This document shows positions 1-60,133 of a stretch of DNA of 60,133 nt, piece after piece. A model generated the notes under the pieces. It saw only the letters and a list, made by a program, of their open reading frames with translations. It was not told where the DNA came from and searched no databases. This DNA comes from an uncultured Oscillospiraceae bacterium. GTDB taxonomy: Bacteria; Bacillota; Clostridia; Oscillospirales; Oscillospiraceae. The stretch covers positions 1 through 60,133 of the forward strand of contig CALXDL010000066.1 in the NCBI GenBank assembly GCA_944387055.1, written 5' to 3'. The translations under genes were made by a program, and so were the position numbers. Every line of letters begins with the position of its first letter. The first letter of the stretch is position 1.

Positions 1-459
<459 letters not shown>

Positions 460-664
460 CCTCGACTTTGTGATTTTTTGCACAAGTTTTTCTCTTTTTG
501 CCAAATTCCGCGACCTTATTCTTTTTTTGACGCACTTTCTAAAAACGAGGGTTTCCTAATCCACCAGATCGTGGTAAACTTTTGGGGATAAGTCCTGCGG
601 CCTCCCACTGGGTGCGCACCGCTCCTCCAGACCGCGGGACGCTCTTGGAAACGAGGTGGAGCCC

Positions 665-2182
665 ATGGTGGTGACCGTGCGCTCTCTGGGCCTGACCGGC
701 ATTACCGGTTATGAGGTCAGCGCAGAGTGCTTCCTGTCCGGCGGATTGCCGGCCTTCGATATCGTGGGGCTGCCAGACGCCGCCGTCCGGGAAGCCCGGG
801 AACGGGTCCGGGCGGCGATGAAGAACTGCGGCGGGAAGTTCCCCGTCAGCCGGATCACGGTGAACCTGGCCCCTGCCGGGCAGAAAAAAGCGGGGACCGT
901 CTATGACCTGCCGATCCTGGTTGGCTTGCTGGCTGCCGCCGGGGACTTACCGCCGCCGCCCAGCAGCGCGGCCTTCTTGGGGGAGCTCTCTCTCACAGGT
1001 GCCCTCCGGGGCGTGACGGGCGTGCTGCCCATGGCCTTGGCAGCCCGAGACGCCGGCGTGCGGGAGCTGTTCGTCCCAGCGGAGAACGCGGCGGAGGCCA
1101 CGCTGGCGGACGGCCTGACGGTCTACGGCGTGCCGGACGCGGCGGCACTGGTGCGCCACCTCCGCGGGGAAGTCCGTCTGGCGCCGCAGGCGCCCTGGAC
1201 ACCGGAGCCGGACAGCACGGCGCTGCTGGATCTCCAGGACGTGGTGGGACAGGAGAACGTGAAGCGGGCACTGGAAATCGCCGCAGCCGGCGGCCACAAT
1301 CTGCTGCTGATCGGCTCGCCCGGCGCCGGCAAATCCATGCTGGCCAAGCGGCTGCCCTCCATCCTGCCAGACATGAGCCGGGAAGAGGCGCTGGAGACCT
1401 CTGGCATCTGGTCTGTAGCAGGCCTGACAGATCCGGCCCACCCCCTCCTGGTCCGCCGCCCCTTCCGGGCGCCCCACCACACCGCCTCTGCTGCCGCTCT
1501 GGCGGGAGGCGGTCCGTCCATGCGGCCTGGAGAGATGTCGCTGGCCCACAACGGCGTGCTGTTCTTGGACGAGCTGCCGGAGTTCCGGCGGGACGTGCTG
1601 GAGGCCATGCGCCAGCCCCTGGAGGAGGGCACGGTCACAGTGGCGCGTGCCGGCGGGACCCTCCACCTGCCCGCCCGCTTCCAGTTGGTCTGCGCCATGA
1701 ACCCTTGCCGCTGCGGCTGGCGGGGGCATCCCTCCGGCAGATGCACCTGCTCTGACCGGGAGGTGGAGCGGTATGTGGAGAAGATCTCCGGTCCCCTCCT
1801 GGACCGGATCGACCTGCATGTGAGCGTGCCGTCCGTGGAATACGAGGCCCTGCGCCGCCAGGAGACGCCGGAGCCTTCTGCCGCAGTGAAAGCCCGGGTA
1901 GATGCCGCCCGGGCCGTCCAGGCCCGCCGGTTCGCCGGCAGCGGCATCTCCTGCAACGCCCACATGGGGCCTGGACATATCCAGGAGGCCTGCGTTCTGG
2001 ATCCTGCAGGAGAGCATCTGATGGAGAGCGCCTTTGCCCGGATGGGCCTGACGGCCCGCTCCCACGACCGCATCCTGCGGGTGGCCCGGACCATCGCGGA
2101 CCTGGACGGGGCCGCCCGCATCCAAGCCGTCCATCTGGCGGAGGCCATCCAGTTCCGCAATACAGATATCCTCAAGGGCTGA
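665..2182 (+). CDS. comM: YifB/ComM family Mg-chelatase-like AAA ATPase
   Basis: This 505-residue protein belongs to the YifB/ComM family. ComM in Vibrio is a helicase that promotes branch migration during natural transformation; the role in clostridia is unproven. The N-terminal ChlI-like domain carries GLPAFDIVGLPD near residues 27-38. The AAA core has Walker A GSPGAGKS at 217-224 and Walker B VLFLDE at 298-303. A Cys-rich stretch (C348, C350, C360, C362) follows, as in family members. A GTG at 656 is in frame, but the ATG at 665 gives the usual family N-terminus (MVVTVRSLGL) and has GAGGTGG just upstream, so I chose it. It is transcribed alone, divergently from nifJ. Confidence 0.93.
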   Translation: MVVTVRSLGLTGITGYEVSAECFLSGGLPAFDIVGLPDAAVREARERVRAAMKNCGGKFPVSRITVNLAPAGQKKAGTVYDLPILVGLLAAAGDLPPPPSSAAFLGELSLTGALRGVTGVLPMALAARDAGVRELFVPAENAAEATLADGLTVYGVPDAAALVRHLRGEVRLAPQAPWTPEPDSTALLDLQDVVGQENVKRALEIAAAGGHNLLLIGSPGAGKSMLAKRLPSILPDMSREEALETSGIWSVAGLTDPAHPLLVRRPFRAPHHTASAAALAGGGPSMRPGEMSLAHNGVLFLDELPEFRRDVLEAMRQPLEEGTVTVARAGGTLHLPARFQLVCAMNPCRCGWRGHPSGRCTCSDREVERYVEKISGPLLDRIDLHVSVPSVEYEALRRQETPEPSAAVKARVDAARAVQARRFAGSGISCNAHMGPGHIQEACVLDPAGEHLMESAFARMGLTARSHDRILRVARTIADLDGAARIQAVHLAEAIQFRNTDILKG

Positions 2183-2275
2183 CCAGCTCTTGCAATTTTT
2201 GGAAATCTGCCGTACAATACGCTTCAAAGAGCGGGCGGCCGCCGCTGCCCGCAGGTCGAAAGGAGTCATTCCGTG

Positions 2276-2566
2276 ATGTTGAAGAAAAAAGAAGAGACGG
2301 CCACCGCCAAAGAGCCTCGCAAGGCCAAGGCCCCGCGCAAGGTGAACGCGCCCCAGGCGGACAAGGTCAAGCGGGAGCGCGTCTATGTCCAGTACGCCGG
2401 CAAGGAGTGGGAGCCTGAGGCGCTCATCGCCCAAGTGCGGGCCGCCTACGTGGCCGACGGACACCGTCCCTCCTCCATCCGTACGCTGGAGGTCTATATC
2501 AAGCCTGAGGATGGGAAAGTCTATTACGTCGTCAATCAGAAGGCCAGCGGCAGCATCGATCTGTGA
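2276..2566 (+). CDS. DUF6465 family protein
   Basis: This small protein of 96 residues has a Lys/Arg/Ala/Pro-rich, probably disordered N-terminal third (residues 1-35). A compact domain follows with the pattern YVQYAGKEW near 38-46 and TLEVYIKPEDGKVYYVVN near 70-87. The layout matches DUF6465 proteins of clostridia, whose function is unknown. The basic tail suggests nucleic-acid or ribosome binding, but that is a guess. AAAGGAG at 2259-2265 could serve either an in-frame GTG at 2273 or the ATG at 2276; I took the ATG. It follows comM by 93 bases and may be co-transcribed. A hairpin at 2655-2683 ends the transcript. Confidence 0.75.
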   Translation: MLKKKEETATAKEPRKAKAPRKVNAPQADKVKRERVYVQYAGKEWEPEALIAQVRAAYVADGHRPSSIRTLEVYIKPEDGKVYYVVNQKASGSIDL

Positions 2567-2654
2567 CCGGCGGAGCTGCCGGTACCTGGATCAGGGCAGC
2601 TATCCCTGCATGGAGAGCGGTCCTTGTTCGCCGGCTCTATCCCTCCACATGCAA

Positions 2655-2683
2655 GAAGCGAGACGGGTCCCCCGTCTCGCTTC
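2655..2683. terminator. bidirectional hairpin between convergent genes
   Basis: A perfect 13-bp stem (2655-2667 with 2671-2683) and a 3-base loop lie between the convergent DUF6465 gene and the anti-sigma gene. The plus side is followed by a moderately T-rich stretch. Confidence 0.7.
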
Positions 2684-2700
2684 CTCGTTCCGTTCCCAGA

Positions 2701-3543
2701 TCACGCCAGCATATCGCTGTATACATCTTGCGGGATGACGAACTCCTGCATCCCCATGTAACCGGGAGCGAGCGTATACTCGCCGAACACCAGCACCAGG
2801 TCGCCGTCCTCGTCCCAATAGAAGTCCTGCTCTGGATCGATGGCCGTGAATCCGTCTGTGAAATAGACCACAGAGCTGTCCTGGGCCATCTTCTCTTCCA
2901 TCTGCCGCGCCACCTCCGCGGAGAGGACGCCCACATAATCCGCGTCCGCCTGGAACAGACCGCTGAGCGTCACTACTTCGCCGGTGGCTTTGTCGATATG
3001 ATAGAGCCTGCTGAGATTCATGGCCCCGCCCTGGGTCTCCACTGCGTCGATGCGGAGCGTGAACCACGTATCGCTGTCCGTCACTACGGTGCTGGACACG
3101 TCCAATCCCACATGGCCCTCTCCGGCGGCCTCACGGTCCGCCTGGAACTGCTCGATCAGCTGATCCGTGTATGCCTGGACCTGGTCGCTGACCTCATCGG
3201 CCGCGTCGCTCCCGCTCAGTTCCGGCACAGTCACGGCGGCATGGCTCTGGCCGTCATCATATGCATAGTCCCGGAACGTGACGATCTCCACGATCGTGCC
3301 CAGCACGGGCACGTCCGCCAGCGCCGCGGCCGCAGCCGGTGACGCGTTCGGGACAGCCACGAAGACCGCCAGTACGGCCGCCGCCCAGCCAGCCCAACGA
3401 TAGGGCCGATGTCGTCTTTTCATCGGTAAGTCTGCCTCCTCCAATGTATCGAACGTACGCTGGACCCTGCCGGCGAGATCCTCCGGCACGGGGAAGGGCT
3501 CCTTTTGGGCGCGTGCCCTCAACTCTTCATCGAAACGATCCAT
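2701..3543 (-). CDS. RsiV-like anti-sigma factor (DUF3298 domain)
   Basis: This 280-residue membrane protein has a cytoplasmic N-terminus of about 45 residues, one hydrophobic segment (about 49-75), and an extracellular domain resembling DUF3298/RsiV. Late motifs are DYVGVLSAEVARQM and PEQDFYWDEDGDLVLVFGEYTLAPG. In Bacillus subtilis RsiV sequesters SigV and is cleaved after binding lysozyme; the same signal here is inference only. The gene starts 11 bases after the stop of the ECF sigma gene, in the order typical of a sigma/anti-sigma operon. Length and topology are normal for the family. The N-terminal part is not a clear ZAS zinc domain. Confidence 0.82.
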   Translation of the reverse strand: MDRFDEELRARAQKEPFPVPEDLAGRVQRTFDTLEEADLPMKRRHRPYRWAGWAAAVLAVFVAVPNASPAAAAALADVPVLGTIVEIVTFRDYAYDDGQSHAAVTVPELSGSDAADEVSDQVQAYTDQLIEQFQADREAAGEGHVGLDVSSTVVTDSDTWFTLRIDAVETQGGAMNLSRLYHIDKATGEVVTLSGLFQADADYVGVLSAEVARQMEEKMAQDSSVVYFTDGFTAIDPEQDFYWDEDGDLVLVFGEYTLAPGYMGMQEFVIPQDVYSDMLA

Positions 3544-3554
3544 CCTTTTCTACC

Positions 3555-4061
3555 TCACTCTTCCCGCAGCATCCGTCGCAGCCGTTCCCGCCCCCGGGAC
3601 AAGCGGGTCTTGACCGCCGGCTGGCTGATGCCTAATATCTCACTGATCTCCCGCACGGAGAGACCGTCGTAATAGAACAAGGTCACCGGAGCGCGGAGGG
3701 TGTCGTCCAACGCCATGACCGCTTGCCACAGGGCGAGCCCTTCCGTAGGATCCGTCTCTCCAGCCGGCAGGATCTCCTGTACTTGCGCCAGATCCACGGT
3801 CTGTTTCCGCTTCCGGTACATATCGTAGCACCGATTGGCCAGGATGCGCAGCAGCCAGGGCTTGCATTTATCCATCTCCCGCAGCGTCGCACGGGCGGTA
3901 TAGGCGGCGCAGATGGCCTCCTGCACCGCGTCCTCAGCGTCCTGGTCGTTGCGCAGGATGGCCTTGGCGGTGCGGAACATGGCGTCCTGGTGCTGGAGGA
4001 TCTGGCGGCAGAACGCCTCTTTCTCCAGGATCGGGCTCATGGCGGTGGTATGCATGGTCAC
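3555..4061 (-). CDS. ECF-type RNA polymerase sigma factor
   Basis: This 168-residue extracytoplasmic-function sigma factor directs RNA polymerase to stress promoters. Region 2 contains DAEDAVQEAICAAY near residues 41-54. Region 4 contains the helix-turn-helix LGISQPAVKTRLSRGRERL near 142-160. A Gln/Asp/Pro-rich linker sits between them. The GTG at 4061 is the best start because GGAGG at 4072-4076 is 10 bases away; the in-frame ATG at 4055 would be 16 away. The partner is the downstream RsiV-like membrane protein, so activity is probably controlled by sequestration and proteolysis. I could not identify the autoregulatory promoter with confidence. Confidence 0.88.
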   Translation of the reverse strand: MTMHTTAMSPILEKEAFCRQILQHQDAMFRTAKAILRNDQDAEDAVQEAICAAYTARATLREMDKCKPWLLRILANRCYDMYRKRKQTVDLAQVQEILPAGETDPTEGLALWQAVMALDDTLRAPVTLFYYDGLSVREISEILGISQPAVKTRLSRGRERLRRMLREE

Positions 4062-4297
4062 GCTCTGGTGTCCTCCCTTCCTTCGGTTTTTGACCGGTCA
4101 CCTATTATGATGGATCCAGCGGGCAAAAGGTGACGATCCCCAGAACTTTTTTGCCCGCCTCCGTTCCATGGGGCATGTCCATCCGATCCGAGGATAGGCG
4201 CCCCCTCCTCTGCCGGAGCATGTACGCGGGCATGGCGCGGAGCGCGAGGAGCGTCCCTCCTGCGTCCCATCCACAGCAAGACCTGTCAAGAAAACAC

Positions 4298-4326
4298 TTC
4301 CTGATCCAGCTGGTATATGCTATAAT
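4298..4326 (+). promoter_or_regulatory. extended -10 promoter of thiI
   Basis: TATAAT at 4321-4326 is preceded by TG at 4318-4319 (extended -10) and by TTCCTG at 4298-4303 with a 17-base spacer. It lies 45 bases before the thiI ATG. The remaining 4062-4297 gap separates the divergent sigma and thiI genes. It holds a 10-bp palindrome TGACCGGTCA at 4091-4100 in the sigma gene leader, and nothing else I can name. Confidence 0.7.
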
Positions 4327-4371
4327 AAAACGTCATGACGAAATCCTGATCTTATTTTCGGAGGTCTTAGA

Positions 4372-5571
4372 ATGTCCAACTGTGAACATGCCCTTCCTCA
4401 GGGCGAGATCATCCTGCTCAAGTTGGGAGAGGTGGTGCTCAAGGGACTCAACCGCCGCTCCTTCGAGGACAAGCTCCTCTCCAATGTCCGGCGGCGGCTG
4501 AAGAATTGCGGCAGTTTCCAGGTGTACCTGCGCCAGAGCACCATCTATGTGGAGCCCCAGGGCACTTCCTGTGATATGGAGGCTGCCTGGACTGCCTGCC
4601 GCCAGATCTTCGGTGTGGCGGCCCTGGCGCGGGCGGTACCCTGCGAAAAGTCCGTGGAGGCCATCGTCGCCACCGCGAAAGTCTATCTGAAAGACGCCTT
4701 CGCCGCGGCTCGGAGCTTCAAGGTGGAGAGCCGCCGGGCGGACAAGACGTTCCGGATGAACTCCATCCAGATCTCCCAGGCAGTGGGCGGGGAGCTGGCG
4801 GAGGCCTTCCCCGCTGTGGCGGTGGACGTCCACCATCCGGATCTGACGGTGTTCGTGGAGATCCGGGAGAAATACGCCTATGTCCACACCGCCTCGGTAC
4901 CTGGGGCGGGCGGCCTGCCCATCGGCATGGGAGGGCGGGCGGTGAGCCTGCTCTCCGGCGGCATCGACTCTCCCGTCTCCTCCTGGATGATGGCCCGGCG
5001 CGGCGTGGAGCTGGAGATGGTCCACTTCGTCTCCCCGCCCTATACCTCCCAGCAGGCGCAGGACAAGGTGCTGGAGCTGGCCCGGCTGCTGACGCCCTGG
5101 TGCGGCCGCCTGCTGGTGCACATCGTGCCTTTCACGGAGATCCAGGAAGAGATCCGCCGCAAATGCCCCGAGGAGTATTTCACGCTGATCATGCGGCGGT
5201 CCATGATGCGCATCGCCGAAGCCGTGGCCAGGAAGGCCGGGGCCAAGGCTCTGATCACCGGTGAGTCCCTGGGCCAGGTGGCCAGCCAGACCATGATGGC
5301 CCTGGGCGTCACGGAGGACGTGGTCTCCCTGCCCGTCCTGCGCCCCCTCATCGGCATGGACAAGGTGGAGATCATCCGGCTGGCACGGGAGATCGGCACG
5401 TTCGACACCTCCATCCTTCCCTATGAGGACTGCTGCACCGTGTTCACGCCCCGCCATCCCGCCACCCGGCCGGACCTGGAGGCCGTGCGGGCCGCGGAGG
5501 CGGCGCTGGATGTGGACGCTCTCGTGGCCAGGGCCTTGGAGGGCGAGCAGTGGATCCGGGTGAAATACTGA
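4372..5571 (+). CDS. thiI: tRNA 4-thiouridine synthase ThiI (no rhodanese domain)
   Basis: ThiI adenylates U8 of tRNA and inserts sulfur to make 4-thiouridine; in some bacteria it also helps make the thiamine thiazole. The 399 residues comprise a ferredoxin-like/THUMP region (about 1-165) and a PP-loop ATPase domain with LLSGGIDSP at 193-201. A Cys pair occurs in YEDCCTVFTPRHP near residue 350. The C-terminal rhodanese domain of the enterobacterial enzyme is absent, as is common in Firmicutes. Many Firmicutes have a dedicated cysteine desulfurase gene next door, but none is present here. The cinA start lies 60 bases downstream, so the two may be co-transcribed. Confidence 0.95.
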   Translation: MSNCEHALPQGEIILLKLGEVVLKGLNRRSFEDKLLSNVRRRLKNCGSFQVYLRQSTIYVEPQGTSCDMEAAWTACRQIFGVAALARAVPCEKSVEAIVATAKVYLKDAFAAARSFKVESRRADKTFRMNSIQISQAVGGELAEAFPAVAVDVHHPDLTVFVEIREKYAYVHTASVPGAGGLPIGMGGRAVSLLSGGIDSPVSSWMMARRGVELEMVHFVSPPYTSQQAQDKVLELARLLTPWCGRLLVHIVPFTEIQEEIRRKCPEEYFTLIMRRSMMRIAEAVARKAGAKALITGESLGQVASQTMMALGVTEDVVSLPVLRPLIGMDKVEIIRLAREIGTFDTSILPYEDCCTVFTPRHPATRPDLEAVRAAEAALDVDALVARALEGEQWIRVKY

Positions 5572-5631
5572 TCCGTGCCGGCCGTCCCGCCGGGGCGGCT
5601 CAAACATATCTTCAGACAGAGGGAGGCCGCC

Positions 5632-6909
5632 ATGTCACATACCGCTGAGATCGTCGCCGTCGGCACAGAGCTGCTGCTCGGCAACATCGCCAACACCAAT
5701 GCCCAGGTCCTCTCCCAAGCCCTGTCCTCCCTGGGTATCGACGTGCGCTGGCACACCGTGGTGGGAGACAACCCGGAGCGCTTGCGCCAAGTCCTGGATA
5801 TCGCCCGGCAGCGGGCAGATATCCTGATCACCACCGGAGGGCTGGGCCCCACCTATGACGATCTGACCAAACAGACCATCTGCGCCTTTTTCGGCCGCCC
5901 CCTGGTCCTCCATCCGGAGATCCTCGCGGACATCCGCACGTTTTACGAAGGCGCCCTCCACGTGCCCATGCCGGAAAACAATACCCGGCAGGCGGAGCTG
6001 CCCGAGGGCTGCGTGGTGTTCGACAATCCGGTGGGCACAGCGCCTGGCTGCGCCTTCGAGTCCGGCGGCGTCCATGTCCTCATGCTGCCGGGACCGCCCC
6101 ATGAGATGTCCACCATGCTGCAGCGCTGTGCCCTGCCCTACCTGCGAAGCTTGTCCAAAGAGGTCATCGTCTCCCATGATATCATGACCTTCGGCATGGG
6201 AGAGAGCTCCGTGGACCAGCTCCTGGAGGAAGAGATGCGCCAGATGGACAATCCCACTCTGGCCACATATGCCAAGCCGTGTGAGGTCCGCCTGCGGGCC
6301 ACCGCCAAGGCCCCCAGCCGGGAGTCGGCAGAGGCGATGCTCACGCCGGTGGTGGCCCATGTGTGCGCCGTCCTGGGCGACGTGGTCTATGGGGTAGACG
6401 TGAGGAGCTTAGAAGAGGCTTGTTTCTTGGCCCTCAAGGCGCGCGGTCTCACGTTCGCCACTGCGGAGAGCTGTACGGGCGGACTGGTGGCTCAGCGCAT
6501 CACAGCCCTGCCCGGTGCCTCCCAGGTATATCGGGGCGGTGTGGTGAGTTATTGGACCAGTGTGAAAGCGGACGTGCTGGGCGTGCCCCAGGCCCTATTG
6601 GACGCCCACGGCCCTGTGTCCGAGGCGGCCGCACGGGCCATGGCCGAGGGCGCCCGCCGGATCACCGGCGCAGACCTGGCGGTGTCCGTCACCGGCGCGG
6701 CAGGTCCAGACCCGGACGAGCGGGGCGTGCCTGTGGGCATCGCCTACATCGCCCTTGCAGCGCCGGAGGGCACCTTCTGCCGCCGGATGGACGCGGGCCG
6801 CCGCCGGCGCGACCGGATCCAGGGACTGGCAGCGAACCACGCCTTCGACCTGCTCCGCCGGTATCTGACCGGGCTGCCCATCACCGCTCTGGACGCGACC
6901 CATCCGTGA
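5632..6909 (+). CDS. cinA: CinA family competence/damage-inducible protein (nicotinamide-nucleotide amidase)
   Basis: This 425-residue protein has the standard two-domain layout. The N-terminal MoaB/CinA-like domain (EIVAVGTELLLGNIANTN at about 5-22; TTGGLGPTYDDLTK near 65-78) is associated with pyrophosphatase activity on ADP-ribose-like nucleotides. The C-terminal domain contains ATAESCTGGLVAQRI and SVTGAAGPD, the nicotinamide-nucleotide amidohydrolase signature used in pyridine nucleotide recycling. The reading frame is open back to 5575, but the ATG at 5632 has GGGAGG at 5621-5626 and yields the family N-terminus. In streptococci cinA is induced with competence genes; no such control is visible here. 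It ends 21 bases before the convergent ZIP gene. Confidence 0.94.
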   Translation: MSHTAEIVAVGTELLLGNIANTNAQVLSQALSSLGIDVRWHTVVGDNPERLRQVLDIARQRADILITTGGLGPTYDDLTKQTICAFFGRPLVLHPEILADIRTFYEGALHVPMPENNTRQAELPEGCVVFDNPVGTAPGCAFESGGVHVLMLPGPPHEMSTMLQRCALPYLRSLSKEVIVSHDIMTFGMGESSVDQLLEEEMRQMDNPTLATYAKPCEVRLRATAKAPSRESAEAMLTPVVAHVCAVLGDVVYGVDVRSLEEACFLALKARGLTFATAESCTGGLVAQRITALPGASQVYRGGVVSYWTSVKADVLGVPQALLDAHGPVSEAAARAMAEGARRITGADLAVSVTGAAGPDPDERGVPVGIAYIALAAPEGTFCRRMDAGRRRRDRIQGLAANHAFDLLRRYLTGLPITALDATHP

Positions 6910-6930
6910 GGATACAGGCGGGAGCGCCCC

Positions 6931-7692
6931 TCATCCCAGTGCCACGTCCAGCACCATCATGACGAGGAAACCGATCACGAAACCGCAGGTCCCGGCCCGG
7001 CTGTGGGCCTGGGGCACCAGCTCTTCGACCACCACGTAGAGCATGGCTCCCGCCGCGAAGCTCAAGAACCACGGCATCAGCGGTGTCACTCCAGCCGCGA
7101 CCAGGACCGCCAATACGCCGAACACCGGTTCCACGCCGCCAGAGAGCACGCCGCCCAAGAACGCCCGCCCCCGGCTCCGTCCGCTCTGACGCAGCGGCAG
7201 AGCGACAGCAGCGCCCTCCGGGAAGTTTTGGATGCCGATGCCCAAGGCCAGGGCCGCCGCACCGGCCATCCCTTCCCCCTGTGCCGCCAAGGCGAACGCC
7301 AGGCCCACCGCCATCCCCTCCGGCACGTTGTGCAGTGTGATGGCCGTCATCAGCAGCGTACTCTGCCGCCATCCCTCAGACGCTGTGCTCCGCCCCGCCC
7401 GCAGATGCGGCAGCAGCGCGTCCAGCGCTGCCAGGAACACCACGCCCAGCAGCATCCCGCCGGCCGCGGGCAGCCAGCCGGGCAAGCCGTATGCCGGTGC
7501 CTGCTCTATGGCCGGCAGCAGCAAGCTCCATACGGAGGCCGCCGTCATCACGCCGGCCGCGAACCCCAGGAGCGTGCGCTGGAAGCGGGGCGTCGGCTCC
7601 CCCGCGAAACAAAACACCATGGCGGCGCCCAGCGTGGTCATGAGGAAGGTGAACCCCGTCCCCGCTGCCGCCCGACCGATCGCCTGTATCAT
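6931..7692 (-). CDS. ZIP family divalent metal transporter (ZupT/GufA type)
   Basis: This 253-residue inner-membrane protein is predicted to take up zinc or related divalent ions. Eight hydrophobic segments can be drawn. The paired metal-site helices are clear: HNVPEGMAVGLAFA (about residues 123-136) and GIQNFPEGAAVALPL (about 158-172), the hallmark of the GufA/ZupT branch. Residues 1-120 carry the N-terminal helices and a variable cytoplasmic loop. The ATG at 7692 has GGAG a few bases upstream. It is a single gene, divergent from the guanine riboswitch unit. Substrate cannot be fixed from sequence. Confidence 0.9.
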   Translation of the reverse strand: MIQAIGRAAAGTGFTFLMTTLGAAMVFCFAGEPTPRFQRTLLGFAAGVMTAASVWSLLLPAIEQAPAYGLPGWLPAAGGMLLGVVFLAALDALLPHLRAGRSTASEGWRQSTLLMTAITLHNVPEGMAVGLAFALAAQGEGMAGAAALALGIGIQNFPEGAAVALPLRQSGRSRGRAFLGGVLSGGVEPVFGVLAVLVAAGVTPLMPWFLSFAAGAMLYVVVEELVPQAHSRAGTCGFVIGFLVMMVLDVALG

Positions 7693-7776
7693 CCCGATCT
7701 CCGCCTTCTTCTCCGTTTCGGACGGAAGCCCGCCCGTATGCCATCATACAGCGGCAGGCGCCGAGTGGTGACAGGA

Positions 7777-7805
7777 TTGCTTTTTTCGGAAGAGCGTGTT
7801 ATGAT
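7777..7805 (+). promoter_or_regulatory. promoter of the guanine riboswitch/guaD unit
   Basis: TTGCTT (7777-7782) and TATGAT (7800-7805) are 17 bases apart, which puts the transcript start near 7812, a dozen bases before the riboswitch aptamer. Confidence 0.75.
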
Positions 7806-7823
7806 ATCTGATGAAGAGACAGG

Positions 7824-7936
7824 ACTCATATAAGTTCGCTGGAGATGGTGCGAACGTTTCTACAGGGCCGCCGGAGGTCCTGACTATGGGTGTCTGACCG
7901 CGTGGGAGCATCTCCCTGGGTCAGGCGCCCCTTTTT
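7824..7936 (+). promoter_or_regulatory. guanine-class purine riboswitch with overlapping terminator
   Basis: The aptamer spans 7824-7891. P1 is ACTCAT (7824-7829) with ATGGGT (7886-7891). P2 is GTTCGC with GCGAAC, loop L2 resembles TGGATATGGC, the J2/3 segment is GTTTCTACA, and P3 is CAGGGCC with GGTCCTG. The specificity base before the 3' side of P1 (position 74 in xpt numbering) is C at 7884, which indicates guanine/hypoxanthine rather than adenine. A terminator stem pairs 7888-7899 with 7919-7930, has an inner GGGAG/CTCCC helix, and ends in TTTTT at 7932-7936. Its 5' arm takes four bases of the P1 3' strand, so ligand-stabilised P1 should disfavour termination. That predicts an ON switch (inference). 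Confidence 0.93.
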
Positions 7937-7980
7937 GTCCGTATGGGACAAGGACGATATTGTCAAGTGAGGTGTGGACC

Positions 7981-9249
7981 ATGGCAGCGATCGCATTGAA
8001 AGGGACCATCGTCTCCGCCCCGGTCCTGGGGCAGCTGGAGGTGCTGGAGGATGGATATCTGGTGACGGAGGACGGCGTGGTGGCCGGGACGTTCCCGGTC
8101 CTGCCGGAGCGGTATGCGGGCATCCCCGTGGAGGACTGGAGCGGCCGTCTCATCCTGCAGTCTTTCGCAGACTTGCACCTGCACGCTCCCCAATACTCCA
8201 TGCTGGGCATGGGCATGGATCTGCCTCTGCTGGACTGGCTGGATACCTACGCTTTCCCGACGGAGGCCCGCTTCGCGGATACGGACTATGCACGGGCAGT
8301 CTACCGGCAGCTGGCCCGAGAGCTGGTGGAGAACGGCACCACCCGGGTCTGTATGTTCTCCTCCCTCCACACCGACGCCACGCTGATCCTTATGGACGAG
8401 TTGGAGCGGGCAGGCGTCACCGGATATGTCGGTAAGGTGAACATGGACCGCAACGGCGCGCCCGGGCTCCAGGAAGATACGGAAGGCTCTATGCGGGAGA
8501 CCCTGCGCTGGCTGGACGCCTGCCAGGACTTCCCCCACATCCGTCCGATCCTCACTCCCCGCTTCACGCCCTCCTGCACCGACGCGCTCATGGCGTTCTT
8601 GGGACGACTGGCCGCGGAGCGGGACCTGCCCATACAGTCCCATCTCTCTGAGAACCAAGCGGAAGTCGACTGGGTCCGCCAGCTCCATCCGGACTGCAGC
8701 CAGTACTGGGAGACGTATGCCAAATTTGGCCTGTGGGGCCGCCGCACCGTGATGGCCCACTGCGTCTGGTCTGATGCGCGAGAGCGGCAGGCCATGGCGG
8801 AGGCAGGCGTCACGGCGGTCCACTGCGCAGACTCCAACCAAAACCTCTGTTCCGGTGTGGCTCCGGTGCGGGCCCTGCTGCAGGAGGGCGTCCGCGTGGC
8901 GCTGGGCAGCGATATCGCCGGCGGCGACCATCTCCATATGTTCGACGTGGTGGCCGCCTCCATCCGCGCCTCCAAGGCCCGCCGGATCCTGGACGGCTGG
9001 ACGCCTGCGTTCCTCACCGTGGCCGAGGCCTGGTATCTGGGCACTTCCGCCGGTGCCGCCTTCTTCGGCGCCGCGCCCGGCTTCGCTCCAGGCAGCAGGC
9101 TCCATGCCCTCGTCCTGGATGACCGCACGCTGCCATGCCCGCATCCTCTGACCGCGCGGGAGCGCTTGGAGCGAGCGATCTACCGCCGCCAGCCAGGCGC
9201 CATCCGCGCGGTGTGGAGCGATGGACGGAACGTCTACCGCGCCGGGTGA
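7981..9249 (+). CDS. guaD: guanine deaminase
   Basis: Guanine deaminase hydrolyses guanine to xanthine and ammonia, allowing guanine to be used as a nitrogen source or routed to xanthine. The 422-residue protein is an amidohydrolase-superfamily TIM barrel. Metal-site motifs are visible: DLHLHAPQ near 63-70, the acid/base HLSEN near 221-225, AHCVWSD near 259-265, and SDIAGGDH near 311-318. CADSNQNLCSG near 281-291 matches the substrate-binding loop of the family. The ATG at 7981 is preceded by GTGAGGTG. The guanine riboswitch upstream fits the assignment exactly. A strong hairpin at 9271 ends the transcript, so this is a single-gene unit. Confidence 0.93.
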   Translation: MAAIALKGTIVSAPVLGQLEVLEDGYLVTEDGVVAGTFPVLPERYAGIPVEDWSGRLILQSFADLHLHAPQYSMLGMGMDLPLLDWLDTYAFPTEARFADTDYARAVYRQLARELVENGTTRVCMFSSLHTDATLILMDELERAGVTGYVGKVNMDRNGAPGLQEDTEGSMRETLRWLDACQDFPHIRPILTPRFTPSCTDALMAFLGRLAAERDLPIQSHLSENQAEVDWVRQLHPDCSQYWETYAKFGLWGRRTVMAHCVWSDARERQAMAEAGVTAVHCADSNQNLCSGVAPVRALLQEGVRVALGSDIAGGDHLHMFDVVAASIRASKARRILDGWTPAFLTVAEAWYLGTSAGAAFFGAAPGFAPGSRLHALVLDDRTLPCPHPLTARERLERAIYRRQPGAIRAVWSDGRNVYRAG

Positions 9250-9270
9250 CCGGTCTTTCGAGACATAGGA

Positions 9271-9298
9271 AAAAGAGAGCCGGGAGGCTCTCTTTTTT
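9271..9298. terminator. bidirectional intrinsic terminator after guaD
   Basis: An 11-bp stem (9271-9281 with 9286-9296) and a GGGA loop run into a T tract. The A tract on the other side lets it also end the convergent ABC transporter operon. Confidence 0.85.
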
Positions 9299-9300
9299 CC

Positions 9301-10113
9301 TTATTCCAGATCCAGATGCCGTTTCAGGAACCAGACGGTGACGACGTAGAACACCGCTCCGTAGACCACGCAGCCGGCGATCATCAGCACCATCAGCAGA
9401 TGGGTCTGGGCCATGGCGCTCCAACCTGCTACCAGCCCGCCGACCCAGTTGAGCAGCGGCAGCTCATCCATCAGCAGCATGAGCGCGCCGAACAGGAACT
9501 GCGAGGCGAAGGAGAACACGAAATACCACAGTACGGACCACGCCATCTTATGGTTGGAGAAACTGTGTCCCACTGCCAGGGCCGCATAGAAATGCAGGCA
9601 CATGGCGCAGCAGCCGAAAAAGGCCAGGAGCAGCAGCTCCCCCATCAGCGCCGCTCCGTTGAGGGCGTAGTAGGCCGTGATCTCCTGGAGGATGGTCCGC
9701 GCCGCCTGAGCGAACCCCTCCACGATGCTCACGTCCAATGCCATCACGCAGAACGCCAGCATCACCGCCAGGAACGTGGCGGCGAACCACACCGCCGAGA
9801 CGATCAGCTTGCTCCATACCTGCTGGTGGATGGACACCGGCAGCGTCATCATCAGATAGCCCTCATCTCGGAGCAAGTTCTGGTAGAACCGCCGGACCAT
9901 CACCACCATGCTCATGACGCATACGCCCACGATAGCGATGAAGAATGCCATCACCAGCAGCACGCCCACCAGATCCAGCAGGCGGTAACGCGTGGCCAGC
10001 AGGCCCCGCGTGGTGAGGTTGGCGCCCAGTGCCGTGATCAGCAGCACCAGGTACAGCGGCCCCATGATGCGGGCCGTGGCACGGAACTCGTGCTTGAGCA
10101 ATTTCCTCAGCAT
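9301..10113 (-). CDS. ABC transporter permease, ABC-2-like
   Basis: This 270-residue integral membrane protein has about six hydrophobic segments (near 17-35, 48-72, 100-130, 150-180, 190-212, 225-258). It begins MLRKLLKHEFRATARI, a start typical of clostridial ABC-2 permeases paired with YtrB/BcrA-type ATPases. It overlaps the end of the ATPase gene by seven bases and follows a GntR regulator, so it is the last gene of a three-gene operon. Substrate is unknown; related systems handle antimicrobial peptides or cell-wall stress. No substrate-binding protein is present. Confidence 0.82.
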   Translation of the reverse strand: MLRKLLKHEFRATARIMGPLYLVLLITALGANLTTRGLLATRYRLLDLVGVLLVMAFFIAIVGVCVMSMVVMVRRFYQNLLRDEGYLMMTLPVSIHQQVWSKLIVSAVWFAATFLAVMLAFCVMALDVSIVEGFAQAARTILQEITAYYALNGAALMGELLLLAFFGCCAMCLHFYAALAVGHSFSNHKMAWSVLWYFVFSFASQFLFGALMLLMDELPLLNWVGGLVAGWSAMAQTHLLMVLMIAGCVVYGAVFYVVTVWFLKRHLDLE

Positions 10114-10802
10114 CGGAACACCTCCCGGAACAGCGCATCCACGCTCATGCCCTTCTCCTCCCGGATCTCGTCCACAGAGGACTGGAGCACCACTTGGCCC
10201 CTGTCGATGAAGATCACCTCATCCAGCACCTTCTCCACATCGGAGATCAGGTGGGTGGAGATGATCACCGACGCCTCGGGGTCGTAATTGCCGATGATGG
10301 TGGAGAGGATGTAGTCCCGCGTGGCGGGATCTACGCCGCCGATGGGCTCATCCAGCAGATACAGTTTAGCCGCCCGGCTCATCACCATGATGAGCTGCAC
10401 CTTCTCCCGGGTGCCCTTGCTCATCTGCTTGATGCGCTGGCGGGGCTGGATGCCCAGGTGTTCGAGCATCTCCTCCGCTGCGTCGCGGCGGAAATCCTGA
10501 TAGAAATCCCCGTAAAAGTCCAGCAGCTGCTGGGCGGACATCCACGTGGGGATCGCCGTGCGCTCCGGCAGGTAGCTGACTGCTGCCCGGCTCTCCTTCC
10601 CCGGCTGCACGCCGCAGACGGTGAGCGTGCCGGCGCTGGGGGTCAGCAGCCCGTTGGCCAGCTTGATGAACGTGGTCTTGCCGCTGCCGTTGGGGCCCAA
10701 TAGCCCCACGATGCGCCCCGGCTCGACGGTCAGGTCCACGTTGGACAGCGCCTGGACACTGCCGTAGCGCTTCGTCAGGCCCTTACATTCCAAGACTGGC
10801 AT
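10107..10802 (-). CDS. ABC transporter ATP-binding protein
   Basis: This 231-residue ATPase subunit energises the adjacent permease. Walker A GPNGSGKT lies near residues 36-43. The signature region reads MSKGTREKVQL near 128-138, a variant of LSGGQ usual in YtrB-like ATPases. Walker B LYLLDEPIGGVDP is near 150-162 and the switch His follows in IISTHL near 187-192. It overlaps both neighbours: 20 bases with the GntR gene and 7 with the permease, implying translational coupling. The YtrB-like branch and GntR partner point to drug or peptide export rather than nutrient import (inference). Confidence 0.9.
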   Translation of the reverse strand: MPVLECKGLTKRYGSVQALSNVDLTVEPGRIVGLLGPNGSGKTTFIKLANGLLTPSAGTLTVCGVQPGKESRAAVSYLPERTAIPTWMSAQQLLDFYGDFYQDFRRDAAEEMLEHLGIQPRQRIKQMSKGTREKVQLIMVMSRAAKLYLLDEPIGGVDPATRDYILSTIIGNYDPEASVIISTHLISDVEKVLDEVIFIDRGQVVLQSSVDEIREEKGMSVDALFREVFRC

Positions 10803-11175
10803 GGATCGTCTCCTCCTTACTCTCCTCCTGCCGCAGCAGCGACAGGATCTCTTCTCTTTGATAGCCCAAGCGGCCCATGGCGTCCAAAAACGCCCGGATG
10901 TGTCCCTCTGCCAAACTGCGTTTCACCGCTTCGATCATCGCTGCATCCTCCGTCACGAATCTCCCGGCGGTCCGCTGGCTATAGACCAGACCGTCCCGCT
11001 CCAACTCTGTCAGGGCCCGCTGCATGGTGTTCGGATTGACGCCCGCCTCCGTGGCCAGATCGCGCACGGATGGCAATCGCTCCCCCGGCGGGAACACGCC
11101 GGAGACGATGCCCACTTTGATCTGCGTGATCAGCTGCGCATAGATCGGGGCATCGTTGGAAAACTCCCACTTCAC
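10783..11175 (-). CDS. GntR family regulator, YtrA-type
   Basis: This 130-residue regulator has an N-terminal winged helix (DAPIYAQLITQIKVGIVSG near 8-26; LPSVRDLATEAGVNPNTMQRAL near 34-55) and only a short C-terminal tail, which is the YtrA subfamily layout. YtrA-type proteins repress their own ABC transporter operon. The reading frame is open to 11229, but the GTG at 11175 has GGGAGG at 11183-11188, seven bases away, and gives the family N-terminus. A 20-bp palindrome just upstream is the likely operator. It is the first gene of the ABC operon. Confidence 0.87.
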   Translation of the reverse strand: MKWEFSNDAPIYAQLITQIKVGIVSGVFPPGERLPSVRDLATEAGVNPNTMQRALTELERDGLVYSQRTAGRFVTEDAAMIEAVKRSLAEGHIRAFLDAMGRLGYQREEILSLLRQEESKEETIHASLGM

Positions 11176-11189
11176 GAGAGCACCTCCCT

Positions 11190-11245
11190 CTTTGTACTTC
11201 TGTACTAAGTGATTAATACAATAACACATTTGGAGGATTTGTCAA
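11190..11245 (-). promoter_or_regulatory. promoter and candidate GntR operator of the ABC operon
   Basis: On the minus strand TTGACA (11240-11245) and TATTGT (11218-11223) are 16 bases apart. Downstream of the -10, 11190-11209 forms the dyad CTTnGTAC-N4-GTACnAAG, centred near the transcript start and 15 bases before the GntR start codon. Binding there would block initiation, as expected for an autorepressor. The operator role is inference. Confidence 0.65.
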
Positions 11246-11277
11246 GGCCTTTCGCAAAAATTTTTCGGGGGATGAGA

Positions 11278-11309
11278 CAGCGCCGCAGCGAATTATCGCT
11301 GCGGCGCTG
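11278..11309 (-). terminator. hairpin ending the HAD phosphatase transcript
   Basis: A perfect 14-bp GC-rich stem (11278-11291 with 11296-11309) and 4-base loop lie 46 bases past the HAD stop codon. The U-rich stretch comes some bases later, so termination may be imperfect. Confidence 0.55.
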
Positions 11310-11354
11310 GGGGATCCTTCGGCTCTCTTCGTTTGTCTGGCGTGCCGGGACAGA

Positions 11355-12200
11355 TCAGCAATATCGTTCCTCCAGATGCTCCACGACGTCCGCTATCGCC
11401 CCGTGGGCCGCATGGGAAACGATGGTGGCGCCGCTCTCCCGCACGGCGCTGATACAGTTGTCCGGCGCGAACCCCTCCGCTGCGGCGCGCAGCATGGGCA
11501 GGTCGTTGGCCTCGTCTCCCACACAGTATACATGCTCCATCCTGATGCCCAGCCGCGCCGCCAACCGGCGGACCATGTTGCCCTTGTTGGCGCCCTTGGC
11601 GGTCATCTCCAGCAAGGTCTTCCCAGAGAAGATCAGCTCATAGTCTCGGTCCCAGCCAAGTTGGATCAGGTAGGACTGGATCTCCTGGAGCACCTCGTGT
11701 CCCGCCTCGAAGAGCAGCTTGCCCAGCGGCAGGGGCACTTCCAGGAGGGAAGGGGCCTCTGTCACCGCCACCCGGGTGATGCGCTCATGCTGGCGCGTGA
11801 AGGCATTGGGCCGGACAGCGTGGATCACATTGTCGATATGATAGGCCTCCACCGCCGCCTCCGGGAAGCGGTCCAGCACCTCCTGCCCACGGCGGCGGGC
11901 CTCTTCGTCCAGCAGGGCATACTCCAGATACTCCCCCCGCTGGAGATCGTAGATGGCCGCACCGTTGCACACGATGGCCGGCGCGTTCATCGGCACCCGG
12001 TCCGCATAGTTCATGAAAGCCGGCAGGGCCCGACCGGTCGCCACGGTGAAGCGGCCTCCCTCTGCCATGAAACGTTCCAGGGCCGTCCGGTCCCGGGGCA
12101 GGAGATCGGGCACAGGCGCTCCGCTGCGCAGGGCCTCCTCCGTATAGATGAGGGTATTGTCAAAATCACTGGCCAGCAAGACGCCGTCGAACTTTCCCAT
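11355..12200 (-). CDS. HAD family hydrolase, Cof type
   Basis: This 281-residue phosphatase-like protein belongs to the Cof/type IIB HAD group, which dephosphorylates sugar phosphates and small metabolites. Motif I is ASDFDNTL near residues 10-17. Motif II is the Thr of VATGRALPAF near 53-62. The Lys motif and motif IV appear as GANKGNMVRRL and YCVGDEANDLPML near 217 and 240. The frame is open far upstream, but the ATG at 12200 with AAAGGAG just before it gives a normal N-terminus. Substrate unknown. It seems to be a single gene between two hairpins. Confidence 0.88.
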   Translation of the reverse strand: MGKFDGVLLASDFDNTLIYTEEALRSGAPVPDLLPRDRTALERFMAEGGRFTVATGRALPAFMNYADRVPMNAPAIVCNGAAIYDLQRGEYLEYALLDEEARRRGQEVLDRFPEAAVEAYHIDNVIHAVRPNAFTRQHERITRVAVTEAPSLLEVPLPLGKLLFEAGHEVLQEIQSYLIQLGWDRDYELIFSGKTLLEMTAKGANKGNMVRRLAARLGIRMEHVYCVGDEANDLPMLRAAAEGFAPDNCISAVRESGATIVSHAAHGAIADVVEHLEERYC

Positions 12201-12271
12201 GGTCGTTCTCCTTTCTATATGTCCTGGGGACCTGGGTACAAGGCCTGTTCCCTGTGTCTCTCCCTGTGTGT

Positions 12272-12311
12272 GCTGAAAAGGTCCCGCCGCCCGCTCTGGG
12301 CGGACGGCGGG
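12272..12311 (-). terminator. intrinsic terminator after ricT
   Basis: On the minus strand an 11-bp stem (12301-12311 with 12283-12293, one G-U pair) and a 7-base loop are followed by ACCTTTTC. It lies 11 bases after the ricT stop and probably ends the holB-ricT operon. Confidence 0.72.
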
Positions 12312-12321
12312 ATGCCGCGTC

Positions 12322-13638
12322 TCATTCGCTCTTCGGGGCGCTTCCGCTCTCCCCGCTGCCCTTGTTCCGGCGGCGGCCGCCCCGATGATGGGGCCGGTGG
12401 CGCTTCTTCTCCCCAGTCTCGCCCGCCGGTGCTGCAGCGCCGGCGGCGGGCCTTGGCTGTGCTGCCGGCTGGGGCGGTCTGGCCCCCTGCGGCTTGGACG
12501 GGCGCGTTCTCCCGCCGCCCGAGCCGCCCTTTTTCTCCTCTCCGGGCTTGGCGGCGCTCCGGCGCCCCTCGGCCTTGGGCTGCTGTCCCTCCGCGGCGCT
12601 CTTGCCGCCGCTGCGGCGGCGGCCGCCCCGATGGCGGCGGCGGGACTTGCCTTCGCCGCCCTCCGGCATGCCGATCTTCTCCCGCATGGGGGCATTCTCC
12701 AGCTCGGAGCTCATATAGAACGACGAAGCCAGGACGGGAGAGACGAAAGGCTCTTCCTCACGCTCCTCCACGTACCGGGCGGGACGCTCCGCCGGGATCT
12801 CGATGCCCTCCCGGCTGCCCTTGCCGTTGCGCAGGACGCAGACCTCGCAGTTGTGGTAGCACTTGAGCGGCTCCGATGGAGCGGCGGAGTCCAGTGCCAC
12901 CTTCATCGTCTCGCGCAGCAGGTCCACGCTTTTGACGTTGCCCGGTCCATCCGGCGTCTGGACGAAGGACTCCACCTTCGGCATCCGTTTGGCAGCCTCC
13001 TCATAGACGTTCTGCTCGTACTTCAAACAACACATGAGCCGCCCGCAGGTGCCGGATATCTTCGTGGGGTTCAGGCTCAGGTTCTGGGTCTTGGCCATCT
13101 TGATGGACACCGGCATGAAGCCATCCAGGAACTGGGAGCAGCAGAAGGGGCGGCCGCAGATCCCGAGGCCGCCGATCATCTTCGCTTCGTCCCGCACACC
13201 GATCTGGCGCAGCTCGATCCTGGCCCGAAACACGGACGCCAGGTCCCGCACCAGTTCCCGGAAGTCCACACGCCCATCCGCAGTGAAGTAAAAGACGATC
13301 TTGTTGCCGTCGAAGCTGACGGAGACGTTCACCAGTTTCATCTCCAGGCCATGGGCCGCGATCTTCTTCTCGCAGATGTCGAACGCCTCTCGCTCCCGTT
13401 TCTTGTTGTGTTCCACTGTGCGGCGGTCACCGTCCGTGGCCATCCGCAGCACCGGGCTCAGGGGCTTGACGATGGCGGACTCGTCCACCTCGTGGTTGCC
13501 CTGCGTGCAGGTGGCGAACTCCGGTCCCTGGGCCGTCTCCACGATCACCTGCTCCCCCATCTTCACCTGGATGCCTTGGTGATCAAAAAAATAGTTCTTA
13601 CATCCGCCCCGAACGCGGACGCTGATGACTTCTGTCAA
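12322..13638 (-). CDS. ricT: RicT/YaaT (PSP1 domain) with long basic C-terminal tail
   Basis: RicT (YaaT) is part of the RicAFT complex that in B. subtilis carries Fe-S clusters and controls RNase Y, sporulation and competence. Residues 1-270 are the PSP1 domain. Conserved Cys motifs include GLGICGRPFCCSQF near 153-166, GTCGRLMCCLKYE near 191-203, and a further Cys cluster near 262-270. The 438-residue length exceeds the usual 270-300. Residues from about 325 are a disordered Arg/Gly/Lys/Pro tail with two similar basic blocks (RRRHRGGRRRSGG and RHRPHHRGGRRRN). The start is TTG at 13638, with GGAGG about eight bases upstream, and it overlaps the holB stop (TTGA). Confidence 0.92.
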   Translation of the reverse strand: MTEVISVRVRGGCKNYFFDHQGIQVKMGEQVIVETAQGPEFATCTQGNHEVDESAIVKPLSPVLRMATDGDRRTVEHNKKREREAFDICEKKIAAHGLEMKLVNVSVSFDGNKIVFYFTADGRVDFRELVRDLASVFRARIELRQIGVRDEAKMIGGLGICGRPFCCSQFLDGFMPVSIKMAKTQNLSLNPTKISGTCGRLMCCLKYEQNVYEEAAKRMPKVESFVQTPDGPGNVKSVDLLRETMKVALDSAAPSEPLKCYHNCEVCVLRNGKGSREGIEIPAERPARYVEEREEEPFVSPVLASSFYMSSELENAPMREKIGMPEGGEGKSRRRHRGGRRRSGGKSAAEGQQPKAEGRRSAAKPGEEKKGGSGGGRTRPSKPQGARPPQPAAQPRPAAGAAAPAGETGEKKRHRPHHRGGRRRNKGSGESGSAPKSE

Positions 13639-14486
13639 AGGATACCCTCCAATTCTACCGCCAGGGCGCCCAGCACATGGTTGGGCCCCACGTTATAAAC
13701 GCACTCCCCGTGGTACTTCTGCAATACCTCTATTGTGCGCATGATCTGGACCTTTGTCAAGTTTTTCGCCAGGAATGCCGGCAGATCTCCCACCTGCGGC
13801 TGGCCATAGAGCTGCAGCAGCGCCGCCACGCACACAGCCCGGCCCTGCTCCAGCAGCTCTGAGAGCTCTTCACGGCTCATGCGCCGCTTCTCCAAGCGGA
13901 CGGCCGCCTCGGTCACCGCGCCTCGACGCCGGCTGCCCAAGGCCCGGCACAGCTCCTGCACCGCCTGGCTGCTCTCTCCCCCTTGGATGCCTGCCGGGCG
14001 CAGCTTGAGCTCCACGCACCGGGACCGCAGCGTCTGGAGCACGGCCGCCCCGTTTTCCGCACAGAAGAGGAACGCCGCGTAGGGCGGCCCCTCCTCCACG
14101 ATCTTCAGCAGCACGTTTTGATCCTGCTCTGTCAGCAGGGCGCAGTCCGGGAACAGATACACCTTCCGTGCCCCTTCGTTGGGCCGGATATACGCATCGG
14201 CCCGGAGGCCGCGCACCACGTCTACAGACAGGTTCTTATGGGCCTCGTCCCGGACGGTGATCACATCCGGATGGATGCCCGCGCGGACTTTCCGGCAGCC
14301 CTCGCACACGCCGCATGGGCGTGTCCCCTGCCCGGTGCATTCCAGGGCGGCGGCAGCATAGCGAGCGGTCCCCTCCCGGTCGCCGCTGCCGGTGAACAGC
14401 AGTGCGTGAGATAGTGTGCCTCTGGTGGCAGCTTCCCGGATCCGGGCTGCGGCCGGGTCGGTCTCCGGCAGGCCGAACAGGTCCAT
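13635..14486 (-). CDS. holB: DNA polymerase III delta-prime subunit
   Basis: Delta-prime is a structural subunit of the clamp loader that places the beta clamp on DNA. The 283 residues show the AAA+ clamp-loader fold, with SHALLFTGSGDREG near 26-39 where the P-loop is degenerate as expected for delta-prime. A zinc module CGVCEGCRKVRAGIHPD lies near 58-74. NVLLKIVEEGPPYAAFLF near 124-141 and LRSRCVEL near 152-159 are typical of the family. It is the first gene of a holB-ricT operon with a stop/start overlap, a pairing widespread in Firmicutes. AGAGGAG precedes the ATG at 14486. Confidence 0.92.
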   Translation of the reverse strand: MDLFGLPETDPAAARIREAATRGTLSHALLFTGSGDREGTARYAAAALECTGQGTRPCGVCEGCRKVRAGIHPDVITVRDEAHKNLSVDVVRGLRADAYIRPNEGARKVYLFPDCALLTEQDQNVLLKIVEEGPPYAAFLFCAENGAAVLQTLRSRCVELKLRPAGIQGGESSQAVQELCRALGSRRRGAVTEAAVRLEKRRMSREELSELLEQGRAVCVAALLQLYGQPQVGDLPAFLAKNLTKVQIMRTIEVLQKYHGECVYNVGPNHVLGALAVELEGIL

Positions 14487-14654
14487 ACTGGTGCTCCTCT
14501 CTCGATCTGAGTCGTTTTTTTTAGCATACCACAGCCCGGCGCAAAAAGGAAGAGAGGAAGGTTCTTGGGGGCATGCTGTCCATTCTCTCTGTGTTTCGGG
14601 CGCTTTTCGTTAGAATGATCCAATTTTTTTTTGGTTTCTTATACTGTTTATGCA

Positions 14655-14692
14655 TTGTTTTCCAGCAGCGTTGAGACTATAATAATATAGTC
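14655..14692 (+). promoter_or_regulatory. ppdK promoter with palindrome over the -10 box
   Basis: TTGTTT (14655-14660) and TATAAT (14678-14683) are 17 bases apart. An 18-bp dyad GACTATA-ATAA-TATAGTC (14675-14692) covers the -10 and the start region, so a repressor bound there would block transcription. The leader to the ATG at 14770 also holds a GAGCGG/CCGCTC stem (14714-14737). The rest of the 14487-14654 gap is an AT-rich divergent spacer toward holB. Confidence 0.7.
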
Positions 14693-14769
14693 AGTTTTGC
14701 TAATCGTTTACCTGAGCGGTAGATGATGCATCCGCTCGTTCGAAGCGGTAAAAACGGAGGAATTTGAGT

Positions 14770-17397
<2,628 letters not shown>

Positions 17398-17453
17398 GCA
17401 ACTAAAGCTCTCTTGTCCTATCCGGCGGGCCTCCCTGAATAAAACTGAAACTG

Positions 17454-17500
17454 GAGCCCTCGGCCGGCAGCGTTCGCTGCTGGCCGAGGGCTCTTTCCTT
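17454..17500 (+). terminator. strong intrinsic terminator of ppdK
   Basis: An 18-bp stem (17454-17471 with 17476-17493, one G-U pair) closes a GTTC loop and is followed by TTTCCTTTTC. The following 17500-17691 stretch has no gene I can support. Confidence 0.88.
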
Positions 17501-17691
17501 TTCTTCCAGATATCCGCCGCAAGGGAGCTTGAGCGTTCGGAGGACAGCACATCCTGAGAGACCTGTGCAGAGACAGTCCCACGGCTAAAAGCGGCCCCTG
17601 GATGCCGATCCTCTCATCTCGGCCATGGATGGGGGATGCCCCTCGTACGTCTGCGGCATCCGCCCCCTCCCTCCCCAGAGACACGGCAAGG

Positions 17692-18228
17692 TCAGGGCGA
17701 TCTCCTGGCGATATCTGCTAGTACGCTGTCCGTCTGGTAACGGTCGTCGATCAAGACATACGCGCAGCCATACCGCTCACATCGCTCGAGGACGTCTAGA
17801 TTCTCTTCGATCGCCCGGGCCTTCGTATACCACTGGTCGTGGCGGCGGGTCTCTATGACGTTGGCAAATGCCTTTATGGCATCGAAATGCGTTTCGATAT
17901 ACCTCCGCGTCATGACCAGACAGTAATATCGGATCTCTGTGAGATACTCATCGGAAAAGTCCTCCTCCCAGTCGAAGGGGATGTATCCGCCCTCGACCAC
18001 AAGGTCTTGCCGGTTCTCGATGGCGGTCTTCACCATCTCCCGCACGATGGGCCAAAGATAGTCCTGCAGGGCGTCATCGTCTTCTGGTGTCAGCTGGGTG
18101 TATCCGCTGCGGATCAGCCCCATCTTCAATAGGTCCAACGATACGTAAGAGTATCCGTATGTTTCCAGGATCTTTTGTGCCAGCAGGGTCTTCCCTGTGT
18201 GGGAAGCCCCCGTGATCAAGATGACCAT
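17692..18228 (-). CDS. P-loop nucleotide kinase-like protein (AAA ATPase)
   Basis: This 178-residue protein starts with a Walker A motif GASHTGKT at residues 7-14, followed by a kinase-like core with SLDLLKMGLIRSGYTQL near 30-46 and VVEGGYIPFDW near 76-86. The arrangement resembles small nucleotide or phosphoryl kinases related to 2-phosphoglycerate kinase or zeta-toxin folds. No exact family can be named and the substrate is unknown. It lies 178 bases after the HcxA-like gene on the same strand and could be a late member of that operon, but the gap makes this uncertain. AGGAGGACGCG precedes the ATG. Confidence 0.75.
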   Translation of the reverse strand: MVILITGASHTGKTLLAQKILETYGYSYVSLDLLKMGLIRSGYTQLTPEDDDALQDYLWPIVREMVKTAIENRQDLVVEGGYIPFDWEEDFSDEYLTEIRYYCLVMTRRYIETHFDAIKAFANVIETRRHDQWYTKARAIEENLDVLERCERYGCAYVLIDDRYQTDSVLADIARRSP

Positions 18229-18406
18229 CGCGTCCTCCTATGCCGCGTATTTTTGCGTCCCTTCCCGCTCAGGATCCACGGCTCTGGCCGCGTATGGGCG
18301 CCCGTCGCTCCCGCAGGGCCGGGAAGGGTCCCCCTCTCCTGCGCCCTGTGGGTCGGCACCCCCAAGCAGCCCTCCCAGCGGGACACGGGCCCATGTTTTG
18401 GCCCGC

Positions 18407-19480
18407 TCAGCTGTGCGTGCGGTGGTAGTCCTCCATCTCCATAATCCCCGCCACGATCATCTCCTCTGTGACGGGATAGGGGTACACCCGTACGTCGATG
18501 CCGGCCAGGGCCTTGGCGGTGACGGCGGCCAGATCCTCCGGCCGGGCATGGACATCGGAAAGGCAGGTGGGCAGGCCGATGGAGCGACTGAAGGCATAGA
18601 GCTTGTCCCGCTCTCCATACTGCTGGTCGATGGTGAGCATCACCAAGATGCCGTAAGCGACCACCTCGCCGTGGAGATGATGGTGCGCCTCTGTAGAGGG
18701 CAGCACCGTGAAGCCGTTATAGATGGCATGGGCCAGCCCTGTGGTGTAATCCACTTGGACGAAGTTGGACACCAGTCCGGTGGAGATGATGATGCCCAGG
18801 ATCACTTCCGTCAATTCCCGAGTGACCCGATGGGTCCTGCAATCCTCCAGGGCCTGACGGCCCCAGCGCATGATGGGTACAGCGCACATGGAGCTCAGGG
18901 CGATGCCCATGGCGTCAGAGTGCGCCGGGACATCGTTCCGAGAGGAGATCGTGCACTCATAGTGTTTGGCCATCGTATCGCCCATGCCGGCCCAGAGATA
19001 GATGTCCGGCGCGTCGGCGATGACCTGGGTGTCGATGAAGATATGAGTGGGCGGGACCTTGGAGAAGGAGTATTCCCGCAGGCTCCCGTCGGGATGGTAC
19101 ACGATGCCCAGGCTCGTGCAGGAGGCACAGGTGGACGCGATGGTGGGGAAGGTGAAGAAGGGCCGGTGGGTCTCCTGGGCGAGGACTTTGCAGGTGTCGA
19201 TGGCCTTGCCGCCGCCCACCGCGAAGATCATATCCGCCTGGGCCACCTGGGGCGCCAGCATCTCCATATTCTCTCGCGAGGCCTCGCCGCCATACCAGAT
19301 GGGGCCGATGATCTCGATACCGGCGGCCTGGGCGGCGGCCACGATGGCGTCCCCCGCCGCCGCCAGGGCCCGGCGGCCGCCGATCACGGCCGCCCGCCTG
19401 CCATATGCCGGGCAGACGGCAGCGATGCCGTCATAGGCGTCCGGGCCGATGGTATATCCGGGGAAGAGCGTTTTTTCCAT
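18407..19480 (-). CDS. iron-containing alcohol dehydrogenase family, HcxA/GldA-like
   Basis: This 357-residue NAD(P)-dependent, metal-dependent dehydrogenase has the Rossmann motif AVGGGKAIDTCKVLA near residues 85-99, PTIASTCASCTSLGIVY near 108-124, and metal-site His in AHAIYNGFTVLPSTEAHHHLHGE. The pattern is closer to Escherichia coli HcxA (YbdH), a 2-oxoacid reductase, than to glycerol dehydrogenase. From memory both share the PTIA.TCA..T and HNGLTVLP.TE blocks. The ATG at 19480 has AGGAAGG upstream. It begins 28 bases after the YkvI-like transporter gene and so falls under the T-box at 20788-21070. The substrate is not established. Confidence 0.82.
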   Translation of the reverse strand: MEKTLFPGYTIGPDAYDGIAAVCPAYGRRAAVIGGRRALAAAGDAIVAAAQAAGIEIIGPIWYGGEASRENMEMLAPQVAQADMIFAVGGGKAIDTCKVLAQETHRPFFTFPTIASTCASCTSLGIVYHPDGSLREYSFSKVPPTHIFIDTQVIADAPDIYLWAGMGDTMAKHYECTISSRNDVPAHSDAMGIALSSMCAVPIMRWGRQALEDCRTHRVTRELTEVILGIIISTGLVSNFVQVDYTTGLAHAIYNGFTVLPSTEAHHHLHGEVVAYGILVMLTIDQQYGERDKLYAFSRSIGLPTCLSDVHARPEDLAAVTAKALAGIDVRVYPYPVTEEMIVAGIMEMEDYHRTHS

Positions 19481-19508
19481 GGTGATGTCCTTCCTTTCCT
19501 GCTGGAGC

Positions 19509-20744
19509 TCAGTCGCACTGGGCTGCGGGACGGGTGGTGCTGACGGTCTTGGCGGGCGCCGGTGCTCCTCCGGCCGCCTCCTGGCGCTGTGGGAACGTCT
19601 CGCCATGGCTGCGCAGATAGGCGCGGTTCTTATAGACGCCCACAGTGAGGAAGGGGATCACGACTACGGCGACGCCCAGATACCCGCAGTAACCATACCC
19701 ATACTTGATGATATTGGACAGTCCCACCAGGGAGATGCTTATGGACACCACGATGATGAACGCCGAGACGATGGCGCTGCGGATGGGCGCCGAAGATATC
19801 CCGCGGAACAGCGGGAGTTTCTCAAACCGGGCCGTGAACCCGTAGATGGTGGTGACGCCGGTGGAGATGAGGCACAGCAGCAGGCAGATCCCATACACCG
19901 TGGTGAGCTGATCGATGCCCATCACATTGCAGGCCGTGAGCGTCGGGATGGTGGAGCCTCCCTCCACGGACATATAGACGCTCTGCCAAGCCTGGAGCAT
20001 GAAAATGGAGAGCACCAGGGCCACTGTATTCATGGCGAAGGATATCCACATGGCCTTGCCGCATCCCCTGCGGTCCTGCAGCGGCGTGCCGCAGGCGATC
20101 ATGGTGGGCAGCGTCACACACTGGAAGCCGGCATAGGTCAGCGCGTTGACGATGGCCTGCGGCATCCCGCCGAAGCCACGGGCCTCCATGTCGGCCCGAA
20201 GGATCGCGGTGATGGAGCTCTCGCTCTGGCAGATGCCCACTGCGTAGATGGTGATGGCCGTGACGAGGATGGCGATGCCCATATAGGTGGAGGCGGCCCG
20301 GACGATACCGGCGCCGAAGATGGTGAGCATCAGCACCAGCGCACCTACCAGCACGATGGCCAGGCGATAGTCGATGCGGAAGTATCCTTCCAGTGCGGAG
20401 GCGGCGCCGGAGATAGCAGCGGCCACGGCCATGAGGACCATGATGTAGAAAAATATCTCAAAGAGCCATTCCAGCTTGTCGAAGGGATGGTACAGCACCT
20501 GAAAAAGCTCCTTGTAGCTGGTAAGGCCCCGAGCGTTGTACATGACCATCGCCTGGCGCATGGTGAGCGTCAAGAGCAGCATGGCGACGATGGCGGAGAC
20601 GATGCCCGCCCATCCCAGGCCTACGAAATAGGTGTTGGCCTGGTTGCCGGTGGCGAATCCCCCGCCGGCATGGGCGGAGAACAGTACGGCGCCCACAGAG
20701 AACGCCAGGATGAAGGGGGTCTTTGCGGTGTGTTTTCCATTCAT
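19509..20744 (-). CDS. YkvI-type transporter (LeuT-fold, T-box controlled)
   Basis: This 411-residue membrane protein has about ten to eleven hydrophobic helices and the N-terminal pattern FSVGAVLFSAHAGGGFATGNQANTYF near 15-40, where the unwound Gly-rich helix of LeuT-fold transporters is expected. It matches YkvI-family proteins, which have no firm substrate. The polar C-terminal tail (about 385-411) is probably cytoplasmic. The ATG at 20744 has AGGAGG at the right distance; the open frame further upstream lies inside the T-box leader and is not coding. The leader's specifier reads UGG, so tryptophan is the predicted substrate or signal (inference). Confidence 0.83.
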   Translation of the reverse strand: MNGKHTAKTPFILAFSVGAVLFSAHAGGGFATGNQANTYFVGLGWAGIVSAIVAMLLLTLTMRQAMVMYNARGLTSYKELFQVLYHPFDKLEWLFEIFFYIMVLMAVAAAISGAASALEGYFRIDYRLAIVLVGALVLMLTIFGAGIVRAASTYMGIAILVTAITIYAVGICQSESSITAILRADMEARGFGGMPQAIVNALTYAGFQCVTLPTMIACGTPLQDRRGCGKAMWISFAMNTVALVLSIFMLQAWQSVYMSVEGGSTIPTLTACNVMGIDQLTTVYGICLLLCLISTGVTTIYGFTARFEKLPLFRGISSAPIRSAIVSAFIIVVSISISLVGLSNIIKYGYGYCGYLGVAVVVIPFLTVGVYKNRAYLRSHGETFPQRQEAAGGAPAPAKTVSTTRPAAQCD

Positions 20745-20787
20745 GTGTGCTTCCTCCTGAAAGATCGAGATGGGGTCAGGAGACAGC

Positions 20788-21070
20788 AAAAAGACCTTCC
20801 GCCGCTCCTGCCTGTCAGGGCAGAAGAGACGAAAGGTCTGATATCCTTCCGCGGTACCACTCTTCTTTATCCTCAAAAAGAGGATCACTCTGCGGGATAC
20901 CATCATATCCCTGCTCTGTAACGGGAGCACCCGTCCGCACCTACTTTCCCTTCGGCACGGCCGCTCTGCAGCCAGTTCAGCGGTTCAGCAGCCATCGTGT
21001 CTCGCACCGACCGACACTTCTCTGTATGGGCCTTCCCGCTTACTCCTCTGCGTCCTTGCGTTCGTTAGTA
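20788..21070 (-). promoter_or_regulatory. T-box riboswitch, specifier probably UGG (Trp)
   Basis: The conserved T-box AGTGGTACCGCGG is at 20849-20861. The terminator pairs AAGGTCT-side bases 20833-20839 with 20792-20798 and has a U run at 20788-20792. Stem I has AGCGG/CCGCT next to the specifier loop, an AGTA motif on the 5' side, and a distal GGTCGGTGCGA segment. The 3' side of the specifier loop reads GAAC-TGG-C, with TGG at complement 20972-20974. The Ile T-box in this same window reads GAAG-ATC-A at the same place, so codon UGG is the aligned reading. CUG (Leu) is the alternative. It controls the YkvI-like and HcxA-like genes. Confidence 0.9.
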
Positions 21071-21073
21071 GGG

Positions 21074-21103
21074 ATGTTAGCACACAGCGCTCCCTTTTGT
21101 CAA
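21074..21103 (-). promoter_or_regulatory. promoter of the T-box operon
   Basis: On the minus strand TTGACA (21098-21103) and TAACAT (21074-21079) are 18 bases apart, immediately upstream of the T-box leader. Confidence 0.75.
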
Positions 21104-21137
21104 CCAAAAAATTTTCGGGCATGTCCCACCACTGGCC

Positions 21138-21728
21138 TTACGGGCAGACGGTATCTTCCGTGTCTGTCAGCGGCTCATCCGCTCCTCCATCCTGGCGGCG
21201 TGCCGCCTGCCGCCGCCTCAGCCAGCGGGGCAAGCGGTCCCGCGGGAACAGATAATTGACCGCCAAGGCCGCCAGGACGCCCACTGCCGTATCCAGGATC
21301 CGGTTGAGCGCATAACTGATATAACTGTCTACCGGGGTGTTGAAGAGCAGGATACACAATACCACGCCCCCAGGCTGCACGCCGCCCACCCAGAATATCT
21401 GACACAGCACGATCAGCAGCACGGTGCCGACGAACACCAGCGGCACCAGCAGCAGCGTATGGCCTCCCTGGGGATAGAAGATCAGATAGATGCGGAACAG
21501 CACCATGCCCAGCAGTCCTCCGATGATGGTTCCGAACAGCCGGTTGCCGCCATTGAGACGGGAGTCCTCCATGTCCGACCCCATGCCGAAGATCGCGCCG
21601 ATACAGGCGAATGCCGGGCTGCGGCCCAGGAAATAGTACACCAAGGCGCACAGGGCCACGGTGCAGGCGGTCTTGATGTTGCGCATCCCGATGACCGGGA
21701 AGCGGCGGACGGGCTCCTTGGTCCCCAT
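21138..21728 (-). CDS. FUSC/aromatic acid exporter-like membrane protein
   Basis: This 196-residue membrane protein has four to five hydrophobic segments. RNIKTACTVALCALVYYFLGR near 15-35, GGNRLFGTIIGGLLGMVLF near 57-75 and NRILDTAVGVLAALAVNYLFP near 140-160 are the conserved FUSC/ArAE half-repeat features. A short polar C-terminal tail is rich in Arg then Asp. Relatives export aromatic acids or are uncharacterised. The frame is open to 21884, but the ATG at 21728 follows AGGAGAGGTG and gives a sensible N-terminus. It is a single gene whose stop lies 35 bases before the -35 of the T-box operon. Confidence 0.75.
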   Translation of the reverse strand: MGTKEPVRRFPVIGMRNIKTACTVALCALVYYFLGRSPAFACIGAIFGMGSDMEDSRLNGGNRLFGTIIGGLLGMVLFRIYLIFYPQGGHTLLLVPLVFVGTVLLIVLCQIFWVGGVQPGGVVLCILLFNTPVDSYISYALNRILDTAVGVLAALAVNYLFPRDRLPRWLRRRQAARRQDGGADEPLTDTEDTVCP

Positions 21729-21795
21729 AGCACACCTCTCCTGACTGGATCCGTCTGGACGCAGGGGCGGGATCGATCTTATCTTCCATGATAGC

Positions 21796-21835
21796 ACAGG
21801 GGATCGGACCTGAAAAGGCCCAATCCCCTGTTTTT
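21796..21835 (+). terminator. plus-strand hairpin with T run, no obvious upstream gene
   Basis: ACAGGGGAT (21796-21804) pairs with ATCCCCTGT (21823-21831), an inner GG.CCT/AGG.CC helix adds stability, and TTTTT follows. It is oriented to stop plus-strand transcription, yet the genes on both sides run on the minus strand. Confidence 0.6.
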
Positions 21836-21940
21836 CGCTCTGATCCGCATCTTCTGCGACACGGATCGCTCCCCCGGCAGCCAAACCACCGCTGGAGAGA
21901 GGGCCGCATGCTTCCTCCTCCGGGTACGCCGGCCGGCCGT

Positions 21941-24900
21941 TCAGTACTCCGCCACTCCGGTGTAGACCAGCTTGGCGTCGCCCGTGAGGGTGACGTTCTC
22001 ATCCGTATAGTTGACCACCAGGTCACCGCCGCGGACTTTCACCGTGATGTCCCGCCCCTTCTCGCAAAGGCCGTTCGCCACGGCGGCCACCACCGCCGCG
22101 CACGCGCCGGTCCCGCAGGCCAGGGTCTCACCGCTGCCCCGCTCCCAGACCCGCATCTTGATGGTGCTGGGATTCACCACGCGGATGAACTCCGTGTTGA
22201 TCCGCTGGGGGAAGTAGGGCGCATGTTCGAAGCGGGGGCCCAGGAACTCCATGTCCACCTGATCCACCCGGGGGCAGAACACCACACAGTGGGGATTGCC
22301 CATGTCTACGCAGGTGATCTCGAAGGGGCGTCCGCCGATCCGCACCGGATACCCCACCACCGTCTTTTCCGGGATGGCGAATTTGAGCGCAGCCGTGTCC
22401 AGCGTGGCATACCCCATGTCCACGCAGGCAGAGGTCACCTTGCCGTTGGTGGTATAGACCTTCACGGCTTTGACGCCCGTGCTGGTCTCGATGGTCATGG
22501 TCTCTTTCTTCACGATGCCCCCGTCATAGAGATACTTGGCCATGCACCGCAGGGCATTGCCGCCCATCTGGCTCTCGCTGCCGTCCGCATTGAACACCCG
22601 CATCTTGGCATCCGCCTTCTTGGAGCGCTGCATGAGGACGATGCCGTCGGCGCCGATGCCGTGATGGCGGTCGCAGAACGTGACGCACAAAGACTCCGGG
22701 CAGGTGATCGCATCGTCGAAGTCCTCCAAGAAGAGGAAGTCGTTGCCGCAGGTCTCCATCTTGGTGAAGGGCAGGACCCGCCGCTCGGTACGCAGGTGGC
22801 AGATGTCAATCAGCTCTGTGTTGGCCTGGGTATACCGGCTGGCCAAGATGTCTGTCAGCGCGTTCGCCGTATCCAGAGATGTCAGGCAAGGGATGCCCAG
22901 TTGGACGCAGCGGTGGTTCAGATGGATGAAGTCCCGGATATAGCTGGGTTCCGTGGACCCGGTGAGGATCACATAGTCGATCTTCCCCTCTTCCAGCATC
23001 CGGAAGACCCGGTTGTCCTTCCCCAGCTTGCCCACGACCTCCACATCGGTCCCAAGCTGCGAGATCTCATTTGCTGTGCCGTCAGTGGCGTAGAGCTTAT
23101 AGCCCATATCGTCCAGTTTCCGGGCGATGTTCACGATCTCCGGCTGGTCCCTGCGGTTGACGGAGATGAGGATCCCGCCCCGCTCCTCTTTCTCCACCTT
23201 GTACCCGGCGGAGACCAAGCCCTTGAACAGAGCTTCCTGCATGTTCTTTCCAAGGCCCAGGACCTCTCCGGTGGACTTCATCTCCGGCGACAGGGCGGCG
23301 TTGGCGTCGGTGATCTTCTCGAACGAGAACACCGGCACTTTCACCGCCACATACGGCGGCTGGCGATAGAGTCCCGTCCCGTATCCCAAGGACTTGAGCG
23401 GCTGGCCCACCATGACCCGTGTGGCCAGATCCACCATGGGCACGCCCGTCACCTTGGAGATATAGGGCACCGTGCGGCTGGCACGGGGGTTCACCTCGAT
23501 GACGTACAATTCGCCCTGATAGATGAGATACTGGATGTTGATGAGGCCCCGAGTCCCCAGGGACAGGGCCAGCTTCTCCGAGCAGTCGATGATGGTCTCC
23601 AGCATCTTGTCACCGATGGAAAAAGGCGGATAGACGGCGATGGAGTCGCCGGAGTGGACGCCGGTGCGCTCGATATGCTGCATGATACCGGGGATGAGGA
23701 CATCGGTCCCATCAGAGATGACGTCCACTTCCAGCTCCTTGCCCATGAGATACTGGTCCACCAGGACAGGGTTCTCGATCTTGCCGGAGAGGATGACTTC
23801 CATATAGGTGCGCACATCCTCATCGTTGTGGGCGATGACCATGTTCTGGCCGCCGATGACATAGCTGGGCCGCAGCAGCACCGGATAGCCCAGCTCGTGG
23901 GCCGCGTCCAGCGCCTCTTCCATCCCCAGCACGCCCCGGCCTTGGGGGCGCTTAATCGAAAAGCGCTCCAGCAGCTCGTCGAACCGCTCCCGGTCCTCAG
24001 CCATGTCGATGGACTCGGCACTGGTCCCCAAGATCTTCACCCCGTGGCTGTCCAGGAACTTCGTGAGCTTGATAGCCGTCTGTCCGCCGAAGGCCACCAC
24101 CACGCCCATGGGCTTCTCCACTTCGATGATGTGCATCACATCCTCCGGGCACAGCGGCTCGAAGTACAGGCGGTCAGCAGTGTCGTAGTCCGTGGAGACG
24201 GTCTCCGGGTTGTTGTTGACGATCACCACGTCATAACCCAGTTCCTTGAGGGTCCAAACGCAGTGGACGGAGGAGTAGTCGAATTCGATGCCCTGGCCGA
24301 TCCGGATGGGTCCGGAGCCGAGCACCATGATGACGGGCCGTCCGGACCGGGGGAAGGCCCGAGACTCACAGTAGCGGTCGAACGAGGAGTAGAAATAGGG
24401 GGTCTCTGCGTCGAACTCCGCGCCGCAGGTATCCACCATCTTATAGACGGCGGACAACGGCGGGCAGGGCAGCTCCGCCGCGCCGGCAAGCCGCAGGAGG
24501 GCACCGTCCGGATACCCCAGTCTCTTGCCGGTCTCATACCGCTCAGGCGTAAGACCGCCTGCAAGGTCCCGCTCGAACGCTGCCAGCTTGAGCAGCTTGG
24601 CCAGGAACCAACGGTCGATCTTCGTGATGGCATGAATCTCCCCGATGGACACACCGCTCTTGAGTGCCTCGAACACTGTGAAGAGGCGGTGGTCATCCAC
24701 CCGGGCCAAGCGCTCCCGGATAGGCGCCTGATCCTCCGGATCGGGCTTGCGGTCCAGGCAGTCCATATCGATCTCCGCGCCGCGGACCGCCTTCATGAGT
24801 GCCATCTCGAAGCTGGGCCCGATGGCCATGACCTCACCGGTGGCCTTCATCTGCGTGCCCAGATGGCGGCTGGCATCGGCGAATTTGTCGAAGGGCCACT

Positions 24901-25975
24901 TGGGCATCTTCACCACCACGTAGTCCAGTGTGGGCTCGAAGCAGGCGCAGGTCTTGCCGGTGATGTCGTTCTTGATCTCATCCAGGCGATAGCCCAGTGC
25001 GATCTTGGTGGTAATCTTGGCGATGGGGTATCCCGTGGCCTTGGAGGCCAGGGCAGAGGAGCGGCTGACCCGGGGATTCACCTCGATGACGGCGTATTGG
25101 AAGCTCTCCGGATCCAAAGCCAGCTGCACGTTGCACCCACCCACGATGCCGAGATGAGCGATGATATCCAAGGAGGCCTTGCGGAGCATCTGGAACTCCT
25201 TGTCCGCCAGTGTCTGGGTGGGCGCCACCACGATGGAGTCTCCCGTGTGGACCCCCACGGGGTCCAGGTTCTCCATGGAGCAGACGGCGATCACGTTCCC
25301 CACGCTGTCCCGCATGGTCTCGGACTCGATCTCCTGCCAGCCGAAGATAGCTTTCTCCACGCGGATCTGGCAGATGGGCGAGGCGTCCAGGCCCGTCTGC
25401 GCGATGATGCGCAGCTCGTCCGCGTCCTGTGCCGCACCGCCGCCGGCGCCGCCCAGCGTGAACGCAGGACGGACGATGACCGGATAGCCAATCCGCTCCG
25501 CCACCGCCAGCGCGCCCTCCACGGTCTCTGCGATGTCTGATGCGATGACTGGCTGTCCGATCTCCGCCATCGCCTCTTTGAACATCTCCCGGTCCTCGGC
25601 CCGGGAGATGGCGGCGGCGTCTGTCCCCAGCAGGCGCACGCCCTGCGCCTGGAGGAAGCCCTCTTTGTCCAGCTGCATGGCCAAGGTCAGGCCCGTCTGG
25701 CCGCCAAGGCCCGCCAGGATGGAATCCGGCTTCTCCTTGCAGATGATGCGCTTGATGGTCTCCACGGTCAGCGGCTCCAGATAAATCTCATCCGCCATGG
25801 CCTGATCGGTCATGATGGTGGCGGGGTTGGAGTTGCACAGCACCACCTCCACGCCGGCCTCCTTGAGCACCCGGCAGGCCTGGGCGCCGGCATAGTCGAA
25901 CTCCGCTGCCTGGCCGATGACGATGGGTCCGGAACCGATCACCAGCACTTTTTTGATCGATGTATCCAGCGGCAT
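21941..25975 (-). CDS. carB: carbamoyl-phosphate synthase large subunit fused to diaminopimelate epimerase
   Basis: One uninterrupted 1,344-residue reading frame joins two enzymes. Residues 1 to about 1,065 are CarB: two ATP-grasp halves (VLVIGSGPIVIGQAAEFDY near 10-28; VLGSGPIRIGQGIEFDYS in the second half) and the C-terminal regulatory MGS domain ending in PCLTSLDTANAL. Residues about 1,066-1,344 are DapF: LPFTKMETCGNDF at the junction, HHGIGADGIVLM, and GETLACGTGACA with catalytic Cys 1287. At the first catalytic position the sequence is NADGSESQMGGNALRC, so Gly 1138 replaces the usual Cys. CarB makes carbamoyl phosphate for pyrimidines and arginine; DapF makes meso-diaminopimelate for lysine and peptidoglycan. 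CarA's stop overlaps this start (TAATG). No internal ribosome site is seen at the junction. Confidence 0.93.
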   Translation of the reverse strand: MPLDTSIKKVLVIGSGPIVIGQAAEFDYAGAQACRVLKEAGVEVVLCNSNPATIMTDQAMADEIYLEPLTVETIKRIICKEKPDSILAGLGGQTGLTLAMQLDKEGFLQAQGVRLLGTDAAAISRAEDREMFKEAMAEIGQPVIASDIAETVEGALAVAERIGYPVIVRPAFTLGGAGGGAAQDADELRIIAQTGLDASPICQIRVEKAIFGWQEIESETMRDSVGNVIAVCSMENLDPVGVHTGDSIVVAPTQTLADKEFQMLRKASLDIIAHLGIVGGCNVQLALDPESFQYAVIEVNPRVSRSSALASKATGYPIAKITTKIALGYRLDEIKNDITGKTCACFEPTLDYVVVKMPKWPFDKFADASRHLGTQMKATGEVMAIGPSFEMALMKAVRGAEIDMDCLDRKPDPEDQAPIRERLARVDDHRLFTVFEALKSGVSIGEIHAITKIDRWFLAKLLKLAAFERDLAGGLTPERYETGKRLGYPDGALLRLAGAAELPCPPLSAVYKMVDTCGAEFDAETPYFYSSFDRYCESRAFPRSGRPVIMVLGSGPIRIGQGIEFDYSSVHCVWTLKELGYDVVIVNNNPETVSTDYDTADRLYFEPLCPEDVMHIIEVEKPMGVVVAFGGQTAIKLTKFLDSHGVKILGTSAESIDMAEDRERFDELLERFSIKRPQGRGVLGMEEALDAAHELGYPVLLRPSYVIGGQNMVIAHNDEDVRTYMEVILSGKIENPVLVDQYLMGKELEVDVISDGTDVLIPGIMQHIERTGVHSGDSIAVYPPFSIGDKMLETIIDCSEKLALSLGTRGLINIQYLIYQGELYVIEVNPRASRTVPYISKVTGVPMVDLATRVMVGQPLKSLGYGTGLYRQPPYVAVKVPVFSFEKITDANAALSPEMKSTGEVLGLGKNMQEALFKGLVSAGYKVEKEERGGILISVNRRDQPEIVNIARKLDDMGYKLYATDGTANEISQLGTDVEVVGKLGKDNRVFRMLEEGKIDYVILTGSTEPSYIRDFIHLNHRCVQLGIPCLTSLDTANALTDILASRYTQANTELIDICHLRTERRVLPFTKMETCGNDFLFLEDFDDAITCPESLCVTFCDRHHGIGADGIVLMQRSKKADAKMRVFNADGSESQMGGNALRCMAKYLYDGGIVKKETMTIETSTGVKAVKVYTTNGKVTSACVDMGYATLDTAALKFAIPEKTVVGYPVRIGGRPFEITCVDMGNPHCVVFCPRVDQVDMEFLGPRFEHAPYFPQRINTEFIRVVNPSTIKMRVWERGSGETLACGTGACAAVVAAVANGLCEKGRDITVKVRGGDLVVNYTDENVTLTGDAKLVYTGVAEY

Positions 25976-27039
25976 TACAGCTCGCCTCCTTCCATGAGAG
26001 CTACGAAGCGGTCGAAGAGGAACGAAGTATCCTTGGGTCCGGTGCAGGCCTCCGGGTGGAACTGGACCGTGAAGGCCCGCAGCGCCGGATAGTCGATGCC
26101 CTCGCAGGTCCCGTCATTGGCGTTGGCGAAGCGCACCTGCCCCTGCTGGACCGAGCCGGAGTCCACCGCATAGCCGTGGTTCTGGCTGGTGATATAGGTG
26201 CGCGTGCCCTGGAGGTCTCGGACCGGCTGGTTCACGCCCCGATGCCCATATTTGAGCTTATAGGTCTTCCCGCCCGTGGCCAGGGCCGTGAGCTGATGCC
26301 CCAGGCAGATGCCGAACATGGGCACCTTCCCCAGCAGCTTTTGGATCTGCTGGATCTGATAGAGGTCCTCTGCCGGATCTCCGGGTCCGTTGGAGAGCAT
26401 GACGCCATCCGACTCAGATGCTAAGATCTCCTCTGCACTGGTGGAGGCAGGCAGGACCGTCACCGCGCAGCCCCGCTTTTGGAGCTCCCGGACGATGTTG
26501 CGCTTGGCACCGTAATCGATGAGGCAGACTCGGGCCCGCTGCCGCCCCTCCGCCGGATAGAGCGTGGGCGCCTTGCAGGTAACAGCCTCCACTACGCCCG
26601 TGACGGCGTAGGTCTCCACCGCCGTCAGGTCCGCGGGGACCGTATTGCAGATGCAGGCGTTCATGACACCGTGTTCCCGGATGATGCGGGTGAGCTCCCG
26701 AGTATCCACGCCCCAGAGCCCCGGCACGCCCTGTTCTTTCAAGAAGGTATCCAGGTCGCAGTCCGTCCGGAAGTTGGAGGGCGCGTCGCACCATTCGCGC
26801 ACTACATACCCCTTGACGCAACAAGCCCCCTCAAAGTCTTCCCGGATGATCCCGTAGTTTCCAATGAGGGGGTACGTCTGTAATACGATCTGTCCTGCGT
26901 AGCTGGGGTCGGTCAGCGTTTCGATATAACCGCACATGCCTGTCGTGAACACCAATTCTCCGACCGCCGCGGCGTCGGCGCCGAACCGAAACCCCTCGAA
27001 CGCCCGGCCATCCTGGAGCACTAAATAGCCCTTTTTCAT
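25975..27039 (-). CDS. carA: carbamoyl-phosphate synthase small (glutaminase) subunit
   Basis: CarA hydrolyses glutamine and channels ammonia to CarB. The 354-residue protein has the N-terminal small-subunit domain (LVFTTGMCGYIETLTDPSYAGQ near 27-48) and a class I amidotransferase domain. The nucleophile Cys is in FGICLGHQLTALATGGKTYK, and the His-x-Glu pair is in QFHPEACTGP. The frame is open upstream, but the ATG at 27039 follows GAGGGAGGAAACC. Its stop and the carB start share a base, so the two subunits are translationally coupled. A promoter lies 55 bases upstream. Confidence 0.96.
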   Translation of the reverse strand: MKKGYLVLQDGRAFEGFRFGADAAAVGELVFTTGMCGYIETLTDPSYAGQIVLQTYPLIGNYGIIREDFEGACCVKGYVVREWCDAPSNFRTDCDLDTFLKEQGVPGLWGVDTRELTRIIREHGVMNACICNTVPADLTAVETYAVTGVVEAVTCKAPTLYPAEGRQRARVCLIDYGAKRNIVRELQKRGCAVTVLPASTSAEEILASESDGVMLSNGPGDPAEDLYQIQQIQKLLGKVPMFGICLGHQLTALATGGKTYKLKYGHRGVNQPVRDLQGTRTYITSQNHGYAVDSGSVQQGQVRFANANDGTCEGIDYPALRAFTVQFHPEACTGPKDTSFLFDRFVALMEGGEL

Positions 27040-27093
27040 GGTTTCCTCCCTCTCGAGACCGCAGTCCATCGATCTTGCACTCATTTCGATGTC

Positions 27094-27122
27094 ATTATGA
27101 TGGTTTTTCTGATGACAGTCAA
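27094..27122 (-). promoter_or_regulatory. promoter of carA-carB/dapF
   Basis: On the minus strand TTGACT (27117-27122) and CATAAT (27094-27099) are 17 bases apart. I see no PyrR-type attenuator between it and carA. Confidence 0.75.
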
Positions 27123-27189
27123 TCGTTTCCCCCGCACACAGCCATAAAGTTTTTTCCAGAGATCGGAGATGTTTTTTGTGCATTTCCTA

Positions 27190-27203
27190 AAAGGTCGACC
27201 TTT
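27190..27203. promoter_or_regulatory. 14-bp perfect palindrome between carA and arcC
   Basis: AAAGGTCGACCTTT lies in the 280-base divergent spacer, about 68 bases upstream of the carA -35 and 117 before arcC. It is a candidate operator for a regulator acting on one or both genes. No known regulator consensus is recognised. Confidence 0.4.
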
Positions 27204-27319
27204 CTCGTCATTTTGTGGCATACGATCGTCGGCGCCTGCGCCATGTATGATCGGCGGCGGGCCAGGACACACTCTGCGGTGTGGGGCATCGCCCCTTACA
27301 CATCAAGGAGGGATGAATC

Positions 27320-28270
27320 ATGCAAGATGATCCCAGGATCGTCATCGCCCTGGGCGGCAACGCCCTGCAATCCAAAGGCAGTGAGCCCACTGCACAGGCC
27401 CAGCTGGAGGTGGTGCGGCGGACCAGCGAACGCATCGCACAGATCAGCTGTGCCGGATACGAGATGGCGTTGGTCCACGGGAACGGTCCCCAAGTGGGCC
27501 GCATCCTCTTGGCCAGTGAGACTGCTGCGGACGTCGTCCCGCCCATGCCCTTCGACGTTTGCGGCGCCATGAGCCAGGGCTATATCGGCTATCATATCCA
27601 GCAGTGCCTGCGCTATGCACTCAACGAACGCAACCGCGACGTCTCCGTGGTCACTGTGGCGACTCAGGTGGTGGTGGAAGCCGGCGACCCTGCGTTCCAA
27701 CTCCCCACCAAGCCCATCGGTCCTTTCTACACAGAGGAAGAGGCCCGCCGCCTGAAGCAGGAGAAGGGCTATACCATGCGGGAAGATGCGGGCCGCGGCT
27801 GGCGGCGAGTCGTGGCTTCCCCCCTTCCCCGCAGGATCGTGGAGATCGATGCGGTCCGCAAGCTCTGGGACGACACCATCGTCATCACCTGCGGCGGCGG
27901 CGGGATCCCCGTGGTGGAGCAGCCTGACGGCCGCCTCACCGGTGTGGCGGCCGTCATCGACAAGGACCTGGCTGCAGAGCTCTTGGCAGAGCAGGTCCAC
28001 GCGGACATCCTGATGATCCTCACCGAAGTGGAGAAGGTCGCCATCAACTGGGGCCGGCCGGACCAAAAGGACCTGGACCACCTGTCGCTGGCGGAGGCAG
28101 CCCGATATGCCAAAGAGGGCCAGTTCGGCGTGGGCAGTATGCTGCCGAAAGTGGAGGCCGCGATGCGGTTCGTCCGGGCCGCACCGGACAAGCGGGCCAT
28201 CATCACCAGCCTGGACAAGGCCATCGAGGCCCTGGAGGGGAAGACCGGTACCACGGTCACATTCGCTTGA
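27320..28270 (+). CDS. arcC: carbamate kinase
   Basis: Carbamate kinase interconverts carbamoyl phosphate + ADP and carbamate + ATP, usually as the ATP-yielding last step of arginine, agmatine or purine-derived degradation. The 316 residues show VIALGGNALQ near 7-16, ALVHGNGPQVG near 49-59, the lid region, and TCGGGGIPVV near 192-201, with AVIDKDLAAELLA following. Length is typical. GGAGG sits 7-10 bases before the ATG. No arcA/arcB or allantoate genes are nearby, so the pathway feeding it is not visible. It is divergent from carA, whose product is the same metabolite. Confidence 0.95.
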   Translation: MQDDPRIVIALGGNALQSKGSEPTAQAQLEVVRRTSERIAQISCAGYEMALVHGNGPQVGRILLASETAADVVPPMPFDVCGAMSQGYIGYHIQQCLRYALNERNRDVSVVTVATQVVVEAGDPAFQLPTKPIGPFYTEEEARRLKQEKGYTMREDAGRGWRRVVASPLPRRIVEIDAVRKLWDDTIVITCGGGGIPVVEQPDGRLTGVAAVIDKDLAAELLAEQVHADILMILTEVEKVAINWGRPDQKDLDHLSLAEAARYAKEGQFGVGSMLPKVEAAMRFVRAAPDKRAIITSLDKAIEALEGKTGTTVTFA

Positions 28271-28281
28271 TGAGACACAGA

Positions 28282-28314
28282 CGCGCGGCGCAGACCTTTC
28301 GTCTGCGCCGCGCG
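28282..28314. terminator. hairpin between convergent arcC and lepA
   Basis: A perfect 14-bp stem (28282-28295 with 28301-28314) closes a CTTTC loop between the two convergent stop codons. The T tracts are weak on both sides. Confidence 0.6.
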
Positions 28315-28348
28315 CTCTTGATCACACGATGCCAGCCGGGGACGGCCC

Positions 28349-30154
28349 TCAGCTGTCCAGCTTCAGCACCGCCAGGAACGCCTCTGTGGGGATCTGTACG
28401 CTGCCCAGGCTGCGCATCTTCTTTTTGCCTTCCTTCTGCTTTTCCAGCAGTTTCTTCTTTCGGGTGATGTCGCCGCCGTAGCACTTGGCCAGCACGTCTT
28501 TGCGCATGGCTTTCACGGTCTCCCGGGCGATGACCCGGCCGCCGATGGCCGCCTGGACGGGGATCTCGAAGAGCTGGCGGGGGATGTTCTCCTTGAGTTT
28601 CTCACACAGCCGCCGGGCTCGGCCGTAGGCCTTGTCCTTGTGCGCGATGAAGCTCAGGGCGTCCACGGCGTCGCCGTTGAGCTTGAGGTCCACCTTCACC
28701 AGCTCGCTGGGACGATAGCCGGAGAGCTCATAGTCCAAAGAGGCGTATCCCTTGGTATTGGCCTTGAGCGTATCGAAGAAATCATAGATGATCTCGTTGA
28801 GGGGCATCTGATAATGCAGCTCCACCAGGTTCGTGTCCAGATACTGCATGTCCTTGAACTCGCCCCGCCGGTCTTGGCACATGGGCATGATGTTGCCTAC
28901 ATATTCGTTGGGGCTGATGATGGACACCTTCACATAGGGCTCCTCCGCCCGCTCGATGACGGCGGGATCCGGATAGTTGTGGGGATTGTCCACCGTCACC
29001 ATGGTCCCGTCGGTCTTGTAGACATGATAGATGACGGAGGGCAGCGTCGTCACCAAGTCCAGATCGAACTCCCGCTCCAACCGCTCCTGGATGACCTCCA
29101 TATGGAGCATCCCCAAGAAGCCGCACCGGAAGCCGAAGCCCAGGGCCACCGAGGACTCCGGTTCGAAGCGCAGGGAGGCATCGTTGAGCTGGAGCTTCTC
29201 CAGCGCGTCCCGCAGATCCGGATATTTGGAGCCGTCCTCTGTGTAGATCCCGCAGTAGACCATGGGCTGTACCGGACGGTAGCCGGGCAGGGCCTCCGCC
29301 GTGGGCGTGACGGCGTCCGTCACCGTGTCGCCCACGCGGGTATCCTGGACGTTCTTGATGGAGGCAGTGAAATAGCCCACCTCACCGGCCTCCAGACACT
29401 CGCACGGCTCCATGCCCAGAGGCAGCAGATGGCCGCACTCGATCACCTGATAAGAGGCTCCGGAGGCCATCATCTTCACCTGCTGGCCCGTGCGCAGCGT
29501 CCCCTCCATGATCCGGAAGTAGACGATGACGCCCCGGTAACTGTCATACTGGCTGTCGAAGATCAAGGCCTTGAGCGGCGCGGAGGCGTCCCCCTTGGGC
29601 GCGGGTACGTTCTTCACGATATCCTCCAGGACAGCGTCGATGTTGATGCCCATCTTCGCAGAGATCTCCGGCGCGTCCAAGGCGGGCAGACCGATGATAT
29701 CCTCCACCTCCTGCTTGGCCTTGGCGGGGTCTGCCGCCGGCAGGTCGATCTTATTGAAGACCGGGAGGATCTCCAGGTCGTGCTCCATCGCGAGATAGGT
29801 GTTCGCCAGGGTCTGGGCCTCCACGCCCTGGGTGGAGTCCACCACCAGCACCGCCCCCTCGCAGGCGGCCAGGGACCGGGAGACCTCATAGTTGAAGTCC
29901 ACATGGCCCGGCGTGTCGATCAGGTTGAGCTCATAGTCCTCCCCATCCTGGGCGTGGTAGGTCAGCCGGACGGCCCGGGCTTTGATGGTGATGCCCCGTT
30001 CCCGCTCCAGATCCATATTGTCCAAGAGCTGGCTGGACATCTCCCGGGCGGAGACGGCATTGCACTTTTCCAGCAGCCGATCCGCCAAGGTGGATTTGCC
30101 GTGGTCGATGTGGGCGATGATACTGAAATTGCGGATATGGTCCTGTTTCATCAT
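28349..30154 (-). CDS. lepA: elongation factor 4 (LepA) ribosomal back-translocase GTPase
   Basis: LepA is a translational GTPase that acts on stalled or mis-set ribosomes and affects initiation and 30S assembly. The 601 residues contain the G1 motif [16 protein letters not shown] near 13-28, the switch region RERGITIKA near 51-59, DTPGHVDF near 80-87, and FNKIDLP near 134-140. The C-terminal LepA-specific region ends with [20 protein letters not shown] near 568-587. ATGs at 30154 and 30151 are both possible; AGGAGG lies about 13 bases upstream, a long spacing. It appears to be a single gene. Confidence 0.97.
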
Positions 30155-30260
30155 AGGATCCTGAAAACCTCCTTGGGCAAGTCTCCGCGGTCAAACGTCC
30201 TGGGGCATGCCGGCCTCTCGCCGCAGGCATCGCGGCAGCCGGCAGGGCAGATACGGCCGG

Positions 30261-31364
30261 TCACGTTCCCGGCTCCCAGACCACGGGCGCACCGTGATCG
30301 ATGTTCCACTTCCACCAGAACGCATCCGTCCAGAACTGGTCGTAGTCATAGTTTACCACAAACTCCCGCCAATTGGCGAGGGTCTGGCGCCAATTTTCCT
30401 CTGTCAGCAAGTCCTCTCCGGAGGACAGCTTCTCCAACGCGATGCCCGCTGCCTGTGTGGAATGATGGATGTAGTCGGCATAATGGTCCAGGTCCGCCAC
30501 GAGGTCCGGATCCATCAGCAGCCCATGCACGCGCACGTTCTCCAGGGACATCAGCCGCTCACAGGCGCGCTCCAGGGCCGCGAACACCGCGTCCGTCTCT
30601 CCCTGTCGGATGGTCTTGTCCCAATACAGCAGACTGTACGGCGAGAAGAAGATATCGAACTGCGTGTCCGGCCACGCCGCTGCCCAATGCTCGATCACCG
30701 CCAAGTTCCCGTCCGCCTCGTCCAGATACGCATCTGCGGGAAGTGAAGACTCGGCCAGAGCGGGCCGGTCGTAATTCTCCAGGGCAGTCATATGGTTCCA
30801 CCACAGATCCTCGTCCCAGGTGAAGGCGCCGTCCAGATCTCCCCCCTCCCCCCGGGCGTCTGCAAAGAGGGCGTAGACGCTGTAATACAGCGTGTCCCGG
30901 TTGAGGAGATACTTGACGTCATCCAAGGGCGAGGCATTATAGAGATACTCCGGCAGCGCGCCTGTGAGGCCGCTCTCGTCCCGGACCAGGATGTTCACAT
31001 CCAGTCCGAAGAGCACCCGCTCTGGCGGGTGGTTCCGGAACACGGTGTCCAGCACAGCGGAGAACTCGCTGAGGTACCCGTCGGGCACCGTGAGCTTCAC
31101 GCCTGTCCCGCCAAAGGTCTCCTCGATCTGGCTGATGCGGTAATTGGCCACCATGGATGTGCCCAGCACCACTGTATCGGCAGGGATCTGCCGGGCGAGG
31201 CCCGCGTCCTGATACCGCTCGTTGAAGAATACCAGGTCCCGGTCCGCAGGGATGCGGTAATAGAAGCACGGGTCCACGGCATACACGAAGAGGCCGCACA
31301 AGAGCAAAGCGCCGCACACCAGGGCCAGCAGGCCGCAGACCCAGCGTTTCATGTTCGATCCCAC
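30261..31364 (-). CDS. DltD/AlgX-like extracytoplasmic partner of MBOAT acyltransferase (putative)
   Basis: This 367-residue protein has one N-terminal transmembrane helix (about 8-30) and a large outside domain. VVLGTSMVANYRISQIEE near 65-82 resembles the Ser-containing block I of SGNH-like proteins that accompany MBOAT O-acyltransferases. The exact family is not recognised. It begins 10 bases after the MBOAT stop, starts at GTG 31364 with AGGAGG five bases upstream, and so is coupled to it. The pair is the standard arrangement for moving acyl groups onto cell-surface polymers. Which polymer is modified cannot be told. An in-frame ATG at 31352 lacks a good ribosome site. Confidence 0.7.
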   Translation of the reverse strand: MGSNMKRWVCGLLALVCGALLLCGLFVYAVDPCFYYRIPADRDLVFFNERYQDAGLARQIPADTVVLGTSMVANYRISQIEETFGGTGVKLTVPDGYLSEFSAVLDTVFRNHPPERVLFGLDVNILVRDESGLTGALPEYLYNASPLDDVKYLLNRDTLYYSVYALFADARGEGGDLDGAFTWDEDLWWNHMTALENYDRPALAESSLPADAYLDEADGNLAVIEHWAAAWPDTQFDIFFSPYSLLYWDKTIRQGETDAVFAALERACERLMSLENVRVHGLLMDPDLVADLDHYADYIHHSTQAAGIALEKLSSGEDLLTEENWRQTLANWREFVVNYDYDQFWTDAFWWKWNIDHGAPVVWEPGT

Positions 31365-31374
31365 GTGCGCCTCC

Positions 31375-32826
31375 TCAAAAATCAGAATAGATGAAGGTGG
31401 TGATGCCGGTGAAAGAGAGGATGGACCAGGACAAGAGCACCGCCAGGGATACGCACCGCCACCATGTGGGGCGGAAGGTATCCATCCGGCTGATCGTGTT
31501 CCCCGGTGCCAGAGCTACCATCAGACCCAAGAGATACAGTCCCCCGGCAGCGATGGCCTGGACCACCGGCGCCAGGGCCGGGGCGATGGTCTGGACCGCT
31601 TCCATCTCCGAAGCGAGGAGGCCCTCCAGCAGCCACGGCTCCGGCGCTGCCATCCCTCCGGTGAAAGCGGCCGTGAACAGCGTCCCTGCGGCGGAGAGGC
31701 TGGGCGCCCGGAAGAACACCCATGCCAGGTTCACGAACAGGAACGTGGCCGCCCAGCGGAGCCAGCCCGGCAGACGCTCCCGGCCTGTGCGGCAGGCGCG
31801 CTCTGCGATCTGGGCCATGCCATGGAGCGCACCCCAGAGCAAGAACGTCCATCCAGCGCCATGCCAGAAACCGCTGATGAGGAAGATGAGGAGGATGTTG
31901 CGGTACGTCCGCGCCGCGCTCCCCCGGCTGCCGCCCAGAGGGAAATAGACGCATTCTCGCAAGAAGCTGGTGAGGGTGATGTGCCATCGCTTCCAAAAGT
32001 CCCCCACGCTCAGCGCGCGGTAGGGCGAGTCGAAGTTGGCTGGCAGACGGATCCCCAGCAGCCTGGCAGCCCCCGTGGCGATATCGCAGTACCCAGAGAA
32101 GTCGAAGTAGAGCTGCAGCGTATAGCCCAGGATCACCAGCCACGCTGCCGGGGCGCTCAGCTCTCCGGCCCGGGCCCAGCCATTGTCTACTGCCACGCCG
32201 AAGGCATCCGCCAAGAGCACCTTCTCCGCCATCCCGCAGCAGATGGCATACAGCCCAGCCGCCAGATCCTCCCAGCTGGGGCACAGGAAGCCCGATCCCT
32301 CCAGCTGTGGGAAGAAGGCCTGCGGCTTGAGGATGGGTCCGGAGGAGACGGTCGGGAAAAAGAAGGTATAGAGCAGGAAGTCCCCGCCTTGCAGCCAGGA
32401 GGCCTGGACGGCTCCCTTAGACAGTTCCCGGAGCGTCCAGAGCTGCTGGAACGTGAAAAAGCTCAGTCCCAGAGGCGCCCATCCGATGGACACGGCGCCG
32501 CCTGTGAAGAAGTCCGTGTATTTGAACACCAGCAGCACGGCCACGTGCCAGGCAGCGGCCCCCGCCAGCGCCCACCGCCGCCCAGCTCCCGGCGGGCCTG
32601 CCAACAGGCGGCGGCCGCACAGGCGCGTGACCTGCGCGCCCAACAGCACCACCAGGGTCCCTGCCAGCAGGCGGGGGCCACCGCCCTGCAGGTCCCAAAC
32701 GCCCCAGAGGTAGGAGACCACAGAGGCCAAGAGCAACAGGCGCCGCCCCTGCTGGCCCCCCACCGTGCGGCAGACAGTCACAGTCACCGTCAGCAGTGCC
32801 AGGAACTCAAAAGATTGGAAGCTCAT
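31375..32826 (-). CDS. MBOAT family membrane-bound O-acyltransferase
   Basis: This 483-residue polytopic membrane protein belongs to the AlgI/DltB-like MBOAT family, which passes acyl groups across the membrane to surface polysaccharides or teichoic acids. The conserved regions are LSFFTFQQL near 98-106, LYFDFSGYCDIATG near 235-248, FWKRWHITLTSFLRECVYFPLGG near 273-295, and GFWHGAGWTF with the catalytic His at 322. Its ATG overlaps the stop of the XRE regulator gene (ATGA), and the DltD-like gene follows at once. All catalytic motifs are intact. No D-alanine ligase or alginate genes occur here, so the substrate is open. Confidence 0.9.
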   Translation of the reverse strand: MSFQSFEFLALLTVTVTVCRTVGGQQGRRLLLLASVVSYLWGVWDLQGGGPRLLAGTLVVLLGAQVTRLCGRRLLAGPPGAGRRWALAGAAAWHVAVLLVFKYTDFFTGGAVSIGWAPLGLSFFTFQQLWTLRELSKGAVQASWLQGGDFLLYTFFFPTVSSGPILKPQAFFPQLEGSGFLCPSWEDLAAGLYAICCGMAEKVLLADAFGVAVDNGWARAGELSAPAAWLVILGYTLQLYFDFSGYCDIATGAARLLGIRLPANFDSPYRALSVGDFWKRWHITLTSFLRECVYFPLGGSRGSAARTYRNILLIFLISGFWHGAGWTFLLWGALHGMAQIAERACRTGRERLPGWLRWAATFLFVNLAWVFFRAPSLSAAGTLFTAAFTGGMAAPEPWLLEGLLASEMEAVQTIAPALAPVVQAIAAGGLYLLGLMVALAPGNTISRMDTFRPTWWRCVSLAVLLSWSILSFTGITTFIYSDF

Positions 32827-33512
32827 CGTGCCCGCTCCGCCATCGCGGAGAGCCGTGCGTCCGCAGTGCTCAGGACCTGTGTCAGGCTCTGGCAGCGGCC
32901 GGGATAGGTATCGGTCAGAGCCTGATCGGAGAGATCCGGGAACTCCGCTTTCTGCGCGGTCTTGGCCCGCAGGGCCTTGGCATAGGCCGTCTCGCTGAGT
33001 TTCATGTCCGCATCCGCCACGCCCATGGTGCAAGCTGTGGGATCCAGGGAGAAATAGGCCTCATTGGCTCCCGCCGCCCGGTAGAGATGGCGATAGAGCT
33101 GATATACGGCGCTGCCCAGATAGCCGGCGGCCGCATTGATGGCCCCCCGGTCGCCCAGCTTGCCCAGCAGGCCGAAGAGCACATCGACCGCGCCAGAGAG
33201 CAGTTTGCTCTGGAGCGTGGCCAGCACGCTGCCCTGGAGGACGTTGCCCGGTCCGGCCGCGCTGAGGATCTCCTGCTCAGAGAGCATGTTGCCCTCCCGA
33301 GACAGCGTCCGGCCCAAGATGAAATCTGCGGAGACATGGTAATAGTCGCAGGCCCGCACCACGAAAGAGAGGCCCGGTTCTCGGATGCCGTTCTCATAGT
33401 GGGACAGCAGCGCCTGGGAGATGCCCAGATCCCCAGCCGCGGTACGCTGGCTGACGCCGCGCTCCTGGCGCAGCAGAGACAGCGTGCGGGAAAATTCAGT
33501 TGTGGAAGCCAT
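32823..33512 (-). CDS. XRE family regulator with long C-terminal domain
   Basis: The 229-residue protein has an N-terminal helix-turn-helix of the Cro/CI type (SLLRQERGVSQRTAAGDLGI near 12-31, ALLSHYENGIREPGLSFV near 34-51) followed by about 160 mostly helical residues without a recognised family. It is the first gene of an operon with the MBOAT acyltransferase (ATGA overlap) and DltD-like gene, so it may sense envelope state and control surface acylation (inference). A good promoter is at 33558-33586. Confidence 0.82.
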   Translation of the reverse strand: MASTTEFSRTLSLLRQERGVSQRTAAGDLGISQALLSHYENGIREPGLSFVVRACDYYHVSADFILGRTLSREGNMLSEQEILSAAGPGNVLQGSVLATLQSKLLSGAVDVLFGLLGKLGDRGAINAAAGYLGSAVYQLYRHLYRAAGANEAYFSLDPTACTMGVADADMKLSETAYAKALRAKTAQKAEFPDLSDQALTDTYPGRCQSLTQVLSTADARLSAMAERAR

Positions 33513-33557
33513 CGCGTTCTCTCTCCTCTCAGGGACGACTCTAATTACATAGTGTAT

Positions 33558-33586
33558 ATTTTAGCAAGGAAGATACGCCATGTAAA
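33558..33586 (-). promoter_or_regulatory. promoter of the XRE-MBOAT-DltD-like operon
   Basis: On the minus strand TTTACA (33581-33586) and TAAAAT (33558-33563) are 17 bases apart. A run of nine C (33604-33612) lies 18 bases further upstream. Confidence 0.78.
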
Positions 33587-33670
33587 TAACTTTCTCCATA
33601 TCTCCCCCCCCCATTTTTCCGGGGCCCCAAAAAAGGAGCGGCGCATCCGTCATCCCCCAGAGGTCTGGAC

Positions 33671-33695
33671 GGAAAGAGGAGCCTTCCGGCTCCTC
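33671..33695 (-). terminator. terminator of the HAD phosphatase gene
   Basis: GAGGAGCC (33676-33683) pairs with GGCTCCTC (33688-33695) around a TTCC loop and is followed on the minus strand by TTTCC. The stem overlaps the stop codon of the HAD gene. Confidence 0.7.
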
Positions 33696-34575
33696 AAAAC
33701 AATCCCACTTGGTCGGGCAGCACATCTCCGCCGATGGTGCGCAGCTGCTGGGCATTCTCCTCCCACAGGCGGTCCGTGATGGCCATTTTCCGGATGATGT
33801 TCTTCACTGTCTCATCCAGCGCAGTGCCCTCGCGGTAATCCGCCGGGAAGATGAAGTCTACCCGGCCTTTGGCCAGCAGGTCCTCCACCCCCGCGCGGTC
33901 ACTGTCCTGATAGACCGCGATGGCCTGCCCTCCATAGGCGCGCATCATCTTCATGCAGGGCACGTCAGAGAGGCCGTCCCCCACGTAGATCATGTTGGTG
34001 AAGGGCACCCGTTTGCTGTCATCAGGCATGGAGGCGTTCAGATCCTTGTCGTTGGAGACATCCAGGACCCCTTTGTTGATCCGGTAGACGAACTGGGTCT
34101 TGGCGGTGAAGTTCACGGCCAGCTTCGGCCAGACCGGCACGCCCCGCTCGTCATAGTAGAACTCACTGGCATAGATCTCCTTGAATGCCCCGCTGATGGA
34201 AGACCCCTCGATGATCTCCCGCAGGCCGGAGGAGATGACGTAATGCTCCACCTGCACGCCCTGGGCCGCGCCGAACGCGTCGATCCGGCGGAACCAGTCT
34301 TGGACCCCTGGGAAGAGCACGATGCTGCGTCCCTTTTCCACCAGCTCTTCCCGGGTGAACGGCAGGTTCTTGCGCTCCGCCTCCCGGAGCATGGTGTACA
34401 TGTAGGCCAGTATCCCGTCGATGCGGTTGGCGCGGCCGAATTCGTTGGCCTCCGCCCAAAACTCCGCGGGCGTCATGCCCAGACTGGGGATGAACGCATA
34501 GTCCTGCATGTCCGTGGTGCAGAGCGTCTTATCGAAATCATACAAAAAGGCAATGATGGGGGCCTGTCTCTCCAT
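33694..34575 (-). CDS. HAD family hydrolase
   Basis: This 293-residue haloacid-dehalogenase superfamily protein has motif I FLYDFDKTLCTT near 10-21, where the second Asp is present, motif II Ser in YVISSGLREIIEG near 113-125, and motif IV YVGDGLSDVPCMKMM near 201-215. It probably dephosphorylates a small metabolite; the family includes phosphoserine-phosphatase-like and unassigned members. It is transcribed in the same direction as divIVA but behind a strong terminator (34591-34617), so it likely has its own promoter, which I could not place. A hairpin overlaps its stop. Confidence 0.85.
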   Translation of the reverse strand: MERQAPIIAFLYDFDKTLCTTDMQDYAFIPSLGMTPAEFWAEANEFGRANRIDGILAYMYTMLREAERKNLPFTREELVEKGRSIVLFPGVQDWFRRIDAFGAAQGVQVEHYVISSGLREIIEGSSISGAFKEIYASEFYYDERGVPVWPKLAVNFTAKTQFVYRINKGVLDVSNDKDLNASMPDDSKRVPFTNMIYVGDGLSDVPCMKMMRAYGGQAIAVYQDSDRAGVEDLLAKGRVDFIFPADYREGTALDETVKNIIRKMAITDRLWEENAQQLRTIGGDVLPDQVGLF

Positions 34576-34590
34576 AGTGTCCCTCCCAGG

Positions 34591-34617
34591 AAAAAAGCGG
34601 CTCTCCGCAGAGCCGCT
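34591..34617 (-). terminator. strong intrinsic terminator after divIVA
   Basis: AGCGGCTCT (34596-34604) pairs with AGAGCCGCT (34609-34617). On the minus strand the stem is followed by six U. It marks the end of the hlyD-like/yggS/sepF/divIVA cluster. Confidence 0.9.
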
Positions 34618-34621
34618 CTCC

Positions 34622-35326
34622 TCATGTCCGATCTTCGCTGCCGTGGTAGTTCCGGCCGAACTTCAGGTCGCTGAGATTGATACGGCGGGTGGCGTCTGCC
34701 ATCTCGTCCCGAGAGAAGGGGTCGCCGGTGGGATAGTCGTCCTCCGCTTCCTCCGCCTCTGCGGGCGCCTGCTCCGCTTCCTCCACGGGCTGCTCCGCAA
34801 AAGCGGCCAGCACGTTCTCTTCGATCTCGTTGACCTTCGTCTCCTCCTCGATGGGAGGCGTAGACGGGATGTCTACGGGAAGCTGGGGCAACTGCTCCAG
34901 GAACGTCAGCTCCTTTTGGCAGATGTCCCGGCTGGCGGCGATGAACCGCGCCAGCTCTTCCTGACCGGCCTTCAGGCGGTCCTCCGCCTCTGCCAGCTCC
35001 TGCTGGAGCTTCCCGATCTTCTCCCGCGCGTCCGCCTCTGCCTGGGCCAGCAGCTGGTCCCGCTTCGCCTCGGCCTCGTGGACGATGGAATCCGCCATCT
35101 TCTGGGCGGTGAGCAGTGTGGCGCGCATGGAATCCTCCGTGGCGCGATAATCCTCCACCTTCTCCACCAGCACCTTCATCTTGGCCTTGAGCGCCGCGTT
35201 CTCTTTGTAGAGCGCAGTGTAATCGTCGGTGAGCTCGTCCAGGAACTCATCCACCATGGCCATATTATAGCCGCCCATCACCGCTTTGGTGAATGCGCGG
35301 GAAGAAACTTCCTGCGGTGTCAGCAT
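34622..35326 (-). CDS. divIVA: DivIVA domain protein
   Basis: DivIVA binds negatively curved membrane at division sites and poles and recruits partners. The 234 residues begin with the lipid-binding domain (MLTPQEVSSRAFTKAVMGGY at 1-20, then a Met/Val helix), continue as a long coiled coil (about 30-155), and end in an acidic, Glu/Ala-rich tail. It follows sepF by 34 bases, in the conserved ylm/sep cluster order. A strong terminator lies directly after the stop. The role in division or pole organisation is inferred from family and context. Confidence 0.92.
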   Translation of the reverse strand: MLTPQEVSSRAFTKAVMGGYNMAMVDEFLDELTDDYTALYKENAALKAKMKVLVEKVEDYRATEDSMRATLLTAQKMADSIVHEAEAKRDQLLAQAEADAREKIGKLQQELAEAEDRLKAGQEELARFIAASRDICQKELTFLEQLPQLPVDIPSTPPIEEETKVNEIEENVLAAFAEQPVEEAEQAPAEAEEAEDDYPTGDPFSRDEMADATRRINLSDLKFGRNYHGSEDRT

Positions 35327-35360
35327 AAAACGTCGTCCCCCCTATGTATGACCGCTGCGC

Positions 35361-35795
35361 TCAGAAATACAGCCCGTTGTTCTCCAGTTCGTCGATCAGA
35401 TCGCCCTCGATATCCACATGATAGGGCGTGATGAGATACGTATTGGCCGCGACCTTCTTGATCTTGCCCTCTCCTGCGTATGCCACGCCGGACAGGAAAT
35501 CGATCAGGCGGCGGGCGATGTCCTTGTTGGTAGATTCCAGGTTCAGTACCACCGTCCGCTTGTCTTTGAGATGATCTGCGATCTCGGAGGCGTTCTCGAA
35601 CCGCTCCGGCTTCACCAGGACCACCTTCAGCTGGGTCGTGGCGTGGATATTGACTACTTTGTTCCGGCGCTCGTCGACCTTGGACTTGCGGTCTTCGAAC
35701 ACCGGCTGGCGGGCAGGCTCGTCGAAGTCGTCATACTCCTCGTCCTCATCCCCATAGGGATGGGTCCATTTCTTCAATTCGTCGATAATGCTCAT
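35361..35795 (-). CDS. sepF: cell division protein SepF
   Basis: SepF anchors FtsZ to the membrane and bundles filaments during septation. The 144 residues comprise a short N-terminal membrane-targeting helix (MSIIDELKKW), an acidic linker (about 15-25), and the SepF core at about 55-140 with the features KPERFENASEIADHLKD and RLIDFLSGVAYAGEGKIKKV. Length matches the family. It sits between yggS and divIVA as in other Firmicutes, with small gaps that imply one transcript. Confidence 0.95.
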   Translation of the reverse strand: MSIIDELKKWTHPYGDEDEEYDDFDEPARQPVFEDRKSKVDERRNKVVNIHATTQLKVVLVKPERFENASEIADHLKDKRTVVLNLESTNKDIARRLIDFLSGVAYAGEGKIKKVAANTYLITPYHVDIEGDLIDELENNGLYF

Positions 35796-35833
35796 GGGTC
35801 ATCCTCCCAACGGAGCCATGCTCCAGGATTTTC

Positions 35834-36526
35834 TCAGGTATAGTGACGCGCGCCGAAAATGGCGCTGCCAACACGGACCATGGTGGCACCGGTACGCACA
35901 GCATCTGCGTAGTCTCCGCTCATCCCCATGGACAGGTATTCCAATTCATTATGGAACAATTTTGCATCGATGTCAACATAAAGTGCCCGCACTTCCTGAA
36001 AATACCGGATATTCTCCTGCCGGTCGGCGTCTGCCGGCGGGATGGTCATGAGTCCGCGGACACGGATATGGGACCGTGTCTGGGCCGCCTGTGCAGCGGC
36101 AGTGACCATCTCCGGTGCGAAGCCGCTCTTGGCGGCCTCCCGGCCGATGTTCACTTCCAGCAGGACATCCTGGACCATCTCCCGGGCGGCGGCCACCTTC
36201 TCGATCTCGTCCAACAGCTCCAGCGAACCGACAGACTGGATCAGGGCCACACGTCCCACCACCTGCTTGACCTTGTTGCGCTGCAGATGGCCGATGAAGT
36301 GCAGCGGCGCGCCGTCATAGGCATGCTCGTCCAGCTTTCCCATCATCTCCTGGACCCGGTTCTCGCCCAGAGCGTCGATCCCGGCCGCGATGGCCTCCCG
36401 GCAGGCGGCAGCATCGTTCATCTTGCTGGCTCCCACCAAAAGGACCTCCTTCGGGTCCCTGCCCACCTCCGCACAGGCGGCGGCGATCTCTGCCCGCACA
36501 CGGGCGATGTTTTCCGCGATGGACAT
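35834..36526 (-). CDS. YggS/PLPBP family pyridoxal-phosphate homeostasis protein
   Basis: This 230-residue protein is of the YggS/YlmE/PROSC family, which binds PLP and balances B6 vitamers and amino-acid pools without a known catalytic reaction. The PLP Lys is in LLVGASKMNDA near residues 29-39. HFIGHLQRNKVKQVVG near 76-91, LEVNIGREAAKSGF near 122-135 and LSMGMSGDYADAV near 196-208 are family blocks. The frame is open to 36601, but the ATG at 36526 gives the usual N-terminus (MSIAENIARVRAEI). It belongs to the sepF/divIVA cluster. Confidence 0.94.
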   Translation of the reverse strand: MSIAENIARVRAEIAAACAEVGRDPKEVLLVGASKMNDAAACREAIAAGIDALGENRVQEMMGKLDEHAYDGAPLHFIGHLQRNKVKQVVGRVALIQSVGSLELLDEIEKVAAAREMVQDVLLEVNIGREAAKSGFAPEMVTAAAQAAQTRSHIRVRGLMTIPPADADRQENIRYFQEVRALYVDIDAKLFHNELEYLSMGMSGDYADAVRTGATMVRVGSAIFGARHYT

Positions 36527-36597
36527 GCTCTCCAACTCCCTTTCTAAAGCTCTCTTCCTCGGTCGGGCGGCCTTGCTGCGGGGCCGCCTCGTCCCGT

Positions 36598-37872
36598 TCA
36601 ATCGATGACTTTCCCGTCGTATAGATCGTTGGCCGTGATGATTACCTCGTCGCCAGGGCGCAGGCGCTGCTTCTCCTGCGTGCTGGTGGTGTCCACCGCA
36701 TCTTCGAACGTGGAGCGCACCAGTACGAAATCGTCCCCGTCATAGAGGACCTCCACCGGTTTGAAGCAGGCCTCTGCGCCCACCAGACAGTAGACGCCCG
36801 TCTCTTGCTCAGTCGTGCGCTCCCCGTCGCTGTCCACGCGCACCCACTCGGCGCGCAGGGCCTCTTTGGGGATGCGCAGGCCGGTGATCGAGCGCTCGAT
36901 GATCTGGGCGCTCTGCTGGCGCAGCAGCGTCAGCTGGGGCAGATAGGTCCTGCCCTCGAACACCGCCGCCACCCGGCCGTCCTCCTCTTTGCTCACAGAC
37001 TCCACGGTCACAGACAGGTCCCGCTCCACGTTCTTGGCAAAGCGCAGCGTCAGCTGCTCTCCCTCCTGCAGTCCCTGCGCGTCCTGTGCGTCCAGCACGG
37101 CCGCATAGTACCACGCATCTCCCAAGATCAGCTTGCCCACGCTGGAGGCGGTGCTCTCGTCCGGCTCGACTGCCGCCAGTTTCGATGGGGTCAGATCGGT
37201 GAGCGACTCTGGCGTGAGCACCGTCTCATACCCATCCACCACTGCGGAATACAGCCCTGCCGCCGGCGCGGTGACGCGGCGGACGGACGCGGCGGACTGG
37301 GACCGGAGCGTCTGGAGCTGGGTCTGGAGCTGCGTGAGCTGCTCCGTCACGTCCGCGGTATCCGTGTATGTATAGTCCCGCTTGAGCACCAGGGCCCGCA
37401 GGTCCTCTCCATGGTCCTCCGCGTCATAGAGCTTGGAGGCCGTCACGTCTGCCCGGAACGCCATCAGGCTCTGCATGATCTGCGTGTCCAGCTTCAGCGA
37501 CACTTCGGAGCCCAATGCCGCCTGCTGTGCGTACTGGAGCTGTTCGATGCGGGTGACCAGCGCGTCGATCTCGCTCTGGCGGTCCAGCGAGGCCTGATCG
37601 GCATATACCATGGCCACCACGCCTCCCTTTCCGACCCGCTCCCCTTCCATACGCTGCACGCGCAGGAGGCCGCCGCTCTCATCCGGCAGGACCTGCTCGT
37701 CCCGCACCACATAGCCGGAGAGGTCGATCCCCTCCTCCACCTGATAGGTATAGGCCAGCGTGGTGGTGAGCGGGTCGCTGAAATACCGCAGGCCCTGGGC
37801 AGTGAAATAGGCCAGGATGCCCAGTGTCACCGCCGCCAGCAACAGTTTCGTTCCAAGTGAGCTGTTTTTCAT
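36598..37872 (-). CDS. HlyD-like membrane-anchored adaptor in the sepF cluster
   Basis: The 424-residue protein has one N-terminal transmembrane helix (about 9-28) and a periplasmic-adaptor-like outer region. A biotinyl-lipoyl half-motif (EEGIDLSGYVVRDEQVL) is near 45-62, a coiled-coil hairpin at about 95-200, a second lipoyl/barrel part (AGLYSAVVDGYE) near 207-218, and a C-terminal barrel ends in GDEVIITANDLYDGKVID. This resembles HlyD adaptors of export systems, but no ABC or RND pump gene lies nearby. Its position just upstream of yggS-sepF-divIVA is a clostridial arrangement and suggests a division or envelope role (inference). Confidence 0.8.
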   Translation of the reverse strand: MKNSSLGTKLLLAAVTLGILAYFTAQGLRYFSDPLTTTLAYTYQVEEGIDLSGYVVRDEQVLPDESGGLLRVQRMEGERVGKGGVVAMVYADQASLDRQSEIDALVTRIEQLQYAQQAALGSEVSLKLDTQIMQSLMAFRADVTASKLYDAEDHGEDLRALVLKRDYTYTDTADVTEQLTQLQTQLQTLRSQSAASVRRVTAPAAGLYSAVVDGYETVLTPESLTDLTPSKLAAVEPDESTASSVGKLILGDAWYYAAVLDAQDAQGLQEGEQLTLRFAKNVERDLSVTVESVSKEEDGRVAAVFEGRTYLPQLTLLRQQSAQIIERSITGLRIPKEALRAEWVRVDSDGERTTEQETGVYCLVGAEACFKPVEVLYDGDDFVLVRSTFEDAVDTTSTQEKQRLRPGDEVIITANDLYDGKVID

Positions 37873-38005
37873 GGAGTCCCTCTTCTGTCTCTTTCCCCGG
37901 GGCCGCCCGCACCTGTGACCGGTGCGGCCCCTGTCAGCCTCTCGTCTCAGTCCGTCAGGCCGGACGTCCCGCCGGCACGAGGGCCGCGGCTCCCGTGCAG
38001 ACGGC

Positions 38006-38227
38006 TCACTCCTCCAGTTCCACCGGCCGCACGGGTGCGATCGTGGAGATCGCGTGCTTGTAGATCACCTGCTGGCGGCCCTCGCTGTCTAAGACCACCA
38101 CGAAGGCGTCGAAGCCCGTGATGATGCCCCGCATCTGGAAGCCGTTCATCAGGAACATGGTCACCGGCAGCTTGTCCCGCCGGGCCCGCAGGAGGAAGAT
38201 ATCCTGTAAGTTCGCTTTGTTCTGCAT
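38006..38227 (-). CDS. hfq: RNA chaperone Hfq
   Basis: Hfq forms a hexameric ring that pairs small RNAs with mRNAs. The 73-residue protein contains the Sm1 motif ([20 protein letters not shown] near 25-44) and the Sm2 motif YKHAIST near 56-62. It has only a very short acidic tail after the core, as in many Gram-positives. Further upstream bases are open, but the ATG at 38227 follows AAAGGAG at a workable distance and gives the normal N-terminus. It lies 67 bases after miaA, the classic miaA-hfq order. Confidence 0.95.
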
Positions 38228-38294
38228 GGTTCGTCCGCTCCTTTTGTATCTACTTGGGACGGACGTTCTCCCCATCTCTCCCGTCCGCCTGGGA

Positions 38295-39239
38295 CTAGCA
38301 TACGCCAGCGGCGGTCAGGATTTCTGTCGAAACCTGCAAAGCTCGGGCAAAATCGCGCTCCTTCTCCCACCAGATCCAATGGATGTCCGGATCCCGGCGC
38401 AGCCACGTCAGCTGGCGTTTGGCATACTGTCGGGAGCGGAGCTTCACTTTCTCGATGGCCTCCGCCTCCGTGACGGATCCCTCTATGACGCCCAAGAACT
38501 CCTTATAGCCGATGGCCTGGAGCGCCGTGGCGTCGCGGGGCAGGCCGCTGGCCAACAGCCTCCGGACCTCCTCCACCAGCCCCTGGCGGACCATGGCGTC
38601 CACGCGGCGGTCGATGAGGGCCTTCATGTCCGCCCGGTCCGCGAACTGCAGGCCGATCCGGACCGCGTCATAGCGATCCGGGGCCTGCCGGCTCTCCCGG
38701 TCGTGGGCCGTGATGGTCTTCCCCGTCTCCTGCCAGACCTCCAGCGCCCGCAGGATGCGCTTCTCATCTGCTGGGTGGAGCCGCGCTGCGGCCTCCGGAT
38801 CTACTTGCCGCAGTTCTTCCAGCAGGGGCAGGATGCCCTCCCGCGCGGACCGCTCTTCCAGCGCCCGCCGGACCGCGCCGCCGGACTGGCCGGGCGCGAA
38901 CTGCAGGCCGCGGACCAGCGCGTCCAGCCACAGCCCCGTCCCGCCCACCAAGATGGGCAGCCGCCCGCGGGCAAGGATGTCATCCACGCAGGCGGTGGCC
39001 GCGCGCACATACCGGGCGACGGACCACTGCTCCGCCGGGTCCGCCACGGCGATCATGTGGTGAGGCACGCCCTCCATCTCCTCTGGAGTCGGGGCGGCGG
39101 TGCCGATGGTCATCCCCCGATAGATCTGCATGGCGTCGGCGGAGACCACCTCTCCGTCATATCGTTTCGCAAGCAGGACCCCCAGCTTCGTCTTGCCGCA
39201 GGCCGTGGGGCCCACCACGCAGACGACCTTCGGCGCCAT
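38295..39239 (-). CDS. miaA: tRNA dimethylallyltransferase MiaA
   Basis: MiaA transfers a dimethylallyl group to A37 of tRNAs reading UNN codons; MiaB, encoded in this same region, then adds the methylthio group. The 314 residues show the P-loop GPTACGKT near 10-17, [12 protein letters not shown] near 33-44, the catalytic-centre stretch [15 protein letters not shown] near 100-114, and QAIGYKEF near 246-253. The ATG at 39239 nearly abuts the reductase stop (39241), which suggests coupling. The longer open frame upstream lies inside the reductase gene and is rejected. Confidence 0.96.
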
Positions 39240-39240
39240 A

Positions 39241-39834
39241 TCAGCCCTCCTCTCCCAGGCGGCGGGCCAGTTCCTGTGCCGCCGCCAGCCGCTCACCGGC
39301 CCGCTCCGGCTCCGCGTCCAGCCCGCCCGCGAATACATAGTCGAACCGCGGGATGCCGAACATGGCGGACAGCTGCCGCCAATGCAGGACTCCCAGGCTG
39401 TCCTCCTGTTCGAAGCCGCCGCCGCTGGTGAGATAGACCAGCCGCGAAGCCCTGCAGTCCCCGTGGCAGCCGTCCTCCTGGTAATGGTACGTCAGGCCAA
39501 CGGCGGAGATATACTCGATATAGATCCGCAGGGCCGCCGGGAACGCCAGATCCCAGAAGGGGGCCGCCACCAGGACGGCGTCCGCCGCCTGGAACTGTCT
39601 GGCCAGGTCGAACACCGGCGCATCGAACGCGCCGGCCCTCGCCAAGGCATCCCGCCCGTCCAGCATGTCCGGGTCGAAGGGCTTCAGGTCCAGCAGCTGC
39701 GCCGGACCCACTGTCTCCACCTCCGCCTCCGGATGGGCGGCACGGAACGACTCCAAGAACGCCTCCGCCAGTTTTCGGGTGCGGGACGCGTCCCGCCGCT
39801 GGCTGATGCAACTGTCCACGAACAGCAATTCCAT
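39241..39834 (-). CDS. flavodoxin-like NAD(P)H-dependent oxidoreductase
   Basis: This 197-residue protein has the flavodoxin-like fold of FMN-dependent quinone/azo reductases. The N-terminal nucleotide loop reads DSCISQRRDASRTRKLAEAF near 7-26, followed by AADAVLVAAPFWDLAFPAALRIYIEYI near 84-110 and YLTSGGG near 136-142. It could reduce quinones, azo dyes or nitro compounds with NADH; the substrate is unknown. It starts at ATG 39834 with AAGGAG eight bases upstream; a GTG at 39843 is also in frame. It lies between a DUF6440 gene and miaA with almost no spacing, so the three are one transcript. Confidence 0.85.
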   Translation of the reverse strand: MELLFVDSCISQRRDASRTRKLAEAFLESFRAAHPEAEVETVGPAQLLDLKPFDPDMLDGRDALARAGAFDAPVFDLARQFQAADAVLVAAPFWDLAFPAALRIYIEYISAVGLTYHYQEDGCHGDCRASRLVYLTSGGGFEQEDSLGVLHWRQLSAMFGIPRFDYVFAGGLDAEPERAGERLAAAQELARRLGEEG

Positions 39835-39839
39835 CCAGA

Positions 39840-40031
39840 TCACTCCTTTTCTTCCAGGACCGTCGTGAGGACAGGCCTCCCCTCCCGGTCCAGCAGCGGC
39901 GTCATCCCGCCGGCATACCCGTTGGAGCGGAACAGGTAATTGACCCCCGTCTCCTGATCCACCAGGATCTCGATCACATCCACAGTCCCTTGACTGTAGG
40001 TCTTCAAAAAGCGTTTTTCCTTCTTTGCCAT
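39840..40031 (-). CDS. DUF6440 family small protein
   Basis: This 63-residue protein matches the DUF6440 pattern: an N-terminal basic stretch (AKKEKRFLKTYSQG), then DVIEILVDQETGVNYLF near 18-34 and YAGGMTPLLDREG near 38-50. No function is known; the family is common in clostridia. The ATG at 40031 has GGAGG about eight bases upstream, and the stop lies just before the reductase start. The 40032-40254 gap upstream, toward mutL, holds no gene that I can support. Confidence 0.8.
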   Translation of the reverse strand: MAKKEKRFLKTYSQGTVDVIEILVDQETGVNYLFRSNGYAGGMTPLLDREGRPVLTTVLEEKE

Positions 40032-40254
40032 ACAGGGAACCTCCAAAAAAAGCTCAGATCTTCCGCGATCCTCGGCAGAAAAAGGGATAGGGGAAAACAC
40101 CGTTGGGTTTTCCGGTCGATCCGCCGGAGGCAGATCGAGGAAGCGGGATCATTTCCGGCAGGGCGTGTACCTGCCGGAGATACTTTGCCTCAGGCGCCCC
40201 GAGCGCGTCCGCCAGTCCGCAGACTGGAGAGGGGGCGCGACCCCCCTTCGGATC

Positions 40255-42171
40255 TCACGCCCGCTTGAACATCTTCTCCAGCTCGTGCTTCGTCAGCTCG
40301 ACCGCCACGGGACGCCCATGGGGACAATAGCGCACTTCCCCGCTCTGGACCTTGTCCACCAGCACCCGCAGTTCCGCCGGGGAGCTGGTCCAGCCGCCCT
40401 TGATGGCCGCCTTGCAGGCCATGGTATGGAGCAGGGCCTCCCGCTTCTCCGCCGGCGAGCGGCCCGTGCGCAGCTTCTCAGCGAACTCCTCCAGCGTGGC
40501 GGTGGTGTCCGCCGCGTCGATGTCCGCCGGGACTTCCCGCACCAGCAGTGTGCCATCCCCGAACTCCTCGCAGGCGAAGCCGAACTGCTCCAGCAGAGAC
40601 CTTTGATCCAGCAGCAGCGCCGCATCCTCCCGTCCCAGCTCCGCCGCGATGGGCTGGAGCAGGGTCTGGCGCATCGGCGGCTCCTGCGCCGCCTGGAGCC
40701 GGTCGAAATTCACCCGCTCGTGGGCCGCGTGCTTGTCGATGAGCCACACACGGCCCTCCGCGCTCTCACAGATGATATAGGTATGCAGCACTTCCCCGAC
40801 GATGCGCCAGGGGACCGCCCGCTCCGGCTCGATCGCCTGCTGTCCCTGCAGCTTGGATGGATCCTGCGGGATCGCCGGGACGAAGGGACGGGCCCCGGCG
40901 GACGGATCCGGCCGCTGGGCAGGGGCCACGGATGGGGGCGGGGCCTGACGGGCCGGGACCGCGGGCGCGGGCCTCCAGGCCGCAGGATCTGCGGGAACGG
41001 ACCGCCGGGTCCGGACGGGGGCGCTGTCCGACACGCGCGCGGCCGAGCGCCGCTCACTGTCCCAGGCGGGCCGGGCGGGCGCCGGGCGGGCAGCCGCCGC
41101 GGCCTGTTCCCGGAAAGTCTTGGCGTCCATGGTGCGGAACGTCTCCTGCTGCGGCGCGGCCTTGGCCGCGGCCGCTGGGCCCTCACGCCGGTCCAGACAG
41201 TCCAGCACCGTGTGGTATACCGCGTCGAAGACCTCTTTTTCCCGGGCAAATTTCACCTGGGTCTTGGCGGGGTGGACGTTCACGTCCACCGCCGTCACCG
41301 GCAGCGTCACCGACAGGACGCAGCCGGGGAACTTCCCCTTCATGATCTGGTTCCGATAGCCCTCTTCCAGGGCCGCCGTGAGGAGCTGGGACTTGATGAA
41401 GCGCCCGTTGACGAAGAACACCTGCATGGACCGGGAGCCCCGGCCCTGGAGCGGCTCCGTCACGAAGCCGGACACGGCCACCTCGCCGCCGCGTCCCTCC
41501 ACAGGCACCAGGCCGCGGGCGAACTCCCGGCCCAGGGCCGCATAGACGGCGGAGACCAGCTTCCCGTCCCCGGGCGTGTGGAGCGCCTCCGCCCCGTCCT
41601 TGACGAACTTGAAGGAGATGGCGGGATGGGAGAGGGCCAGATGCTGCATCAGCCCGCTCACCGCCGCCGTCTCCGCGCTGTCTTTCTTCACGAACTTCAG
41701 CCGGGCGGGCGTGTTATAGAAGAGGTCCCGGACCACGATGGTGGTGCCCTCCGGCGCGCCCGTCTCCTGCACGGTCCCGGCGGCTCCGCCCTCCAGGTGC
41801 AGCGCGGCTCCGGTGTCCGCGCCGCGCGGGCGGGTGAGGATGTCCACCCGGCTGACCGCAGCGATGGCCGCCAGCGCCTCGCCCCGGAAACCCAGGGTAC
41901 CGATGCGCCCCAGGTCCTCCTCGCTGCGCAGCTTGGAGGTGGCATGGCGCAGGAACGCCGTGGGCAGATCTGCCGGGACGATGCCGCATCCGTTGTCCGT
42001 GACCCGGATCGCCCCCATTCCGCCCCGCTGGATCTCCACCGCCACGGCGGTGGCGCCGGCGTCGATGGCGTTCTCCACCAGTTCTTTGACCACGCTGGCC
42101 GGACGCTCCACCACCTCACCGGCGGCGATCAGGTCGGCCACATGGGTATCTAATCGTTGGATATGAGGCAT
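40255..42171 (-). CDS. mutL: DNA mismatch repair protein MutL
   Basis: MutL links mismatch recognition by MutS to strand nicking and removal. The 638 residues have the GHKL ATPase domain (KELVENAIDAGA near 29-40, VTDNGCGI near 57-64, GTLGFRGEALA near 92-102), a Pro/Ala/Arg-rich linker at about 335-440, and a C-terminal domain. The metal-binding endonuclease motif reads DKHAAHERVNFD near 478-489, with Asp at the last position where Glu is usual. ACKAAIKGG and CPHGRP are also present, so the nuclease form is likely. It lies downstream of mutS, with a CPBP protease gene and an AEC transporter gene between them. Confidence 0.96.
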   Translation of the reverse strand: MPHIQRLDTHVADLIAAGEVVERPASVVKELVENAIDAGATAVAVEIQRGGMGAIRVTDNGCGIVPADLPTAFLRHATSKLRSEEDLGRIGTLGFRGEALAAIAAVSRVDILTRPRGADTGAALHLEGGAAGTVQETGAPEGTTIVVRDLFYNTPARLKFVKKDSAETAAVSGLMQHLALSHPAISFKFVKDGAEALHTPGDGKLVSAVYAALGREFARGLVPVEGRGGEVAVSGFVTEPLQGRGSRSMQVFFVNGRFIKSQLLTAALEEGYRNQIMKGKFPGCVLSVTLPVTAVDVNVHPAKTQVKFAREKEVFDAVYHTVLDCLDRREGPAAAAKAAPQQETFRTMDAKTFREQAAAAARPAPARPAWDSERRSAARVSDSAPVRTRRSVPADPAAWRPAPAVPARQAPPPSVAPAQRPDPSAGARPFVPAIPQDPSKLQGQQAIEPERAVPWRIVGEVLHTYIICESAEGRVWLIDKHAAHERVNFDRLQAAQEPPMRQTLLQPIAAELGREDAALLLDQRSLLEQFGFACEEFGDGTLLVREVPADIDAADTTATLEEFAEKLRTGRSPAEKREALLHTMACKAAIKGGWTSSPAELRVLVDKVQSGEVRYCPHGRPVAVELTKHELEKMFKRA

Positions 42172-42214
42172 CTGCCCTCCTCCTTTCCAGAGCGCGGTCC
42201 CGGTACCGGACCGC

Positions 42215-43126
42215 TCACAGCAGCAGCGCAGCCACGATCGGGATGGTGAGGATGGAGGCCAGCGTGGTGAGGAACGTCACCTGCGCCATGGCCTCGGTGT
42301 CTCCGCCGTACTCCATGCTCAAGAGCGTGCCGTTCACCGCTGCGGGCATCGCCATCTGGACCACCGCGATCCCCAGCACCATGGACTCCACGCCCATGGC
42401 CCGCAGGATGGCCCACAGGACTACCGGCATCACCAGCAGCCGCAGGAAGGAGAGCAGCCACAGGCGGGGCGAATGGAGCACCTGCCTGGCGGGCAGGCCC
42501 GCCAGGAGAGAGCCCACCAGCAGCAGCGACAGCGGCACGGCGATATCGCCCACGAAGCTGAGCATCTCCCCGATCAGGGCCGGAGGACGCAGGCGGGTCA
42601 GGGCCAGGAACAGCCCCAGCAGCGAGGCCACCACGCAGGGCGAGAACATCTTGCGCAGCTGGAACCGGCTTCGGCCCACCAGCAGCAGCGGGCCGAAGCC
42701 ATAAGAGAGGAGGTTGAACGGCAGGGCCAGGATGACCGCGTAGAACAGCGCGCTCTCCCCGAACAGGGCCACCGCCACGGGATAGCCGATGAAGCCCACG
42801 TTGGGGAAGGCCAGCACATACCGCCACACGCCCTTCTCCGAAGGGGTCCCCCGGAGGAAGATGGGGATCACCAGCACGAACGCGAACGCCACCAGATAGA
42901 ATACGACGCCCACCTCCAGCACGGAGAGGATCACCCCCAGCTCCGGCAGCTCGTCGCCGCTGATGACCGTCCCCACGATCATGGCGGGCATGGTGAAGTC
43001 CAGCAGCAGCTTCGATATCTTCTGATCCGTCTCGCCGCCCATGTGGCCCCGGCGGTTGGCCGCATAGCCCAGGGCGATGGCGAAGAGGATCACCAGCATC
43101 TCGGAAAATACGTCAAAAAAATCCAT
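42215..43126 (-). CDS. AEC family transporter
   Basis: This 303-residue membrane protein of the auxin efflux carrier family has about ten helices in two inverted halves. Family features are LLLDFTMPAMIVGTVI near 40-55, PNVGFIGYPVAVALFGESALFYAV near 108-131, and the second-half GIAVVQMAMPAAVNGTLLSMEYG near 250-272. Relatives carry malate, malonate or other organic anions; no substrate can be assigned. It sits between the CPBP protease gene and mutL on the same strand with a 43-base gap to mutL. Confidence 0.9.
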   Translation of the reverse strand: MDFFDVFSEMLVILFAIALGYAANRRGHMGGETDQKISKLLLDFTMPAMIVGTVISGDELPELGVILSVLEVGVVFYLVAFAFVLVIPIFLRGTPSEKGVWRYVLAFPNVGFIGYPVAVALFGESALFYAVILALPFNLLSYGFGPLLLVGRSRFQLRKMFSPCVVASLLGLFLALTRLRPPALIGEMLSFVGDIAVPLSLLLVGSLLAGLPARQVLHSPRLWLLSFLRLLVMPVVLWAILRAMGVESMVLGIAVVQMAMPAAVNGTLLSMEYGGDTEAMAQVTFLTTLASILTIPIVAALLL

Positions 43127-43186
43127 AGTCGTCTCTTCTCTCTCGATGGTCTGACCGCTGCAGGCGGCCGCGGGGGGCAGGAGCTC

Positions 43187-43897
43187 TCACACCAGCATGC
43201 TCCACGCGCTCAGGGCATTGGCCGCGGCGTGGAGGCCGATGGAGGTCCAGAGGGTCCCGGTCCGGTCATAGACCCAGGCCAGCACCAGGCCGGGCACCAG
43301 ATACTGCACCATCAGCAGGAAATACGTGATGTCCTGCTGCACCACGGCGAACTGCCAGACATGCAGCAGCGCGAAGAGCAGGCAGCTGAGCACATACGCC
43401 ACCACAGGGCTCTTGGGCCGCAGGTTCCCGAACACCAGTCCCCGGAAGAGGGTCTCCTCCACGAAGGGCGCCAGGAACACCACGATCAGCAGCGTCATGT
43501 GCGGCGCGGCGTCGATCTGGGCGGAGATGGTGGTGTTGTTGAGGTTGGTGTGGTTGACCATGACCAAGTTCGTCAGCCGGTACACCAGCTCGTTGAGGCC
43601 GTAGAGCGCCACCAGCCCCACCAGGATCATCTTGCAGGAATCGCCCAGCGCGTCCGCGAAGCGGCGGGACGTGCGGACCAGATATCCGTGGAAGATGATG
43701 AGGGTCACGGCGAAGAGGAGATAGTAATAGAGCATGTTCTCCAGCGCGGGCGAGATCGTCACGCCCAGCAGCATCTCCGCCATTCGGAACAGCGGTGCGG
43801 TGACGAAAGGCAGCACCACCAGATAGATCACGAAGAAGACCGTCCCCGCGATCTTCTCGCCGGAGGACATGCCGGCGGACGCTTTCTTCCTAGCCAT
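43187..43897 (-). CDS. CPBP family intramembrane glutamic endopeptidase
   Basis: This 236-residue membrane protein carries the Abi/CPBP (type II CAAX protease-like) motifs: PFVEETLFRGLVFGNL near 144-159 (Glu-Glu and Arg), LLFALLHVWQF near 174-184 (motif 2 His), and a C-terminal SIGLHAAANALSA (motif 3 His-Asn). Bacterial members process peptides or act in bacteriocin immunity; the substrate here is unknown. The frame is open to a TTG overlapping the mutS stop, but the ATG at 43897 preceded by GGTGGAG is preferred. It lies 14 bases after mutS. Confidence 0.88.
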   Translation of the reverse strand: MARKKASAGMSSGEKIAGTVFFVIYLVVLPFVTAPLFRMAEMLLGVTISPALENMLYYYLLFAVTLIIFHGYLVRTSRRFADALGDSCKMILVGLVALYGLNELVYRLTNLVMVNHTNLNNTTISAQIDAAPHMTLLIVVFLAPFVEETLFRGLVFGNLRPKSPVVAYVLSCLLFALLHVWQFAVVQQDITYFLLMVQYLVPGLVLAWVYDRTGTLWTSIGLHAAANALSAWSMLV

Positions 43898-43911
43898 CTC
43901 TCCACCCCCGC

Positions 43912-46524
43912 TCAAGTGAGTTTCTGCTTGAGCTCATAGAGCAGGGACAGGGCCTCGATGGGCGTCAGCGCATCCGGCTGACAGCGGCGCAGGGCCTCCA
44001 GCACCTCTCCCTCCCGCAGGCCTTCCAGGGAGAGCTGCCCCGTCTCCTGCGCGGGCGGAGCGGCGGCAGCGGGCGCGCCGTCGGCCGCCTCCAGTTCCCG
44101 CAGGATCGTCTTGGCCCGCTGGATCACCCGGTCGGGCAGGCCCGCCAGCTTGGCCACCTCGATCCCGTAGCTGCGGTCCGCGCCGCCGGGGAGGATCTTG
44201 CGCAGGAAGATGATGTCCTCGCCCCGGGTCTTGACGGCGATGTTGTAGTTCACCGTGCCCGGCAGGCTGTCCTCCAGCTCCGTCAGCTCGTGGTAATGGG
44301 TGGCGAAGAGGGTCTTGGCGCCCAGGCGCCGGCTGTCGGCGCAGTGCTCCAGCACCGCCCGGGCGATGGACATGCCGTCGAACGTGCTGGTGCCGCGGCC
44401 GATCTCGTCCAGGATCAGCAGCGAATCCTTGGTGGCGTGGTGCAGGATGTCCGCCACCTCCGTCATCTCCACCATGAAGGTGGACTGCCCGGCGGAGAGG
44501 TCGTCGCTGGCGCCGATGCGGGTGAAGATGCGGTCCACCACGCCGATGTGGGCGGAGGCCGCCGGAACGAAGGAGCCGATCTGCGCCATGAGGACGATGA
44601 GGGCCACCTGGCGCATATAGGTGGATTTGCCGGCCATGTTGGGGCCGGTGATGATCGCCACCCGGTCCTCTTTCTCCCCCATGAACGTGTCATTGGGGAC
44701 GAAGAGGCTGTCTTTGAGGACCTGCTCCACCACCGGATGGCGGCCCTCCCGGATCTCGATGACGCCCGACTCGTCCACCTCCGGACGGCAGTAACGGCCG
44801 CGCACGGCCACCGCCGCCAGGGACGCCAGGGCGTCCGCCTCCGCCACGGCAGCCGCGGCGCGCTGGATCCGGGGCGCCGCTGCGGACACGGTCTGGCGCA
44901 GCTGGGTGAACAGCTGGTACTCCAGGGCCACCACCCGTTCGGAGGCGGTGAGGATCTCGTGCTCCAGGTCCTTGAGCTCCTGGGTGATATAGCGCTCCCC
45001 GTTCACCAGGGTCTGCTTGCGGATGTATGTATCCGGCACCTGGTCCCGGAAGGAGTTGCTCACTTCGATGTAATAGCCGAAGACCTTGTTGTAGCCGATC
45101 TTCAGCGTGCGGATGCCGGTGCGCTCCTTCTCCTTGGCCTCCATCTCCGCCAGCACGCCCTTGCCGCCGTTCATGATGTGGCGCAGGCGGTCCACCTCGG
45201 GATCGAACCCGTCCCGGATGAAGCCGCCCTCCCGCACGGAGAAGGGGGGCTCGTCGCAGATGGCGGCGGCGATGTGTCCGCCGATATCCTCCAGCGTGTC
45301 CAGCGCCGCGGCCAGCTCGGCCGCCCGCCGGTCCGGCAGGGCCAGCAGCTGCTCCTTCACCGCGGGCAGCCGCTCGATGGCCGCCTGGAGGGACCGCATG
45401 TCCCGTCCGCCGGCCGTGCCGTAGACGATGCGGCCGATGAGGCGCTCCATGTCCCCCAGGCCCGTCATGGCAGCGATCAGCTCCTCCCGGACGATGGTGG
45501 ACTCCACCAGGGCCGCCACGGCGGCGTTACGCTTGGTGATGGCCGCCAGGTCCAAAAGGGGCCGCTCCAGCCAGCCGCGCAGCATCCGGCCGCCCATGGG
45601 GGTCTTGGTCTTGTCCAGGACCCACAGCAGGCTCCCCTTCTTCTCCTTGCTGCGCAGCGTCTCGGTCAGCTCCAGATTGCGCCGGGCCGTCAGGTCCAGC
45701 TCCATGAAGCGGCCCTGCTCGTAATAGTCCAGGTCGTTGATGTGAGAGAGGTCGGTCTTCTGCGTCTCATAGAGATAGTGCAGCAGCCCGCCCAGGGCCA
45801 GGGTCGCCGCGGGCCGTCCCTTGGGCAGGCGGCTGAACGCCTCCTCCCCGAACTGCCTGCGGATGTTCGCCTCCGCCTCCGCCAGCTGGAAGCGCCGCTC
45901 GCCGCCGTTCTCCAGCCGGCATCCGAACTTCTCCCGCAGGGCGGCGGTGAGGACCGGGTCGTCCCAAGCCCCGCTGTTGACCACCGCCTCCGCCGGGGAG
46001 AAGCGGCCCAGCTCGTTGATGAGGTGGTCCACCCGCTCCTGGCCGGTGAAGGCCGTCAGATGGGCCTTGCCGGTGGAGATGTCGCAGAAGGCCACGCCCG
46101 CGCTCTGCCCATCCAGATAGATGCCGCAGAGGAAGTTGCTGGCCTTGTCCTCCAGGCAGGCGGCGTCGATCACCGTGCCGGGCGTCACCACCCGGATGAT
46201 GTCCCGCTTCACCAGGCCCTTGGCGGTGGCCGGGTCCTCCATCTGCTCGCAGATGGCCACCTTATATCCCTTGGCGATGAGCCGGGCGATATAAGCCTCG
46301 CTGGCGTGATAGGGGATGCCGCCCATGGGCACCCGCTCCTCCTCGGGCTTGGCATGTTTGCCGTGGTCCCGGGAGGTGAGGGTCAGATCCAGCTCCTTGG
46401 AGGCCAGCTTCGCGTCGTCGGCGAACATCTCGTAGAAGTCGCCCAGACGGAAGAAGAGGATGGAGTCCGGGTTGTCCCGCTTGATCTCCAGATACTGCTT
46501 CATCATCGGGGTCAGTTCGGCCAA
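43912..46524 (-). CDS. mutS: DNA mismatch repair protein MutS
   Basis: MutS recognises mismatches and small loops. The 870 residues have the mismatch-binding domain with RLGDFYEMFADDA near 26-38 (the Phe-x-Glu wedge), connector, lever and clamp domains, and the ATPase domain with GPNMAGKSTYMRQ near 622-634, ILDEIGRGTSTFDG near 700-713, and ATHYHEL near 738-744. The start is TTG at 46524 with AGGTG upstream, giving the usual MAELTPMMKQY; the next ATG (46506) would truncate this. It heads the mutS-CPBP-AEC-mutL run. Confidence 0.96.
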   Translation of the reverse strand: MAELTPMMKQYLEIKRDNPDSILFFRLGDFYEMFADDAKLASKELDLTLTSRDHGKHAKPEEERVPMGGIPYHASEAYIARLIAKGYKVAICEQMEDPATAKGLVKRDIIRVVTPGTVIDAACLEDKASNFLCGIYLDGQSAGVAFCDISTGKAHLTAFTGQERVDHLINELGRFSPAEAVVNSGAWDDPVLTAALREKFGCRLENGGERRFQLAEAEANIRRQFGEEAFSRLPKGRPAATLALGGLLHYLYETQKTDLSHINDLDYYEQGRFMELDLTARRNLELTETLRSKEKKGSLLWVLDKTKTPMGGRMLRGWLERPLLDLAAITKRNAAVAALVESTIVREELIAAMTGLGDMERLIGRIVYGTAGGRDMRSLQAAIERLPAVKEQLLALPDRRAAELAAALDTLEDIGGHIAAAICDEPPFSVREGGFIRDGFDPEVDRLRHIMNGGKGVLAEMEAKEKERTGIRTLKIGYNKVFGYYIEVSNSFRDQVPDTYIRKQTLVNGERYITQELKDLEHEILTASERVVALEYQLFTQLRQTVSAAAPRIQRAAAAVAEADALASLAAVAVRGRYCRPEVDESGVIEIREGRHPVVEQVLKDSLFVPNDTFMGEKEDRVAIITGPNMAGKSTYMRQVALIVLMAQIGSFVPAASAHIGVVDRIFTRIGASDDLSAGQSTFMVEMTEVADILHHATKDSLLILDEIGRGTSTFDGMSIARAVLEHCADSRRLGAKTLFATHYHELTELEDSLPGTVNYNIAVKTRGEDIIFLRKILPGGADRSYGIEVAKLAGLPDRVIQRAKTILRELEAADGAPAAAAPPAQETGQLSLEGLREGEVLEALRRCQPDALTPIEALSLLYELKQKLT

Positions 46525-46604
46525 AAAAGGTCACCTCACTCTTTCTGTCGAAGGGTCTTCGTCTCTCGCGCCGTGGGCCGTCCCATCAGGCGGGGCGGCA
46601 GCCC

Positions 46605-46805
46605 CTACCGCTCCCGGCAGACCAGCTCGTCCAGAGACAGGTCGTAGAGATCCGCCAGGGCGATCAGCGTGGACAGGGATGGCTCGCGCTCTCCACGCTC
46701 ATATGTCTGATAGGCCCGCCAGCCGATGCCGATCATCTTCGCCAGTTCGGTCTGTTTCAGGCCCCGCTGCTTCCTCAATTGAAGAAGGTGTTCTGCAAAC
46801 GTCAT
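46605..46805 (-). CDS. small XRE family repressor (module 1)
   Basis: This 66-residue protein is little more than a Cro/CI helix-turn-helix: LLQLRKQRGLKQTELAKMIGI near 7-27 and AYQTYERGEREPSLSTLIALADLY near 31-54. The ATG at 46805 follows GAGGAATC. It is divergent from a small gene at 46905, and between them lie two copies of a palindrome placed inside both promoter spacers. It is therefore very probably an autorepressor that also controls the divergent gene (inference). Similar small regulators occur on phages and mobile elements, but no phage genes are here. Confidence 0.85.
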   Translation of the reverse strand: MTFAEHLLQLRKQRGLKQTELAKMIGIGWRAYQTYERGEREPSLSTLIALADLYDLSLDELVCRER

Positions 46806-46821
46806 GATTCCTCTTCCACCC

Positions 46822-46883
46822 TTGACAGACACCAAAGTGTCTGCTATGATACGCACTATAAAAGACACTATCGTGTCTGTCAA
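46822..46883. promoter_or_regulatory. interlocked divergent promoters with twin operators (module 1)
   Basis: Plus strand: TTGACA (46822-46827), 17 bases, TATGAT (46845-46850). Minus strand: TTGACA (46878-46883), 17 bases, TATAGT (46855-46860). CAGACAC-N4-GTGTCTG (46826-46843) fills the first spacer and AGACAC-N4-GTGTCT (46863-46878) the second. Their centres are 36 bp apart. Repressor binding would close both promoters, and the two promoters overlap enough to compete for polymerase. Confidence 0.85.
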
Positions 46884-46904
46884 ATGATCTTCGGAGTGAT
46901 TGCT

Positions 46905-47150
46905 GTGGATGACTATATCGACATCCTGCTCTCCGCCCTGGGCGAAGAGCTGTACGCCTTTTTGGGAAAAGACTATTTCCTCTCCCTCCACCAGGCGGGC
47001 GAGGCCCTTTCAGCGCTGTCGGCGACCCTCACGGACCGCCAGCGCGCGCTGCTCGACACCTATACGGACGCCTGTGCCGCCTCCGCCAGCGCCTATCAGG
47101 CCGTGCTGGCCCGCCGAGCCTTCCTCCTGGCAAGAGATATCTACCGTTAG
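46905..47150 (+). CDS. small helical protein, possibly DUF6809-like (module 1)
   Basis: This 81-residue protein of unknown function is predicted all-helical, with an acidic N-terminus (VDDYIDILLSALGEELY) and a second half, LTDRQRALLDTYTDACA followed by ARRAFLLARDIY, that resembles DUF6809 proteins. I am not certain of that family. The GTG at 46905 has CGGAGTG eight bases upstream; an in-frame ATG at 46884 lacks one. It is expressed from the promoter at 46822-46850 under the candidate operators and overlaps the convergent miaB stop by four bases. Confidence 0.62.
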   Translation: MDDYIDILLSALGEELYAFLGKDYFLSLHQAGEALSALSATLTDRQRALLDTYTDACAASASAYQAVLARRAFLLARDIYR

Positions 47151-48574
47151 ACCGCCTCGCCATACAGGGCCCAGGTGTTGGAGCCGGTGATGGTCACGTC
47201 GATGAACTGCCCCATGAGGGCCTTGTCCCCTTTCAGCCGCACCAGGCGGTTGCCCTCCGTGCGGGCGGTCAGGGGATAGTCCGCGTCGCCGCTCTCTCCG
47301 TCCACCAGCACCCGCTGGGTCTTGCCCACATAGGCGGCGTGGAGCTTGGCCGATATGGCGTTCTGGACCTCCAGGAGCTTGTCGAACCACTTCTGCTTCT
47401 CCTCCCGGCTCACCGGGTCCGGCATGGCTGCGGCCTTCGTGCCCGGGCGGGGAGAGTAGATGAAGGTGAAGAGGGCGTCGAAGCCCACCTCCTCTACCAG
47501 GGAGACGGTGTCCATGGCCTCCGCCTCCGTCTCGCCGGGGAAGCCGATGATGATGTCGGAGGTGAGTACCAGCCCCGGCATGACGCGCTTGGCGTAGTCC
47601 ACCAGGTCCAGATACTGCTGGCGGGTATAGCGGCGGTTCATCTCGTGCAGCACCCGGTCATTGCCGGACTGGACCGGCAGGTGCAGCTGCCGGGCGATGT
47701 GGCGGCTGGCGGCCATCACATCGAAGAGGTGGCGCGTGGCGTCCTTGGGGTGGCTGGACATGAAGCGGATCAGATACTCCCCGGGGATCTGGTCGATGTC
47801 CGCCAGAAGGTCCGGGAAGTGATAGCCGGTGTCCAGGTCGTTGCCGTAGGAGTTGACGTTCTGGCCCAGCAGGGTGATATCCTTATAGCCCGCCTCCACC
47901 AGCGCCCGGACCTCCGCCAGGACCGCCTGGGGGTCCCGGCTGCGCTCCCGGCCCCGGACATAGGGCACGATGCAGTACGAGCAGAAGTTGTTGCACCCAT
48001 ACATGATGGAGACCCAGGCCTTCACGCCCTTCTCCCGCACCACGGGGATGCCCTCGGCGATGGTGCCGTGCTCGTCCGCCACGGAGAAGACCCGCCCGTG
48101 GGTCTCGTACACCTGCCACAAAAGCTCCGGGAACTTCCACAGCGCCTGGGGGCCGAACACTAGGTCCACATGGCGGTAGGACTCCCGGATGCGCTTGACT
48201 ACCCGCGCCTCCTGGGCCATGCAGCCGCATAAGGCGATCACCTGCTCCGGATCCTCCTTCTTCGTGTGGGTCAGGATGCCCAGATTGCCGAACACCCGGT
48301 CCTCCGCGTGCTCCCGGATGGCGCAGGTGTTGAGGATCACCAGGTCCGCCTCCTTGGGCTCGTCCGTCAGGGTGAAGCCGCATGCCTGCAGCATCCCCAT
48401 GAGCTTTTGTCCGTCAGCCACGTTCTGCTGGCAGCCGAAGGTATCCACGCAGGCTCTGGGATGGGCCTGACGGCCCTCGAACATGCGGCGGATATTCTCC
48501 TGAAAATCCCGCTGGCGGGCAAGGTCCGCCTCCGGGACCAATACGTCTTTGCGTTCCAAGATCGCTTCCTCCAT
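47147..48574 (-). CDS. miaB: tRNA-2-methylthio-N6-dimethylallyladenosine synthase MiaB
   Basis: MiaB is a radical SAM enzyme that adds the 2-methylthio group to i6A37 of tRNA after MiaA. The 475 residues show the N-terminal UPF0004 Cys set (DTFGCQQNVADGQ near 43-55, LNTCAIREHAEDRVFGN near 79-95, CGCMAQE near 114-120), the radical SAM motif YGCNNFCSYCIVPYVRGRE near 187-205, and a C-terminal TRAM domain. The frame stays open through the repeat region upstream, but the ATG at 48574 gives a normal N-terminus and a promoter lies just before it. No clear ribosome binding site precedes this ATG, which is unusual here. Confidence 0.95.
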   Translation of the reverse strand: MEEAILERKDVLVPEADLARQRDFQENIRRMFEGRQAHPRACVDTFGCQQNVADGQKLMGMLQACGFTLTDEPKEADLVILNTCAIREHAEDRVFGNLGILTHTKKEDPEQVIALCGCMAQEARVVKRIRESYRHVDLVFGPQALWKFPELLWQVYETHGRVFSVADEHGTIAEGIPVVREKGVKAWVSIMYGCNNFCSYCIVPYVRGRERSRDPQAVLAEVRALVEAGYKDITLLGQNVNSYGNDLDTGYHFPDLLADIDQIPGEYLIRFMSSHPKDATRHLFDVMAASRHIARQLHLPVQSGNDRVLHEMNRRYTRQQYLDLVDYAKRVMPGLVLTSDIIIGFPGETEAEAMDTVSLVEEVGFDALFTFIYSPRPGTKAAAMPDPVSREEKQKWFDKLLEVQNAISAKLHAAYVGKTQRVLVDGESGDADYPLTARTEGNRLVRLKGDKALMGQFIDVTITGSNTWALYGEAV

Positions 48575-48598
48575 CGATAGAGATACTTTAACTGGAGT

Positions 48599-48627
48599 AT
48601 CATAGCATAAAAGGGGGAAAAGCACAA
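48599..48627 (-). promoter_or_regulatory. extended -10 promoter of miaB
   Basis: On the minus strand TTGTGC (48622-48627) and TATGAT (48599-48604) are 17 bases apart, with TG one base before the -10. The predicted leader is only about 18 bases and lacks a Shine-Dalgarno match. Confidence 0.7.
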
Positions 48628-48647
48628 GGCGGAAAACGGCGTGTCCC

Positions 48648-49175
48648 GCCGCCTGCGGGCGGCGGGACTCTGCGAGGCCTTTTGACACACTGAAAGAGAG
48701 CGGCGCTGCCAGCGCCGCTGAGACTGGCGAAAAAGGCCAACGCCTTTTCCGCCAAAAGGATCTCGCTGCGTTCTGCGCCTCGGTCGTCCGCCCATGGCGG
48801 ACGATTCGACGCTCGCTCCGCGCAAAGTGTTTTCCCGACGTACACGCCGCCGGAAAAACGATCTCATCTTCTTCCGCCGCCTGCGGGTGGCGGAACTCTG
48901 CGAGACCTTTTGAGGCACTGAAAGAGAGCGGCGCTGGCAGCGCCGCTGAGACTGGCGAAAAAGGCCAACGCCTTTTCCGCCAAAAGGATCTCGCTGCGTT
49001 CTGCGCCTCGGTCGCCCGCCCATGGCGGACGATTCGACGCTCACTCCGCGCAAAGTGTTTTCCCGACGTACACGCCGCCGGAAAAACGATCTCATCTTCT
49101 TCCGCCGCCTGCGGGCGGCGGAACTCTGCGAGGCCTTTTGACACACTGAAAGAGAGCGGCGCTGGCAGCGCCGCT
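48648..49175. repeat. 228-bp tandem repeat, 2.3 copies, hairpin rich
   Basis: Copy 1 is 48648-48875, copy 2 48876-49103, and a 72-base partial copy 3 is 49104-49175. Copies 1 and 2 differ at about eight positions. Each full unit holds four hairpins: CCGCC/GGCGG with a TGCG loop, AGCGGCGCT/AGCGCCGCT, TGGCG.AAAAGGC/GCCTTTT.CGCCA, and GTCCGCC/GGCGGAC. Because 228 is divisible by three, long frames stay open in several phases and produce repeated artefact proteins. I find no other copy in the window. It fills the space between the miaB promoter and the PH-domain gene. Confidence 0.9.
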
Positions 49176-49178
49176 CTC
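49146..49178 (-). terminator. terminator of the PH-domain gene, built from the repeat hairpin
   Basis: GAGAGCGGCGCT (49152-49163) pairs with AGCGCCGCTCTC (49167-49178), and the minus strand continues TTTCAG. The stem is the second hairpin of the partial repeat copy, lengthened by three pairs by adjacent unique sequence. Confidence 0.7.
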
Positions 49179-49203
49179 GATGTATCGGAAACGCCCGCCG
49201 GGC

Positions 49204-49578
49204 TCAAAGCACGAAGTTGGAGATCATCCGGCAGATCTCCGCCACGTTGCACTTGGCCACGAACTGGAACTTGACCTTCCCCAGGCCGGAGAACCACAGC
49301 TCCAGCTCGCTGTCCAGGTCCAGCACGCCCGCCGTCTCCACGCTGAAGGCCTGGATCTTGCTGTAGGGCAAGCTGGAGATGTCCACCTTCTTCCCCGTCA
49401 GGCCCTGGACATTGATGGCGAAGATGCGCTTGTTGGTGAAGACCACGCCGTCGCGGATCGTCTTGTAGGAGGCGAGGACCTCCTCACCGGGGACGAAGAC
49501 CGGCTGGATGTAGCTCTGGAAGCTGGTGTTGTCCACAGGCTTGAGGTTGAGGAACTCTGCGTTTTGGAAATCGATCAT
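49204..49578 (-). CDS. bacterial PH domain protein
   Basis: This 124-residue protein is a single bacterial pleckstrin-homology-like domain: a seven-strand pattern with EEVLASYKTIRDGVVFTNKRIFAIN near 32-56, the typical GKKVDISSLPYSKIQAFSVET near 62-82, and a C-terminal helix (NVAEICRMISNFVL). Such proteins are common and of unknown role. The ATG at 49578 follows AAAGGGAG. It is a single gene, ended by a repeat-derived hairpin. Confidence 0.86.
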   Translation of the reverse strand: MIDFQNAEFLNLKPVDNTSFQSYIQPVFVPGEEVLASYKTIRDGVVFTNKRIFAINVQGLTGKKVDISSLPYSKIQAFSVETAGVLDLDSELELWFSGLGKVKFQFVAKCNVAEICRMISNFVL

Positions 49579-49665
49579 GGTTCATTCTCCCTTTTTTCTT
49601 GTTTATCTTCCAATCGCCCGAAGGCGGTCTTCCCCCGTTTCGCGGAACGTCCCGCGCCGGTCCCC

Positions 49666-50364
49666 TCAGGCCGTCTGCAGCCATGCCAGCAGGTCCGCCG
49701 GCGTGCGGACCACGACGTCCGCCCCCGTGCGCCCCGGGGGCGCACCGTTCCAGGCGGCCGTGACACAGGTGACAGAGGCCCTGCGCCCCATGGCCCGCAG
49801 CGCGGACTGCGCGCCGCGGCCGAACTGCACGTCCCCGGCGTGGTCGCCGATGTAAGCGAAGCGCCCCTCCGGCAGGCCCAGCCGCTCCAGACAGCGCAGG
49901 AAGGCGGCGGGGTCCGGCTTCTGGCGGTCGAAGGGCACGTCAGTGTGGCCCACCACGGCGCCGAAGCAGTCGGAGACGCCGTGGGCGGCCAGGGCGGCGC
50001 GGATGTTGCCGCCCTCGTTCTGGGAACAGATGCCCATGGGGACGCCCCGGAGCGCTTCCAGCACCGGGGCCAGACCGCTGAACAGCGGCGGCAGGGTCTC
50101 CTCCGCCCGCTGGCAGGGGCCCCACAGCGCGCCCGCCTCGTCCAGCTGCTCCGGCGGCACGCCGTAGGCCCGGACGTACAGCTCCCGCCAGTTCTCACTG
50201 CGGCGGTCCGCCGCCCGATAGGCCTCCAGCGATGTCAGCGCCTCCGGCAGCGGGTCCAGCAGGGCCGGGTCCAGGCGGTGCAGGACCGCTTTCGTGACGG
50301 CGAAGTTCTTCACCGCCGTGTCGGCCAGGGTGCCGTCATAATCCCATAGGATGGCCGTGAACAT
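49666..50364 (-). CDS. HAD family hydrolase, phosphoglycolate phosphatase-like
   Basis: This 232-residue protein has motif I ILWDYDGTLADTAVKNF near 5-21, motif II Ser in MGICSQNEGGNI near 111-122, Lys in DRQKPDPAAFLRCL near 146-159, and motif IV YIGDHAGDVQFGRGA near 172-186, all of the GmhB/Gph-type HAD group with a helical cap at about 20-90. It could hydrolyse phosphoglycolate or another small phosphate. No partner indicates a pathway. It is adjacent to the second XRE module. Confidence 0.87.
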   Translation of the reverse strand: MFTAILWDYDGTLADTAVKNFAVTKAVLHRLDPALLDPLPEALTSLEAYRAADRRSENWRELYVRAYGVPPEQLDEAGALWGPCQRAEETLPPLFSGLAPVLEALRGVPMGICSQNEGGNIRAALAAHGVSDCFGAVVGHTDVPFDRQKPDPAAFLRCLERLGLPEGRFAYIGDHAGDVQFGRGAQSALRAMGRRASVTCVTAAWNGAPPGRTGADVVVRTPADLLAWLQTA

Positions 50365-50374
50365 AGGTCCCTCC

Positions 50375-50578
50375 TCACCGCTGGTCCGTGCGGCCCAACA
50401 GATAATCTACGCTGACGCCGTATAGGTCTGCCAGCTTCATAAGCATCTCGACAGGGATATTGATCTTTCCCAATTCGTATTTGGAATACGTCGTCTGTTT
50501 GATGCCCAGTTGCTCTGCTACATATTCCTGCTTCCAGTCGTTGTCCTCACGCATATCTCGGATCCGAGGGAACACCAT
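50375..50578 (-). CDS. small XRE family repressor (module 2)
   Basis: The 67-residue helix-turn-helix protein starts MVFPRIRDMREDNDWKQ and continues AEQLGIKQTTYSKYELGKIN, the usual Cro/CI fold. In-frame ATGs at 50593 and 50584 exist, but the predicted transcript starts near 50594 and GGGTG sits six bases before the ATG at 50578, so I chose that. It is divergent from a small Cys-rich gene and separated from it by two AATAGTCG palindromes, so it is probably their repressor. Confidence 0.85.
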   Translation of the reverse strand: MVFPRIRDMREDNDWKQEYVAEQLGIKQTTYSKYELGKINIPVEMLMKLADLYGVSVDYLLGRTDQR

Positions 50579-50600
50579 TTCCATCACCCGCATCTATTAT

Positions 50601-50650
50601 ATAATAGTCGCGTTGTGACTATTGACAAATAGTCGTACTGCGACTATTAT
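50601..50650. promoter_or_regulatory. back-to-back promoters with twin operators (module 2)
   Basis: Plus strand: TTGACA (50622-50627), 17 bases, TATTAT (50645-50650). Minus strand: TTGTCA (50623-50628), 16 bases, TATTAT (50601-50606). The two -35 boxes are essentially the same bases read on opposite strands. AATAGTCG-N5-CGACTATT (50628-50648) lies in the plus spacer, and AATAGTCG-N5-TGACTATT (50603-50623) in the minus spacer. The centres are 25 bp apart. Confidence 0.85.
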
Positions 50651-50669
50651 CGAAGAAGAGGTGATGGAT

Positions 50670-50912
50670 ATGCCGATCTATGAGAAGCGGGACGACGGGC
50701 ATTGCGGCTCCTGCGGCCACTTTACCCGCCACTACGTCTGGTATGTGCCGCCGTGCACCCGGTCCCAGCCCGCGGGCCACTTCATGCCCCTGAGCGTGGG
50801 CCACTGCGCCCACCCCCGGATCAAGGACCGGCGGGAGGACCAGACCTGCCCCCTGTGGGCCCCCCGCGCCCCGGAACAAGACCCGCCGGACACGAAAATA
50901 CCGGACCGCTAA
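50670..50912 (+). CDS. small Cys/His-rich protein (module 2)
   Basis: This 80-residue protein of unknown function has CGSC near residues 12-15, a conserved-looking HFTRHYVWYVPPCTR, GHCAHPR near 49-55, and a final CPLWAPR. Cys and His spacing suggests a small zinc-binding fold. The ATG at 50670 follows GAGGTG by seven bases; an ATG at 50664 is too close to it. It is expressed from the operator-containing promoter next to the small XRE repressor and ended by a hairpin that contains its stop codon. Function cannot be assigned. Confidence 0.72.
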   Translation: MPIYEKRDDGHCGSCGHFTRHYVWYVPPCTRSQPAGHFMPLSVGHCAHPRIKDRREDQTCPLWAPRAPEQDPPDTKIPDR

Positions 50913-50936
50913 CGGCGGTCCGGCGTGCTTTTCTAT
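50901..50936 (+). terminator. terminator after the small Cys-rich gene
   Basis: CCGGACCGC (50901-50909) pairs with GCGGTCCGG (50915-50923), and GTGCTTTTC follows. The TAA stop lies in the loop. Confidence 0.78.
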
Positions 50937-51850
50937 CTTCTGTTCTCCAGCTTCCGCAGCTGGACCTGGAACTCCTCCGGCAGATCGCACCACAGCTCCA
51001 CCAGCTCCCCGGTCCGGGGATGGAGGAACCGCAGCCCCGCCGCGTGGAGGCACTGGCCCTGCAGGCCGGGCACGGGCTTCTTCGCGCCATACACCGTGTC
51101 CCCCAGGATGGGGTGGCTGATGCTGGCCATGTGGACCCGTATCTGGTGGGTGCGCCCCGTCTCCAGCCGGCACTCCACATAGGTGTAGCCGGGGAAGCGC
51201 TCCAGCACGGACCAGTGGGTCACGGCGTTCCGGCCGTCCGCCACCACCGCCATCTTCTTGCGGTCCACCGGGTGGCGGCCGATGGGGGCGTCCACGGTGC
51301 CGCTGTCCTCTCTCAGCGTCCCCACCACGATGCACCGGTATATCCGGGCCAGGGTGTGGTCCTGGAGCTGGGATGCCAGCTTCTGGTGGGCAAAGTCATT
51401 CTTGGCCGCGATGATGAGACCGGAGGTGTCCCGGTCGATGCGGTGGACGATGCCGGGCCGCAGCTCCCCGCCGATGCCGGAGAGGGAGTCCCCGCAGTGG
51501 TGGAGCAGGGCGTTGACCAGCGTGCCGTCCGGGTGGCCGGGGGCCGGGTGGACCACCAGCCCCTTGGGCTTGTCGACCACGATCACATCGTCATCCTCAT
51601 ACACCACGTCCAGCGGGATGTCCTGGGGCACCACGTCCACCGGCGCCGGGTCCGGGAGGGCCACCTCCACCTGCTCGCCGCCCCGCAGCCTGTAGTTCTT
51701 GGCCAGGGGCCTCCCGCCGCAGGTGACCTGTCCCTCCTCCAGCAGCCGGGCGGCGGCGGAGCGGGTCACGTCCTCCAGGCAGTCCGCCAGCCAGGCGTCC
51801 ACCCGCCGGCCGGCGGCGGCCGCGTCAGCCTCTAGTCTCCGTCTCTCCAC
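50933..51850 (-). CDS. RluA/RluD family 23S rRNA pseudouridine synthase
   Basis: This 305-residue enzyme isomerises uridines to pseudouridine in large-subunit rRNA. An S4-like RNA-binding domain (SAAARLLEEGQVTCGGRPL near 31-49) precedes the catalytic domain with HRIDRDTSGLIIAAKN and the catalytic Asp near 138, and RTHQIRVHMASI near 223-234. ATGs at 51880 and 51871 are in frame, but GTG 51850 has AGGAGG nine bases upstream and gives a typical N-terminus. It overlaps the end of lspA by 26 bases; lspA-rluD is a common firmicute pair. Confidence 0.92.
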   Translation of the reverse strand: MERRRLEADAAAAGRRVDAWLADCLEDVTRSAAARLLEEGQVTCGGRPLAKNYRLRGGEQVEVALPDPAPVDVVPQDIPLDVVYEDDDVIVVDKPKGLVVHPAPGHPDGTLVNALLHHCGDSLSGIGGELRPGIVHRIDRDTSGLIIAAKNDFAHQKLASQLQDHTLARIYRCIVVGTLREDSGTVDAPIGRHPVDRKKMAVVADGRNAVTHWSVLERFPGYTYVECRLETGRTHQIRVHMASISHPILGDTVYGAKKPVPGLQGQCLHAAGLRFLHPRTGELVELWCDLPEEFQVQLRKLENRR

Positions 51851-52322
51851 CGGAAGGCGCCCTCCTGTCATATCGCTCATAGAACCAAAGGTAGTAGATC
51901 ACGCCCAGCACCGCGCCGGACACCACGCAGATGTCCGCCACATTGAATACGGGATACTCCATGAACAAGAGATTGAACATGTCCACCACATATCCCAGGC
52001 GCACCCGGTCGATGATGTTGCCCAGGCCGCCGGAGATGATGAGGCACCCGGCCAGCACGCCCAGGGGATGGCGCACGATCCGCCGCGCCAGGACGAAGAG
52101 CACCGCTAGGACGATGAGGCTCGTCACCGCCACCAGCAGCCACCGCATCCCGGAAAAACTGGACCAGGCCGCGCCGTAGTTGTGGACGGTCCGCAGCTCC
52201 ATCACGCCCGGCAGGAGTGGCATGGCCTCCCCCAGGGGGATATTGGCGCTCACCCAGGCCTTGAGCCACTGGTCCAGGACCAGGCCCGCCGCGCCCAGCG
52301 CCGCGCCGATCAGATAGATCAT
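51825..52322 (-). CDS. lspA: signal peptidase II (lipoprotein signal peptidase)
   Basis: LspA cleaves the signal peptide from prolipoproteins within the membrane. The 165 residues contain four transmembrane segments, VLDQWLKAWV near 15-24, NYGAAWSSF near 48-56, and the two catalytic Asp motifs NIIDRVRLGYVVDM near 108-121 and YPVFNVADICVV near 129-140. The ATG at 52322 has GGAGG about ten bases upstream. The frame continues open into the upstream acyltransferase gene only because that gene is frameshifted; a true fusion is rejected. Confidence 0.95.
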   Translation of the reverse strand: MIYLIGAALGAAGLVLDQWLKAWVSANIPLGEAMPLLPGVMELRTVHNYGAAWSSFSGMRWLLVAVTSLIVLAVLFVLARRIVRHPLGVLAGCLIISGGLGNIIDRVRLGYVVDMFNLLFMEYPVFNVADICVVSGAVLGVIYYLWFYERYDRRAPSGGETETRG

Positions 52323-52342
52323 GTCGAACGATCCTCCTCCAT

Positions 52343-53402
52343 TCAGATCAGATACCGGCTCACCACCGGGATGCGGCGCAGCACCAGCCACGCCAGGAAA
52401 CTGGGGACAAAGGTAGCCGCCGTCAAAGCCGGCACTGCCCACAGAGGACCGTATATCCCTGCGGAAAAGCCTTTCCCCCACAAGAAATTCCAAAAAGACC
52501 AGATGCACCAGATAGACGCAGAAGGACGCCTTGGAGATCGTCTCCGCCCAAAGGCAGCAGCCGCGGTCCCGAAAGCATCTGACACAGAAGCTGAACAGCC
52601 CCGCTGCCTGGAGACACACGCCCGGCGCATATCCTTGGAGAAATCCCAGATACAGTCTCTCCTGTGCCACAGAGAGTCCCCATGTTGCCCCGAACGTGAT
52701 GGCCAGGCCTGCCAGATAGATCAGCAGCGAGACCCGCACGGACAGCGGCCGACGGGACAGCGCGTCTCCCAGCAGCGTGTAGCCAACGGCGCCCCAAGTC
52801 AGATCGATGGCGTATTGAGCCGGGATGCCGCCCACCAGCGAAAAGGGTGGGAATGCACGAGCCGTGGGCAGCAGACTGCCCAGCACGAACCATATCGCCA
52901 GAGCATAACGCAGCAGCTTCTGATCCGCCCGTGCCGCGAACAGGCGCGTGAGCGGCAGCAGCGCGTACACCAGCAGCATGATATGGAGATAATAGAGGTG
53001 GCTCTTATGCCGGAACAAAAGGAGGTCCTCCACCGCCTGCACGATCGTCGACAGCTCCAGCATACCGGTCCGATGCCAGTCCAACAGCAGCGTCCATCCT
53101 GCGTAGGCCGCCGCCCAAAAAAACAGGGCGCAGAAGATCCGCGGGATATAGTGTCTCCAGACCTTCCGGACGGTCACATCCTTTTCCGCAGGCAGCAGCA
53201 ATGCGCCGCTGCATAGCAAGAACACCGGCACCGCACAGCGCAGCACGCTGCTCCAGAACAAGTTCACCGACCAAGCGGCAGACCCCACCGGCCAGGAGAA
53301 GCCGCCGTTGGCGGAGGCATGGATCAGCAGCGTGCCGAAGATCGCGAAAGTCTTGGCCACGTCTACCGGTACGTTCCTGCCGATCGATCCATAAGCGTGC
53401 AT
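52343..53402 (-). pseudogene. acyltransferase family membrane protein, broken by a frameshift
   Basis: The product resembles acyltransferase_3 (OatA/WecH-like) proteins with about ten helices. The N-terminal DVAKTFAIFGTLLIHA near 14-29 carries the usual His, and ISKASFCVYLVHLVFLEFL marks the start of the last helices. At five G (plus strand CCCCC 52475-52479) the frame changes by one base. The natural C-terminus GKGFSAGIYGPLW...RRIPVVSRYLI is in the next frame and stops at 52343, 20 bases before lspA. Four G would restore one frame. This may be a true pseudogene, slippage-regulated, or an assembly error. Start ATG 53402 with GGAGGGGGG upstream. Confidence 0.78.
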
Positions 53403-53499
53403 CGCATCGCCCCCCTCCAGCCGCGCCAGGGCATCTCGCATCCTAGTTTACATGCTTTCCCCGTGAAAAGCAACCCGGGAACGCGGGCCGGAGCAGCGA

Positions 53500-53533
53500 A
53501 GAGGACCCGGGAGCAGATGCTCCCGGGCCCTCT
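53500..53533 (-). terminator. hairpin after ileS
   Basis: A 16-bp stem with one mismatch (53500-53515 with 53518-53533) follows the ileS stop by 41 bases on the minus strand. The downstream T content is low, so termination efficiency is uncertain. Confidence 0.6.
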
Positions 53534-53573
53534 TTCGAAAGGCCGCAGGCAAAGGGCTGCCGCCGAAGCAGGA

Positions 53574-56387
53574 TCAGAACTGCGGCAGCTTGCGGACCAC
53601 CGCCGCGCAGCGGGCGCACAGGGTGGGATGGTCCGGGTCCGCGCCGACGGAGGGCGCGTGCATCCAGCAGCGCTCGCACTTGGCGCCCGTGGCCTCCACC
53701 ACGGCCACGGTCAGGCCGGGGAACTTGGTGCCGCGGCCGGTGACGGCGCCCTCGGTGGTGCCGCCGCTGACGATGCGGCAGTCGGAGACGATGAACAGCT
53801 CCGCCAGGTCCAGGCCCATGGTCTGCATGAGGACCTTGGCGGTGTCGTCGTCGCCGGCGCACAGCTCCACATGGGCCTCCAGGGCCTTGCCGATCTTCTT
53901 CTGGGCCCGGGCGGCCTCCAGCACGGCGTTCACGTCATCGCGCAGGTCCTCCACCACGGCCCACTTGGCCATGGCGGTCTCGTCCAGGGCATAGTCGGTG
54001 AAGGGGGCGTTCATGTCGTTGAAGAGGACGTTGCGCCCGTCGTCTTCGGACCGGTGGGGCATGACCTGCCAGATCTCATCGCACGTGAAGCACAGGATGG
54101 GGGCCATGATCTTCGTCATGGTGTCCAGGATCAGGAACAGGGCGGTCTGCGCGCTGCGGCGCTTGGCGCCGTCCGCTTCCTCGCAGTAGAGGCGGTCCTT
54201 GATGATGTCCAGATAGAAGTTGGACATATCCACCACGCAGAAGTCGTTCACCGCATGGGTGATCACCAGGAACTCATAGTCCTGATAGGCCTGAGCGCAT
54301 TTCTCGATCAGTCCGTTGAGCCGGGTGACGGCCCAGCGGTCCAGCTCCTCCATCTCGCTGGCGGGGGTCAGATGGTCGGGGTCGAACCCGTCCAGGTTGC
54401 CCAGGCAGTAGCGGGCGGTGTTGCGGAACTTCAAATAGTTCTGGGAGAGCTGCTTGAAGATCTCGTGAGAGCAGCGCACGTCCGCGTGGTAATCTGCGCT
54501 GGCGGCCCACAGGCGCAGCAGGTCCGCACCGTATTGGTCGATGATCTCCGCGGGGTCCATGCCGTTGCCCAGGGACTTGTGCATGGCACGGCCCTCACCG
54601 TCCACGGTCCAGCCGTGGGTGACGCACTCCTTGAAGGGCGCGCCCTGTCCGAAAGCGCCCACAGCGGTGAGCAGGCTGGACTGGAACCAGCCGCGGTACT
54701 GGTCCAGGCCCTCCAGATACATGGTGGCAGGCCAGAAGCCCTGGTCCCGCTTCATGGATGCGAAGTGGGTGGAGCCGGAGTCGAACCAGCCGTCCAGGGT
54801 GTCCTCCTCCTTGGTGAAGCCAGACTTGGCGCCGCAGTGCGGGCAGGCGAAGCCCTCCGGCAGGAACTCCTCGGCCTCCTTGGCGAACCAGGCGTTGGAG
54901 CCCTCTTTCTCGAACAGGGCGGCGATGGCGGCGATGGTCTCGTCCGTGACGATGGGCTTGCCGCAGTCCTTGCAATAGACTACGGGGATGGGCAGGCCCC
55001 ACTTGCGCTGGCGGGAGATGCACCAGTCCGTGCGCTCCCGGATCATGGCCTTCATGCGCTCCTTGCCCCAGGCCGGGACCCAGCGCACGTCCTCACAGGC
55101 GGCGCAGGCCTCATCCTTGAAGGACTCCACCGAGCAGAACCACTGGGGCGTGGCCCGGAAGATGATGGGCCCTTTGCAGCGCCAGCAGTGGGGATAGCTG
55201 TGGACGATGTCTTCCTGGGCAAAGAGCATGCCGCTCTCCTTCATGTCCGCCAGGATGACGGGATTGGATGCGTCGGTGGTCATGCCGGCGTACTTCCCGG
55301 CGTAGTCGGTGTGGCGGCCCTGGTCGTCTACGGGCACCACCATCTCCATGCCGTAGCGCTTGCAGGTCTCATAGTCGTCTGCGCCGAAGCCGGGGGCCGT
55401 GTGGACGCAGCCGGTACCGGAGTCCATGGTGACATAGTCCGCCAGCAGCAGGCGGGAGGTCTTGGGCAAGAAGGGGTGATCGGCCAGCATGTTCTCGAAG
55501 AACACGCCGGGATGGGTCTCCACGATCTCATAGGTGTCGAAGCCGCCGAGCCCCATGACCTTCTCCACCAGCGCCTCGGCCATGATATAGACCTCGCCGT
55601 TGGCAGCTTTCACCAGAGCGTAGGACTCCTCGGGATGCAGGGCGATGGCAAGGTTGCCCGGCAGGGTCCAGATGGTGGTGGTCCAGATCACGAAGAAGAG
55701 CTTGCTCTTGTCGAAGCCGGAGAGCTTGCCCAGGTCGTCGTGCATGGGGAACTTCACATATACCGTGGTGCAGGGATCGTCCTGGTATTCGATCTCCGCC
55801 TCCGCCAGGGCGGTCTCGTCGTGGGGGCACCAGTACACGGGCTTGAAGCCCTTGTAGATATACCCCTTCTTATACATCTCGCCGAACACTTTGACTTCCT
55901 CGGCCTCGAAGCTGGGGTTCATGGTCAGGTAGGGGTGCTCCCAGTCGCCGATGACGCCCATGCGCTTGAACGCGTCCATCTGCACGCCCACATAATGCTG
56001 GGCGAAATCATGGCAGGCAGAGCGGAACTCCGGTATGCTCATGGCCTTGTGGTCGAGCTTGTTCTGCTTGATGATGGCAGACTCGATGGGCATGCCGTGA
56101 TTGTCCCAGCCGGGGACATAGGGGGTATAGTAGCCCCGCATGGCGTAGGAGCGGGTGATGATGTCCTTGATGGCCTTGTTCATGGCGGTGCCCATGTGGA
56201 TGCCGCCGTTGGAGAACGGCGGGCCGTCATGGAGGCTGAAGAGGGGCTTGCCCTCATTCTTCTTGAGCAGCTCGTTGTAGACGTCGGTCTCCTCCCAGCG
56301 GCGGAGCATCTCCGGCTCCCGCTTGGGCAGGCCCGCCCGCATGGGGAACGAGGTCTTGGGCAGATTGATGGTCTTGTTGTAGTCCAT
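53574..56387 (-). CDS. ileS: isoleucyl-tRNA synthetase
   Basis: IleRS charges tRNA-Ile and edits misactivated valine. The 937 residues show the signature region LHDGPPFSNGGIHMGTAMNK near 52-71, where HMGT stands for HIGH, and GRAMHKSLGNGMDP for KMSKS near 600. Both variants are, to my knowledge, usual in clostridial IleRS. The editing (CP1) domain lies between them, and a C-terminal zinc knuckle CERCWMHAP...CARC is near 905-930. Length is standard. AGGAGG precedes the ATG at 56387. It is the second gene of an operon headed by a T-box and a small zinc-ribbon gene. Confidence 0.96.
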   Translation of the reverse strand: MDYNKTINLPKTSFPMRAGLPKREPEMLRRWEETDVYNELLKKNEGKPLFSLHDGPPFSNGGIHMGTAMNKAIKDIITRSYAMRGYYTPYVPGWDNHGMPIESAIIKQNKLDHKAMSIPEFRSACHDFAQHYVGVQMDAFKRMGVIGDWEHPYLTMNPSFEAEEVKVFGEMYKKGYIYKGFKPVYWCPHDETALAEAEIEYQDDPCTTVYVKFPMHDDLGKLSGFDKSKLFFVIWTTTIWTLPGNLAIALHPEESYALVKAANGEVYIMAEALVEKVMGLGGFDTYEIVETHPGVFFENMLADHPFLPKTSRLLLADYVTMDSGTGCVHTAPGFGADDYETCKRYGMEMVVPVDDQGRHTDYAGKYAGMTTDASNPVILADMKESGMLFAQEDIVHSYPHCWRCKGPIIFRATPQWFCSVESFKDEACAACEDVRWVPAWGKERMKAMIRERTDWCISRQRKWGLPIPVVYCKDCGKPIVTDETIAAIAALFEKEGSNAWFAKEAEEFLPEGFACPHCGAKSGFTKEEDTLDGWFDSGSTHFASMKRDQGFWPATMYLEGLDQYRGWFQSSLLTAVGAFGQGAPFKECVTHGWTVDGEGRAMHKSLGNGMDPAEIIDQYGADLLRLWAASADYHADVRCSHEIFKQLSQNYLKFRNTARYCLGNLDGFDPDHLTPASEMEELDRWAVTRLNGLIEKCAQAYQDYEFLVITHAVNDFCVVDMSNFYLDIIKDRLYCEEADGAKRRSAQTALFLILDTMTKIMAPILCFTCDEIWQVMPHRSEDDGRNVLFNDMNAPFTDYALDETAMAKWAVVEDLRDDVNAVLEAARAQKKIGKALEAHVELCAGDDDTAKVLMQTMGLDLAELFIVSDCRIVSGGTTEGAVTGRGTKFPGLTVAVVEATGAKCERCWMHAPSVGADPDHPTLCARCAAVVRKLPQF

Positions 56388-56397
56388 ATGCTTCCTC

Positions 56398-56658
56398 CTA
56401 TTTCCTATCTTTTTCAGAGCGTTCGATCAAGTTGCACGGAAACGCGATAAGGCCGCATCCCCGGCAGAGCATGGCGTGAGGAAATTCCGGGAACGGATCT
56501 CGGGTAAATACGCTGGTGGTGTCATCCCCAATGGGGCCGATCTCCACTTTGTCTGTGGGGCCCCGGAAAAACCGGAGTCCCTGCTGGGTCCAGAAGGGGT
56601 AGCCCCGGGTGTGGAGAGACCCTTCATCCATTCCTCTTCCGCAGTTCGGGCATTTCAT
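56398..56658 (-). CDS. small zinc-ribbon protein upstream of ileS (PF20097-like)
   Basis: This 86-residue protein opens with MKCPNCGRGMDEG and closes with MLCRGCGLIAFPC, two CxxC knuckles that likely bind zinc. Between them is a beta-rich stretch (LHTRGYPFWTQQGLRFF, DKVEIGPIGDD). It resembles the PF20097-type family of small Firmicute proteins with no known function; that assignment is from memory. The ATG at 56658 lies just past the T-box terminator and has only a weak GGGG-type ribosome site. It ends 10 bases before ileS, so both are governed by the T-box. Confidence 0.72.
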   Translation of the reverse strand: MKCPNCGRGMDEGSLHTRGYPFWTQQGLRFFRGPTDKVEIGPIGDDTTSVFTRDPFPEFPHAMLCRGCGLIAFPCNLIERSEKDRK

Positions 56659-56680
56659 CAAGCAGCATACCCCTTCGAAC

Positions 56681-56965
56681 AAAAAAGCGCTTTGCCTCTT
56701 CCTCAAGAGACAAAGCGCTTTTAAACACTCTGCGGTACCACTCTCGTTGCCGCGCCCTCGCGGGACACGGCCCCTCGCTGCCTGCCAACACAGGCCGACG
56801 GAATAACGCCCGTCACACGTCCTTACCTACTCGCGTCGTCTTTCAGCAGGAGGCTCCAAGGTGATCTTCGCCGCCGGCCCTGACCGCCTCGCACCCAAGC
56901 GGCGGCTCTCTTTGCAGGGTCCCGGCCGGTTACTCGTCCTCATCCACGCCGGATATTCGATTTAC
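56681..56965 (-). promoter_or_regulatory. T-box riboswitch, Ile specifier AUC
   Basis: The T-box AGTGGTACCGCA is at 56731-56742. The specifier loop reads GAAG-ATC-A with ATC at complement 56863-56865 (Ile), preceded by an AGTA motif on the 5' side and a GGTGCGAGG distal loop. The terminator pairs 56711-56721 with 56684-56694 and ends in a U run (56681-56686). It senses uncharged tRNA-Ile and allows read-through into the zinc-ribbon gene and ileS when isoleucine is short. Confidence 0.95.
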
Positions 56966-56971
56966 TGCTCT

Positions 56972-56999
56972 ATCGTATCACGTTTTTCCCGTTTGTCAA
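56972..56999 (-). promoter_or_regulatory. promoter of the T-box/ileS operon
   Basis: On the minus strand TTGACA (56994-56999) and TACGAT (56972-56977) are 16 bases apart. The -35 box overlaps the stop codon of the preceding exported-protein gene (56996-56998). Confidence 0.75.
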
Positions 57000-58267
57000 C
57001 TGCTTTTTTCCGGCATGCCCGCGGCGATCTCCCGGGCCAGGCTCCCACCGGTCCAATGCCCGTCCTGATAGTCCCGGGAGGTGCGGCTGGCCTGGCAGTA
57101 GAGCGCCAGCAGCTCATAACAGTAGCCCGGCGGACTGCCGCCCTGGGTGCGCAGGAGCTGGTAGGTCCCCGGCAGGCTGGAGAAGCGGCAGCGCCCCTGC
57201 GGGTCCATGGTCCAGGTGAGCTGCGTGCCGTCCGCCAGCGCCAGGACCGCGCTGTAGGCCGCCTGCTCATCCAGGGCCTCATCCGCCGGCACCAGGACGG
57301 GCCCCTGCAGGAGGTGCAGCAGCTGGGTGCAGGCATCCCCGCTCCCGTCCATCATCCAGCCGTCCGGTCCGGTGATGGACGCCCAGACCGCCTGCTCCCC
57401 GGCATCCGGCAGCGCCAGGGAGACGGTCTGCGCCTCTTCCTCCCAGGAGACGCCGGTCTCCAGCTGCAGGGCATCCCCGGTGAAGGTGAGGGCGCACAGC
57501 GTCTCCCCCTGGTCCGTCCCCGACGGGGCGAAGATCAGCCGGAGCGCCCCGGACTCGTCCCGCTCCAGGCCCCGCGTCTGGCCGCCGGAGCCCAGCTCCG
57601 CGCGATAGATGTGTCCATCGCGCTCGAAATAGAACGAGAACGCAGAGCGGAACTGGTCGAAATGGAACGCCAGCTCCTCGTCCCCGTCCCCGTCCATGTC
57701 GAGGGACACCGGATCCGTCCCGGCCCGCAGGACCTGGAGCGCTCCCCCCTCGTCGAACCAATAATACCAATAGTCATAGGCCTCCAGATGGTAGCCGTCC
57801 GTGCGCAGGAGGAAGCCGTCCCGGCCCATCACGTCCTCATAGGCGGTCAGAGTGGCCCCATCGGCGTAGTTGGGCCCCAGGTCCCCGCCGCGGAACAGAT
57901 GGACGAAGCAGATCCACCCCTCCCCAGGGCGCGAAAAAGCGCCATCGATCAGCCCCTGCGCAGTGGCATAGAGCCGAACGATGGTGCCGTCTGACAACGT
58001 GGTCTCGGCCAGGGTCGCCGCCATATCCTCCTCGTCCACGGCCTGATAGGCGCCCCACTCGCTCCCCCAGTTCTCCTCGGCCGAAGGATCCGTGTCCCAT
58101 GGCTCCAGGTCCCGCAGGGGGATGATCTGGACCCGCGGTGCATCTGTCTCCGGCTCTGTATGAGGGACCGGCTCACCGGTCCCCGCGGACACCGCGGTCC
58201 AGCCGATGACGGCGGCCGTGATCAGGGCCATACACAAGATCGCGCCCCAGCGCGTTCGGGTCAACAT
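56996..58267 (-). CDS. hypothetical exported protein
   Basis: This 423-residue protein has an N-terminal hydrophobic segment (about 8-28) following MLTRTRW, which is a signal anchor or signal peptide without a lipobox Cys. The rest is an acidic, aromatic-rich extracellular domain with a DMDGDGDEELAFHFDQF stretch near 188-204 that resembles an FG-GAP/calcium-binding-like Asp-rich loop found in many clostridial exported proteins. I recognise no family. It follows two small genes of the amidase group on the same strand. Confidence 0.6.
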   Translation of the reverse strand: MLTRTRWGAILCMALITAAVIGWTAVSAGTGEPVPHTEPETDAPRVQIIPLRDLEPWDTDPSAEENWGSEWGAYQAVDEEDMAATLAETTLSDGTIVRLYATAQGLIDGAFSRPGEGWICFVHLFRGGDLGPNYADGATLTAYEDVMGRDGFLLRTDGYHLEAYDYWYYWFDEGGALQVLRAGTDPVSLDMDGDGDEELAFHFDQFRSAFSFYFERDGHIYRAELGSGGQTRGLERDESGALRLIFAPSGTDQGETLCALTFTGDALQLETGVSWEEEAQTVSLALPDAGEQAVWASITGPDGWMMDGSGDACTQLLHLLQGPVLVPADEALDEQAAYSAVLALADGTQLTWTMDPQGRCRFSSLPGTYQLLRTQGGSPPGYCYELLALYCQASRTSRDYQDGHWTGGSLAREIAAGMPEKSS

Positions 58268-58324
58268 GTCCAGTGCCTCCTTCGTCCCGCCTGGGATCCG
58301 GAGCGGACCGCGCCTGCCGTCCGC

Positions 58325-58492
58325 TCACTGATAGCGGTACTGTTTGCCGGTATACTGATCGACGCAGCTCAAGAACAGCTCGTGGTCCCGGAACTCCATC
58401 AGCTGATATCCATCCTCCGCATGGAAGGACACGATCCGCTGCTGGGTGTCCACCCAGATCCTCCACAGGCCCTTCTTCCCTTCCTGCTCCAT
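58325..58492 (-). CDS. small hypothetical protein
   Basis: This 55-residue protein (MEQEGKKGLWRIWVDTQQRI ... DQYTGKQYRYQ) is beta-rich with no known family. The ATG at 58492 follows GGAGG by nine bases. An in-frame ATG at 58519 also exists but lacks a good ribosome site. It lies between the amidase and the exported hypothetical protein on the same strand. Confidence 0.55.
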   Translation of the reverse strand: MEQEGKKGLWRIWVDTQQRIVSFHAEDGYQLMEFRDHELFLSCVDQYTGKQYRYQ

Positions 58493-58590
58493 CGAGATCT
58501 GCCTCCCTCTCCATGCCATCGATCCGCATGAGCTTTTATCTTAGAGACGATCGGCCGAGTGGTTTTGTTTCACCTTTCAAGGAAAATTTT

Positions 58591-59250
58591 TCATCCATCC
58601 GCCTGGTCCTGGGCCTCCATCTCCGCTGCCACGTCCGCTCGGAAGGCCTCCCACGCCTCGGGATGTTCCACGTAGTAGAGCGGACATTCCTTGCCCGTCA
58701 CATCATAATGGCGGATCACATCCGTCGCCGGATCCAGCCGGAAGGTCCGGCACAGCCAGGCCGTCAGTTCCACGCAGCGCGCATAGGAGACGTCGGAGAA
58801 CTGCCCCTGCGCGTCCGGGTGGCATACCTCCACGGACACAGTGTCTCCATTGCGGCCGTTGGAGGCATATGCCACCTCCGTCAGCGGCACGCACTGGAGC
58901 ACCTCGCCCTCCAGCCCCACGATGAAGTGGCTGCTGGCGTAGACGCCGTCCGTCCCGGCGGCGAGGGAGTCGAAGTAGTTCCGGTTGGCCTGCGCGCTGG
59001 TGCCGGGATTGCCCACGTAGTGGATCACCACGCCCTCGATGTCCTCCAGCGGCGTGCCGGGACGGGACCACGCATTGGGGGTGAGGAAGGCCTCCTCCAC
59101 ATACTCCGGCACCGCCACGCCCTCGCCGGGCAGTCCGGCGGTGGCGGCGCGGAGCCAGATGGCTCCGCCCGCCGCCAGGAACGTCCCCGCGAGGAGCAGC
59201 GCGGCACCGCGGGGGCTCAAGCGCCGTCTCCGCCTCGCCTTCCTCTCCAT
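58591..59250 (-). CDS. N-acetylmuramoyl-L-alanine amidase (amidase_2/PGRP)
   Basis: This 219-residue exported peptidoglycan amidase has a basic N-terminus, a hydrophobic anchor (about 15-36), and an amidase_2 domain. Zinc ligands are visible as His in GVVIHYVGNPGTSA near 72-85, His in VIRHYDVTGKECP near 178-190, and the Cys there; SSHFIVGLEGEVLQCVPL near 107-124 is a family block. It would cleave the MurNAc-L-Ala bond. The ATG at 59250 overlaps the stop of the upstream gene (TGATG), so it is translationally coupled to it. A GTG at 59268 is also in frame. Confidence 0.85.
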   Translation of the reverse strand: MERKARRRRRLSPRGAALLLAGTFLAAGGAIWLRAATAGLPGEGVAVPEYVEEAFLTPNAWSRPGTPLEDIEGVVIHYVGNPGTSAQANRNYFDSLAAGTDGVYASSHFIVGLEGEVLQCVPLTEVAYASNGRNGDTVSVEVCHPDAQGQFSDVSYARCVELTAWLCRTFRLDPATDVIRHYDVTGKECPLYYVEHPEAWEAFRADVAAEMEAQDQADG

Positions 59251-60133
59251 CACGCGGGCACCGTCCACTCTGTGGCCGTGTCATAGACGTCAGGATACAG
59301 ATCTTGATATGTCACCAGGTCCTGCTGCTCCACGAGGCCCAACCGCTCCAGGCAAGCCACCGTCTCTGTCATCTCCGGGGAGACGGCGATGGTGATCCAG
59401 TCATAGCTCTCCTCGTCCGCTCCTATGTAGGAGAGGTCCAGAGAGAGCGCGTAGTCCCCGCCGCTGTCGGTGTCGAACCAGTCGTGGTCGCCCCAGTTGT
59501 CGGCGGCCATATCACGCTCCACTGCCGCCAGGATCGAGGCGGCCTCCCGGCTGCCAAGATCGTAGCCCTCTTCCCGAGCCTCCACATACAGGCTGCCGCC
59601 GTCCACGGTCCAGGACCCATCGTCCAGATGGAGCCGCCGCGCCTTCATGACCTCGCTGTTCACCAGCTGGTCCAGCAGGCTGTCATAGGTGTCCGGCTGG
59701 GTCAAGCGGTCCCGTGTGATGGGCAGAGAGTACCACCGCTCCACCTGGCTGCCGTTGTCCAGCTGATACGTCAGGCGCAGCCCGGTGTATGTTTCGTCCA
59801 CATCCTCTGGAACGGCCACATCAGCTATATCCGCGGCGCCGGCCCGGAGCGAGGACTGCATCCCCAGGATGTAGGTCTCGTCGGCAATCACCGCCTGGTG
59901 GATGGCGCGGACCTGCTCCACCAGCTCCCCGTCCTCCTCCGGCGTGAAGCGGTACGTGTTGCCCGCGACGCTCAGGCCCAGCGACTGCACCTGGGAGGCC
60001 GCCGGCACCCGGGCCGCCACGCCCAGCAGGTCGAAGCGCAGCACACAGCACACGCCGACGCAGCCCACCAGCACCAGGCCCAGGCCCTTCCAGCTGCCCC
60101 GGAACACCCGCAGGGACTTGGCCAGCAGCATGG
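59250..60133 (-). CDS. membrane protein, C-terminal part (cut by window edge)
   Basis: The visible 293 residues contain a hydrophobic helix (about 15-33) followed by a 250-residue outside domain. The frame is open to the right edge. LAKSLRVFRGSWKG just before the helix resembles the last membrane segment of clostridial ABC transporter permeases that carry an extracellular C-terminal domain of the DUF6449 kind, so the gene probably continues beyond the window. That assignment is tentative. The stop overlaps the amidase start. Confidence 0.6.
   Translation of the reverse strand, partial: MLLAKSLRVFRGSWKGLGLVLVGCVGVCCVLRFDLLGVAARVPAASQVQSLGLSVAGNTYRFTPEEDGELVEQVRAIHQAVIADETYILGMQSSLRAGAADIADVAVPEDVDETYTGLRLTYQLDNGSQVERWYSLPITRDRLTQPDTYDSLLDQLVNSEVMKARRLHLDDGSWTVDGGSLYVEAREEGYDLGSREAASILAAVERDMAADNWGDHDWFDTDSGGDYALSLDLSYIGADEESYDWITIAVSPEMTETVACLERLGLVEQQDLVTYQDLYPDVYDTATEWTVPA

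Follow-up and report, generated by a model that had tools for sequence, protein, structure and literature searches.

In the window, a stretch of 60,133 nucleotides from an uncultured Oscillospiraceae bacterium, the genes for the large subunit of carbamoyl-phosphate synthase (CPSase; CarB) and for diaminopimelate epimerase (DapF) are joined in one open frame, and the DapF half of the lineage of the window is, judged from its active site, most likely no longer an epimerase. As a sequence-only reading had claimed, the in-frame fusion of enzymes from two pathways, one leading to arginine and pyrimidines and the other to lysine and the cell wall, is genuine; it is conserved in relatives and, when its phylogenetic spread was checked, was present in many families of the phylum. 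DapF domains of this kind, although a catalytic cysteine is gone, evolve under purifying selection.

The CarB part passed the cut-off of the NCBIfam profile TIGR01369 (1376.5 bits, residues 4–1042; cut-off 1027); NF003671 extended to residue 1047, and the Pfam domains CPSase_L_D1, D2, D3 and MGS were all matched. Like other members of TIGR01369, the fused protein thus holds a complete CarB with its carA partner directly upstream, the carA stop and the carB start overlapping by one base; unlike them, it has about 275 additional residues directly behind the MGS domain. These include a full-length match to the NCBIfam DapF profile TIGR00652 (270.7 bits, residues 1070–1342; cut-off 114.65). Since homology begins near residue 51 of the carA frame, carA likely starts near 27039 (Table 1). 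The fused gene was the sole CarB above cut-off found in the source genome, the assembly of which is about 85% complete. In residues 1031–1085 three in-frame start codons occur (TTG 1044, ATG 1073, TTG 1083), the second of which falls within the conserved N-terminus of DapF. No Shine-Dalgarno-like stretch was seen by eye in the 20 bases upstream of each of them, and an internal start at the junction was rejected for this reason; the earlier statement that stop and ribosome binding site are both missing there was confirmed, the signal being judged by eye.

Table 1. Positions of the fused gene, its parts and carA in the window
Feature	Position	Strand	Remarks
Fused carB::dapF gene	21941..25975	(-)	one open frame, 1344 aa; profile matches
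CarB part, residues 1–1047	22835..25975	(-)	two ATP-grasp halves, oligomerisation domain, MGS domain
Junction, residues 1048–1069	22769..22834	(-)	no stop, no ribosome-binding-like signal by eye
DapF domain, residues 1070–1342	21950..22768	(-)	profile matches
Codon 1138, Gly replacing first catalytic cysteine (Cys83 in DapF of C. glutamicum)	22562..22564	(-)	
Codon 1287, second catalytic cysteine, retained	22115..22117	(-)	
carA (CPSase small subunit), open frame	25975..27183	(-)	441.5 bits

Relatives were searched among genome contigs, and the fused frame was found in all 80 best of 246, of which contig ends cut one inside the DapF part (L050) and another at the start of CarB (L073). In the CarB tree, which contained 70 fused rows and 16 of 20 fetched unfused regions (G006, G151, G179 and G022 are absent), the fused rows form one clade. 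An error of assembly or sequencing by which a stop between two genes was lost, raised beforehand as an objection, could be suspected, since carB and dapF are unfused neighbours in related genomes, and in three cases a single in-frame stop separates the two. It was not borne out: because the 80 best relatives, including one complete genome (AP012044.1), share the fused frame, the fusion is not a sequencing artefact, and an explanation of this type, refuted by the conservation and the single clade, is hardly credible. Gene context was obtained from 20 regions fetched from the 111 genomes that make up samples 1 and 2 (see below). In the unfused clusters carA-carB-dapF-dapL and dapF-dapL-carA-carB the same genes are adjacent, but separate, and their dapF has two cysteines where it was read. 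Ten sampled carBs with a downstream dapF (L191–L200) form a distant, separate clade in the CarB tree; descent of the fusion from their carA-carB-dapF-dapL cluster therefore has no direct support. Gene adjacency may have preceded the fusion in some other lineage.

The DapF domain had been called complete, which is correct for its length, but not for its active site, where glycine (Gly1138) occupies the position of the first catalytic cysteine (Cys1) and only the second (Cys2, Cys1287) is left. All ten residues in contact with diaminopimelate, as given for C. glutamicum DapF in the portion of PMC5296763 used here, are present in the window (N15, N74, G84, N85, N159, N194, E212, R213, G222 and T223; C. 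glutamicum numbering throughout). The same portion describes the C83A mutant of C. glutamicum DapF as almost inactive. Among the 80 relatives, 79 have Ala, Gly or Ser at the first cysteine (65, 11 and 3, respectively), and L082 has retained Cys. Both cysteines were present in 70 of 70 distinct standalone DapF sequences read (46 + 24), most of which were either top-ranking in score lists or partners of fused genes. The fused domain thus resembles DapF (TIGR00652, PF01678) in full-length homology, contact residues and second cysteine; it differs in the exchange of the first cysteine (to Gly; to Ala in most relatives), in its attachment to CarB and in the occurrence of another DapF in the genome.

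This other DapF, found by a search with PF01678, is one further standalone dapF on contig C5 (L005:2754–3608) with both catalytic cysteines. Within the contig of the window the search gave two places, both inside the fused gene, in agreement with the statement that the window holds no other dapF. A second intact dapF, together with close relatives that have lost the fusion, had been envisaged as counter-evidence; the former exists, with two cysteines, the latter were not observed, as 80 of 80 relatives kept were fused. For the source genome, no support was obtained for the suggestion of a DapF half which provides diaminopimelate and links the two pathways in stoichiometry, since the domain has no Cys1 and a separate two-cysteine dapF is available.

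For comparisons between genomes, a fused domain was termed "dead" when a catalytic cysteine was missing and "live" when both were present. Sample 1, an order-level listing, comprised 52 fused genomes among the best 150 DapF matches listed, with low-scoring domains falling outside. Sample 2, at class and phylum level, comprised 59 genomes; nine of 69 fused genomes were left out ahead of the reading of residues (G466, G541, G373, G451, G376, G894, G875 and G815, congeners of kept ones, and G206, truncated by its contig end), and G233, the two genes of which are unfused, was dropped. Sample 3 consisted of 20 genomes reached from named loci, chosen from the loci of the 80 relatives, and may overlap in species with samples 1 and 2. 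Matches to DapF or Ddh far below the cut-off, e.g., 46.6 bits in G366, 19.6 bits in G480 and 22.6 bits in G122, were not counted.

A standalone DapF or Ddh was found in 86 of 89 dead genomes of the three samples, versus 30 of 42 live genomes, the other 12 having neither (Fisher p = 7e-5, the rows being related); for sample 2 alone the contrast was weak (p = 0.066). A tree-controlled test with three usable pairs gave, on average, 1.0 pairs in the expected direction, 0.0 in the opposite direction and 2.0 without difference for any other route, and 1.6, 0.2 and 1.2, respectively, for a standalone alone. Samples 1 and 2 together include 51 standalones from genomes with a dead domain; 33 of them were read, and each had two cysteines. 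Another route was also present in 29 of 41 live rows of these samples (a standalone in 8, Ddh only in 21); thus, having another route does not make the domain dead. No other route was detected in three dead genomes, namely that of L071, G524 (88% complete; a standalone occurs in two congeners) and G503 (99% complete; its fused domain is very degenerate). These three count against an inactive epimerase, as does L048, where the gene with the dead domain is nevertheless followed by dapL. Thirteen further fused genomes found through CarB (11 dead, 2 live) are outside the counts of 89 and 42; by DapF matches alone, a second one occurred in 9 of the 11 (the exceptions being G023 and G076), the two in G153 being possibly halves of one domain. 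Coupling of the pathways may well hold in other lineages, since in 12 genomes a two-cysteine fused domain was the sole DapF found, without any Ddh being found.

The dN/dS ratio was 0.21 for the dead domain versus 0.13 for CarB residues 1–900; as would be expected of a pseudo-enzyme, a catalytic residue is gone and the domain is under purifying selection. Cys2 was kept in 60 of 68 rows of samples 1 and 2 without Cys1, and in these 60, out of 70 dead rows, the diaminopimelate pocket was nearly invariant (N74, N159 and E212 in 60, N194 in 59, R213, G84 and N85 in 58). There, ten pocket positions (without Cys2) had a mean entropy of 0.16 versus 0.43 for 86 positions outside the pocket that live copies conserve (one-sided p = 0.037), and live copies showed a contrast in the same direction; across the full set of 70 dead rows, conservation of the pocket did not significantly exceed that of other positions (p = 0.21). 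Ten of the 70 dead rows had lost Cys2, and 8 of 111 rows had lost both cysteines and still retained the domain.

Taken together, a pseudo-enzyme tail would be the best explanation. The ancestor would have been a working bifunctional CarB-DapF enzyme, with a presumed direction from live to dead; the fewest changes of state were 12 on the tree of 111 fused rows and 5 on the CarB tree, in which 70 rows are fused. Cys1 has disappeared from the DapF half in the window's lineage, most likely together with epimerase activity, and meso-diaminopimelate would be made by the separate DapF (source genome) or by Ddh (other genomes). The dead domain could then be retained on CPSase as a structural or a ligand-sensing part. 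If it senses, the retained pocket might bind diaminopimelate or a close analogue and adjust CPSase, the tail being located directly behind the regulatory MGS domain. That it reads the level of diaminopimelate next to this allosteric domain, sets the flow of carbamoyl phosphate to arginine and pyrimidines and so couples cell wall and nucleotide supply by binding is a tentative and rather doubtful proposal. Counting against sensing, the domain stays although 10 of the 70 dead rows are without Cys2, some of them with decayed pockets (G033, G503), and although the pocket motif is altered in G365, where Cys2 is kept.

A purely structural tail, on which CarB would depend for folding or assembly, so that it cannot be deleted although it binds no ligand, is plausible, if somewhat short of an even chance. 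It shares the inactive epimerase with the pseudo-enzyme explanation and differs only in the reason why the tail stays. Retention without both cysteines or without part of the pocket agrees with it, as do the higher dN/dS of the domain compared with CarB and the inconspicuous pocket over all dead rows; the reduced variation of the ten pocket positions in the 60 rows with Cys2 argues against it. From the retention of Cys2 in those rows, a chemistry with one cysteine might be considered, either another reaction on a diaminopimelate-like substrate (e.g., elimination) or a slow epimerisation with a different proton donor; in the section of a review used here (PMC8142540), one-cysteine mutants of glutamate racemase still eliminate and some racemases use Cys/Thr. 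Such a chemistry is improbable, as the Cys1 position is mostly Ala or Gly, which are incapable of being the acid, eight rows without either cysteine still have the domain, and C83A has hardly any activity in C. glutamicum. Very improbable is a working epimerase in the source genome which couples both pathways: the full-length domain, the remaining pocket residues and the occurrence elsewhere of a two-cysteine fused copy as sole DapF found would suit it, but not Gly1138 and the separate two-cysteine dapF.

A respecialised racemase was rejected as the main reading because the distal-carboxylate residues which are replaced in PddB are kept in most dead rows. PddB (2,4-diaminobutyrate racemase) and the histidine racemases HisR and CntK are, like the fused domain, DapF relatives with altered function. 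According to the parts of the reports used, PddB has Asn64, Asn157, Asn190 and Arg209 replaced and works with two cysteines (PMC8225329), and HisR also uses two (PMC11602996), whereas the fused domain keeps the carboxylate residues and loses a cysteine.

The fusion of two unrelated biosynthetic enzymes is widespread, many of the hosts being gut and rumen Clostridia, and working and apparently dead versions of one fused domain coexist in one clade. Homology-based annotation would assign these genomes a second DapF, which is probably non-working. If the tail does sense diaminopimelate, there would be an allosteric link between the cell wall and the supply of nucleotides and arginine, and cultured hosts, e.g., Oscillibacter valericigenes Sjm18-20, the complete genome of which has a standalone dapF beside a fused gene without Cys1, put sensing within experimental reach.

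The fused gene of the window is a single frame of 1344 aa, as the sequence-only reading had proposed. By Pfam, its CarB part contains paired CPSase domains, an oligomerisation domain and an MGS domain; the junction with the DapF part, about 22 residues, is free of stops, and inspection by eye showed no initiation signal there. No other CarB above the cut-off was found in this genome (listed completeness of the assembly, 85%). Ahead of carA are a carbamate kinase gene, on the opposite strand, and lepA. On another contig of the genome (L005:2754-6531), a standalone dapF is located about 1.5 kb from matches to dipicolinate synthase subunits B and A, the latter scoring below its curated cut-off. 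Dipicolinate synthase and lysine share a common source pathway.

Features of the fused carB::dapF gene in the window
Feature	Position	Strand	Evidence
Fused open frame	21941-25975	minus	
CarB part	residues 1-1047		end-to-end match; TIGR01369, 1376.5 bits over residues 4-1042
DapF part	residues 1070-1342		TIGR00652, 270.7 bits
carA	directly upstream of fused gene		one base common to carA stop and carB start

Catalysis by DapF depends on two cysteines, of which the fused domain of the window has kept the second, Cys1287, but has Gly1138 at the first site. Among the best 80 of 246 relatives, the first site was occupied by Ala (65), Gly (11), Ser (3) or, at locus L082, Cys (1), and the second by Cys in all 80; both cysteines were present in all 70 distinct standalone DapFs read (46 + 24). 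The commonest natural state, Cys to Ala, is the same change as C83A of Corynebacterium glutamicum DapF, in which, as in C221A, activity was almost completely lost (PMC5296763). Fused domains with both cysteines are termed "live" here and those lacking one or both "dead", labels which are based on sequence.

The fused frame was present in all of the best 80 of 246 relatives (scan of genome_contigs), with Oscillibacter, Dysosmobacter, Gemmiger, Fournierella, Avoscillospira and other Clostridia as named hosts; Oscillibacter valericigenes Sjm18-20, whose genome is complete (AP012044.1), is among them. In genome sets drawn by rank, it occurred in at least 65 of 197 genomes of the order (52 among the matches listed and 13 further, checked). 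At class level it was found in 56 of 392 genomes and at phylum level in 19 of 398, both figures being hand counts of rows whose match to the fused region spans the junction. A CarB tree (FastTree, 86 rows) placed all 70 fused rows in one clade with one state change and a local support of 100, which fits one origin of the fusion. Two fused copies in one assembly (G955, the genome of L048; contigs C56 and C89), one followed by dapL, are paralogues or reflect a mixed bin, and a carB split into two overlapping frames before an intact MGS-DapF part (L309, G308) is due to a frameshift or an assembly error.

Related arrangements of unfused genes were also found. In ten regions (L191-L200) carB is followed directly by dapF and a dapL-like gene, with a purF-like gene upstream in several; the adjacency was seen directly in eight and derived from match positions in two. 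Since these carBs belong to a different CarB clade from the fused ones, carAB and dapF have joined up more than once. In G233:C57, G089:C7 (L336) and G101:C8 (L337) a single stop separates carB from dapF, and an alignment to the fused-region profile runs through this stop; such genes are one step short of a second fusion. Other genomes of the same order (L205-L206) have the reverse order dapF-dapL-carA-carB, the genes being named by motif and position.

If a domain without the first cysteine does not epimerise, the genome needs a standalone DapF or meso-diaminopimelate dehydrogenase (Ddh), which bypasses the epimerase step. Sample 1 (52 genomes among the matches listed) comprised 38 dead (standalone 27, Ddh only 11, neither 0) and 14 live (2, 7 and 5, respectively). 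Sample 2, drawn later to test this pattern, comprised 59 genomes: 32 dead (24, 6 and 2) and 27 live (6, 14 and 7). Of 20 genomes reached via named loci (sample 3), 19 were dead, with another route in 18, and one was live, with Ddh; in the L048 genome of this sample the second DapF match was another fused copy, and Ddh was present. Pooled, 86 dead genomes had another route and 3 had none, versus 30 and 12 live ones (Fisher p 7e-5, rows related). The contrast was stronger for standalone DapF, present in 51 of 70 dead versus 8 of 41 live genomes of samples 1 and 2 (p 5e-8, rows related); sample 2 alone gave p 0.066 for any other route and 7e-5 for a standalone. Both cysteines were present in all 33 of these 51 standalones that were read. 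Most live copies also have another route in the genome; thus, another route alone does not kill the domain.

Fragmented genomes may conceal genes; listed completeness is 91–99% for the 12 live genomes that lack another route. The three dead exceptions are G524 (88% complete), whose congeners have a standalone, G503 (99% complete), whose fused domain is very degenerate, and the genome of L071, with no completeness listed. Minimum numbers of live/dead state changes, counts silent on direction, were 12 in a 111-row tree (samples 1 and 2), with many weak branches, and 5 among the 70 fused rows of the CarB tree. Three independent pairs on well-supported branches gave, on average, 1.0 in the expected way, 0.0 opposite and 2.0 without difference for any other route, and 1.6, 0.2 and 1.2 for standalone only.

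The neighbourhoods differed as well. Within three genes downstream, dapL (LL-diaminopimelate aminotransferase) was found in 7 of 13 live regions fetched, confirmed by NCBIfam in G565, G110 and G308 and recognised by motif in G006, G332, G467 and G555, and in none of 7 dead regions. An ornithine carbamoyltransferase motif was found beside none of the 13 live genes; argF lies just upstream in 3 of the 7 dead regions (G034 and G160 by NCBIfam, G131 by motif), preceded by argJ-argB-argD in G034 (confirmed) and by look-alikes in G131. The 79 dead loci among the best 80 relatives showed upstream ornithine carbamoyltransferase motifs in 10 and ArgJ motifs in 5, the upstream sequence being too short to judge at 12 of the 80. 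L048 is dead, yet dapL follows the fused gene; purF or pyrG occur near several live copies. Live copies are thus often near dapL, and some dead copies lie inside arginine operons.

In the 60 rows with the first cysteine lost and the second kept, the diaminopimelate-holding residues (C. glutamicum numbering) N74, N159, E212, G222 and T223 were invariant, N194 was found in 59, R213, G84 and N85 in 58 each, and N15 in 49 (otherwise Asp in 10, Ser in 1). Mean entropy was 0.16 for these ten pocket positions versus 0.43 for 86 other live-conserved positions (one-sided p 0.037, second cysteine not counted), with the same direction in live copies; over all 70 dead rows it was 0.30 versus 0.53 (p 0.21). 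The second cysteine is lost in 10 of the 70 (both in 8), and the pocket is decayed in some of these ten, with the domain retained. Two far decayed domains (L333 in G153, L255 in G503) have Ser at the second site and altered pocket motifs, in frames still of full fused length. In PddB, a substrate-changed DapF relative, distal-carboxylate residues are replaced (PMC8225329); in the 60 rows they are unreplaced, which points to a diaminopimelate-like ligand in these rows. Among 49 Oscillibacter-group rows (902 of 1176 pairs in range), median dN/dS rose from 0.13 in CarB 1-900 to 0.17 in the MGS domain and 0.21 in the dead DapF domain, which is thus under purifying selection, slightly looser.

Searches of an open-access literature collection found no paper naming a CarB-DapF fusion in its title or abstract opening. 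In UniProt, proteins of this type presumably carry automatic "multifunctional fusion protein" names. The DapF2 of PMC9026213 differs from the fused domain, being a PLP-dependent replacement.

In the simplest history, a working bifunctional CarB-DapF enzyme would have formed once; its epimerase half would have become dispensable in genomes that had a second DapF or Ddh, and a catalytic cysteine would then have been lost, more than once. The dead tail may have been kept for folding or assembly of CarB, without a ligand, as a part perhaps unremovable from an essential enzyme; a continuing importance of a ligand in many lineages is suggested by the retained pocket. The MGS domain is the regulatory part of CPSase. 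Since the DapF tail lies directly behind it, the boldest reading would be that CPSase is controlled by diaminopimelate via the tail.
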